DNA of 38,126 bases from Ruminococcus sp. (lineage in GTDB: Bacteria > Bacillota > Clostridia > Oscillospirales > Ruminococcaceae): NCBI GenBank assembly GCA_017461395.1, contig JAFTYF010000029.1, positions 1-38,126 of the forward strand, read 5' to 3'. Both the position numbers and the translations under genes were made by a program. The notes under the pieces are model-generated. The model saw only the letters and a program-made list of their open reading frames with translations, was not told the origin of the DNA and ran no database searches. Within the stretch, counting starts at the first letter, position 1, and each line of letters starts with the position of its first letter. Of the stretch, positions 1-38,126 are shown piece after piece.

Positions 1-10
1 CTTTTTCGTC

Positions 11-50
11 AATCCCCCGGAGCAGCACTCTTCGGGGGATTTATTATTAT
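11..50 (+). terminator. Hairpin terminator at left edge
   Basis: Nine-base arms AATCCCCCG (11-19) and CGGGGGATT (33-41) flank a 13-nt loop and are followed on the plus strand by TTATTATTATAC. The T-rich tail fits a plus-strand gene ending just left of the window. The hairpin also starts only a few bases after the asnB stop codon, so it may help end asnB transcription, although the minus-strand side lacks a T run. Confidence 0.6.
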
Positions 51-1876
51 ACTAAACGTATTTTATATCTTCTCAGCCAGTAGTCAAGCTGCGTGAAAAA
101 TGCTATCGTCTGCGGCAGATTCATCAGCTGACCATACCACTGAACATGGTCTTCATGTTTGAGAAGCTTTTCCAGCGCCGGACGACTTACAAGCTCTGTC
201 AGCAGACTGTCCCTGTCATCAAGAATACTGCGCAGCTTCGATGTGACCGCCTCCAGAAATGCCGGATTATGCGTCTTTGGATACGGACTTTTCTTACGGT
301 CAAGAACCTTTTCCGGCAGCCAATCCTTCATTGCTTCACGAAGAAGCCCCTTTTCCTGTCCGTTGTAATCTTTGTACTCCCAGCGCACATTGTAGAGATA
401 CTCTGCGATACGATAATCACAAAACGGCACCCTGACTTCAAGTCCGCTGAACATACTCATCCTGTCCTTGCGGTCAAGAAGATTCTGCATGAACCAGCTG
501 AAATTAAGCTGCGTCATCTCTCTCATCCGTGATTCAAGCTCGCTTTCGCCATGAAGCTTCACGGCGCTGTCGGCTGTTTTTCTATACGCACTGTATACAT
601 AATCCTCTGCATCAATTTTCCGGATGTAATCCTCACCGAGAAATGTTTTGCGGTATGCCGTACTCTGCGCCCACGGAAATCCATCTGTCATGCGGATATC
701 CTCATCACGATACCACGGATATCCGCCGAATATTTCATCGGCACATTCGCCGGAAAGAGCAACTGTTCCGTATTTTTTTATCTCACGGCAAAGCAGCAGC
801 ATAGACGAGTCAACATCAGCCATTCCGGGAAGCCCTCTTGCTTCAACTGCTTCATCAAGAGCATTGACAAGCTCCGGCGTATCGACCACAAGCCAGTGAT
901 GATCGCTGCCAAGGTATTCAGCCATGCACCTTATATATTCGGGATCGCTGTTTGGCTGAAAATGGCTTTTTATGAAGAATTTGTCGTTATCTCGGTAATC
1001 AACAGAAAATGTACTCAGCGTCTTGCCTTGTTTTCTGAATTCATCCGCCGCAATGCTTGATATCAGACTCGAATCAAGACCGCCCGAAAGAAATGTACAC
1101 ACCGGAACATCAGACACAAGCTGACGGCGTATCGAATCAAGAAGAAGCTCACGGACGTGCTCGGCTGTCTGATCAAATGTCTCGTCCAGCGGATATGCAC
1201 GGAGCCGCCAATATTCCTCCAGCTTCAGCCCACGCTCGCTGTAGAAGCCTCTCCAACCAGGCATGATTTCCTTTACGCCACTGATAACTCCGCAGCCGGG
1301 AGTTCTTCCGGGAGCCATAAGTATCAGCTCTGCCGCACCGTTTTCGTCTATTTCATGAGGAATATCTGGATGCTCCAGCAGTACCGGCAGCTCAGACGCA
1401 AAAATCAGCTTGTCGCCGGTATCATAATAAAAAAGCGGCTTTACACCTATCCTGTCTCTCGCAAGAAAAACACTGTGTTCGTGCTCGTCATAGACAGCAA
1501 ATGCGAATATCCCGTTGAAGCGGTCAACACATGATTTTCCCCATTTGATGTAGCTTTTCAGCACCACCTCGGTATCAGAGGACGTCTCAAAATCAAAATC
1601 CGTCTCAAGTTCGTCACGAAGCTCACCAGTATTATAAAGCTCGCCATTATAAACAATAATGTAATTTTTTTCTCCGATTGAACAGCTCATCGGTTGACGT
1701 CCTCCGGAAATATCAATAACCGCCAGTCTCGTATGGATAAGCGCAGCCTCACGAGTAAGAACGATTCCACGCTGGTCGGGCCCGCGATGTATCATCGCCC
1801 GCTGCATTTTCTCGTATATCTTCATGTCACTGCGCATATCCTCAGAAAAGCTTATGGCTCCTGCAATTCCGCACAT
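47..1876 (-). CDS. asnB: Asparagine synthase (glutamine-hydrolysing)
   Basis: Cytoplasmic enzyme that converts aspartate, glutamine and ATP to asparagine, glutamate, AMP and PPi. The protein has 609 aa, a usual length for AsnB. It opens with MCGIAG, so Cys2 becomes the N-terminal nucleophile of the class II glutaminase domain (about residues 1-210, with RGPDQRG and the YNGELYN motif). The synthetase domain follows, with the PP-loop SGGLDSS near residue 265 and a conserved SGECADEIFGGY segment. The start is preceded by a strong GGAGGAGA ribosome binding site. The DUF4317 gene lies 81 nt upstream on the same strand, so the two may share a transcript, but no clear promoter was found between them. 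Intact and confidently assigned by motif. Confidence 0.95.
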   Translation of the reverse strand: MCGIAGAISFSEDMRSDMKIYEKMQRAMIHRGPDQRGIVLTREAALIHTRLAVIDISGGRQPMSCSIGEKNYIIVYNGELYNTGELRDELETDFDFETSSDTEVVLKSYIKWGKSCVDRFNGIFAFAVYDEHEHSVFLARDRIGVKPLFYYDTGDKLIFASELPVLLEHPDIPHEIDENGAAELILMAPGRTPGCGVISGVKEIMPGWRGFYSERGLKLEEYWRLRAYPLDETFDQTAEHVRELLLDSIRRQLVSDVPVCTFLSGGLDSSLISSIAADEFRKQGKTLSTFSVDYRDNDKFFIKSHFQPNSDPEYIRCMAEYLGSDHHWLVVDTPELVNALDEAVEARGLPGMADVDSSMLLLCREIKKYGTVALSGECADEIFGGYPWYRDEDIRMTDGFPWAQSTAYRKTFLGEDYIRKIDAEDYVYSAYRKTADSAVKLHGESELESRMREMTQLNFSWFMQNLLDRKDRMSMFSGLEVRVPFCDYRIAEYLYNVRWEYKDYNGQEKGLLREAMKDWLPEKVLDRKKSPYPKTHNPAFLEAVTSKLRSILDDRDSLLTELVSRPALEKLLKHEDHVQWYGQLMNLPQTIAFFTQLDYWLRRYKIRLV

Positions 1877-1957
1877 ACTATCTCCTCCGTAATCTGGTGT
1901 CGCACCATGCAGACCGGTGCCATATAAAGTATATGCGGAAGCGGTCAGAATTATGAA

Positions 1958-3088
1958 TTATCCAAGTGTTACAGGCAAACCATTTATCTCGATTGTAGGA
2001 TCGTCAATGTCGATGAGAAGACATCTTCTTCCGTCCACAACGCTTGTGCGTACCTTGTCGGCAGCGGAAGGCTTGATATTCACGGTGATTCCGGGCGAAG
2101 AAAGAACAGTCTTTGTCTCTACAAGATTTACAGCGGTAAGGGGCGCATTTCCGCAGACCTTTTCGTATACAGGCTGAACCATATCCACACGCTCCTGCGG
2201 CAGACCTGCGTCAATGAAGATATCCCTGAGCTTATTCGGCTCAATAACAACTTTGTCGGTTTCATCCTTGCATTCCTCGACAACATCGCTGATTTTTTCG
2301 TTCACTGTTTTTATGAGCATATAGTCAAGATCATCGCCGGCAACACTTTTGAGAATGCTCTGGAAATTAGCCTTTTCGTTATCAGCTGACATCACGAAAT
2401 TACAGCCGAGAACGTTCTCAACGATCGAAATATCAGGAGAATTTGCTGATTTTGTGTAGTACATAACATGATTGATATCACTGCTTCTGTTGCTGAAAAC
2501 AGGGAACAAAAAACCGTCGGACGGCGATTTGCTTATGATAAGCTCCGTATTTACCTTCTTGGTGATCTCGTTGTTGAAGGAATCGAAAATAAAGCCGTCG
2601 CTTCCGGTATTTACAGGGCAGAGTGCAGTAAGTATGTAGCGGTAGACTTCATCTTCACCGTCGGAAAATTCGTCGTTTTTGTCCTTGCGTCTGATTGTGT
2701 ATGTACAATATGCGGTCAGTACGGCAAAAGGTCCCTCGCAAACTCTGTTGTTTGCGATGTGATTGAGGAAATCCTCGCAGACCGTTTCATCCTTCAGCTC
2801 GGATTTAAGAAGTGTATACAGGATATTCTGCGGCTTGCCTTCTTCATACGCTTCGTTTGGAAATTCATACTCCACAAAAGACTTTCCCACGTTGGTGTTG
2901 AGAACTTTTTTGAGAGTTTCCTCGTAGACATCGTGCTCCTCAACGGACATGGTGAGACATGAGTTTATCTGGTGACAGCGGAGATTCTTCTCGGCGTCGA
3001 TAAAGCCTGTAAGAAGCCTTTCCATGATGAAAAATCCGCTTTTATCTGAAAAATTCTTTTTTATTTCTGCTGTTTCCTTTTTATTCAT
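1958..3088 (-). CDS. DUF4317 domain-containing protein
   Basis: A 376-aa soluble protein beginning MNKKETAEIKKNF, which I recognise as the clostridial DUF4317 family. Its function is not known. No signal peptide or membrane segment is visible. The sequence is acidic and has no obvious catalytic motif. The ATG is preceded by AAAGGAA at about 10 nt, and a TATAAT box lies about 35 nt upstream of the start. The gene is followed on the same strand by asnB and is divergent from the GHL10 lipoprotein. Family assignment comes from the N-terminal pattern and overall look; a role cannot be inferred from these neighbours. Confidence 0.8.
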   Translation of the reverse strand: MNKKETAEIKKNFSDKSGFFIMERLLTGFIDAEKNLRCHQINSCLTMSVEEHDVYEETLKKVLNTNVGKSFVEYEFPNEAYEEGKPQNILYTLLKSELKDETVCEDFLNHIANNRVCEGPFAVLTAYCTYTIRRKDKNDEFSDGEDEVYRYILTALCPVNTGSDGFIFDSFNNEITKKVNTELIISKSPSDGFLFPVFSNRSSDINHVMYYTKSANSPDISIVENVLGCNFVMSADNEKANFQSILKSVAGDDLDYMLIKTVNEKISDVVEECKDETDKVVIEPNKLRDIFIDAGLPQERVDMVQPVYEKVCGNAPLTAVNLVETKTVLSSPGITVNIKPSAADKVRTSVVDGRRCLLIDIDDPTIEINGLPVTLG

Positions 3089-3120
3089 TTCTGGTATTCC
3101 TTTCTTTTATTGCTTCACCA

Positions 3121-3126
3121 ATTATA
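3121..3126 (-). promoter_or_regulatory. -10 box for the DUF4317 gene
   Basis: A perfect TATAAT on the minus strand, about 33 nt before the DUF4317 start codon. No good -35 hexamer is present at 16-18 nt; the best candidates are CTGCTT or TGCTTT. Placement supports it, sequence only partly. Confidence 0.4.
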
Positions 3127-3281
3127 CCTTGCACAAAAGACAAAAGCAGAAAGGAAATTTATCAAGGAAGGAAAACGCAGGAATGCTGCCGCATTTCAAG
3201 TCTTTCTGACACAGAGAAATTTTCTTTATGCCGAGTATTTGACGGCAAGGTTTAGTTGGGGGAGCAATAGTCGGTTATTTT

Positions 3282-3322
3282 AGGCAATACCGTACAAGCT
3301 TTGTGCGGTATTGCCTTTATTA
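3282..3322 (+). terminator. Strong orphan terminator hairpin
   Basis: A 16-bp stem (arms 3282-3297 and 3301-3316, one G-U pair) closes on a 3-nt loop GCT. It is followed on the plus strand by TTATTATAC, while the minus-strand side is not T-rich. No plus-strand gene lies upstream of it, because the DUF4317 gene runs the other way. It either terminates an unseen small transcript or insulates the lipoprotein gene. Confidence 0.55.
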
Positions 3323-3341
3323 TACATCATTGCCGGATTTT

Positions 3342-3370
3342 TTGCAAGCAGAATTTTCTGCTGAAATAAT
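3342..3370 (+). promoter_or_regulatory. Promoter of lipoprotein gene with palindrome in spacer
   Basis: TTGCAA (3342-3347), a 17-nt spacer and AATAAT (3365-3370), 33 nt before the start codon. The spacer contains the 16-nt perfect palindrome AGCAGAATTTTCTGCT at 3347-3362, a plausible repressor operator. Confidence 0.5.
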
Positions 3371-3403
3371 GAATATACATTAAAAAAACGAAAGGATATC
3401 CCC

Positions 3404-4555
3404 ATGAAATTTCTCTTATTTCTGCTTTTACCGCTTATTTTCTGCTCATGCAGTTCCCACGTCAGCAAAAATTCCGCAAGCTCAAATATCCCCGTCACAT
3501 CCTACATTCAGGACTTTGAACATCTTCATATGGACGTATCGGAGGAATATTCCCCCGTAAACTACAGCTATCAGACCGGTCAGTGGTTCCCGTATATGCA
3601 GTACGAGGAGTTTATGTACGGCAAATCGGCAGAAGAATTCCGCAGTGCTGTCCGTGAACGCTTCACACAGGCAAAAAACAATGGGATAAACACAGTATAT
3701 CTACACATTCACCCTTGCGGCGACGCTTATTATGAATCGGAGATCTTCCCGAAAGGCGTTTTCCTTGACGGTGATTACGATCCTCTTGCAATAATGCTGG
3801 AGGAAGCTCACAATCTCGGACTTTCAGCTCACGGCTGGCTGAATCCTCTGCGCTGTCAGACGGCTCAGCAAATGGCTGACCTTCCAGATGATTTCATAAT
3901 AAAAAAGTGGACTGAGGATAAAGAACGTCCCGTTGCAAAGCTTGTCGGCGACCGCTGGTATCTCGATCCATCATACCCTGAAACTGCTGAGCTTCTCAGC
4001 AAATGCGTAACGGAGCTTCTTGAAAATTACGAACTGGACGGAATCCACATTGACGATTATTTTTACCCCACAACGGACGAGAATTTCGACAAGGCTGAGT
4101 TTCAGAGAAGCGGCAGAACTGATCTTGCGCAGTGGCGGCTTTCCAACTGCACACGTCTTGTCAGAACTATCTATGATTCGGTAAAATCTCATGATGATCG
4201 TCTTCCTTTCGGCATAAGTCCTCAGGGAAATATCGAGGCAAATTATACTTCTCAGTACGCCGACGTGAAGCTTTGGGCAGGCAGCGAAGGTTACTGTGAT
4301 TACATTGTACCGCAGATTTACTTCGGATTTGAGAATGCTGCGTGTCCGTTTGAACCAACTCTCCGCCGCTGGGAGGAGCTTCGCGGTGACAGTCCTGTAA
4401 AACTGATAATCGGACTTGCTGCCTACAAACAGGGAAAATACGACAAATGGGCAGGAATTTCCGGCGAAAACGAATGGATAGACAACCCCGATATTATCAG
4501 CCGTCAGATCGAACTCGTGAAATCATCCTCCGCAGACGGATATGCCTTATACTGA
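3404..4555 (+). CDS. Glycosyl-hydrolase-like (GHL10) lipoprotein, end probably frameshifted
   Basis: A 383-aa exported lipoprotein. Residues 1-13 form a hydrophobic signal peptide, and the likely lipobox is FCSC with Cys16 as the lipidated residue. The rest resembles the GHL10/YngK family (PF02638, a TIM-barrel glycoside-hydrolase-like fold). Visible motifs are the NGINTVYLHIHP strand, an HGWLNP segment, DGIHIDDYFYP with acidic residues and VPQIYFG. The substrate is probably a cell-wall or other polysaccharide, but this is inference. AAAGGA precedes the ATG. The protein stops at GYALY, whereas family members usually continue for a few more residues. The +1 frame reads DVFCDKSAAIMKNSY and then a stop at 4599-4601, so a small indel near 4553 is likely. 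Confidence 0.75.
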   Translation: MKFLLFLLLPLIFCSCSSHVSKNSASSNIPVTSYIQDFEHLHMDVSEEYSPVNYSYQTGQWFPYMQYEEFMYGKSAEEFRSAVRERFTQAKNNGINTVYLHIHPCGDAYYESEIFPKGVFLDGDYDPLAIMLEEAHNLGLSAHGWLNPLRCQTAQQMADLPDDFIIKKWTEDKERPVAKLVGDRWYLDPSYPETAELLSKCVTELLENYELDGIHIDDYFYPTTDENFDKAEFQRSGRTDLAQWRLSNCTRLVRTIYDSVKSHDDRLPFGISPQGNIEANYTSQYADVKLWAGSEGYCDYIVPQIYFGFENAACPFEPTLRRWEELRGDSPVKLIIGLAAYKQGKYDKWAGISGENEWIDNPDIISRQIELVKSSSADGYALY

Positions 4556-4605
4556 TGTATTCTGTGACAAATCCGCCGCAATTATGAAAAATTCCTACTA
4601 AGTTA

Positions 4606-4634
4606 TTGCAAATTTCTATAAAATAGTATATAAT
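4606..4634 (+). promoter_or_regulatory. Promoter of cysK-family gene
   Basis: TTGCAA (4606-4611), an exact 17-nt spacer and TATAAT (4629-4634). The predicted leader is only about 25 nt, leaving no room for an upstream riboswitch or T-box. Confidence 0.75.
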
Positions 4635-4666
4635 AGTAATGCAGTTTTTTTAAGGAGAATTTTCAG

Positions 4667-5599
4667 ATGATTTACAACAATATCATAGAAGCAATGGGGC
4701 ATACCCCGATGATAAAGCTCAACCGCATGAATAAACCCGGAAATGCAGATGTTCTGGTAAAATTTGAAGGTCTTAACGTTGGCGGTTCAATAAAGACAAG
4801 AACAGCATACAATATGATACGCAATGCTGAGCGTGAAGGAAAAATTAATAAGGATACTATTATTGTGGAACCTACAAGCGGAAATCAGGGAATCGGTCTT
4901 GCTCTTGTGGGTGCTGTAAGGGGCTACAAAACTATAATCATTATGCCAGATTCCGTCAGCGAGGAACGCAGAAAGCTCGTGCGCCACTACGGTGCAGATG
5001 TAATACTTATTCATGATGCCGGCGATATCGGAAAATGTATCGAGGAGTGTCTTAATACTGCCCTCAGAATGGCAGCAGAAAACGAAAATGTCTTTGTTCC
5101 TCAGCAGTTTGCAAATCCTAATAATATCTATGCTCATAAGTACCACACTGCCCTTGAAATTCTTGAACAGACCGCCGGAAGAATCGACGGCTTCTGCTCC
5201 GGAATCGGTACAGGCGGAACTATAACAGGTATAGGCGAAGCTCTCAGGGCACAGTACCCTGACCTCGAAATATGGGCTGTTGAACCGGAAAATGCCGCTA
5301 TTCTCGCTGGTGGAACTATCGGAACTCATCTTCAGATGGGAATCGGTGACGGCATTATCCCCGATATTCTCAATACGAAAATCTACGATAATATCTATAT
5401 CGTAAGCGACGAAGAAGCTATTCAGACCGCAAGAGATCTTGCTTCAAAGGAAGGTATCATGTGCGGAATTTCCAGCGGCACGAATGTTGCTGCTGCTCTG
5501 AAATTAGCCGAAAAACTCGGCGAAGGAAAAACCGTTGTTACTATCCTTCCGGATACAGCAGAACGCTATTTTTCAACACCACTTTTCGAAAACCATTAA
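4667..5599 (+). CDS. cysK: Cysteine synthase family PLP enzyme
   Basis: Fold-type II PLP enzyme of 310 aa, the usual CysK length. The family makes cysteine from O-acetylserine and sulfide in the cytoplasm. The PLP lysine is Lys43 in GGSIKTRTA, and the phosphate-binding loop is GIGTGGTITG. The substrate-carboxylate loop reads TSGNQG instead of the usual TSGNTG, and the lysine motif has KTR instead of KDR. Similar variants are, as far as I recall, common in clostridial homologues, so the exact acceptor or nucleophile may differ from classical CysK. The gene stands alone between its own promoter and a bidirectional terminator shared with uvrC. The ATG is preceded by AAGGAGAA. The family is certain; the symbol less so. 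Confidence 0.85.
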   Translation: MIYNNIIEAMGHTPMIKLNRMNKPGNADVLVKFEGLNVGGSIKTRTAYNMIRNAEREGKINKDTIIVEPTSGNQGIGLALVGAVRGYKTIIIMPDSVSEERRKLVRHYGADVILIHDAGDIGKCIEECLNTALRMAAENENVFVPQQFANPNNIYAHKYHTALEILEQTAGRIDGFCSGIGTGGTITGIGEALRAQYPDLEIWAVEPENAAILAGGTIGTHLQMGIGDGIIPDILNTKIYDNIYIVSDEEAIQTARDLASKEGIMCGISSGTNVAAALKLAEKLGEGKTVVTILPDTAERYFSTPLFENH

Positions 5600-5632
5600 A
5601 AAAAGGACGACCGCAATGGTCGTCCTTTTTTA
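5598..5632. terminator. Bidirectional terminator between cysK and uvrC
   Basis: Arms GGACGACC (5605-5612) and GGTCGTCC (5618-5625) enclose loop GCAAT, with an A run before and a T run after. It serves the convergent genes on both strands. Confidence 0.9.
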
Positions 5633-5643
5633 CAGGTAATATA

Positions 5644-7467
5644 TTACTCACCATGAATCAGTCTCCACAGTTCCGTTCCTATTTCCTGAGAAACTCCGGC
5701 GGCTGCAGCAAGTTCTTCCGGCGAAGCATTACTCAGGTTTTCCTTTGTCTTATACTTCATCATAAGCTTTGCCGCCTTTTTTTCACCTATTCCACGGACT
5801 GATGTCAATTCCGAAGCATAGGTTTTCTTTTTATGCCTTGAATGCATGAAGCTTACGGAATATCTATGAACCTCGTCCTGTATCCTCGTCACGAGGTTGA
5901 AAACGGATTTCAGCTCATTTATCTGAATTTCCCTGCCCTCAGCGGCGATCGCTCTTGTACGGTGCTTATTATCCTTGACCATTCCGAAAACAGGAATATC
6001 CAGCCCCAGCTCACATATCACCGGCTCAACTGCATGGACGTGACCTTTTCCGCCGTCAAGGAGTATCAGGTCAGGCGTGCGGGTGAAATACTCATCGCCC
6101 TCACCGGAAACAATATGCATAAGCCTGCGCCGCAGAACCTCCTGCATACTGCCATAGTCGTTCTGATACTGCTGTTCCTTTATTGTGAACCGCTTGTAAG
6201 CCTTTTTCAGCGGTCTGCCGTCCTCGAACACGACCATTCCGGCTACCATTGATTCTGACGACAGGTTCGAGATATCATACGCTTCGATATACTTCGGTGT
6301 TTTTTTCAGTCCGAGACTTCGTCCAAGCTGTTCAAGAGCCATAACTTCCTTGCCGGTTCGGTTGTTTTTCAAAGCGGCGTATTCTGCGCTGTTGTTTTTC
6401 GCAAGACGCAGAAGCTCCGACTGCTTTCCTTTCTGAGGAACGTGAAATTTCACCTTATGCCCTGCCTGATTTTCCATAAGTTCTTCAAGCAGAACTGATT
6501 CTGCCGGAAGATTTTCCGTCACGACCGATTTCGGGATATCGCTTCTGCCGTAGTAGAACTGCATCAGGAACATACTCAATATATCCTCTCCGGAATCAGG
6601 CTTCTCAAACTCAAAGACAGCCTTATCATAGAGCCGGCTTTCACGGTACATCAGCACGGAAATAAATAGTATATCGTCAAATTCTGCGATTCCAACAACA
6701 TCTGCAGACTCAACAACGCTGTTGATGATCTTTTGTTTTTCGGACGCTTTTTTCACAGCGATTATCCTGTCACGAAGCAGAGCTGCTTTCTCAAAATCAA
6801 GATTTTCCGCTGCTTGTTCCATTTCCTGCTGCATACGCTCAACAGATTCTATGCTGCCGTTTTTTATAAATTCCACCGCCTGAGCGACGGTATTTCCGTA
6901 CTCTTCACGGCTGATTTTTCCACGGCAAAGTCCCATGCAGTTCCTGATATGATAATTCAGACATGGTCTGCCTTTGCCGAAATCCCTCGGAAAAACCTTT
7001 GAACAGGTCGGAAGCATGAACACACGATTCGCCTCGTTTACAGCCTCCTTTGTGATAAATCCGCTTGTGTAGGGACCAAGATATTTTCCGGCTTCCTTTG
7101 TATTTTTTTCCGTAGTTATCCTCGGAAATTCTCCGTCTGATATCCTAATATAATGATATCCCTTGTCGTCCTTAAGCAGAATATTATACTTCGGCTTGTG
7201 CTGTTTTATGAGACTGCACTCCAGAAGCAAGGCTTCATATTCGCTGTCCGTGACGATGAAATCGTAGTCAAAAACATTCGATACCATCGCCGCAACCTTC
7301 GGTGTATGATCAGGATTTTCACGGAAATAGCTGCTCACCCTGTTGCGGAGATTTTTTGCCTTTCCGATGTAAATAATCGCGCTTTCCTTGTTTTTCATTA
7401 TATAAACGCCGGGCGAAGATGTCAGCTTCGAGGTTTTTTCACGAAGATAAGGAAGTCTCGGATTCAT
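5644..7467 (-). CDS. uvrC: Excinuclease ABC subunit C
   Basis: Nucleotide-excision-repair endonuclease subunit that makes the dual incision around DNA lesions after UvrA and UvrB have loaded. The 607-aa protein has the family order: a GIY-YIG nuclease domain (GVYIMKN and YIGKAKNLRNR within residues 1-100), a UVR motif that contacts UvrB (about residues 200-240), an RNase-H-like second nuclease domain (EAYDISN and LILLDGGKGH) and a C-terminal helix-hairpin-helix (LTSVRGIGEKKAAKLM). The length matches the family. It starts 11 nt after the BECR-like gene, so the two are probably co-transcribed. No separate promoter was seen. Confidence 0.96.
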   Translation of the reverse strand: MNPRLPYLREKTSKLTSSPGVYIMKNKESAIIYIGKAKNLRNRVSSYFRENPDHTPKVAAMVSNVFDYDFIVTDSEYEALLLECSLIKQHKPKYNILLKDDKGYHYIRISDGEFPRITTEKNTKEAGKYLGPYTSGFITKEAVNEANRVFMLPTCSKVFPRDFGKGRPCLNYHIRNCMGLCRGKISREEYGNTVAQAVEFIKNGSIESVERMQQEMEQAAENLDFEKAALLRDRIIAVKKASEKQKIINSVVESADVVGIAEFDDILFISVLMYRESRLYDKAVFEFEKPDSGEDILSMFLMQFYYGRSDIPKSVVTENLPAESVLLEELMENQAGHKVKFHVPQKGKQSELLRLAKNNSAEYAALKNNRTGKEVMALEQLGRSLGLKKTPKYIEAYDISNLSSESMVAGMVVFEDGRPLKKAYKRFTIKEQQYQNDYGSMQEVLRRRLMHIVSGEGDEYFTRTPDLILLDGGKGHVHAVEPVICELGLDIPVFGMVKDNKHRTRAIAAEGREIQINELKSVFNLVTRIQDEVHRYSVSFMHSRHKKKTYASELTSVRGIGEKKAAKLMMKYKTKENLSNASPEELAAAAGVSQEIGTELWRLIHGE

Positions 7468-7478
7468 TTTTTCACCGC

Positions 7479-8087
7479 CTATTGTCTGTCGAAATATTTT
7501 TTTCCGGCACTCGGTCTGAAATACGTTCTGATGTATCCATCCTGCGAAAGAACTACAAATTCATTTGTCTCCTCAAGGTAATAAACGTGGTCTTTGTCCT
7601 CAGATTCAAGCTTGTAAAGTGCGTCAGGATTGTTGATAACATCGCTTGCCCCCTTTTCGTAGTCCTCAGCAGTCCTATAGTCGAAATCGCCTTCAAACTC
7701 GCTTCCGTGCTTGCTGAAATGATCTTCCAGAAGTCTTTCCGATCTGAAATAATAGTCAACGTATGCTGCTGCCGGCTCGGTAGGAGCTTCTGTTGGCTTT
7801 GCAGTCGTTGTAACCTTTACGGTTGTCGTTGTTTTTTTCGCTTTAGTTTTTTCTGCTGTTGTTTTTGCAGTTGTTTTTACTGCGGAAGTCTTTTCAGGCT
7901 TGCTGACAGATGTCGTCTGTATTTCCTCATATTCCGCCGATATTGTCGTTGTAGTTGTCTGAATATCCGAAGAAACAGAAGACTGATCGTTATTATCGGA
8001 GGAGAGATTGATTCCGAATATCGCACCGATAAGGAGCACAAGAACCGACGCTCCTGACGCTGCAATTCCTTTAATTTTCTTGCTCAT
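7479..8087 (-). CDS. Membrane-anchored protein with possible BECR-type nuclease-like C-terminal domain
   Basis: A 202-aa protein with three parts. Residues 9-27 form one N-terminal membrane segment, residues 38-105 are a low-complexity Thr/Lys/Glu linker typical of cell-surface spacers, and residues 110-202 form a compact domain. That domain has an HFSKHG motif (His123, His127) and a SQDGYIRTYF strand (182-191). The pattern of an early His motif followed by a 'GxIxTYF' strand is reminiscent of BECR-fold (barnase/EndoU/colicin/RelE-like) toxin nucleases and related domesticated domains. This is an inference from pattern only, and no catalytic residue is proven. No immunity protein is adjacent. 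uvrC follows 11 nt downstream. If the topology is as read, the domain lies outside the cell. Confidence 0.65.
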   Translation of the reverse strand: MSKKIKGIAASGASVLVLLIGAIFGINLSSDNNDQSSVSSDIQTTTTTISAEYEEIQTTSVSKPEKTSAVKTTAKTTAEKTKAKKTTTTVKVTTTAKPTEAPTEPAAAYVDYYFRSERLLEDHFSKHGSEFEGDFDYRTAEDYEKGASDVINNPDALYKLESEDKDHVYYLEETNEFVVLSQDGYIRTYFRPSAGKKYFDRQ

Positions 8088-8112
8088 AGCTTTCCCTCTT
8101 TCACTTACAAAT

Positions 8113-8134
8113 CAAGGGGGACTCAGCCCCCTTG
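8113..8134 (-). terminator. Hairpin after DUF4340 gene, weak terminator
   Basis: Eight-base arms CAAGGGGG and CCCCCTTG flank a 6-nt loop in the 58-nt gap between the DUF4340 gene and the BECR-like gene. The following minus-strand bases, ATTTGTAAG, are not a good T run. It may be a partial terminator or an mRNA-processing or stability element that sets the level of the downstream genes. Confidence 0.45.
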
Positions 8135-8145
8135 TTCATGGTATT

Positions 8146-9540
8146 TTATTCAATATTTGCTACTGATTTGAGAATATCGAAATAATTTCCGACAGAGCTG
8201 TTGCCGATAAGACACTTGTCGCTGATTATTTCACCTGTATATTCACCGTCAATGAATACATAGCACTGCTCATTTCCGGCGTCAGTAAGCTGATATACTA
8301 TCTTTGTACCGTCAGCCATTTCATACTCTGCTGTAAACAGAGGATCTTTAAGCTCCGGCTTGACATCTGTATCAATTTCCTTGACAGTATAGATTGAGAA
8401 GGAATTATAGTAGTTTGTAAGTGCTGTAAGAACATTTGGAATACCCATCTGAATAGTCTGTTCGTTGTAGAAGCACTTCTTCTGATCGTGATCAAATGTA
8501 AACTCATACTTCTGATCATCATATTCCACGCTTAATCCCTTAAGATCATACATTGTCGGATTATAGAGCGTTGTACTTATGAAGTCGATAGGTTCTGAAT
8601 CAATGAAGTCAACGTCTGACTTAAAATAAACCTCGACCTGATTATTATTCATATTGTCGCCGTCGTAAACGAGGAAAGTCGCATACGTTCCGTCATTAGA
8701 GAACTCTCCGGCAATGATGTGGCGTTCTGTACCGTCCTTGCCCTTTATGATAACCTCTGCATAGGGATCATCAAAGCCGTACTTTGCCATATCTGTAAGA
8801 TCTTCGTCAAGCATCTGCTCTGCCTGAAGACGTGTAATGACATTGATCATTGAAGTAACTGCTGTAGTATCCAGATCAAAAGCAGAATATTCCTCAGGAA
8901 GGCTCCATTTTGCATTTTTCTCATCATATGTCAGATCGCAGACAACCTTTTCATCCTTAAGCACTATGATCTGATTAATATCAGAGTCGCCGTATTCTAC
9001 AAGAAGCTTTGACTTCAGCATCATCTTATGAGTACTGAAATTGCTTCCGCTGTTGTAGACTGAATCTACTGAGTAAATCTTTGACTTCCCGTCAACAGTA
9101 ACATAATAACATTCCTTTGTCGGTGAAACGCTTCCTATATTGACGGTATAGCTCTGACCGCCGCCGCTCATGGTGATAGTGCTGACGTGCTCCTCATCAA
9201 GACCGTATACATCCAGATCTCCGGAGTGCGTATCAACAGCGGTAAGGGTAGAGAAATAAGTACAGATCAGATCCATATAGTCATGGTCGGGTACGAAATC
9301 TCCGCCTTCTGTAAGAATCCATTTTTCATCCTGAAGCTCCATTGTATAGCTGCCGTCAGGGTCGTCTATCTCGATCTTGCTGATTGTTTCTGCGTCAAAG
9401 CTTAACAGGTTAAGATCAGCTATTTCCTTTTCCTGCTGCTTTGTTTCCTCATCTTTTTTATCTCTGACTTTCAGAAAAACTCCCACGGAGCCTCCTGCTG
9501 CTATAAGAAGTATCAGAAATGCAATAATATGTTTTTTCAT
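8146..9540 (-). CDS. DUF4340 domain-containing protein
   Basis: A 464-aa protein with one N-terminal membrane segment (about residues 4-24) and a large extracytoplasmic region. The segment 'ISKIEIDDPDGSYTMELQDE' followed by a W-x-L-T strand is characteristic of DUF4340. This family commonly sits beside GldA/GldF/GldG-type ABC transporters, as it does here, and is presumed to be a periplasmic or surface-facing accessory subunit. Biochemical function is unknown. The ATG at 9540 is preferred over the TTG six bases upstream because AGGAG sits 7 nt before the ATG. It is the fourth gene of the transporter cluster, 35 nt after the GldG-like gene. Confidence 0.85.
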   Translation of the reverse strand: MKKHIIAFLILLIAAGGSVGVFLKVRDKKDEETKQQEKEIADLNLLSFDAETISKIEIDDPDGSYTMELQDEKWILTEGGDFVPDHDYMDLICTYFSTLTAVDTHSGDLDVYGLDEEHVSTITMSGGGQSYTVNIGSVSPTKECYYVTVDGKSKIYSVDSVYNSGSNFSTHKMMLKSKLLVEYGDSDINQIIVLKDEKVVCDLTYDEKNAKWSLPEEYSAFDLDTTAVTSMINVITRLQAEQMLDEDLTDMAKYGFDDPYAEVIIKGKDGTERHIIAGEFSNDGTYATFLVYDGDNMNNNQVEVYFKSDVDFIDSEPIDFISTTLYNPTMYDLKGLSVEYDDQKYEFTFDHDQKKCFYNEQTIQMGIPNVLTALTNYYNSFSIYTVKEIDTDVKPELKDPLFTAEYEMADGTKIVYQLTDAGNEQCYVFIDGEYTGEIISDKCLIGNSSVGNYFDILKSVANIE

Positions 9541-9575
9541 TATCAAGCTCCTAAGTAGTTTTTCACAGTGAAATA

Positions 9576-11147
9576 TTATGCGTGACGTCTCTTAAGCCAT
9601 ACAGCCACGCCGATGATTGCCACACAGATCGGAACGATAACCGTAATAGCAATAGCTGTTGTAGCCTCGTCTGCATCCTTAAAGGTCATTTTGTCGATAG
9701 CTTCCTTTTTAACGTTAACACCGACGGATACTTCTGTATCATAAAGCCATGTATTAGAGAAAAGTGCAAGCGTATTTGTACCGCTTATTGACTTTGAAAG
9801 GAAATCTGCGTCGATCATGTCTGTAGAACCGAAAAGGATGACCTTGCTGTTGTTTGTCTTATTGTGAGAATAGTATGCATATGCAAGCTGTTCACCGGTA
9901 AGTCTTTCAGCTTCTGCGGCAGTTCTCTTGTCACCGCCCATTGCGATACTTTCTGTTGTATATCCGGAATATGATGTCATTCCGTCTATAGTTTCGGATT
10001 CACCTGGAATATTTTCGATAAGTGAAGCTCTCTCAAACTCCTCATACTGTGGGAACTTATCATCGGGAATTCTTCCGACGCTTCTTGTATTTGAGATACC
10101 TGCTGAGAATCCGCCCTCATTGCAGAGAGTGATAACATCAGTCGTGAGATCAACTTTAAGATCTTCTGAAGGAAGCATATAATGTATTCTCATGAACTCA
10201 GGACGCTGTGTACCATTTATATCGAGAAGCTTATTATAGTCATTTGTTTCCTTAACGATGTTGTAGTTCATTGTAAGACCGTAATCATAGAGAATCTCCT
10301 CAATGTTATCGAAGGTTCCTTCTGTATCGCATGGTGCCATAAGGAAAGAAACTGATCCGGGATTTACAGGATTATTGAGATATCCCGTAAGGAGTTCCTT
10401 TTCGTTGTCAGTGATATCAGTCTGAGGACCAGCGATACAGATGATCTCAGCGTCTGAAGGAATTGCGCTCGCCTCATCAAGGTTAAGCTCCTGTACATCG
10501 TAGGTATCTGCTCTGAGGTGATTTGCGTATTCAAGATATTCGTTTTCAATTGATTTTTCACCGTGTCCTGTAAGGAAATATACAGTCGGGAGAGAGCCGT
10601 TTGTAACGATCTTGATTGCGTTAGCAATCTGTTCCTCGCCGGCGTAGTCGGATGTATGGTTCACTTCATCGTAATTCTGGAAGATCATGTCATTGTTGAT
10701 CTTTTTTACGATATCGCCGCACTTTACGAAGATATCTGCTCTCTTTGTGCCGTGGATTCCTGTAGGATCAAGCATTTTTGCCATTTTGGGATCATCATTG
10801 GGATTAAAGCAGGTAAGCTTTATATTATCGTATGCGTCAAGTCTTGTAAGCGTATGATAAAGCGGCAGCGATCTCGGATCTTCTTTAAGACCTCTGAGTT
10901 CTGCAAGGAAATAAATTTCAATATCCTTGTCCTTGTTTTCTTCAACAAGTTCTATTGTTACAGGATCAAGCGTATACTTTTTGTTGGGAGTCATATCGTA
11001 GAAATCATCATAATAGGTAACAATGAGGTTTATCGGAACGAATACCAACAGAACGAGAAAAGCCATAACAAAGGCGATCGGACCTGAAAGATTGATTTTT
11101 TTCTTTTTTGCCTTATCAAGATTTACAACTTCTTTTTTCTTTTCCAT
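9576..11147 (-). CDS. GldG-like ABC transporter subunit
   Basis: A 523-aa membrane-anchored protein of the GldG/ABC-type uncharacterised transport family (PF09822). It has one membrane helix near residues 20-45 and one at the C-terminus (about residues 498-518, ending WLKRRHA). Between them lies a large extracytoplasmic domain with YFLTGHGEKSIENEYLEY and the Rossmann-like IICIAGPQTDITDNEKELL segment. In Bacteroidetes GldG works with GldA and GldF in gliding; in Firmicutes the substrate is unknown. GAGGGGG lies 9 nt before the ATG at 11147. A TTG three bases upstream is less well spaced. It directly follows the permease gene. Confidence 0.85.
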   Translation of the reverse strand: MEKKKEVVNLDKAKKKKINLSGPIAFVMAFLVLLVFVPINLIVTYYDDFYDMTPNKKYTLDPVTIELVEENKDKDIEIYFLAELRGLKEDPRSLPLYHTLTRLDAYDNIKLTCFNPNDDPKMAKMLDPTGIHGTKRADIFVKCGDIVKKINNDMIFQNYDEVNHTSDYAGEEQIANAIKIVTNGSLPTVYFLTGHGEKSIENEYLEYANHLRADTYDVQELNLDEASAIPSDAEIICIAGPQTDITDNEKELLTGYLNNPVNPGSVSFLMAPCDTEGTFDNIEEILYDYGLTMNYNIVKETNDYNKLLDINGTQRPEFMRIHYMLPSEDLKVDLTTDVITLCNEGGFSAGISNTRSVGRIPDDKFPQYEEFERASLIENIPGESETIDGMTSYSGYTTESIAMGGDKRTAAEAERLTGEQLAYAYYSHNKTNNSKVILFGSTDMIDADFLSKSISGTNTLALFSNTWLYDTEVSVGVNVKKEAIDKMTFKDADEATTAIAITVIVPICVAIIGVAVWLKRRHA

Positions 11148-11153
11148 CAAAGT

Positions 11154-11900
11154 TTACCCCCTCTTCCAGCGTCTCTTCTCAATGGAGATGTATGTCCATG
11201 CAAGAAGAACGATTATTGCTGATACAAAGAATATCAGGTCGGAGCGTCTGATAACGCCCTGTGAGAAATAATGGAATCTTGACTGAGCTGCAAATGCGAT
11301 AAGCACAGACTGAAGCTTCGGGAACTGGCTGATAAATGCAGTATAAGCGAAGTCGTCAAGGAAAAGGAATGCAAACATTACAAGCTCACCGATAATAGCG
11401 GCAATAATCGAGCTTTCCGTGAAAGATGAAATAAGCATTCCGAGTGTAATGAACATTGCTCCCCAGAAGAAGAAGCCGATATACGCGCAGATAAGCTGGC
11501 TTGCGATAACACCGCCGCCCTCGCCGGCATAATTCTCGGTAACGATAGGGAATATTGCTGTTCCTGCGAGCATAAATACGAAAACAGTGATGTTTGCAAA
11601 GAATTTTCCCATAACGATCTTAAAAACGCTGACGGGAGAGGTCATAAGCAGAACTTCAGTTCCGAACTTGCGCTCATCGGCGAATGTTCTCATTGTGATA
11701 AGAGGAATGAGGAACATAAAGAAGAAAATTACATCATAGAATATACTTACAAAGGGCACAAGAACGGTATTTCCCGACTCAAGGGAGCCGATCTTGTTTG
11801 CGAATATGTAAGTGAAAAGAAGCATGAACAATGCAGTCAGTGCATAAGCGAAAGGTGTATAGAAAAAGGACTGCAGTTCCTTTTTATAAATCGAAAACAT
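11154..11900 (-). CDS. ABC-2 type transporter permease, GldF-like
   Basis: A 248-aa integral membrane protein with about six hydrophobic helices. It begins MFSIYKKELQSFFYTPFAYA, a typical start for GldF/NosY-like ABC-2 permeases. The cytoplasmic loop TMRTFADERKFGTEVLLMTSPVS matches the coupling region of this family. Its start codon directly follows the stop codon of the ATPase gene, and GGAGGAAAAGTAA supplies the ribosome binding site. It should pair with the upstream ATPase and the downstream GldG-like protein in one complex. The transported substrate is not evident. Confidence 0.88.
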   Translation of the reverse strand: MFSIYKKELQSFFYTPFAYALTALFMLLFTYIFANKIGSLESGNTVLVPFVSIFYDVIFFFMFLIPLITMRTFADERKFGTEVLLMTSPVSVFKIVMGKFFANITVFVFMLAGTAIFPIVTENYAGEGGGVIASQLICAYIGFFFWGAMFITLGMLISSFTESSIIAAIIGELVMFAFLFLDDFAYTAFISQFPKLQSVLIAFAAQSRFHYFSQGVIRRSDLIFFVSAIIVLLAWTYISIEKRRWKRG

Positions 11901-12938
11901 TTACTTTTCCTCCTTTTCGCCGCTGTCATTCATGTCATCGGTGTTTTCCGGATTTTCCGGAACAATCTCGTCAACAAGATCCATAAGGCTTGTCTTTTTG
12001 ACAGGGCGGTTTATAAGCTCAATAAAGACGTTTTCAAGATTGGGCTTGTCAGCATAGATTTCCATGATGCTGACCTTGTTTTTAACAAGCTCTGTCATAA
12101 GTCTGTCACGGATATCCTCGGCGTCGCCGTCAAGAAGTACTTCAAATGACCAGATATCACTTCCCTCGTCGTCAATAGAGATGATTTCCGTAATTCCGTC
12201 AGTAGTCTCAATTATGGACGCCGCCTTGCTTTTTGTTCCCTTTATTTTAATATGAAGGGTGAGCGCAGCATTGAAGGATTTTTCAAGATTTTCGATAGTG
12301 TCGATAGCTCTGATATCGCCCTTGTTGATAATTACAACTCTGTCGCAGACCTCGCTTACCTCGCTGAGGATATGGGAGCTGAAAATAACTGTATGATCCT
12401 TTTTAAGGCTCTTGATGAGCTTTCTTACCTCGATGACCTGATTAGGGTCAAGACCAACAGTGGGTTCATCAAGGATGATGAATTTCGGATCGCCCAGAAG
12501 AGCCTGAGCGAAGCCCACACGCTGCTTGTAGCCCTTTGAAAGATTTCGGATAAGCTTTCCGCTGACATCCTTAAGAGCAAGAAGCTCTGTCACGCGCTTG
12601 ATTTCGTCCTTGCGCTTGCTTTTTGCGATGCCCTTAAGACCAGCGCAGAATGAAAGATATTCTGACACCTTAAGATCGGGGTAAACCGGCGGATTTTCCG
12701 GCAGATAACCGATATTCCTTTTTGCCTTTACCGGATCTCTTGTAATATCCGTGCCGTAGATGCTGACGTTTCCTGCAGACATAGGCAGAAATCCGGAAAT
12801 CATATTCATAGTTGTAGATTTACCGGCGCCGTTAGGTCCAAGAAAACCAAGAATCTCATTATCATTGATCACAAAGCTGATATTATTAACGGCCTTATTC
12901 TTGCCGTAATACTTCGTTAAATTTTCAATTTTAATCAT
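11901..12938 (-). CDS. ABC transporter ATP-binding protein, GldA-like
   Basis: Cytoplasmic ATPase of 345 aa that powers the adjacent ABC-2 permease. Visible motifs are Walker A GPNGAGKST (about residues 34-42), the signature LSKGYKQR, Walker B FIILDEPTVGLDP and the switch histidine in SSHILSEV. Beyond residue 220 there is an accessory domain common in GldA/CcmA-type ATPases, followed by an acidic tail rich in Glu, Asp and Asn. AAAGGAG precedes the start. It is the first gene of a cluster of up to six minus-strand genes running through uvrC. No strong promoter could be fixed upstream; the best -10 candidate is TATACT around 12975. Confidence 0.92.
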   Translation of the reverse strand: MIKIENLTKYYGKNKAVNNISFVINDNEILGFLGPNGAGKSTTMNMISGFLPMSAGNVSIYGTDITRDPVKAKRNIGYLPENPPVYPDLKVSEYLSFCAGLKGIAKSKRKDEIKRVTELLALKDVSGKLIRNLSKGYKQRVGFAQALLGDPKFIILDEPTVGLDPNQVIEVRKLIKSLKKDHTVIFSSHILSEVSEVCDRVVIINKGDIRAIDTIENLEKSFNAALTLHIKIKGTKSKAASIIETTDGITEIISIDDEGSDIWSFEVLLDGDAEDIRDRLMTELVKNKVSIMEIYADKPNLENVFIELINRPVKKTSLMDLVDEIVPENPENTDDMNDSGEKEEK

Positions 12939-13299
12939 GAGTTTCTCCTTTCTGAAAAAATTGTAATCCCGTAATAGTATACTTTCATATTATGTCAGAA
13001 AAATATTGACACATTATTAATATATTGTGAACAATTTATTAATTCCAAGAAAATTACTGTCTTAATTATGCAACGAACCGGATAAATCTTACATCTGCTT
13101 TGTGTATATTTAGTGAAAGTTTACTGAGTATGAGATGAATTTTCGGTGCTTTGATTAAATATCACAAACTGTACATAATTACGCAACATTTGAAAGCGGC
13201 TGAAATTTTTTTGATGGACAAAATAGACAAAAAGGGCACTGGCATTGTGTGCATTGCACCAAAAAATTGGTTGAAGAAAAACGAAAATGCATTAAACTG

Positions 13300-13328
13300 T
13301 TGACAGGCAGTCAAATGTGGAATATAAT
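13300..13328 (+). promoter_or_regulatory. Consensus sigma-A promoter of GH48 gene
   Basis: TTGACA (13300-13305), exactly 17 nt, then TATAAT (13323-13328): a perfect vegetative promoter. Predicted transcription start is near 13335, giving a leader of about 140 nt. Confidence 0.9.
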
Positions 13329-13351
13329 TATATTGAAAATAACTTGAAAAT

Positions 13352-13422
13352 TGTATGCTCGTCCCGTCTGACAGCATACAGTACGATATTTTCATGGTTC
13401 TGTTCTCGGCGAAGATCAGAAC
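13352..13422 (+). promoter_or_regulatory. Two hairpins in GH48 mRNA leader
   Basis: Hairpin 1 pairs TGTATGCT (13352-13359) with AGCATACA (13373-13380). Hairpin 2 pairs GTTCTG (13397-13402) with CAGAAC (13417-13422). Neither is followed by a T run, so they are not terminators. They could stabilise the mRNA or act as a regulatory leader. No known riboswitch was recognised. Confidence 0.5.
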
Positions 13423-13475
13423 AATCTACATTTTCCAAATCACTTTAAACTATATTTATGAGAGGGGAAAAAATT

Positions 13476-15962
13476 ATGATCAGCAAAAAGAACAAGGCTC
13501 TCGTTGCTGGAATTCTCGCAGCAGCTACTTCTGCTTCAGCTATCATGCCCGCTATGGGTTCAGCAGCAGAAAACTCATTTGCTACAGAGAACGGCGCTAA
13601 CGAAAGCTACGCTGCAATGTTCGAGTCACTTTATGAAGACGTTATCACTAACGGTCAGCAGAGCGGCTATCTCAGCGCTCAGAACAACGGCGGCGATTCA
13701 TTCGGTATTCCTTACCACGCTAAGGAAACAGTTGTAGTAGAAGCTCCTGACTACGGTCACGAGACAACTTCAGAAGCTATGTCCTACATCGCTTGGGTTA
13801 CAGCTATGCACGATGTACTCGTTAAGCAGGGTGCTATCAGCGGCTCTGAAGGCGACCTCGCAAAGGGCTGGAAAACTCTTGAAGCTATCATTCCTGGTTG
13901 GTCTGAGGCTTCAGGCATCAACAAAACAATCAAGTACGAGTCTCTCTGGACACAGCCCAGACTTAAGGCTGATACAGCTAAGGAGCTCGACCTTCCTCAG
14001 CAGTATCCTACATCCAACGCTGGCGTTGACGCTATCAACCCTCTGTTCGAGGAAATGAAGTCCAACTACAGCGGAGATAAGGGTTACTACCTCATGCACT
14101 GGCTCGCAGACGTTGATGACTGGTACGGTTTCGGCGACAGCGGCAAGTTCACATTCATCAATACATTCCAGCGTGGTGAGCAGGAGTCCTGTTTCGAAAC
14201 AGTTCCTCATCCATGTATCGAAGAGCTCAAGCATGGTAACACATCTGACGGTATCAAGGGTATCTTCAACGGCGTAGGCAACGTTTCTCCTCAGTACGCT
14301 TTCACAAACGCTCCTGACGCTGAAGACCGTGCTATTCAGGCTATCTACTTCGCTAATCAGTGGGGCGTAGACTGCGGCGAGCTTTCTGGTCTTGCTGGTA
14401 AGATGGGTGACCAGTGCCGTAACGACATGTTCGATAAGTACTATCACGCAATCGGCTGTCAGGATATCATGTCTTCAGGCAGCGCTGGCACAAAGTCACA
14501 GCACTACCTCATGGCTTGGTATACATCATGGGGCGGAGCTCTCGGTAACTATGACTGGGCATGGCAGATCGGATGCTCACATTCACATCAGTTCTATCAG
14601 AACCCCCTCGCTGCTTACGCTCTCGTTACAGACGAGTGGATCAACAGCGGTATGCAGTCTAAGCAGGCTACTGCTGACTACGAAGAGTCTCTTAAGAGAC
14701 AGGTTGAAATGTACCTCTGGCTCCAGTCTGTTGAAGGTCCTTTCGCAGGCGGATGTACAAACTCCTACAGAGGCCGTTATGAAACATATCCGGATGGATA
14801 CCCGACATTCTACGACATGGTTTATGTTCCCCACCCTGTATATGCTGACCCTGGTTCAAACCACTGGATCGGTAACCAGGTATGGTCAACACAGCGTCTT
14901 GCTGAGCTCTACTACTATGTAGTAACTAAGGGCGACAAGAGCAACGTTAAGCCTGCTGGTATGTCACTTGAAGAAGCTCTCGACATTCTCCTCGAAAGAT
15001 GGATCACCTGGTTCGAAGAGAACACACACTTCAACTACACAACTCCCGATGGTAAGATTCTCTCTTACTGTATTCCTTCTAACCTCGACTGGGGTGACAG
15101 TGATACTGACTACTCATGCGCTCCTGACACATGGACAGGTAAGTATGATCCTAACGGCAACCAGAACCTCCACTGTGAGATCACAGGTTACGGTCAGGGA
15201 GACGTAGGATGCGTATCCTCACTCTGTAATACTCTTATCTACTACGCTGCTGCTAAGAAGGTTCCTGCTTCTGAAGCTTACGAAGAAACAGCTAAGGACG
15301 ATTCAATCGCAGCTAAGGGTCTCCGTCTTGCTAACAAGCTCCTCTCCGCTCAGTGGAACGAGGGCCGTGACGATGTCGGTATCGCATTCGAAGACTGCAA
15401 CGGAAGCCTTACAAGAATCTTTACAGAGCCTGTTTACATTCCTACAAACTACAAGGGCACAATGCCTGACGGTTCTAAGCTCGAGAATGGTGCTACATTT
15501 ATCTCCATCCGTGAGAGCTACCGTGATGACCCGATGTTCCAGGAACTCGAGGCTGCATACGAGGCTTCAGGAAAGACTTCTACTGAAGACTTCAAGTTCA
15601 AGCTCCACAGATTCTGGCATATGGGTGATGCTCTTATGTCCTACGGCGGAATGGCACTCCTCTATCCTGATGTTAAGCCTATCGGTGCTGAGGATATCAC
15701 TCCTGGTCCTGGCCCAGAGCTTCCTGATGCAACACTCTGGGGCGACACTAACTGCGACGGTGAAGTTCTCCTGAACGACGCTATCCTTATCCTCCAGAAC
15801 CTCGGAAATCCCGATGAGTACAAGATCACAGATCAGGGTAAGGCTAACGCTGACGTATACGAGAACGGTACAGGTCTTACAAACTCTGACTCTCTCCAGA
15901 TTCAGAAGTATCTCCTTAAGCTCGTTGCTTCACTTGATCCCAAGGATTTTGTTAAGGAATAA
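13476..15962 (+). CDS. GH48 reducing-end exo-cellulase with dockerin
   Basis: Secreted processive cellobiohydrolase of glycoside hydrolase family 48, 828 aa, built for incorporation into a cellulosome. A signal peptide (about residues 1-30, ending near GSAAEN) is followed by the GH48 module (about 40-735), with conserved APDYGHETTSEAMSYIAW, FINTFQRGEQES and ETVPHPCIEE segments. A short Gly/Pro linker leads to a dockerin (about 754-822). The dockerin has two Ca-binding-type repeats, DTNCDGEVLLND and a second around NADVYENGTGLTNSD, of the style seen in R. flavefaciens. The ATG at 13476 has GAGGGG 8 nt upstream; an earlier in-frame ATG at 13458 lacks this. Codons are strongly biased (GCT, AAG, AAC, CTC), unlike neighbouring genes, which suggests high expression. 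Confidence 0.95.
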   Translation: MISKKNKALVAGILAAATSASAIMPAMGSAAENSFATENGANESYAAMFESLYEDVITNGQQSGYLSAQNNGGDSFGIPYHAKETVVVEAPDYGHETTSEAMSYIAWVTAMHDVLVKQGAISGSEGDLAKGWKTLEAIIPGWSEASGINKTIKYESLWTQPRLKADTAKELDLPQQYPTSNAGVDAINPLFEEMKSNYSGDKGYYLMHWLADVDDWYGFGDSGKFTFINTFQRGEQESCFETVPHPCIEELKHGNTSDGIKGIFNGVGNVSPQYAFTNAPDAEDRAIQAIYFANQWGVDCGELSGLAGKMGDQCRNDMFDKYYHAIGCQDIMSSGSAGTKSQHYLMAWYTSWGGALGNYDWAWQIGCSHSHQFYQNPLAAYALVTDEWINSGMQSKQATADYEESLKRQVEMYLWLQSVEGPFAGGCTNSYRGRYETYPDGYPTFYDMVYVPHPVYADPGSNHWIGNQVWSTQRLAELYYYVVTKGDKSNVKPAGMSLEEALDILLERWITWFEENTHFNYTTPDGKILSYCIPSNLDWGDSDTDYSCAPDTWTGKYDPNGNQNLHCEITGYGQGDVGCVSSLCNTLIYYAAAKKVPASEAYEETAKDDSIAAKGLRLANKLLSAQWNEGRDDVGIAFEDCNGSLTRIFTEPVYIPTNYKGTMPDGSKLENGATFISIRESYRDDPMFQELEAAYEASGKTSTEDFKFKLHRFWHMGDALMSYGGMALLYPDVKPIGAEDITPGPGPELPDATLWGDTNCDGEVLLNDAILILQNLGNPDEYKITDQGKANADVYENGTGLTNSDSLQIQKYLLKLVASLDPKDFVKE

Positions 15963-15974
15963 TTAAATATAACC

Positions 15975-16004
15975 AAAGACGGCACTTCGGTGCCGTCTTT
16001 TTTT
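15975..16004 (+). terminator. Terminator of GH48 gene
   Basis: An 11-bp stem (AAAGACGGCAC / GTGCCGTCTTT) closes on a stable TTCG tetraloop and is followed by a T run. It ends the cellulase transcript just before the yicC promoter. Confidence 0.95.
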
Positions 16005-16017
16005 GTTTACAAAACTC

Positions 16018-16046
16018 TTGCTTTTTCATACATTTGGTGATATAAT
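16018..16046 (+). promoter_or_regulatory. Promoter of the yicC-spoVM operon
   Basis: TTGCTT (16018-16023), a 17-nt spacer and TATAAT (16041-16046), 59 nt before the yicC start. It is the only clear promoter before the long run of tightly packed genes. Confidence 0.75.
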
Positions 16047-16105
16047 ATATATGTATATTTATGCGCCGGCGAAGACGCAATTATATTACGAAAGAGGGCG
16101 AAAAA

Positions 16106-16984
16106 ATGCTCAGAAGTATGACCGGCTACGGAAGATCGCAGAAAATCCTTAACGGACGTGATATTTCTGTCGAGATCCGCTCGGTAAACCATAGATACTA
16201 CGAATATACATCAAGAATCCCTAGAACCTACAGCTACATCGACGAAAAGCTTAAGGCTGTCCTGAAAACCTCCGTTGCAAGAGGCAAGGTTGAAATATCT
16301 GTCACTATCAACAACATCGAAGGAAAGGATTCTCAGATTGCTGTAAACAAAGGCGTTGCAGAAGGTTATGTTACGGCTCTCAGAAGCATTTCTGAGGAGC
16401 TTGCTCTGAAAGATGATCTTACACTTTCCAACCTTATAAGAATCCCCGATGTCTTCAATATCCAGAAAACTCCTGACGATGAGGAGCAGATCTGCGCCGA
16501 TGTTTCAGAAGTAACAGCAGAAGCTCTTGAACGCTTTGTTGCAATGAGGGAAACTGAGGGAATACGCCTTAAAAAGGATATCCTCGAAAAGGCTGATTTC
16601 ATCATCGAGCGTGTAAAAATGGTCGAAAAACAATCACCTCTCACAGTCGAAGCCTACAGAAATAAGCTCTACAAAAAGCTAAGCGAGGTTCTGGCTGACA
16701 AAAATATCGACGAACAGAGAATTATCACCGAAGCTGCAATATTCTCCGAAAAAATCGCCGTTGATGAGGAAACTGTCCGTCTCAGAAGCCACATCGCTCA
16801 GCTCCGTGATATCCTTGAATCCGACGAAGCTGTCGGCAGAAAGCTAGATTTCATTGTTCAGGAAATCAACCGTGAGGTAAATACGATCGGCTCTAAGGCT
16901 CAGGATCTCAATATCACCAAACTTGTGGTAGATATGAAGTCTGAGATCGAAAAGATCCGTGAACAGATCCAGAATGTTGAGTGA
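16106..16984 (+). CDS. yicC: YicC family protein (YloC)
   Basis: A 292-aa cytoplasmic protein starting [12 protein letters not shown], the signature opening of the YicC/YloC family. Members have been reported as RNA-binding or RNA-cleaving proteins linked to small-RNA turnover. The N-terminal domain includes [17 protein letters not shown], and the C-terminal DUF1732-type part ends with the conserved [22 protein letters not shown] segment. The start at 16106 gives the normal family length. An upstream in-frame ATG at 16061 would add an Arg-rich tail without a ribosome binding site. It heads the same gene string as Bacillus yloC, before remA and gmk. Confidence 0.92.
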
Positions 16985-16988
16985 TACT

Positions 16989-17246
16989 ATGAAAATGATA
17001 AATATTGGCTATGGTAATATGATCTCCCCTGCCAGAATTATTACCATAGTAAGTCCCGAATCGGCTCCCATAAAAAGGCTGATTCAGGAGGCGCGTGACA
17101 GCGGAATGGCTATCGACGCAACCTTCGGCAGAAAAACAAGAGCCGTTATCATCATGGACAGCGGTCATGTTGTCCTTTCATCCCTGATAACTGATACTCT
17201 TGCCGCAAGAATTAACGAAACAGGAGGCACAGACGAAAATGACTAA
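16989..17246 (+). CDS. remA: RemA family regulator (DUF370)
   Basis: An 85-aa protein with [27 protein letters not shown] and a [13 protein letters not shown] segment, matching RemA/YlzA. In Bacillus subtilis RemA is a DNA-binding activator of biofilm-matrix operons. The gene sits between yicC and gmk exactly as in Bacillus. It starts 4 nt after the yicC stop codon and overlaps the gmk start by 8 nt. The ribosome binding site is weak, so coupled translation is likely. Whether it controls matrix genes in this organism is unknown. Confidence 0.9.
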
Positions 17247-17844
17247 AGGCAGACTGATCGTATTTTCAGCTCCCTCTGGCTGCGGAAAAGGTACAATGCT
17301 TGAGGAAATCTTGAAAAACAACTCCTTCAGAACAGCAGTTTCGGCTACTACAAGAAATCCCCGTGAGGGCGAAGTTGACGGAGTATCCTATCACTTCCTC
17401 AGCCGTGAGGATTTTGATAAGAAAATAGAAGCAGATGAGTTCCTTGAACACGCTGTATACTGCGAAAACAGCTACGGAACACTCAAAAGCGAGGTTGACC
17501 CCTACCTTGAAAAGGGGATTGACGTTATTCTCGAAATCGAGGTTCAGGGCGCAATGAAGATAAGAACGATCCGTCCGGACGCTCTTTTCGTATTCATCGT
17601 TCCGCCGTCAATAAAGGAGCTCCGCCGCCGTCTTAACAAGAGAGGTACGGAGTCAGCAGAAGTTATCGAGAAACGTGTTTCTCAGGCTGCCGGTGAAATT
17701 GCTCTTGCCGGAAATTATGACTACATTATCGTTAATGATGCTCTTGAGGATGCTGTCAGCGACTTTTTTGCCGTTATCCGTGCAGAAAAGCTGAAAAGCG
17801 AATATTCCGGAGAGCTTATAGATAAAATTTTAGATGAGGTGTAA
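17239..17844 (+). CDS. gmk: Guanylate kinase
   Basis: Cytoplasmic enzyme that phosphorylates GMP to GDP with ATP. The 201-aa protein has the P-loop [10 protein letters not shown] near its N-terminus, the GMP-binding [17 protein letters not shown] segment and the EIEVQGA motif, all typical for Gmk. The ATG at 17239 has GGAGG 11 nt upstream inside remA. An upstream in-frame start would add 13 unrelated residues. It lies between remA and rpoZ, the conserved Firmicutes order. Confidence 0.96.
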
Positions 17845-17848
17845 TAAT

Positions 17849-18058
17849 ATGCTCAGACCAGCTGTAAACCAGATCATTTCAAAGAACGAAAGCTGCTACT
17901 CACTTGTTATCGCTGTTGCAAAGCGTGCAAGAGAAATCTCAGAGGAGCTTTACAAGAACAATGAGACTCTTGAAGAAAAGCCTGTAAAAACCGCTGTAGA
18001 AGAAATCGCAAGCGGAAAATGCAAGATCGTAAGCACTGCTGCTCAGAACGCTGAGTAA
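17849..18058 (+). CDS. rpoZ: RNA polymerase omega subunit
   Basis: A 69-aa small subunit that helps assemble and stabilise RNA polymerase. It begins MLRPAVNQII and has the conserved YSLVIAVAKRAREI helix and the KPVKTAVEEIASGK segment. GAGGTG lies 8 nt before the ATG. The stop codon overlaps the priA start as TAATG, which suggests translational coupling. Position directly after gmk confirms the assignment. Confidence 0.93.
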   Translation: MLRPAVNQIISKNESCYSLVIAVAKRAREISEELYKNNETLEEKPVKTAVEEIASGKCKIVSTAAQNAE

Positions 18059-20508
18059 TGCCGCTTATCGCTGAGACTGCCGTCAGCGGAACTGCCTATT
18101 CCTTCGATATGCTGTTCAGCTACGGCGTTCCACATTTTCTGGAGAAGGACATCTCATGCGGATGCCGTGTCCTCGTCCCTTTCGGAAAGGGCAACAAGCA
18201 GAGAATCGGCGTTGTTATGAAGATTTCAGAGGGAGATACGTCCGGTTTAAAATCCGTAGTATCCCTTGCGGACAAGGAACCCGTTATCTCCGGCGAGCTG
18301 CTTCAGCTTGCCTTTTATCTCCGTGACCATACCTTCTGCACCTATTTCGACGCAGTAAGAGTAATGCTCCCCCCTGCTATGAGTATTTCCGTCCGTGAGA
18401 AATTCTCACTGCCGGCAAAAACGGCAGATTATTCCGGCTTGTCAGAGAACGCCGCAGAGCTTCTTGAAAATCTGAGATTCGCCGGAAATTCCAGAGAGCT
18501 CAACCAGCTTATCAGAGATTTTATCGACAGAAACGGCAGAGCTCTTATCGACGAGCTTACCGCCATTGGAGCAATCCTCTCGGACAATATCTTCCACAGG
18601 GCAGCCGGAGATGCCTCCGTGAAAATGGTGCGCCTATCCGATGAATATCTCGTTTCTCCGGAAAAATTCAGTCTTACTCCCAAGCAGAAGAAAACGGCTG
18701 ATTTTCTGGAAGAATATGGTTCTGCCGCCGTCAAAGAAGCTGCATATATGTGCGGCGTCACAACGGATGTTGTTAAACGCTTATGCGCTAACGGAGCGGC
18801 TGTCGAATATGAAGCCGAAGTTCTCAGAAGTGTTGACGATGGCGCAGAAGAACGCTGCAATCCAGATGATATAATTCTCTCAGAAGAACAGCAGGCGGCT
18901 CATGATGCCGTTTTTGCAAAGATTTTCGAGAAAAAATATGCTCCGTTTCTGCTTCACGGCGTTACTGGAAGCGGAAAGACTTCCGTTTTTGAAAAACTTA
19001 TTTCCGATACCGTCAAGCTCGGACGTCAGGCAATGCTCCTCGTTCCGGAAATCGGTCTTACTCCTCAGGTTTTAAGGCGCTTCAGATCACTTTTCGGGGA
19101 AAGAGTTGCCGTTATCCACAGCGGACTTTCAATGGGACAGCGTCTTGACGAATACAAGCGGATAAAGCGTGGCGATGCTGATATAGTTATCGGTACACGA
19201 AGCGCCGTATTCGCTCCCCTCGACAATATCGGACTTATTATAATCGACGAGGAGGGCGAGCGCTCCTACAAATCCGAGACCTCTCCCCGTTATTCCACGC
19301 ATGATGCGGCAAAACAGCGCTGTGCATATCATGGTGCCGCACTGCTTCTCGCATCTGCAACTCCTTCAATCGAAAGCTATTATCTTGCCGAAAAGGGCGT
19401 TTACAGACTGCTTGAAATGAAAAAAAGATTTCACAGCAATCCGCTGCCGGAGGTAAGCATTATAGATATGAACACTGAACGAATGGAGGGAAATCCCTCG
19501 GAGTTCAGCCGTTCACTTACAGCGCAGATAAGCGATAATCTGCAAAACGGCGAACAGACTATACTTCTGCTGAACCGCAGAGGCTTCCACACGATCGTAA
19601 GCTGCTGCGACTGCTATCAGCCGGTATACTGCCCGAACTGCTCAGTTCCGCTGACATATCACAAAAAAAATGATATGATGATGTGCCACTACTGCGGACA
19701 TACCTGCGAACCTGTGACCGTCTGCCCGTCATGCGGTTCACAGCGGCTAAAAAATATGGGCTTCGGCACACAAAGGCTCGAAGCTGAGCTTTCTGTCATG
19801 TTCCCTCAGGCAAGGATTCTCCGCATGGATGCAGATACCGCTTTTTCACGCCACTCCTACGAAAAGAATTTCACTGACTTCCGCAATGGGCAGTACGACA
19901 TAATGATCGGTACGCAGATGATCGGAAAGGGACTTGATTTTCCCGATGTCACGCTGGTCGGAGTACTTTCCGTTGACAAAGCGCTCTATGCCGGAGATTT
20001 CCGCAGCTATGAGCGTACTTTCTCGCTTATCACTCAGGTGGTCGGCAGAAGCGGCAGAGGACACCGTCAGGGAAGAGCTGTTCTCCAGACATTCATGCCG
20101 GAGCATTATGTAATGAATCTTGCCGCAATGCAGGATTACAAGGGCTTCTACAATGAAGAAATAGCTATCAGAAGAGCAATGATATTTCCGCCGCTGTGCG
20201 ATATGTGTATTCTCTGCTTTTCCGCCGCTGATGAAGCTCTAGTCAAAAATGGTGCGGATGCAGTTCTTTCCCTTATGAATACCATGCTTCGTGAGCTTCA
20301 ACCAAAAACTCCGATAAGAGTTCTCGGACCGGTAAGATGCTCCTATGGCAGAATAAGCGGAAAATATCGCTACAGAATCATTATGAAATGCAAAAATACC
20401 GCCGAAATACGTGGATTTATCAGAGATCTCACGTCAAAGGCGGCACAGATAAAAGAAATGAAAAAAGTTGCCCTGTATGCCGATATGAACGGCGATACGG
20501 GCGTATAA
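18058..20508 (+). CDS. priA: Primosomal protein N', replication restart helicase
   Basis: An 816-aa superfamily 2 helicase that recognises stalled forks and reloads the replisome. The N-terminal DNA-binding domain begins YSFDMLFSYGVP. Walker A is GVTGSGKTS at about residues 301-309. Zinc-binding cysteines lie in CCDCYQPVYCPNC and in HYCGHTC...CPSCGS. The late helicase motif VVGRSGRGHRQG is intact. Motif II reads DEEG (residues 397-400) where the family usually has DEEH; this is a two-base difference from His codons and not a simple error. In Bacillus coaBC lies between rpoZ and priA; here it is absent. Confidence 0.95.
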   Translation: MPLIAETAVSGTAYSFDMLFSYGVPHFLEKDISCGCRVLVPFGKGNKQRIGVVMKISEGDTSGLKSVVSLADKEPVISGELLQLAFYLRDHTFCTYFDAVRVMLPPAMSISVREKFSLPAKTADYSGLSENAAELLENLRFAGNSRELNQLIRDFIDRNGRALIDELTAIGAILSDNIFHRAAGDASVKMVRLSDEYLVSPEKFSLTPKQKKTADFLEEYGSAAVKEAAYMCGVTTDVVKRLCANGAAVEYEAEVLRSVDDGAEERCNPDDIILSEEQQAAHDAVFAKIFEKKYAPFLLHGVTGSGKTSVFEKLISDTVKLGRQAMLLVPEIGLTPQVLRRFRSLFGERVAVIHSGLSMGQRLDEYKRIKRGDADIVIGTRSAVFAPLDNIGLIIIDEEGERSYKSETSPRYSTHDAAKQRCAYHGAALLLASATPSIESYYLAEKGVYRLLEMKKRFHSNPLPEVSIIDMNTERMEGNPSEFSRSLTAQISDNLQNGEQTILLLNRRGFHTIVSCCDCYQPVYCPNCSVPLTYHKKNDMMMCHYCGHTCEPVTVCPSCGSQRLKNMGFGTQRLEAELSVMFPQARILRMDADTAFSRHSYEKNFTDFRNGQYDIMIGTQMIGKGLDFPDVTLVGVLSVDKALYAGDFRSYERTFSLITQVVGRSGRGHRQGRAVLQTFMPEHYVMNLAAMQDYKGFYNEEIAIRRAMIFPPLCDMCILCFSAADEALVKNGADAVLSLMNTMLRELQPKTPIRVLGPVRCSYGRISGKYRYRIIMKCKNTAEIRGFIRDLTSKAAQIKEMKKVALYADMNGDTGV

Positions 20509-20525
20509 CAGAAAGGATATTTAAC

Positions 20526-20984
20526 ATGGCACTCAGAAAAATTTTGACTGACAAGGACGAAATTCTCCACAAGGTCTGCAAGCCTGTAGAGAAATTCGAT
20601 GAAAAGCTTGCACAGCTTCTTGACGATATGCACGAAACTCTTGACAAGGCTCAGGGCGTAGGTCTTGCGGCTCCGCAGGTAGGAATCTGCCGCAGAATCT
20701 TCATCATGCACCTTGAAGATGGAATCATAGAGGCTATAAATCCCGAAGTTACAAACTGCGAAGGCAAACAGCGTATCGAGGAAGGATGCCTCTCCTGTCC
20801 TAATGTATGGGGATACGTTACACGTCCGAAAAAATGCCGCCTCAAGGCTCAGGACCGCAACGGAAACTGGTTCGAGCGTGATTTCACAGAGCTTGGCGCA
20901 CAGTGCACCTGTCATGAAAACGATCATCTTGACGGTCATGTTTTTACTGAGATAGTAGAAGAATTTTTCGTTCCTGAGGAGTGA
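20526..20984 (+). CDS. def: Peptide deformylase
   Basis: Metalloenzyme that removes the formyl group from nascent proteins. The protein has 152 aa with all three family motifs: [10 protein letters not shown] (residues 44-53), EGCLS with metal ligand Cys88, and HENDH with ligands His130 and His134 and catalytic Glu131. AAAGGA precedes the ATG at 20526. It is followed 8 nt later by fmt, its functional counterpart. Def appears intact although fmt is interrupted. Confidence 0.96.
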
Positions 20985-20992
20985 TAATATAT

Positions 20993-21931
20993 ATGAAGAC
21001 AATTTTCATGGGAACGCCTGACTTCGCTGTACCCTGCCTGAAAGCTCTTGCAGAAAGCACTCACGAAGTAATGGCAGTATTCACACAGCCCGACAAACCA
21101 AAGGGGCGCGGCTACAAGATGATCCCTACGCCCGTTAAGACTGCTGCGGCTGAATATGACATTCCCGTTTATCAGCCTCTTTCTCTCAGAAAGGGCGATG
21201 ATGCGGAAGAATCTATGAAGCTTCTGCGTGAGCTTGCTCCAGATATTATAATCGTTGCGGCTTACGGTCAGATTCTCCCCAAAGAAGTCCTTGAACTCCC
21301 GAAATACGGCTGCGTGAATATCCATGCATCGCTTTTGCCGAAATACAGAGGTGCAGCTCCTATCAACTGAGTGATCCTCAACGGCGAAAAGGAAACCGGA
21401 ATCACCTCCATGCAGATGGGCGAGGGACTTGATACCGGCGATATGCTCATAAAAAGATCAACTGAGATCGGCGAAAACGAGACTTATCAGGAGCTATACA
21501 GCCGCCTGTCAGATATGGGCGCTGAGGTGCTTATGGATACCATTTCCGCTATTGAAAACGGCACTATTGCACCGGAAAAACAGGATGATTCCCTCACCTG
21601 CTACTCCCCTATGATAACAAAGGAAATGAGTGCCATCGACTTTAATAAATCCGCCGCTGAGGTACACAATACTATCAGAGGCGTTACCGGATTCGCTATG
21701 CTCGACGGAAAAAGACTCAAAATCTTCGCTTCAGCGCTCACCGGAAAAACATCCGCAGACGCAGCAAACGGCGAAATTGTTGATACCGCTTCCTTCGATG
21801 TAAAATGCGGAGACGGACAAATCATACGCTTCCTCGAAGTTCAGCCTGAAGGCAAAAAACGCATGAAGGTATCTGATTTTCTTCGTGGAAATAAACTTTC
21901 AACTGGTAAAATTTTTAATCAGGAGGTATAA
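20993..21931 (+). pseudogene. fmt: Methionyl-tRNA formyltransferase with in-frame TGA
   Basis: The enzyme formylates Met-tRNAfMet using 10-formyl-THF. The full reading frame is 313 codons, the normal family length, and starts [14 protein letters not shown]. Codon 126 (21368-21370) is TGA, in the segment GAAPIN-stop-VILNGEKETG, where clostridial homologues often have Trp; one G-to-A change in TGG explains it. The frame continues intact to 21931. Asn109 and His111 lie before the stop, while the Asp of GLDTGD (residue 147) lies after it, so neither part should be active alone. A GTG follows the TGA directly but lacks a ribosome binding site. Nearby genes use TGA as a normal stop. It could be a recent nonsense mutation, an assembly error or readthrough. 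Confidence 0.85.
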
Positions 21932-21934
21932 TTT

Positions 21935-22606
21935 ATGTCACCTATTGTATTCTTTCTTATCATGCTCATCCTTCCGCTTATCGCACAGATAATGGTATCA
22001 TCCACCTTCAACAAGTATAAGGATGTCCGCAATTCAAGAGGACTTACTGCTGATCAGGTAGCAAGACAGATACTTGACAGCAACGGACTTTATCACATCC
22101 GTGTAGAAAGAATCGGCGGAAATCTCACTGACCACTATGATCCTACTGCAAATGTTATCAGACTTTCAGACTCCGTTTACGGAAGCACTTCTGTTGCCGC
22201 TATTGGTGTTGCCGCTCACGAGTGCGGTCATGCCTGCCAGCACGCTGAGGATTACGCTCCTATCAGACTCAGAACTGCTATCGTTCCTGTTACAAACGTA
22301 TGCTCAAAGCTCTGGTATATCACATTCCTTATTGGTGTATTACTTTTCGAGGCATTTCCGGCACTTGCTTACCTCGGAATCATTATGTTCTCAGCAGTTG
22401 TGATTTTCCAGGCAGTAACTCTCCCCACTGAGCTTGACGCAAGCGGAAGAGCTCTCAATACACTTGAAGCTGAGGGCATCCTCGATTACAGAGAAGTTCC
22501 CATGGCTAAGAAGGTTCTCAAAGCAGCTGCTTTCACATACGTTGCAGCTCTTATCACATCTATCATGCAGCTTCTCAGACTTCTTGCTGCTGTGAGAAAC
22601 GACTGA
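21935..22606 (+). CDS. Zinc metallopeptidase, YugP family
   Basis: A 223-aa membrane-bound putative zinc protease (PF04298, Zn_peptidase_2). An N-terminal helix (about residues 3-23) anchors it. The HExxH-type motif HECGH lies at residues 95-99, followed by further hydrophobic helices in the C-terminal half. The segment LPTELDASGRALNTLE supplies the conserved downstream Glu/Asp region of the family. Substrate unknown. It begins 3 nt after the fmt reading frame and ends 2 nt before rsmB, so it is embedded in the operon. This position is not found in Bacillus subtilis. Confidence 0.9.
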   Translation: MSPIVFFLIMLILPLIAQIMVSSTFNKYKDVRNSRGLTADQVARQILDSNGLYHIRVERIGGNLTDHYDPTANVIRLSDSVYGSTSVAAIGVAAHECGHACQHAEDYAPIRLRTAIVPVTNVCSKLWYITFLIGVLLFEAFPALAYLGIIMFSAVVIFQAVTLPTELDASGRALNTLEAEGILDYREVPMAKKVLKAAAFTYVAALITSIMQLLRLLAAVRND

Positions 22607-22608
22607 TA

Positions 22609-23916
22609 ATGGCTGATTCACGTCATCTTGCAGTAAAGCTTCTGTGCAAAACCTTCGAGAACGGAAGCTATTCAAACATTCAGCTGGGCAGCGCACTAAG
22701 CTCTGCGGACATGGAACCGAGAGAAAAAAAGCTCTGCTCGGCGCTGTATTACGGCGTTATTGAGAGAAAGCTCACCCTTGACCACATCATTGGAGGACTT
22801 TCCTCACGCCCTCTTTCAAAGCTTGATGCCTCTGTGCTGAATATTCTCCGCTGCGGTATTTTCCAGATCATGTATATGGACGGAATCCCTGATAATGCGG
22901 CAGTAAATGAAAGCGTAAAGCTTGCAAAAACTATGAAAAAAACAAGCGCTTCGGGTATGATAAACGCTATTCTGCGTAATTTTATCCGGAGCGGCAAAAA
23001 AATAAAGCTTCCGGCTGATGATATCATGCGGGCTTCTGTTGAGTATTCTGCTCCGCCTGAGCTTGTGAAGGCTCTTATTTCCGATTACGGTCGGGATCAT
23101 GCAGAAAATCTACTTGAAGCCGCTCTTGGAAAGCCGGATATTTCTGTAAGGCACAATCAGCTGAAATGCTCTGACGAGGAATTCCTTGCGTCTCTTGATG
23201 GAATAAATGTGGAAAAATCACAGCTTCTGGAGCATTGCTACCACCTTGACTGCGGTGATCCTGCCGGACTTGAAGCGTTCAGAAAAGGCTTCTTCCATGT
23301 TCAGGATCTCTCCTCGCAGCTTTGCTGTGCCGCTCTTGCACCGACCGAAGATGATATCGTCCTCGATATCTGCGCCGCTCCCGGAGGAAAAACCTTCACA
23401 ATGGCGGAAATGATGAACGGCAAGGGACAGATCTTCGCATTTGATCTTCACGAAAAACGTGTGAAGCTTATCCGTGACGGCGCTGAAAGACTTGGTCTTG
23501 AAAATATCAAAGCCGCCGCCGGTGACGCTTCAAAGTTCAATCCGGAGCTTCCGCAGTTTACAAAGATCCTCTGCGATGTGCCGTGTTCCGGTATCGGTGT
23601 TATCGGCAGAAAACCGGAAATAAAATACAAGGATATCTCGGATTTTAAATCGCTCCCCGATATCCAGTTTGCTATCGCTGACAACGCTGTGAAATATCTT
23701 GCAGCCGGCGGAGAAATGGTGTATTCCACCTGCACTCTCCGGAAGGACGAAAACGACAGCGTATGCGACAGGCTTCTTAAAACTCATCCGGAGCTTGAAC
23801 CTTCTACGCTCGGCGGAATTGCCGGCGAAAAGTTCGGGGCAAGAGCAAGTATCTTCCCCATGCACTTCGGAAGCGATGGTTTCTTCATTGCAAAATTCAG
23901 AAAAATCAGCAGATAG
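22609..23916 (+). CDS. rsmB: 16S rRNA cytosine-967 C5-methyltransferase
   Basis: SAM-dependent rRNA methyltransferase, 435 aa, close to the usual length. An N-terminal NusB-like RNA-binding domain (about residues 1-140) is followed by the Rossmann-fold catalytic domain. The SAM-binding motif is CAAPGGKTF, and the catalytic cysteines are in DVPCSG and STCTL, the usual RsmB pair. The ATG lies 2 nt after the YugP-type gene. The order fmt, rsmB, rlmN is the same as in Bacillus except for the inserted protease. Confidence 0.94.
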   Translation: MADSRHLAVKLLCKTFENGSYSNIQLGSALSSADMEPREKKLCSALYYGVIERKLTLDHIIGGLSSRPLSKLDASVLNILRCGIFQIMYMDGIPDNAAVNESVKLAKTMKKTSASGMINAILRNFIRSGKKIKLPADDIMRASVEYSAPPELVKALISDYGRDHAENLLEAALGKPDISVRHNQLKCSDEEFLASLDGINVEKSQLLEHCYHLDCGDPAGLEAFRKGFFHVQDLSSQLCCAALAPTEDDIVLDICAAPGGKTFTMAEMMNGKGQIFAFDLHEKRVKLIRDGAERLGLENIKAAAGDASKFNPELPQFTKILCDVPCSGIGVIGRKPEIKYKDISDFKSLPDIQFAIADNAVKYLAAGGEMVYSTCTLRKDENDSVCDRLLKTHPELEPSTLGGIAGEKFGARASIFPMHFGSDGFFIAKFRKISR

Positions 23917-23930
23917 AAAGGGTGAATCAA

Positions 23931-24977
23931 TTGGAAAAAACAGATATTCTCAGTCTCAGTCTTGAAGAACTTGAACAGCTGCTTATTTCCGCCGGAGAAA
24001 AGAAATTTCGTGCAAAACAGATTTTTCAGTGGCTTCATGTAAAAAGAGTCATGGATTTCGACCAAATGACTGATATATCTGTCCAACTGAGGCAGTTCTT
24101 GAAAGAAAATTTTTGTATAAATGGACTATTTATGCAAAAAAGACTTGAATCTGCTATAGATAATACTGTAAAATATCTTTATAGACTCTCTGACGGGAAC
24201 TTTGTCGAAACTGTTCTGATGGACTACAACTATGGAAAAAGCATTTGCGTATCTACTCAGGTAGGCTGCAAAATGGGATGTAATTTCTGCGCTTCGGCTA
24301 TCGCAGGCTTTGTCAGATCTCTTGAACCATCTGAAATACTTATGCAGATCTACGAGACAGAACGTGACGCCGGCACAAGAGTTTCCGGTGTCGTACTTAT
24401 GGGTATCGGCGAACCGCTTGATAATTTCGACAACGTTCTGAAATTTCTGAGTCTGCTTTCCGACAAGAACGGAAACAATCTCAGTCTCCGCCATGTTTCG
24501 CTGTCTACCTGCGGAATCGTTCCAAGGATATACAAGCTGGCGGATATGAAGCTTCAGCTTACGCTGTCGGTTTCGCTCCACAGTCCCTACGACGACAAAA
24601 GAAGTGAAATAATGCCCGTCAACAGGACATATAATATAGACGAGCTTATGAAAGCCTGTCGGTACTACATTGATACCACAGGCAGACGTGTCACCTTTGA
24701 ATACGCCGTTATCGACGGTGTAAATTCATCGGATAAGGACGCGGACAGGCTGGCAGCTCTGCTCAGAGGCATGAACTGCCATGTAAACCTTATCCCCGTA
24801 AATCGGGTTAAGGAAAGAAATTACAAAACCGCCCGTTCTGGGGTGGCAGATTTCGCAAAACGCCTCGGTCAAAGAGGCATAAATGCAACTGTCAGAAGAA
24901 CTCTCGGCAGTGATATAGAAGCGGCGTGTGGACAGCTCAGGCGCGACGCTGGAAGCAAAGGAGGTCAGGATAATTGA
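23931..24977 (+). CDS. rlmN: 23S rRNA A2503 / tRNA A37 C2-methyltransferase
   Basis: Radical SAM enzyme of 348 aa that methylates adenine C2 in 23S rRNA and some tRNAs. The iron-sulfur cluster motif is CKMGCNFC, the SAM-binding GIGEP segment is present, and the C-terminal catalytic cysteine is in AACGQL. I favour a TTG start at 23931 because AAAGGGTG sits about 7-8 nt upstream. A GTG at 23922 overlaps that ribosome binding site and would add three residues. The stop codon overlaps the TTG start of prpC. Confidence 0.94.
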   Translation: MEKTDILSLSLEELEQLLISAGEKKFRAKQIFQWLHVKRVMDFDQMTDISVQLRQFLKENFCINGLFMQKRLESAIDNTVKYLYRLSDGNFVETVLMDYNYGKSICVSTQVGCKMGCNFCASAIAGFVRSLEPSEILMQIYETERDAGTRVSGVVLMGIGEPLDNFDNVLKFLSLLSDKNGNNLSLRHVSLSTCGIVPRIYKLADMKLQLTLSVSLHSPYDDKRSEIMPVNRTYNIDELMKACRYYIDTTGRRVTFEYAVIDGVNSSDKDADRLAALLRGMNCHVNLIPVNRVKERNYKTARSGVADFAKRLGQRGINATVRRTLGSDIEAACGQLRRDAGSKGGQDN

Positions 24978-25699
24978 GATTCAGATTCGGAACAGACATC
25001 GGTCTGAAGCGTGATGAAAATCAGGACGCTGTCAGATGCGAATATTTCGGGCATAACGTCCTTGCTGTTGTGTGCGACGGTATGGGCGGTGAACGTGCAG
25101 GTAAAGAAGCAAGCAGCATCGCTATTGAGGAATTTTTCCAGCGTTTCTCCGCTGGCTACTCCGAAAGCCTTGATGATGAAGGAATACGCAAGCTCCTTAT
25201 ATCCTCAGTTTCTGCGGCAAACTCGGTTATCTATACCCGTGCACGCCTTGATTTCAAGAATTTCGGCATGGGAACAACCTGCGTTGCTGCATATATCAAC
25301 GACAGATCGGCGTTTATAATCAATGTCGGCGACAGCAGAGCGTATCTGATAACTGACCAGAAGCTGCTTAAGGTCACTACCGATCATAATGTAGCTGCCC
25401 TCCTCTACGAAAAGGGGAAAATTACTGAGGAGGAAATGGAGGAGCATCCTCAGCGCCATATGCTTGTGAGAGCGGTGGGCGTTGAAAAAACTGTGCTCCC
25501 TGATACTTTTATCCTTGACTATGAGGGTAAAATCAGCTTGCTGCTGTGCTCTGACGGCCTTTCAGGATACTGCAGCGATGACGAAGTGTATAACGTTATC
25601 CTTAACTCGTCTTTTGATAACGTTGCAGATGAATTGATAAAGCTTGCTAACAGCAAGGGTGGCAGCGATAATGTAACAGTCGCTGTTATATCGGATTAG
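24974..25699 (+). CDS. prpC: PP2C-type Ser/Thr protein phosphatase
   Basis: A 241-aa cytoplasmic Mn/Mg-dependent phosphatase that reverses the action of the adjacent PrkC kinase. All signature motifs are seen: DENQDA, CDGMGGERAG, GDSRAYL, SDGLSGY and the terminal GGSDNVTV. It uses a TTG start at 24974, supported by AAGGAGGT 8 nt upstream and a 4-nt TTGA overlap with the rlmN stop. The next gene, the kinase, starts 10 nt later. This pair is conserved across Firmicutes. Confidence 0.95.
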   Translation: MRFRFGTDIGLKRDENQDAVRCEYFGHNVLAVVCDGMGGERAGKEASSIAIEEFFQRFSAGYSESLDDEGIRKLLISSVSAANSVIYTRARLDFKNFGMGTTCVAAYINDRSAFIINVGDSRAYLITDQKLLKVTTDHNVAALLYEKGKITEEEMEEHPQRHMLVRAVGVEKTVLPDTFILDYEGKISLLLCSDGLSGYCSDDEVYNVILNSSFDNVADELIKLANSKGGSDNVTVAVISD

Positions 25700-25709
25700 G
25701 AGGAACAAA

Positions 25710-28085
25710 ATGGATAAAAACATTGGCAAAAAGCTCGACGGGAGATACGAGATAACCGAACTTATCGGCGTCGGCGGAATGGCTGAGGTTTACAAAGGCG
25801 TTGATGTTATCGACAACAAGACCGTAGCCATCAAGATCCTGAAAAAAGAATATGCGGAAAATGAAGAATTTCTGCGCAGATTCAGAAACGAATCAAAGGC
25901 AATTGCAGTTCTTTCACACCCCAACATCGTTAAGATATATGATGTTGGATTTTCTGAGAAAATACAGTATATCGTCATGGAATACATCGACGGTATTACC
26001 CTTAAGGAATACATCGAGGAGGAAAAAGTCCTCACATGGAAGGATACTGTCCACTTTGTAATTCAGATCCTCAGAGCTTTGCAGCACGCTCACGACAAGG
26101 GAATCGTTCACCGTGACATCAAGCCGCAGAACATCATGATGTTCACTGACGGCACTATCAAGGTCATGGACTTCGGTATTGCAAAGTTCGCCCGTGAGGA
26201 AGGCAAGACAGCTACTGATCAGGCTATCGGAAGCGTTCACTATATCAGCCCTGAACAGGCAAGCGGAAACGTTACTGACGCAAAGAGCGATATCTACTCT
26301 GTAGGTGCTATGATGTATGAAATGCTCGCTGGAAGAAAGGCCTTCGACAGCGATAATCCCGTAGCTATTGCAGTTATGCATATGCACGATATCCCTGAGC
26401 TCCCAAGAGCAATCAATCCCGATATTCCGGACGGTCTTGAAGAAATTGTTCTCAGAGCTATGGAAAAGAAGCCGGAGGACAGATATCAGACAACTGCTGA
26501 AATGATCGCAGATATCGAAAAATTCAAGTTAAATCCATCCATTACATTCGGATATTATCAGGAGGAAGACGATACATCCGCTGAGGATACTATCAATTTC
26601 AGCACTCCTGCAAATAATGAAGTATATCCCGATATCCCCGACAGCAGCGATTCAGCTTTTGCTCCGGCTGGAGCAGCCGTTGCAGCAGGTGTCGGAGCAG
26701 CCGCTTATGCAGGCGCTTCTGCAGCCCAGAGATACGGCAATCCTCCGCCGCAGAAGCCTATTACCTACAAGGATTATTACGACGACGAAGATGATGATGA
26801 CGACGATGAGGAACGTTCATCACTCGTTATTCCTGTACTTACCGCTGTTGTAGTTGTAGTAATTATAGTTGCGGTCATCTTCGTTGCAACAATGCTCAGC
26901 GGTCTGCTTAAAGGCGATAAGGCTAAGAACGACTACAAAATGCAGGACTTCACCGGAATGGACTACAACACTGCTCAGAGTAAGTACGGCAACAACATCA
27001 AATTTGTGGTTGACGGTCATGAATATGATGCGGCTGATGAAAATACCATTATCTGGCAGAGTATGGATCCTGGTACTGAATACAAAAAGGGCGATACCCT
27101 CAGAGTAAAGCTCAGTAAGGGACAGGAAAAAACTACAGTTCCCGATATAGTTGACATGAATCAGGCACTTGCCGAAGATCAGCTTACCATGAAGGGACTT
27201 TATGCAGAAATAATCACACAGTCAGATCCTGTGATCAAGGAAAACAACGTAATCAAAACCGAACCCAAGGCTGGCGAAGAAGTACACAAGGGTGACACAA
27301 TTCTCGTATATGTCAGCATGGGAGCAAACGTTGAGCAGATCGAGGTTGAAAGCTATGTCGGCATGGATGCCAAGGATGCCGTTGCTATCGCACAGTACAA
27401 GGGACTTAAAGTAAAGACTGATCCGAAGGATTCATACGAGGACGAAGGAACAGTTGTTGAACAGAGCATCGCTAAGGGCGATAAGGTAGAACAGGGTACA
27501 GAAATCATTCTCTATATCAGTACTGGTATAAGCCCTGACGGCGAGATTCCTTTCACAATCAACTTCCCTGTTGACGCAAACGGAAGATTTGTAATCGACT
27601 TTATTCTCAAGGGTGAGAATAACAAAACAACGACTATCCCTTCCTCTACACTTATTATTCCGGAGATGCCGTCATGGACTCAGGATATCAAGGGTTCAGG
27701 AGAAAATGTTCTTGTAACCGTTATGCTTACAAATCAGGGCTCTGGTGCTAAAGCACAGCTCGGACAGTACTACTTCAACTTTGCAACAGGCGTAGTTACT
27801 GCTATCAGTGAAGATGTTGACTATGCATTCATGCTTGTAGGCGGATTCCCTGAGCCGGAAGAACCAGTAACTGATCCTCCTGTTGAGGAGCCGCCCGTTG
27901 AAGAGCCTCCTGTAGTTGAACCTCCTGTTGAGGAGCCTCCTGTTGAAGAACCTCAGCCCGGATATGTTCCCGGTGTTGACGGCGAATACGACCTTTCTAC
28001 AGGTGAGTGGGTACCATATGCTCCAGGAATCAACGGCGACTGGGTAACTCAGGATACAGGCGAAACTATCTGGGTATGGTATTGA
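25710..28085 (+). CDS. prkC: PASTA-domain Ser/Thr protein kinase with Pro-rich tail
   Basis: Membrane-spanning kinase of 791 aa that senses cell-wall fragments. The kinase domain (about residues 10-275) has the Gly loop GVGGMAEV, Lys42, catalytic HRDIKPQN (Asp136), DFG and SPEQA. An Asp/Glu-rich stretch precedes one membrane helix (about 370-395). Three PASTA repeats follow (about 410-610). Then comes a unique domain, a (P)VEEPP repeat region (about 713-750) and a terminal segment rich in Trp, Tyr and Gly. The tail after the PASTA repeats is not part of standard PrkC. Translation is probably coupled to rsgA, because the stop and next start overlap as TGATG. Confidence 0.94.
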   Translation: MDKNIGKKLDGRYEITELIGVGGMAEVYKGVDVIDNKTVAIKILKKEYAENEEFLRRFRNESKAIAVLSHPNIVKIYDVGFSEKIQYIVMEYIDGITLKEYIEEEKVLTWKDTVHFVIQILRALQHAHDKGIVHRDIKPQNIMMFTDGTIKVMDFGIAKFAREEGKTATDQAIGSVHYISPEQASGNVTDAKSDIYSVGAMMYEMLAGRKAFDSDNPVAIAVMHMHDIPELPRAINPDIPDGLEEIVLRAMEKKPEDRYQTTAEMIADIEKFKLNPSITFGYYQEEDDTSAEDTINFSTPANNEVYPDIPDSSDSAFAPAGAAVAAGVGAAAYAGASAAQRYGNPPPQKPITYKDYYDDEDDDDDDEERSSLVIPVLTAVVVVVIIVAVIFVATMLSGLLKGDKAKNDYKMQDFTGMDYNTAQSKYGNNIKFVVDGHEYDAADENTIIWQSMDPGTEYKKGDTLRVKLSKGQEKTTVPDIVDMNQALAEDQLTMKGLYAEIITQSDPVIKENNVIKTEPKAGEEVHKGDTILVYVSMGANVEQIEVESYVGMDAKDAVAIAQYKGLKVKTDPKDSYEDEGTVVEQSIAKGDKVEQGTEIILYISTGISPDGEIPFTINFPVDANGRFVIDFILKGENNKTTTIPSSTLIIPEMPSWTQDIKGSGENVLVTVMLTNQGSGAKAQLGQYYFNFATGVVTAISEDVDYAFMLVGGFPEPEEPVTDPPVEEPPVEEPPVVEPPVEEPPVEEPQPGYVPGVDGEYDLSTGEWVPYAPGINGDWVTQDTGETIWVWY

Positions 28086-28963
28086 TGAGCAGCACTGCAA
28101 AAAGCGGAATTATAACAAAATGCTTAGGGGGACTCTATACTGTAGAGTCCCCTGACGGCATATTCAGCTGCAAAGCAAGAGGTGTTTTCCGCAGCAAGGG
28201 CATAAGTCCGTGCGTAGGCGACAGCGTTGAATTTCAGGACGAAGTAATAACTGCTGTGGCTGAACGCAGAAATTGCATTATCCGACCTCCTCTTGCAAAT
28301 CTTGATCAGCTTATCTTTATCGTATCTACCTGCGATCCTACCCCTAATTATCTGCTGCTTGACAAATTTATTGCCATTGCAGAATACAAGGGAATAAAGC
28401 CTGTTGTTGCCGTTACAAAGACCGACCTCGGCAGCAGCAGCGAAATAATTGATATATATGGAAGCATAGGTATCGAGGTAATTGAAATCGACTACAGCGA
28501 TCAGAGTACTATCGAAGCTGTAAAAAATATTCTTGCCGGAAAAATCAGCGCATTTACGGGAAATTCCGGTGCCGGAAAATCAACTCTGCTCAATGCTGTT
28601 GATCCGACGCTGGATATCCCTACAGCTGAAATAAGCAAAAAGCTTGGCAGAGGACGTCACACCACACGTCATGCGGAGCTTTACAAGCTCGAAACTGGCG
28701 GATATATCGCTGATACACCGGGATTTTCCACATTTGAGACAAACCGTTACGACATCATCCGCAAGGAAGAACTCGCCGGATGCTTCCGTGAAATGGCTGA
28801 ATTTACCGATCAGTGCCGCTTCAAAGACTGCTCTCACACCTGCGAAAAGGGCTGCGCGGTTCTGGAGGCTCTCGGTGAGGGAAGAATTCATACAAGCCGC
28901 CATACGAGCTACTGTACGATGTACGACGAGGCAAAACAACTCAAGGAGTGGGAACTCAAATGA
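28085..28963 (+). CDS. rsgA: Ribosome small-subunit-dependent GTPase
   Basis: Circularly permuted GTPase of 292 aa that checks late maturation of the 30S subunit. The motif order is permuted: VTKTDL (G4) first, then GNSGAGKSTLLN (G1), then DTPGF (G3). A C-terminal zinc site C-x5-C-x-H-x5-C is present in CRFKDCSHTCEKGC. The start at 28085 overlaps the prkC stop by one base. In Bacillus subtilis RsgA (CpgA) is a PrkC substrate, which fits the linkage. The next gene overlaps by 4 nt. Confidence 0.94.
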   Translation: MSSTAKSGIITKCLGGLYTVESPDGIFSCKARGVFRSKGISPCVGDSVEFQDEVITAVAERRNCIIRPPLANLDQLIFIVSTCDPTPNYLLLDKFIAIAEYKGIKPVVAVTKTDLGSSSEIIDIYGSIGIEVIEIDYSDQSTIEAVKNILAGKISAFTGNSGAGKSTLLNAVDPTLDIPTAEISKKLGRGRHTTRHAELYKLETGGYIADTPGFSTFETNRYDIIRKEELAGCFREMAEFTDQCRFKDCSHTCEKGCAVLEALGEGRIHTSRHTSYCTMYDEAKQLKEWELK

Positions 28964-29586
28964 AAAGATGCCATATTTTTGCCGGCGGCGATCTCGGTAA
29001 AATCGACCGGTCATGGTTTTCCACACACCACGGATCTGTCATCTGCGCAGACAGCGGCTACAAACACGCAGTAAAGCTTGGTCTTGAGCCTGATATCATC
29101 GTCGGAGATTTTGATTCCTACACCGGCAGACTTCCGCAGAATACCGAGATATACCGTACTGTTCCCGAAAAAGATGATACCGATACGTTAATGGCTGTAA
29201 AAATAGCAATAGAGCGCGGATATGATCTTATTTATCTTTATGGAGCAATCGGAGGCTCACGCTTTGATCATGCCTTTGCGAACATCCAGACTATGATATA
29301 CGCCCACGAACACGGAGCAAAGCTTATCTGCATAGGTAACGAAAAAATATATCTTCAAGGCACAGGAGAAGCTATGTATCCCCGAGAAAAGGAATACGGC
29401 GAAAAGTATTTCTCTGTGTTTGCCGTTACTGATACGGTGAGGATAAAAAGTCTCAGAGGAGTAAAATATCCCCTTGAAAATTACGATATGAAGCCTTCAT
29501 TCCCTATAGGAGTGAGCAACGAGATCACTGAGGAGCAGGCTTTCCTTGATATTGAATACGGTCTTGCACTTGTTATTCAGTCGTGA
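28960..29586 (+). CDS. thiN: Thiamine pyrophosphokinase
   Basis: A 208-aa enzyme that transfers pyrophosphate from ATP to thiamine to make ThDP. Recognised by ADSGYKHAVKLGLEPDIIVG followed by DFDSY, then KDDTDTLMAVK and GAIGGSRFDH. The ATG at 28960 overlaps the rsgA stop as ATGA. In Bacillus the rpe gene lies between rsgA and thiN; it is missing here. spoVM follows 58 nt downstream. Confidence 0.93.
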   Translation: MKRCHIFAGGDLGKIDRSWFSTHHGSVICADSGYKHAVKLGLEPDIIVGDFDSYTGRLPQNTEIYRTVPEKDDTDTLMAVKIAIERGYDLIYLYGAIGGSRFDHAFANIQTMIYAHEHGAKLICIGNEKIYLQGTGEAMYPREKEYGEKYFSVFAVTDTVRIKSLRGVKYPLENYDMKPSFPIGVSNEITEEQAFLDIEYGLALVIQS

Positions 29587-29610
29587 AGTAACAAAATTCC
29601 GCCTTATGAA

Positions 29611-29616
29611 TATAAT
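29611..29616 (+). promoter_or_regulatory. Possible -10 box ahead of spoVM
   Basis: TATAAT 29 nt before the spoVM start, inside the 58-nt gap after thiN. The hexamer 17 nt upstream, TAACAA, is poor, and no clear mother-cell sigma-E promoter could be read. It may be chance. Confidence 0.25.
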
Positions 29617-29644
29617 GTTATATCACGATAAGGAGGAACAGCTT

Positions 29645-29731
29645 ATGAAGGTAGTTGTCATCAAAAGCCCGAAATTTCTCTCAGGGATCCTCAGAGTTAT
29701 ATTCAGGATCAAAAAGGAAGATTGTGAATAA
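29645..29731 (+). CDS. spoVM: Stage V sporulation protein M
   Basis: A 28-aa amphipathic-helix peptide. The segment IKSPKFLSGILRVIF matches Bacillus SpoVM around its IKLPKFLGGIVRAM core. In Bacillus SpoVM recognises the convex forespore membrane and anchors SpoIVA at the base of the spore coat. A near-perfect AAGGAGGA precedes the ATG. Position after thiN is the same as in Bacillus, where spoVM follows yloS (thiN). It suggests that the organism has, or recently had, a sporulation programme. A terminator follows. Confidence 0.88.
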   Translation: MKVVVIKSPKFLSGILRVIFRIKKEDCE

Positions 29732-29748
29732 TCCCTATACTTATTGCG

Positions 29749-29780
29749 GAACTGCTGTCATAACGGCAGTTCTTTTGTTT
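29749..29780 (+). terminator. Terminator of the yicC-spoVM operon
   Basis: Arms GAACTGC (29749-29755) and GCAGTTC (29766-29772), extended inward by three more pairs, are followed by TTTTGTTT. It closes the 13.6-kb gene string after spoVM. Confidence 0.85.
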
Positions 29781-29806
29781 ATTCATAAATAAATTTCCTA
29801 TAACTA

Positions 29807-29835
29807 TTGCATTATCCTGAAATGTATGATATAAT
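29807..29835 (+). promoter_or_regulatory. Promoter of purA
   Basis: TTGCAT (29807-29812), an exact 17-nt spacer and TATAAT (29830-29835). It gives a leader of about 85 nt before the purA start. Confidence 0.8.
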
Positions 29836-29850
29836 AAAGTGTAATTGTGC

Positions 29851-29897
29851 TTTTGTACAAAAAGGCAGCTCTGCACAAGGCTTGTTCAGCGCCGCCT
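29851..29897 (+). promoter_or_regulatory. Palindrome and long hairpin in purA leader
   Basis: The perfect palindrome TTTTGTACAAAA (29851-29862) is followed directly by an imperfect long hairpin with outer arms AGGC (29863-29866) and GCCT (29894-29897), inner pairs CTG/CAG, and an ACAAG/CTTGT core. There is no T run after it, so it is not a simple terminator. It does not look like a purine riboswitch. It could be a regulator site or a regulatory mRNA fold. Confidence 0.45.
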
Positions 29898-29926
29898 AAA
29901 TCAATTTTATGAAAAGAGGAAAACAA

Positions 29927-31204
29927 ATGCCTGCTAATATTGTTATCGGAACTCAGTGGGGAGATGAAGGAAAGGGTAAAATCATTGATATCCTTGCTTC
30001 CCGTGCAGACGTAGTCGTTCGTTCACAGGGCGGTAATAATGCCGGTCATACTGTTGTAAACAACGGAGAGGTCTACAAGCTTCACCTTATCCCCTCTGGT
30101 ATTCTCTATCCGAATACTCTCTGCCTTATCGGTGCCGGAGTTGTACTCGATCCCAAGGACTTCATCGGCGAGCTTGACAGCCTTGCTGAAAGAGGTATCG
30201 TAACTGAGGGACATCTTAAAATAGATCCCCGTGCTCATGTTGTAATGCCATGGCACATCACTCTGGATGGACTTTCTGAAGCTTTCAGAGGCGGAAAGGA
30301 TATCGGCACAACAAAGCGTGGCATCGGCCCTACATATATGGATAAGTATGAACGCTGCGGAATCAGAATGTATGACCTTATCCACCCCGAGGTTCTTGCT
30401 GAAAAGATCCAGTCAACCGGCAAGCTCAAAAATAAGATCATTACAGAAGTTTACGGCGGCGAGGCTTTCGATCTTGACGCTGTAACTGCTGAATACATCG
30501 AATACGGCAAGCGTCTTGCTCCTTATGTTGATGATGTTTCTGTCCTCACATTCGAAGCTGACAAGGCTGGAAAAACTATCATGTTTGAGGGTGCTCAGGC
30601 TACTCTCCTTGATATCGATTATGGTACATACCCCTATGTAACATCATCCCACCCTGTTTCCGCAGGCGTATGCGTAGGAACAGGCGTAGGTCCTAAGGTT
30701 ATCACAAACATCATCGGTGTTGCAAAGGCTTATACTACCCGTGTAGGCAAGGGACCTTTCCCGACAGAGCTTGACGATGAAATCGGCGAGCGTATCAGAA
30801 ACGTCGGCGGTGAATTCGGTACTACTACAGGCCGTCCCAGAAGAACAGGCTGGTTTGACGCTGTTATTATCCGTCACTCCGTAAGAGTAAACGGTCTCGA
30901 CAGCCTTGCTATCAACAAGCTTGATACACTTTCTGGTATTGATACACTTAAAATGTGCGTAGCTTACAAAAAGCCCGATGGTACTGTAACTGAACACTTC
31001 CCGGCTGCACTTGAAGACCTTGAAGGCTGCGAGCCTGTTTATGAGGAATTCCCCGGCTTTAACGAGGATATCTCAAAGTGCACAAGCTTTGATGAGCTTC
31101 CTGAGAACTGCAAGAAGTATATCGCACGTCTTGAAGAACTCGTTGGCTGCCATGTAAGCATGGTTGGTATCGGTCCGGACAGATCACAGATCCTCGAAAG
31201 ATAA
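29927..31204 (+). CDS. purA: Adenylosuccinate synthase
   Basis: GTP-dependent enzyme that joins IMP and aspartate on the way to AMP. The 425-aa protein matches family length. Motifs include GTQWGDEGKGKIID, NAGHTV, the IMP-binding GTTKRGIGPTYMDKYER and the C-terminal GIGPDR. The ATG at 29927 has AGAGGA about 8 nt upstream; an earlier in-frame ATG at 29909 has none. It has its own promoter and structured leader. The next gene starts 49 nt later and may be co-transcribed. Confidence 0.96.
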   Translation: MPANIVIGTQWGDEGKGKIIDILASRADVVVRSQGGNNAGHTVVNNGEVYKLHLIPSGILYPNTLCLIGAGVVLDPKDFIGELDSLAERGIVTEGHLKIDPRAHVVMPWHITLDGLSEAFRGGKDIGTTKRGIGPTYMDKYERCGIRMYDLIHPEVLAEKIQSTGKLKNKIITEVYGGEAFDLDAVTAEYIEYGKRLAPYVDDVSVLTFEADKAGKTIMFEGAQATLLDIDYGTYPYVTSSHPVSAGVCVGTGVGPKVITNIIGVAKAYTTRVGKGPFPTELDDEIGERIRNVGGEFGTTTGRPRRTGWFDAVIIRHSVRVNGLDSLAINKLDTLSGIDTLKMCVAYKKPDGTVTEHFPAALEDLEGCEPVYEEFPGFNEDISKCTSFDELPENCKKYIARLEELVGCHVSMVGIGPDRSQILER

Positions 31205-31253
31205 TCACATTCTGCCGGAATTATTACATATTTTATACATTGAGGTGAAATAA

Positions 31254-32366
31254 ATGAACGATGGAAACAACTACGGCGGCTCTCCGCTGGATGAAATTGA
31301 TTACAATGCTCCCGAAAAGAAAAACAGCATATCCCAGAATATTACAGCACCAGTTCTTGATGATATAGATTATGTTGCTCCCACATCGAAAAAGGACGGC
31401 CCTCAGGGTGTTACTGCTCCTGTACTTGATGACATGGCTTCATATTCTCCTGACACCTCAAAAAAAGGCGGTCCTACCGGAGTTACTGCTCCTGTTCTTG
31501 ATGATACATCCGCTCCGTATCAGTCATCCGAACCAGAAAAAGTTATTATGACCGATGAGGAGATCATTGCCGGATTCACTCCCGATCAGCTTGAGACATT
31601 CAACAAACTTCCTGCTGTCAATCAACAGAAGGTTCTTGATTTAAGACGTGCACAGCTTGGAGTTGAAGCTCCGAAGCCGGTTGTTACAGCCCCCGTTCTT
31701 GATGAGGATAATTATACACCTCCACCGAAAAAAGAAGAACCTCCTAAGCCTGCCGAACCTATAAAGGCTCCGATTCTTGACGACGCTCCGGAACCGACAA
31801 AATATGTTCCGAAGTTCGTAGACGAGGATCTTGAAAGAGCTAAAAGAGAAGGCGCAAAAAAAGCGGTATCCTCTCAGCTTGTATCAGATCAGAAGGATTC
31901 CAAAGAAAGTCTGAGAATGATGCTTCAGCTCAAGGAAGAACGCAGAGCCGAACTTGCTCAGAAGGGTTTCAGAGTAACAATCGTAATCGCACTGTTAGGT
32001 GTTATTGCTGCCGTAGTATTCTATCTTCTCTACTCAGGGCAGCTTGGTCTGGGTTACAAACCAGATTTCAGCGGTATGGGCAAGGTAGTTGAAGAATATT
32101 CAATGTACATTGCTGTTATCGTAGGATTATGCTCATTCCTGCTTATCACAGGCATTGGCGGATGCAAATCACTTGCTTCTTTTGTATTTCTGCTTTTTGG
32201 CGTCATACAGATATTCCCCGGAATCGTCATGATTCCTCAGCACAAGGGAAGCCTTGCTCTCGTGGGAATTCTTTACGCCGTATCGCTTATTTGTACTGTT
32301 GCAGTATTCTTCATGCTTTCAGCAAGTGAAGCCGTAGGACTTTACTTCAAAAAAGACAGCGACTAA
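31254..32366 (+). CDS. Four-TM protein with repeated APVLDD motifs
   Basis: A 370-aa protein that I cannot assign to a named family. The N-terminal half is disordered and Pro/Lys-rich and carries five copies of an A-P-(V/I)-L-D-(D/E) motif, near residues 32, 55, 79, 146 and 173, with a weaker SPLDEIDY at the start. The repeats resemble a linear docking peptide. A charged segment (about 190-235) leads to four hydrophobic helices (about 241-360). The ribosome binding site is GAGGTGA. There is a 49-nt gap after purA and a strong terminator after it. No catalytic motif is visible. A scaffold or recruitment role is a guess. Confidence 0.75.
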   Translation: MNDGNNYGGSPLDEIDYNAPEKKNSISQNITAPVLDDIDYVAPTSKKDGPQGVTAPVLDDMASYSPDTSKKGGPTGVTAPVLDDTSAPYQSSEPEKVIMTDEEIIAGFTPDQLETFNKLPAVNQQKVLDLRRAQLGVEAPKPVVTAPVLDEDNYTPPPKKEEPPKPAEPIKAPILDDAPEPTKYVPKFVDEDLERAKREGAKKAVSSQLVSDQKDSKESLRMMLQLKEERRAELAQKGFRVTIVIALLGVIAAVVFYLLYSGQLGLGYKPDFSGMGKVVEEYSMYIAVIVGLCSFLLITGIGGCKSLASFVFLLFGVIQIFPGIVMIPQHKGSLALVGILYAVSLICTVAVFFMLSASEAVGLYFKKDSD

Positions 32367-32368
32367 TA

Positions 32369-32413
32369 ATAAAAAGGCTGCCGCATCTTAATGATGCAGC
32401 AGCCTTGATTTTT
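32369..32413. terminator. Bidirectional terminator
   Basis: A 14-bp stem with one mismatch (arms 32374-32387 and 32393-32406) has loop TTAAT, an A run on the left and a T run on the right. It separates the APVLDD gene from the convergent psp cluster. Confidence 0.9.
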
Positions 32414-32416
32414 TAG

Positions 32417-32581
32417 TCAGATCCCGCAGTCCTCGTAATCTTTCCATTTTTCGGCATAAAGCTTATTGCTCCAGCTCTTGCACAGGATATATGCAACAGA
32501 AGCAATAGCCACAAAGATCGCGCCGAGGATAGGAAGCGATTCACTTATTAATCTTCTGGATTGACAGTCTCTTTCATTCAT
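32417..32581 (-). CDS. Small single-TM protein downstream of pspA
   Basis: A 54-aa reading frame below the usual size cutoff. It starts MNERDCQSRRLISESLP and has one hydrophobic helix (about residues 16-34, ILGAIFVAIASVAYILC) and a charged C-terminus rich in Lys, Trp, Glu and Asp. A GAGG ribosome binding site lies about 8 nt before the ATG. The gene starts 20 nt after the pspA stop and ends at the bidirectional terminator, so it fills the rest of the pspA transcript. Small membrane partners of PspA are known in other bacteria (PspB, PspC), but this protein has no visible similarity to them. A real gene is likely; its function is unknown. Confidence 0.7.
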   Translation of the reverse strand: MNERDCQSRRLISESLPILGAIFVAIASVAYILCKSWSNKLYAEKWKDYEDCGI

Positions 32582-32601
32582 TATGAAAACCTCTATTCAA
32601 A

Positions 32602-33315
32602 TTATTCTGCAGCAGGAGCTTCTACAGCCGGCTCAGCGCTTGCCTCGCCGTTCATTTCAGCCATAAGTCTTGCAAGCTCTGCGTCAACCTTAGCTGCGGA
32701 CTCGATCTGCTCGAAAGCATCGTTCATATCGTCGTCCTCACCGGCACCTGCGATCTCAGTAAAAGCAGCAGCTTCTGCTTCCTTTACTCTGATTTTTTCT
32801 TCCATTCTATCGAACTTTTCCATTGCGGAATTTCCGTCAAAGCCGCCTGTTGACTTTGCGAGATTCTTCTGAGTATCAGCCATCTGTGAGCGTGCAATAA
32901 GCATTGCCTGACGTGCCTTAGCCTCATCGAGCTTGGACTTAAGAACCTCTACCTGATCGCCGATAGCGTCAGTCTGAGCGGAAATCGAATCATACATTTC
33001 CTTGTATGCAGCGACATCCTCGTCAGCCTTTACCTTCTTGGCAAGAGCCTGCTTTGCAAGATCAGCATTTCCCTGAGAGAGAGCCATTTTTGCTTTGCTT
33101 TCCCAGTTTTCGGAAACCTTTTTAGCTTCAAGATACTTCTTTTCAGCGAGGCGTTCACTTGCCTTAGCCTTTCCATAATTCTGAGTAGCATTTGTAAGTT
33201 CCTTCTGCATATCAATGATGATCTGCTTTACCATCTTCTCAGGATCCTCAGCTCTGTCGATAAGATCGTTTACATTTGACTTAAGTATATCGCTTAATCT
33301 ACGAAAAATACCCAT
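32602..33315 (-). CDS. pspA: PspA/IM30 family membrane-stress protein
   Basis: A 237-aa coiled-coil protein of the PspA/Vipp1/ESCRT-III superfamily that coats and protects damaged inner membrane. It opens with MGIFRRLSDILKSNVNDLID, the conserved amphipathic lipid-binding helix, followed by the EDPEKMVKQIIIDM motif and long alternating charged helices to about residue 200. A short Ala/Glu-rich tail ends the protein. AGGAGGA precedes the ATG. It has a perfect sigma-A promoter, which suggests constant expression, and a small membrane protein gene follows it. Confidence 0.93.
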   Translation of the reverse strand: MGIFRRLSDILKSNVNDLIDRAEDPEKMVKQIIIDMQKELTNATQNYGKAKASERLAEKKYLEAKKVSENWESKAKMALSQGNADLAKQALAKKVKADEDVAAYKEMYDSISAQTDAIGDQVEVLKSKLDEAKARQAMLIARSQMADTQKNLAKSTGGFDGNSAMEKFDRMEEKIRVKEAEAAAFTEIAGAGEDDDMNDAFEQIESAAKVDAELARLMAEMNGEASAEPAVEAPAAE

Positions 33316-33356
33316 TTTTTAATCCTCCTGTTTCATGATTGATTTATTTTATATGC

Positions 33357-33375
33357 ACGGCAACCCCACTGCCGT
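33357..33375 (-). promoter_or_regulatory. Hairpin in pspA leader
   Basis: Arms ACGGCA and TGCCGT with a 7-nt loop lie just downstream of the predicted pspA transcription start, so the mRNA would begin with a small stem-loop. It may stabilise the 5' end. Confidence 0.4.
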
Positions 33376-33382
33376 TATATTT

Positions 33383-33411
33383 ATTATAGACTCAAACGGT
33401 CATGTTGTCAA
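33383..33411 (-). promoter_or_regulatory. Consensus promoter of pspA
   Basis: On the minus strand TTGACA (33406-33411), an exact 17-nt spacer and TATAAT (33383-33388). It is a textbook vegetative promoter about 68 nt before the pspA start. Confidence 0.9.
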
Positions 33412-33459
33412 GAATTCCCATGCATTTTCATCAAATTTTCATCAATTTGTTATATCCAG

Positions 33460-33732
33460 TTACTTTTCCAATTCGCTTTCAACTTCCTCGAGATACTTTT
33501 CAAGTTCTTCGATAGTAACGCCTTTTTCCTGAAAAATATCGCCCTCATTCACACGGAGAAGCTTTTCTCTGAGATCAAGCATCTTTTTACGCCGCATATA
33601 CGCATCAGCGTTCATGACCACAAGATCAGGGCTTCCGGACCTGACAATTCTCGCAGGCTCTGAGGTTATCTCGCAAAGTCTTGCAAACAGTTCGTAATTA
33701 TTGCTGAAATCTTCTTGTTTTATACTTATCAT
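33460..33732 (-). CDS. Phd/YefM-type antitoxin, no toxin adjacent
   Basis: A 90-aa protein resembling Phd/YefM type II antitoxins. An N-terminal DNA-binding part (ISIKQEDFSNNYELFARL, then PARIVRSGSPDLVVMNADAY) is followed by a charged C-terminal helix that would bind a toxin. The ATG at 33732 is preceded by AAAGGAGT; a longer start at 33750 would contain that ribosome binding site. No RelE/ParE/Doc-type frame lies on either side. It may act as a lone regulator or be a remnant of a toxin-antitoxin pair. It has its own promoter. Confidence 0.75.
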   Translation of the reverse strand: MISIKQEDFSNNYELFARLCEITSEPARIVRSGSPDLVVMNADAYMRRKKMLDLREKLLRVNEGDIFQEKGVTIEELEKYLEEVESELEK

Positions 33733-33794
33733 GTTATGCACTCCTTTCAAAAGACGCTATGTGTATTTGACAGATATTTGCACAATATAGTATT

Positions 33795-33823
33795 ATTTTA
33801 ACTCAATTTATATAAAATGTCAA
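33795..33823 (-). promoter_or_regulatory. Promoter of the antitoxin gene
   Basis: On the minus strand TTGACA (33818-33823), a 17-nt spacer and TAAAAT (33795-33800), about 62 nt before the start codon. Confidence 0.7.
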
Positions 33824-33884
33824 CGATTTTTTTATAAATAATAGCTGTCAAGTATGAATAAATTGTAAACATTCTTTTGCACAC

Positions 33885-33914
33885 TTGATTTTTTCATTCA
33901 AAAGTTATATAATA
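33885..33914 (+). promoter_or_regulatory. Promoter of htpG
   Basis: TTGATT (33885-33890), an 18-nt spacer and TATAAT (33909-33914). The CIRCE operator begins 5 nt after the -10 box and covers the expected transcription start. Confidence 0.75.
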
Positions 33915-33918
33915 CTTT

Positions 33919-33945
33919 TAGCACTCAATGATTGAGAGTGCTAAA
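33919..33945 (+). promoter_or_regulatory. CIRCE element (HrcA operator)
   Basis: The perfect consensus TTAGCACTC, nine bases, GAGTGCTAA, just downstream of the htpG -10 box. HrcA bound here would block initiation until heat shock titrates GroEL. A clear case of the known element. Confidence 0.97.
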
Positions 33946-34009
33946 AGTGCTTTGCATCTTCCGCCTGCATATCAGGCAGATATATTAAACTATGAAAGGA
34001 TCGTTTAAA

Positions 34010-35914
34010 ATGGAAACAAAACAGTTCAAGGCTGAATCTAAAAAACTTCTCGAAATGATGATTCACTCGATCTATACTCACAAGGAAATTTTCCTCAGAG
34101 AGCTTATCTCCAATGCCAGTGACGCTATCGACAAGCTCTATTTCAAATCCCTTACAGATGATAAGGTAGGTCTTAACAAGGATGATTTCGCTATATGGCT
34201 CTCTGTTGACAGAGAAGGCAACAGACTTAAAATTTCCGACAACGGCATCGGTATGACCGCTGAGGAGCTTGAATCTCACCTCGGAACAATCGCAGAAAGC
34301 GGCTCTCTTAAATTCAAGAGCGAAAACAAGCTCGATGAAGATAATCAGATCATCGGTCAGTTCGGTGTAGGCTTCTACTCTGCTTTCATGGTAGCTAAAA
34401 AAGTTACTGTAATTTCAAAGGCTTACGGCAGCGACAAGGCTTATCAGTGGGAATCTGAGGGCGTTGACGGCTATACTATCACTGAGGCTGACAAGAAATC
34501 CGTTGGTACAGATATTATCCTTGAACTTCTTCCTGATTCTGAGGATGAAGATTACTCCGGCTTCCTCGATCAGTACAGACTGAAATCTCTCGTTAAGAAG
34601 TACTCTGATTACATCCGCTTCCCCATTAAAATGGAGGTTACTCACAGCCGTCCTATGGAAATGTCCGACGAGGACAAAGAAGCAGGAAAAACTCCGGAAT
34701 ACGAGGAATATCTTGAAATCGAGACTCTCAACAGCATGGTTCCTCTCTGGAAAAAGAACAAAACTGAGCTTAAGGAAGAAGATTACAAGCACTTCTATAC
34801 AGAAAAATTCTTTGATTACAATGCGCCCCTTAAATACTCACACGTCAAGAACGAGGGAAATGCAAACTACAATGCTCTGCTCTATATCCCTTCAAAGGCT
34901 CCCTACGACTACTACTCAAAGGAATACGAAAAGGGACTTCAGCTCTACTCAAACGGCGTTCTCATTATGGATAAGTGCTCTGATCTTCTCCCCGATTATT
35001 TCAGCTTCGTAAGAGGTCTTGTAGATTCCGAGGATCTTTCACTTAACATCTCCCGTGAAATGCTCCAGCACGACAGACAGCTCAAGGTGATCGCTAAGAG
35101 CATCGAAAAAACTATCAGCAGCGAACTCAAAAAAATGCTCAAGAACGAGCGTGAAAAATATGAGGAATTCTGGAAGGCATTCGGTCTCCAGATGAAGTAC
35201 GGCATATACAGCGATTTTGGCATGAACAAGGAAAAGCTTCAGGATCTGCTGCTGTTCACTTCCTCCAACGACAGCAAACTTGTTACACTTGATGAATATG
35301 TGACAGCTATGCGTGAGGATCAGAAATACATCTACTATGCAACCGGCGAAAGCGTCGCAAGAATCAGCCAGCTTCCTCAGACAGAACTTGTAAAGGATAA
35401 CGGCTTTGAGATCCTCTATCTCACTGACAATATTGACGAGTTTGCAGTAAAGTCAATCGGCAAGTACAAGGACAAGGAATTCAGATCTGTTTCTGCAGAC
35501 GATCTCGGACTTGAATCTCCCGAAAAGAAGGAAGAACTCAAAGCTAAGGAAGAAGAAGCTTCCGGAATGCTCGAAGATATCACAAAGGCTCTTGACGGCA
35601 AGGTAACTAAGGTCATTCTTTCTCAGAGACTTAAAACTCATCCCGTATGCCTCACAAGCAAGGGTGAAATTTCCCTTGAAATGGAAAAAGTTCTCAACGC
35701 AATGCCTACTGATCAGAAGGTTTATGCGCAGAAGGTTCTTGAAATCAACCCTGAACATGAGATTTTTGAAAAGCTTACTGCTGTAAAGGAATCCGGCGAC
35801 GCTGACAAGCTCGGAAAATACGCAAAGCTTCTCTACGATCAGGCTCTCCTTATTGAGGGAATCAACATCGAAAACCCCGTCGAATTCTCAAATCTCATCT
35901 GCGAGCTTATGTAA
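34010..35914 (+). CDS. htpG: Hsp90 chaperone HtpG
   Basis: ATP-dependent chaperone of 634 aa, the normal HtpG length. The GHKL ATPase domain has [19 protein letters not shown] and [13 protein letters not shown]. The middle domain includes the conserved [15 protein letters not shown] stretch, and the C-terminal dimerisation domain follows. The ATG at 34010 has AAAGGAT about 10 nt upstream; an in-frame ATG 18 bases earlier contains that site. Control by CIRCE predicts HrcA regulation with groEL and dnaK. In Bacillus subtilis htpG lacks CIRCE, so this is a difference in regulation. Confidence 0.96.
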
Positions 35915-35924
35915 TCATATAATG

Positions 35925-35955
35925 ACACCGCACAGAATCCGTGCGGTGTTTTTTG
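35925..35955 (+). terminator. Terminator of htpG
   Basis: Nine-base arms ACACCGCAC and GTGCGGTGT with a 7-nt loop, followed by TTTTTG. A clear intrinsic terminator. Confidence 0.93.
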
Positions 35956-36014
35956 TATAATCCCCTATAAACCGGAAAAAATAATGATACCGTTTTTTTC
36001 GAAAGGAGTCTTTT

Positions 36015-36245
36015 ATGGTAGAATTATATGGTTCCGATACCTGTCTGTGGTGCAGAAAAACAAAGGATTATCTGAATTCAAAGGGCGTAAGGTTCAGAAC
36101 AAAAAGCATTACCGATCCCGATAACGCACACCGTGCCTTTACGCTGACCGGACAGCAGACCGTTCCCATAACCGTTATCGGCAGAACGGCAGTTGTAGGT
36201 TTTGATCCCGACGCTATCGACAGAGCACTGAATATGACGAAATAA
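36015..36245 (+). CDS. Glutaredoxin-like (NrdH type) protein
   Basis: A 76-aa thiol-disulfide protein of the glutaredoxin/NrdH fold. The active site is C-L-W-C (Cys10 and Cys13), followed by the TVP cis-proline motif (QQTVPITV) and the VVGFD segment that supports substrate binding. It could reduce ribonucleotide reductase or other cytoplasmic proteins. No nrd gene is nearby. GAAAGGAG precedes the ATG. It stands alone between two hairpins. Confidence 0.88.
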   Translation: MVELYGSDTCLWCRKTKDYLNSKGVRFRTKSITDPDNAHRAFTLTGQQTVPITVIGRTAVVGFDPDAIDRALNMTK

Positions 36246-36278
36246 AAAGCAAGGACACGGTATGCCGTGTCCCTACTT
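36246..36278. terminator. Terminator between glutaredoxin and HTH genes
   Basis: Arms GGACACGG (36253-36260) and CCGTGTCC (36265-36272) with loop TATG. The minus-strand side runs into TTGCTTTTTATTT, so it best serves the HTH gene. The plus-strand tail is weaker. Confidence 0.75.
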
Positions 36279-36280
36279 CT

Positions 36281-36499
36281 TTATAAAGTTTCCTCATCAT
36301 CATTGAATTCAAGTATATCTCCCGGCTGGCAGTCGAGAGCCTTACAGATAGCGTTAAGCGTTGAAAATCTGATAGCGCTGACCTTTCCGGTCTTTAGTTT
36401 TGACAGATTGACATTACTCACGCCGACACGCTCACTCAGCTCATTGAGGCTGATTTTTCTATCCGCCATTACACGGTCAAGTCTTAAAATTATCGACAT
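36281..36499 (-). CDS. XRE/YozG-type HTH regulator
   Basis: A 72-aa helix-turn-helix protein, little more than the DNA-binding domain: MADRKISLNELSERVGVSNVNLSKLKTG, then an IRFSTLNAICKALDCQPGDIL helix pair. It resembles YozG-type regulators that are paired with DUF2975 membrane proteins in Firmicutes, as here. The ATG at 36499 is preceded by GAGGTGACT, and the DUF2975 stop lies 7 nt upstream. It probably controls its own operon, though no operator was found. Confidence 0.88.
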   Translation of the reverse strand: MSIILRLDRVMADRKISLNELSERVGVSNVNLSKLKTGKVSAIRFSTLNAICKALDCQPGDILEFNDDEETL

Positions 36500-36506
36500 A
36501 GTCACC

Positions 36507-37166
36507 TCACAATGTTTCGTCGGATTCCTGCTGAAGCTGTGCACCGTACTTGAATATCGAAATAAACAACAGAACAATAAATACGACAAATACCGCAGCA
36601 ATTCCGCTGATACCTCCTAACAGAAGTACTATGCCTGCCCATACGGCAAGAGCTATTCCGAATCCCTTCATTCTCCTGAGTACTTCTTCCTCAAACGGTG
36701 AGTTGCAGTTTTCGAGAGCGATTGCAAGCTTCTTTGCATAGGAAAGAGCAATCAGGACACATACAAGAAATAGTTCAGCTGCAAAAGCACTTATAATTGC
36801 CATAAGCTTTATCTGTTTTACTGAAAGTTCTTTTATCTCTCCTTCAAAACTCACAACACGGTTATCATCTGCGTCTCTTTCTTCGTTTACAAGCCATTTT
36901 ATGTTCATTCCCCAGAATTTTGCATCAAGATCAGTTTCTTCAAAACGAAGATCCACTATTTCTTCAAGAAATTTATTATCCTCAACGATTATCTGTGCAT
37001 AACCCGATCCTGTCGCCTTCAGAGTATCATTCGGAATCATCATAACCATAGCACCGGCGATTAGCACGATGACAAGTCCGATAACAACAATGACACGCAT
37101 AATATTAATAAATATACGGCTTATTTTTCCAAGCTTGTTGATTTTTGCTACGTTTTCGTTTTTCAT
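36507..37166 (-). CDS. DUF2975-type membrane protein
   Basis: A 219-aa protein with four hydrophobic helices (about residues 16-45, 118-147, 166-188 and 190-212). An unusually large soluble loop of about 70 residues lies between helices 1 and 2, predicted outside. DUF2975 proteins typically carry four helices and sit beside a small XRE regulator, and that arrangement is seen here. The start at 37166 is preceded by AAAGGAG and about 28 residues shorter than the longest frame. Function unknown; sensing or membrane homeostasis is possible. Confidence 0.8.
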   Translation of the reverse strand: MKNENVAKINKLGKISRIFINIMRVIVVIGLVIVLIAGAMVMMIPNDTLKATGSGYAQIIVEDNKFLEEIVDLRFEETDLDAKFWGMNIKWLVNEERDADDNRVVSFEGEIKELSVKQIKLMAIISAFAAELFLVCVLIALSYAKKLAIALENCNSPFEEEVLRRMKGFGIALAVWAGIVLLLGGISGIAAVFVVFIVLLFISIFKYGAQLQQESDETL

Positions 37167-37218
37167 AATAAAATCTCCTTTAAAATCATTTTTGCACCTC
37201 TGTGCTTTCCATGATTGT

Positions 37219-37247
37219 ATTATAGCAGAAGATTTACCGAATGTCAA
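37219..37247 (-). promoter_or_regulatory. Consensus promoter of DUF2975-HTH pair
   Basis: On the minus strand TTGACA (37242-37247), a 17-nt spacer and TATAAT (37219-37224). The -35 hexamer contains the TGA stop codon of the upstream Nudix-like gene, so this promoter overlaps that gene's end. Confidence 0.9.
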
Positions 37248-37615
37248 CTCTCGTAAAGGTCTACATTGTATTCGTCCTTCTCTGAAATTACATAGTCCCA
37301 GAGCTTTGAAACCTCTACATTCGTAACCTCGCCCTTTACATTACCTGTATTGTAATGCTCGAACTTTCTCTTGAGCACGAACACATGCTCACCCTCAACT
37401 CTGCCCGGTAAAAGCACTAAATCCGACTTCTGTACACGCTCCGAAATCTGTCTTGTTGCAATTCGAAATGCTGCGTCAACCGGCTCCTCACCCTCAACAA
37501 TTCTTCCCTTGCACATTGCACCGAACTTTCCGCCTGATAACGGCTTTCTCAAATATACCTTAAAACCTTCCGAGCCCCATGATACTACCCATAAATGAAC
37601 TAATTCTCCTACCAT
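37244..37615 (-). CDS. Nudix-fold-like protein without an intact Nudix box
   Basis: A 123-aa protein. The segment around residues 36-58 (CKGRIVEGEEPVDAAFRIA) has the spacing and look of a Nudix box, but the required REUXEEXGU catalytic residues are not present: it reads ATRQISERV. The surroundings (LVHLWVVSW, VYLRKP) fit Nudix strands. It may be a non-catalytic Nudix-like binding protein, or a different fold. AGGAAAG precedes the ATG. It starts 24 nt after the amylase gene and is likely co-transcribed with it. Confidence 0.6.
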   Translation of the reverse strand: MVGELVHLWVVSWGSEGFKVYLRKPLSGGKFGAMCKGRIVEGEEPVDAAFRIATRQISERVQKSDLVLLPGRVEGEHVFVLKRKFEHYNTGNVKGEVTNVEVSKLWDYVISEKDEYNVDLYES

Positions 37616-37639
37616 TTTTCTTTCCTGCCTTTCTTGTAT

Positions 37640-38126
37640 TTAAAATCTTTTATTTACTTTATATACCTTAATCCAACGTAATGGAACACTCAATCTGAAA
37701 ATTCCATCCGTGGATTCAAATTTTTCACTGTCGGCACTTACACACTCTATCTCGTGTACGCCGTATTTTGCCACGTCAAGTCTTATATTTACCGCATCGT
37801 TTCCGCAGTTTGCCGCTACTACAAACATATCATTATCATAATAACGCACAAACCCATAAACCGAACCTTCGGTATATACGCTTTCAAACTCACCAAGCGA
37901 AAACGCCTTTGAGCTGTTACGCAGTGTTATCATATTCTTGTATCGCTCACGTACTCTGCCGTCGGGGTCAATCTCATCAACTCTGTCCCACGGCATACAC
38001 ATTCTGCAAAACGGGTCGCCATAACCCTGTACGCCGATTTCATCGCCGTAGAATATGCACGGGACTCCGGGCAAGGTCATGAGCAGTCCCATAACCAGAG
38101 TTGCTCTGTCCTGTGCAACCTCCAGC
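37640..38126 (-). CDS. GH13 alpha-amylase family enzyme, C-terminal part only
   Basis: The gene runs off the right edge; only its last 161 codons are in the window. Visible are the end of the TIM barrel, PGVPCIFYGDEIGVQGYGD, then MPWDR and the RNSSKAFSLGEFESVY segment, and a beta-sandwich C domain. Residues PCIFYGDEIG and MPWD are typical of neopullulanase/cyclomaltodextrinase-like GH13 enzymes, which cut alpha-glucans such as starch or pullulan products. The catalytic residues lie outside the window. The reading frame stays open to the edge without a stop. Confidence 0.88.
   Translation of the reverse strand, partial: LEVAQDRATLVMGLLMTLPGVPCIFYGDEIGVQGYGDPFCRMCMPWDRVDEIDPDGRVRERYKNMITLRNSSKAFSLGEFESVYTEGSVYGFVRYYDNDMFVVAANCGNDAVNIRLDVAKYGVHEIECVSADSEKFESTDGIFRLSVPLRWIKVYKVNKRF

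What the first reader, a model, noticed from the sequence alone, without database searches (positions are those of the whole stretch)
21368..21370. fmt carries an in-frame TGA that separates its catalytic residues
The frame is otherwise complete at 313 codons, and the two halves join perfectly across the TGA. The stop replaces a residue after GAAPIN that is often Trp in clostridial Fmt. Asn109 and His111 lie before it and the Asp of GLDTGD after it. If real, initiator-tRNA formylation would depend on readthrough or be lost while def remains intact. TGA is used as a normal stop in nearby genes, so the code is not changed.
Basis: partly seen in the sequence, partly recalled or inferred. Interest (0 to 1): 0.75.

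Follow-up and report, generated by a model that had tools for sequence, protein, structure and literature searches.

The report
Lone stop codon in draft fmt
One base change puts a stop codon in the middle of an otherwise normal gene for the enzyme that formylates the start tRNA in a draft gut-bacterium genome; it is most likely a sequencing or assembly error or a fresh mutation, not a new decoding system.

Summary
The only fmt found in this draft Ruminococcus-type genome carries an in-frame TGA at 21368-21370 (codon 126), between N109/H111 and D147. Both nearest relatives (93.7% and 92.4% identical in fmt) have TGG there, so it is one G-to-A change on this branch; of 94 other fmt loci read, 79 have TGG and none a stop. 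Nothing points to programmed use: tRNA-Trp is ordinary and identical to that of a relative with TGG, prfB is intact, and no suppressor tRNA or SelB over cut-off was found. In 248 genes compared, codons at relatives' Trp sites are TGG 539 times and TGA twice, one being fmt and the other lying before a real start. The same assembly has lone stops in other conserved genes at non-Trp codons: a trhP-like gene (Arg to TGA) and spoIVA (Glu to TAG). Best reading: a base error in a draft consensus (0.5), or else a very recent nonsense mutation (0.34). Functional readthrough is not excluded (0.11) but has no positive support. Error is favoured, not shown: the sequence around fmt is otherwise clean, the excess of lone stops over the relatives is not significant, and no reads were available.

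The parts
20526..20984 (+). def, peptide deformylase, intact, just upstream of fmt
   Evidence: Pep_deformylase 151.4 bits; no internal stop
20993..21367 (+). first part of fmt, residues 1-125, with N109 and H111
   Evidence: Formyl_trans_N 93.1 bits, profile 1-122; residue numbers
21368..21370 (+). in-frame TGA at codon 126; TGG in both nearest relatives
21371..21931 (+). second part of fmt, residues 127-312 and TAA, with D147; its first codon is GTG, as in L022
   Evidence: Formyl_trans_N 42 bits (profile 125-180) and Formyl_trans_C 73.7 bits; GTG in L022

Best explanation
The TGA is most likely a wrong base in the consensus of a fragmented draft genome: the organism has TGG (Trp126) and makes ordinary Fmt. 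Shown: a single-base difference from both nearest relatives, an otherwise constrained gene, and lone stops of mixed type at mixed residues in other conserved genes of the same assembly. Inferred: that this particular base is an error; no reads were available.
For: One substitution from the relatives' TGG, with both halves otherwise alike: window-branch changes nonsynonymous/synonymous are 2/12 before and including the stop and 5/21 after it, near priA 12/57, znpep 7/29, rsmB 11/40, rlmN 5/24; def is 3/3. Draft of 80 contigs. Of 248 conserved genes compared, 4 have a lone internal stop: fmt, a trhP-like gene (AGA in G011, TGA here), spoIVA (GAA in G042, TAG here) and a 133-codon ORF with TAA at codon 116 that I did not assign to a family. 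None of the 22 other spoIVA matches and none of the 16 other trhP-like matches has an internal stop. fmt has no internal stop in the 58 other genus genomes that gave a match, and 146 of 147 high-quality family genomes keep the gene, so real loss would be rare. PMC11017572 (abstract and passages) reports that low coverage or low-quality reads create spurious internal stops in bacterial assemblies.
Against: No reads or coverage were seen. The surroundings are clean: the own-only departures at invariant columns are W126stop and L215I in fmt, V84I in def and none in priA, znpep, rsmB and rlmN, and no other gene of the contig with amino-acid identity above nucleotide identity is interrupted past codon 11 (the right end of the window, past about 34.7 kb for G011, is compared only in part). 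The trhP-like gene and spoIVA carry further own-only changes that look radical to me (I117N; P379H, L451H), fmt does not; and by count these departures are not unusual (3 each, against relatives' median 3 and 1). The excess of lone stops over the reciprocal control is not significant (4 of 248 against 1 of 256, Fisher p 0.21). fmt loss is survivable in some bacteria (PMC3557171, PMC7949028).
Confidence: 0.5

Rival explanations
1. A real, very recent nonsense mutation in the sampled strain. Fmt ends after residue 125 and is inactive or nearly so; translation starts with unformylated Met and def has little left to do. Ordinary near-cognate reading by tRNA-Trp may leave a trace of full-length enzyme.
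For: G to A is the commonest kind of change (general knowledge); neighbourhood without signs of error. Staphylococcus aureus is viable without Fmt, with reduced growth, and grows similarly to wild type without oxygen (PMC3557171, passages); formylation is called dispensable in Pseudomonas, Streptococci and Bacillus (PMC7949028, passages).
Against: No decay in either half, so it would have to be very young. fmt is kept in 146 of 147 high-quality genomes of the family. In mollicutes fmt and def are lost together (PMC4014445, passages), whereas def is intact here.
Confidence: 0.34
2. A real TGA that is tolerated because tRNA-Trp (CCA) or another near-cognate tRNA reads it often enough to make full-length Fmt. 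The site accepts Trp, Gln, Arg or His in relatives, so the inserted residue would matter little.
For: Preserved reading frame and constraint on both halves; tolerant residue.
Against: tRNA-Trp is identical to that of G011, whose fmt has TGG, and has a five-pair anticodon stem (my reading of the sequence), not the four-pair form whose readthrough was shown in E. coli (PMC13092985, abstract and section 20). prfB is intact. The RNA around the site folds no better than shuffles (z 0.62 and -0.62). Lone stops elsewhere in the assembly are at Arg and Glu. No relative shares the TGA.
Confidence: 0.11
3. Split Fmt: ribosomes stop at the TGA and restart at the GTG that follows directly, and the two fragments assemble.
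For: TGA is followed at once by GTG in frame.
Against: The GTG is also there in L022 behind TGG, so it did not arise for restart. I see no ribosome-binding site before it (by eye). The cut lies inside the catalytic Formyl_trans_N domain.
Confidence: 0.03
4. TGA means Trp (or selenocysteine) in this genome.
For: TGA stands at a Trp site.
Against: In 248 genes, codons at relatives' Trp sites are TGG 539 times and TGA twice; the second TGA is in a frame extension before the real start of a RadA-like gene (RadA named by eye). 60 of 179 genes end in TGA. prfB is intact. 50 tRNAs named by ARAGORN, none with anticodon TCA, CTA or TTA. SelB and tRNA-Sec have no match over their cut-offs.
Confidence: 0.02

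Closest known systems
Spurious internal-stop pseudogenes of draft bacterial assemblies (PMC11017572)
   Same: A lone internal stop in an otherwise normal gene of a fragmented draft, with stops of different kinds in other conserved genes
   Different: Coverage and reads of this genome were not available, so the artefact is inferred
Natural fmt loss, for example in mollicutes (PMC4014445)
   Same: The enzyme would be missing
   Different: There fmt and def are lost together; here def is intact and the rest of fmt is under normal constraint
UGA read as Trp by tRNA-Trp(CCA) with a four-pair anticodon stem (PMC13092985)
   Same: In-frame UGA at a Trp site, and tRNA-Trp(CCA) as the only tRNA-Trp seen
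   Different: The tRNA-Trp here has five pairs in the anticodon stem, and Trp codons elsewhere are TGG

Membership tests
Methionyl-tRNA formyltransferase, Fmt (TIGR00460) | score over the curated cut-off across the whole frame | tested here: met
   291.8 bits against 201.5, read through one TGA
Methionyl-tRNA formyltransferase, Fmt (TIGR00460) | catalytic Asn, His and Asp in one polypeptide (residue roles recalled) | tested here: not met
   N109 and H111 before the TGA, D147 after it; met only if the stop is an error or is read through
Spurious pseudogene of a draft assembly | raised number of internal stops against near relatives | tested here: inconclusive
   4 of 248 against 1 of 256, Fisher p 0.21
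Spurious pseudogene of a draft assembly | reads disagree with the consensus at the site | not testable with these tools
   no reads held
UGA-to-Trp recoding | many Trp codons read TGA, and TGA not used as terminator | tested here: not met
   539 TGG and 2 TGA, one of the two not in a coding region; 60 of 179 genes end in TGA
UGA-to-Trp recoding | tRNA-Trp with UCA anticodon or a four-pair anticodon stem | tested here: not met
   one tRNA-Trp, CCA, five pairs
Selenoprotein | SelB and tRNA-Sec in the genome | tested here: not met
   no match over either cut-off; the genome is about 93% complete

The most novel reading that the evidence does not exclude
The TGA is real and fixed in this species and ordinary tRNA-Trp reads it through, so that the supply of Fmt, and with it the degree of initiator-tRNA formylation, is set by termination efficiency (RF2 against tRNA-Trp) in a gut anaerobe that keeps def.
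Probability: 0.05. Interest if true: 0.6.

Novelty: already known. Interest (0 to 1): 0.12.

Why it matters
If the TGA were real and fixed, it would tie initiator-tRNA formylation to stop-codon leakage, or be a case of fmt loss with def kept. As it stands it is mainly a caution: a lone stop in a draft consensus, even at a telling residue, is within the background of this assembly (4 of 248 conserved genes compared).

Tried and rejected
Second fmt copy: none found. The other TIGR00460 match in the genome (C10, 54.9 bits, below cut-off, profile 62-171, open frame 213 codons) looks like purN; that name is my inference.

Internal stops in fmt of relatives: the genus search shows none in the 58 other genomes with a match; two of those matches are partial (G033, G037) and G001 gave only a purN-like match. 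The family search shows one more row with a TGA (G231), which proved to be the gene's own end; the purN-like TGA of G041 likewise. The match listing was cut, so stops in its lowest-scoring matches were not seen.

Stops first counted and then dropped: (222 genes, 22 with stops or frame changes) included ORFs without family and stops before real starts. One search gave 4 of 179 for this genome, one of them (a FolT-family gene) before the real start, and in the reciprocal direction 1 of 70 and 1 of 129, of which the TypA case lies before the real start and the other is a 107-codon ORF with no NCBIfam match. One search required good identity on both sides and gave 4 of 248 against 1 of 256 (again the 107-codon ORF), setting aside 14 and 10 stops near ends or before starts; 8 of each were printed.

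The tRNA alignment used wrong coordinates and is worthless; one search replaced it.

Literature searched: fmt deletion, UGA readthrough in Bacillus subtilis, internal stops in metagenome assemblies, and fmt with formyltransferase, premature stop codon and readthrough together, which gave no paper. Papers were seen as listings, abstracts, passages or one section, not in whole.

Full report
Observation. The window is contig C13 of a draft genome of 2,083,463 bases in 80 contigs, rated 93.19% complete. fmt runs from ATG 20993 to TAA 21931, with a TGA at codon 126 after GAAPIN. N109 and H111 are before it, D147 of GLDTGD after it. The first part matches Formyl_trans_N 1-122, the second Formyl_trans_N 125-180 and Formyl_trans_C; def upstream is intact. 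The whole frame scores 291.8 bits to TIGR00460 and is the only match over the cut-off in the genome.

Relatives. The nearest fmt loci are L022 (same stretch as L007, genome G011; titled MAG Ruminococcus sp. RGIG6339, sheep rectum; 93.7% nt) and L023 (same as L006, genome G042; RGIG6295, sheep rectum; 92.4% nt). Both, and the 79.8% relative L024, have TGG. Of 101 loci read, 95 hold the motif; apart from this one 79 have TGG, 10 CAG, 2 CGT and one each CGC, CAC and CAT, none a stop (genomes of the genus can appear twice). In the genus search 58 of 59 other genomes gave an fmt match, none with an internal stop. In the family search 186 of 197 genomes, and 146 of 147 high-quality ones, have fmt.

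Selection. Polarised with L023 and L024, the window branch carries 2 nonsynonymous changes (one of them the stop) and 12 synonymous in the first part of fmt, and 5 and 21 in the second. The L022 branch has 0/13 and 2/3. Neighbours on the window branch: priA 12/57, def 3/3, znpep 7/29, rsmB 11/40, rlmN 5/24. The gene was under normal constraint until very recently, or still is. At the 123 columns invariant in 47 relatives fmt departs only at W126 and L215I.

Decoding. prfB is intact. ARAGORN named 50 tRNAs in the 25 loci scanned, one of them tRNA-Trp (CCA), none with anticodon TCA, CTA or TTA; of 54 Rfam tRNA hits, three weak ones on C77 and one cut by the end of C2 were not named there. The tRNA-Trp has five pairs in the anticodon stem and is identical to that of G011; that of G042 differs by one exchanged pair. 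SelB and tRNA-Sec have no match over cut-off. In the gene set the codons at relatives' Trp sites include 539 TGG and 2 TGA; one TGA is fmt, the other is before the real start of a RadA-like gene. Terminators in the set are 109 TAA, 60 TGA and 10 TAG of 179. TGA is an ordinary stop here. The RNA around the site folds like shuffled sequence.

Background of lone stops. ORFs from 1.36 Mb of G011 and G042 were compared with 757 kb of this genome. Of 248 conserved genes, 4 have a lone internal stop: fmt (TGG to TGA); a TrhP-like U32-family gene (AGA in G011, TGA here at codon 270; contig C8, 1772; best NCBIfam match TrhP, below its cut-off); spoIVA (GAA in G042, TAG here at codon 454; contig C42, 4429); and a 133-codon ORF with TAA at codon 116. 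In the reciprocal comparison it is 1 of 256, a 107-codon ORF with no NCBIfam match. The difference is not significant (p 0.21). None of the 22 other spoIVA matches and none of the 16 other trhP-like matches has such a stop. Own-only departures at invariant columns are P379H, L451H and the stop in spoIVA, and I117N, V363I and the stop in the trhP-like gene. I read some of these as the kind that base errors give, but their number is not unusual against the per-relative control (median 1 and 3). On the window contig no other gene with amino-acid identity above nucleotide identity is interrupted past codon 11.

Reading. A mixture of stop types and replaced residues cannot come from Trp-specific readthrough and fits base errors or scattered fresh nonsense mutations. 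PMC11017572 (abstract and passages) describes spurious internal stops in low-coverage or low-quality assemblies. If the three family-identified cases were all errors, the rate would be about 2.8 per 10,000 bases. Against this, the surroundings of fmt are clean, and fmt loss is survivable in some bacteria (PMC3557171; PMC7949028; passages only), though in mollicutes def goes with it (PMC4014445, passages). I give consensus error 0.5, real recent nonsense 0.34, tolerated readthrough 0.11, restart 0.03, recoding 0.02. Only reads can settle it.

Noticed in passing
L153:1359-2579 (-), own contig C8: A TrhP-like U32-family gene with an in-frame TGA at codon 270 (AGA in G011), within 2.6 kb of a contig end; none of the 16 other matches has an internal stop.
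   Followed up: partly
L150:4316-5788 (-), own contig C42: spoIVA with an in-frame TAG at codon 454 (GAA in G042) on a 7.9 kb contig; none of the 22 other matches has an internal stop.
   Followed up: partly
L221:8926: A 133-codon ORF, 93% identical in G042, with TAC to TAA at codon 116; not assigned to a family.
   Followed up: no
window 36303-37248: This stretch is 98.8% identical to G042, against about 87-94% elsewhere in the window; its ORF 36507-37247 (-) has only Pfam matches below cut-off. Recent exchange is possible.
   Followed up: no
genome G125 (family search): The only one of 147 high-quality family genomes with no fmt match at E 1e-40 (97% complete); a candidate for real fmt absence, not examined.
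   Followed up: no
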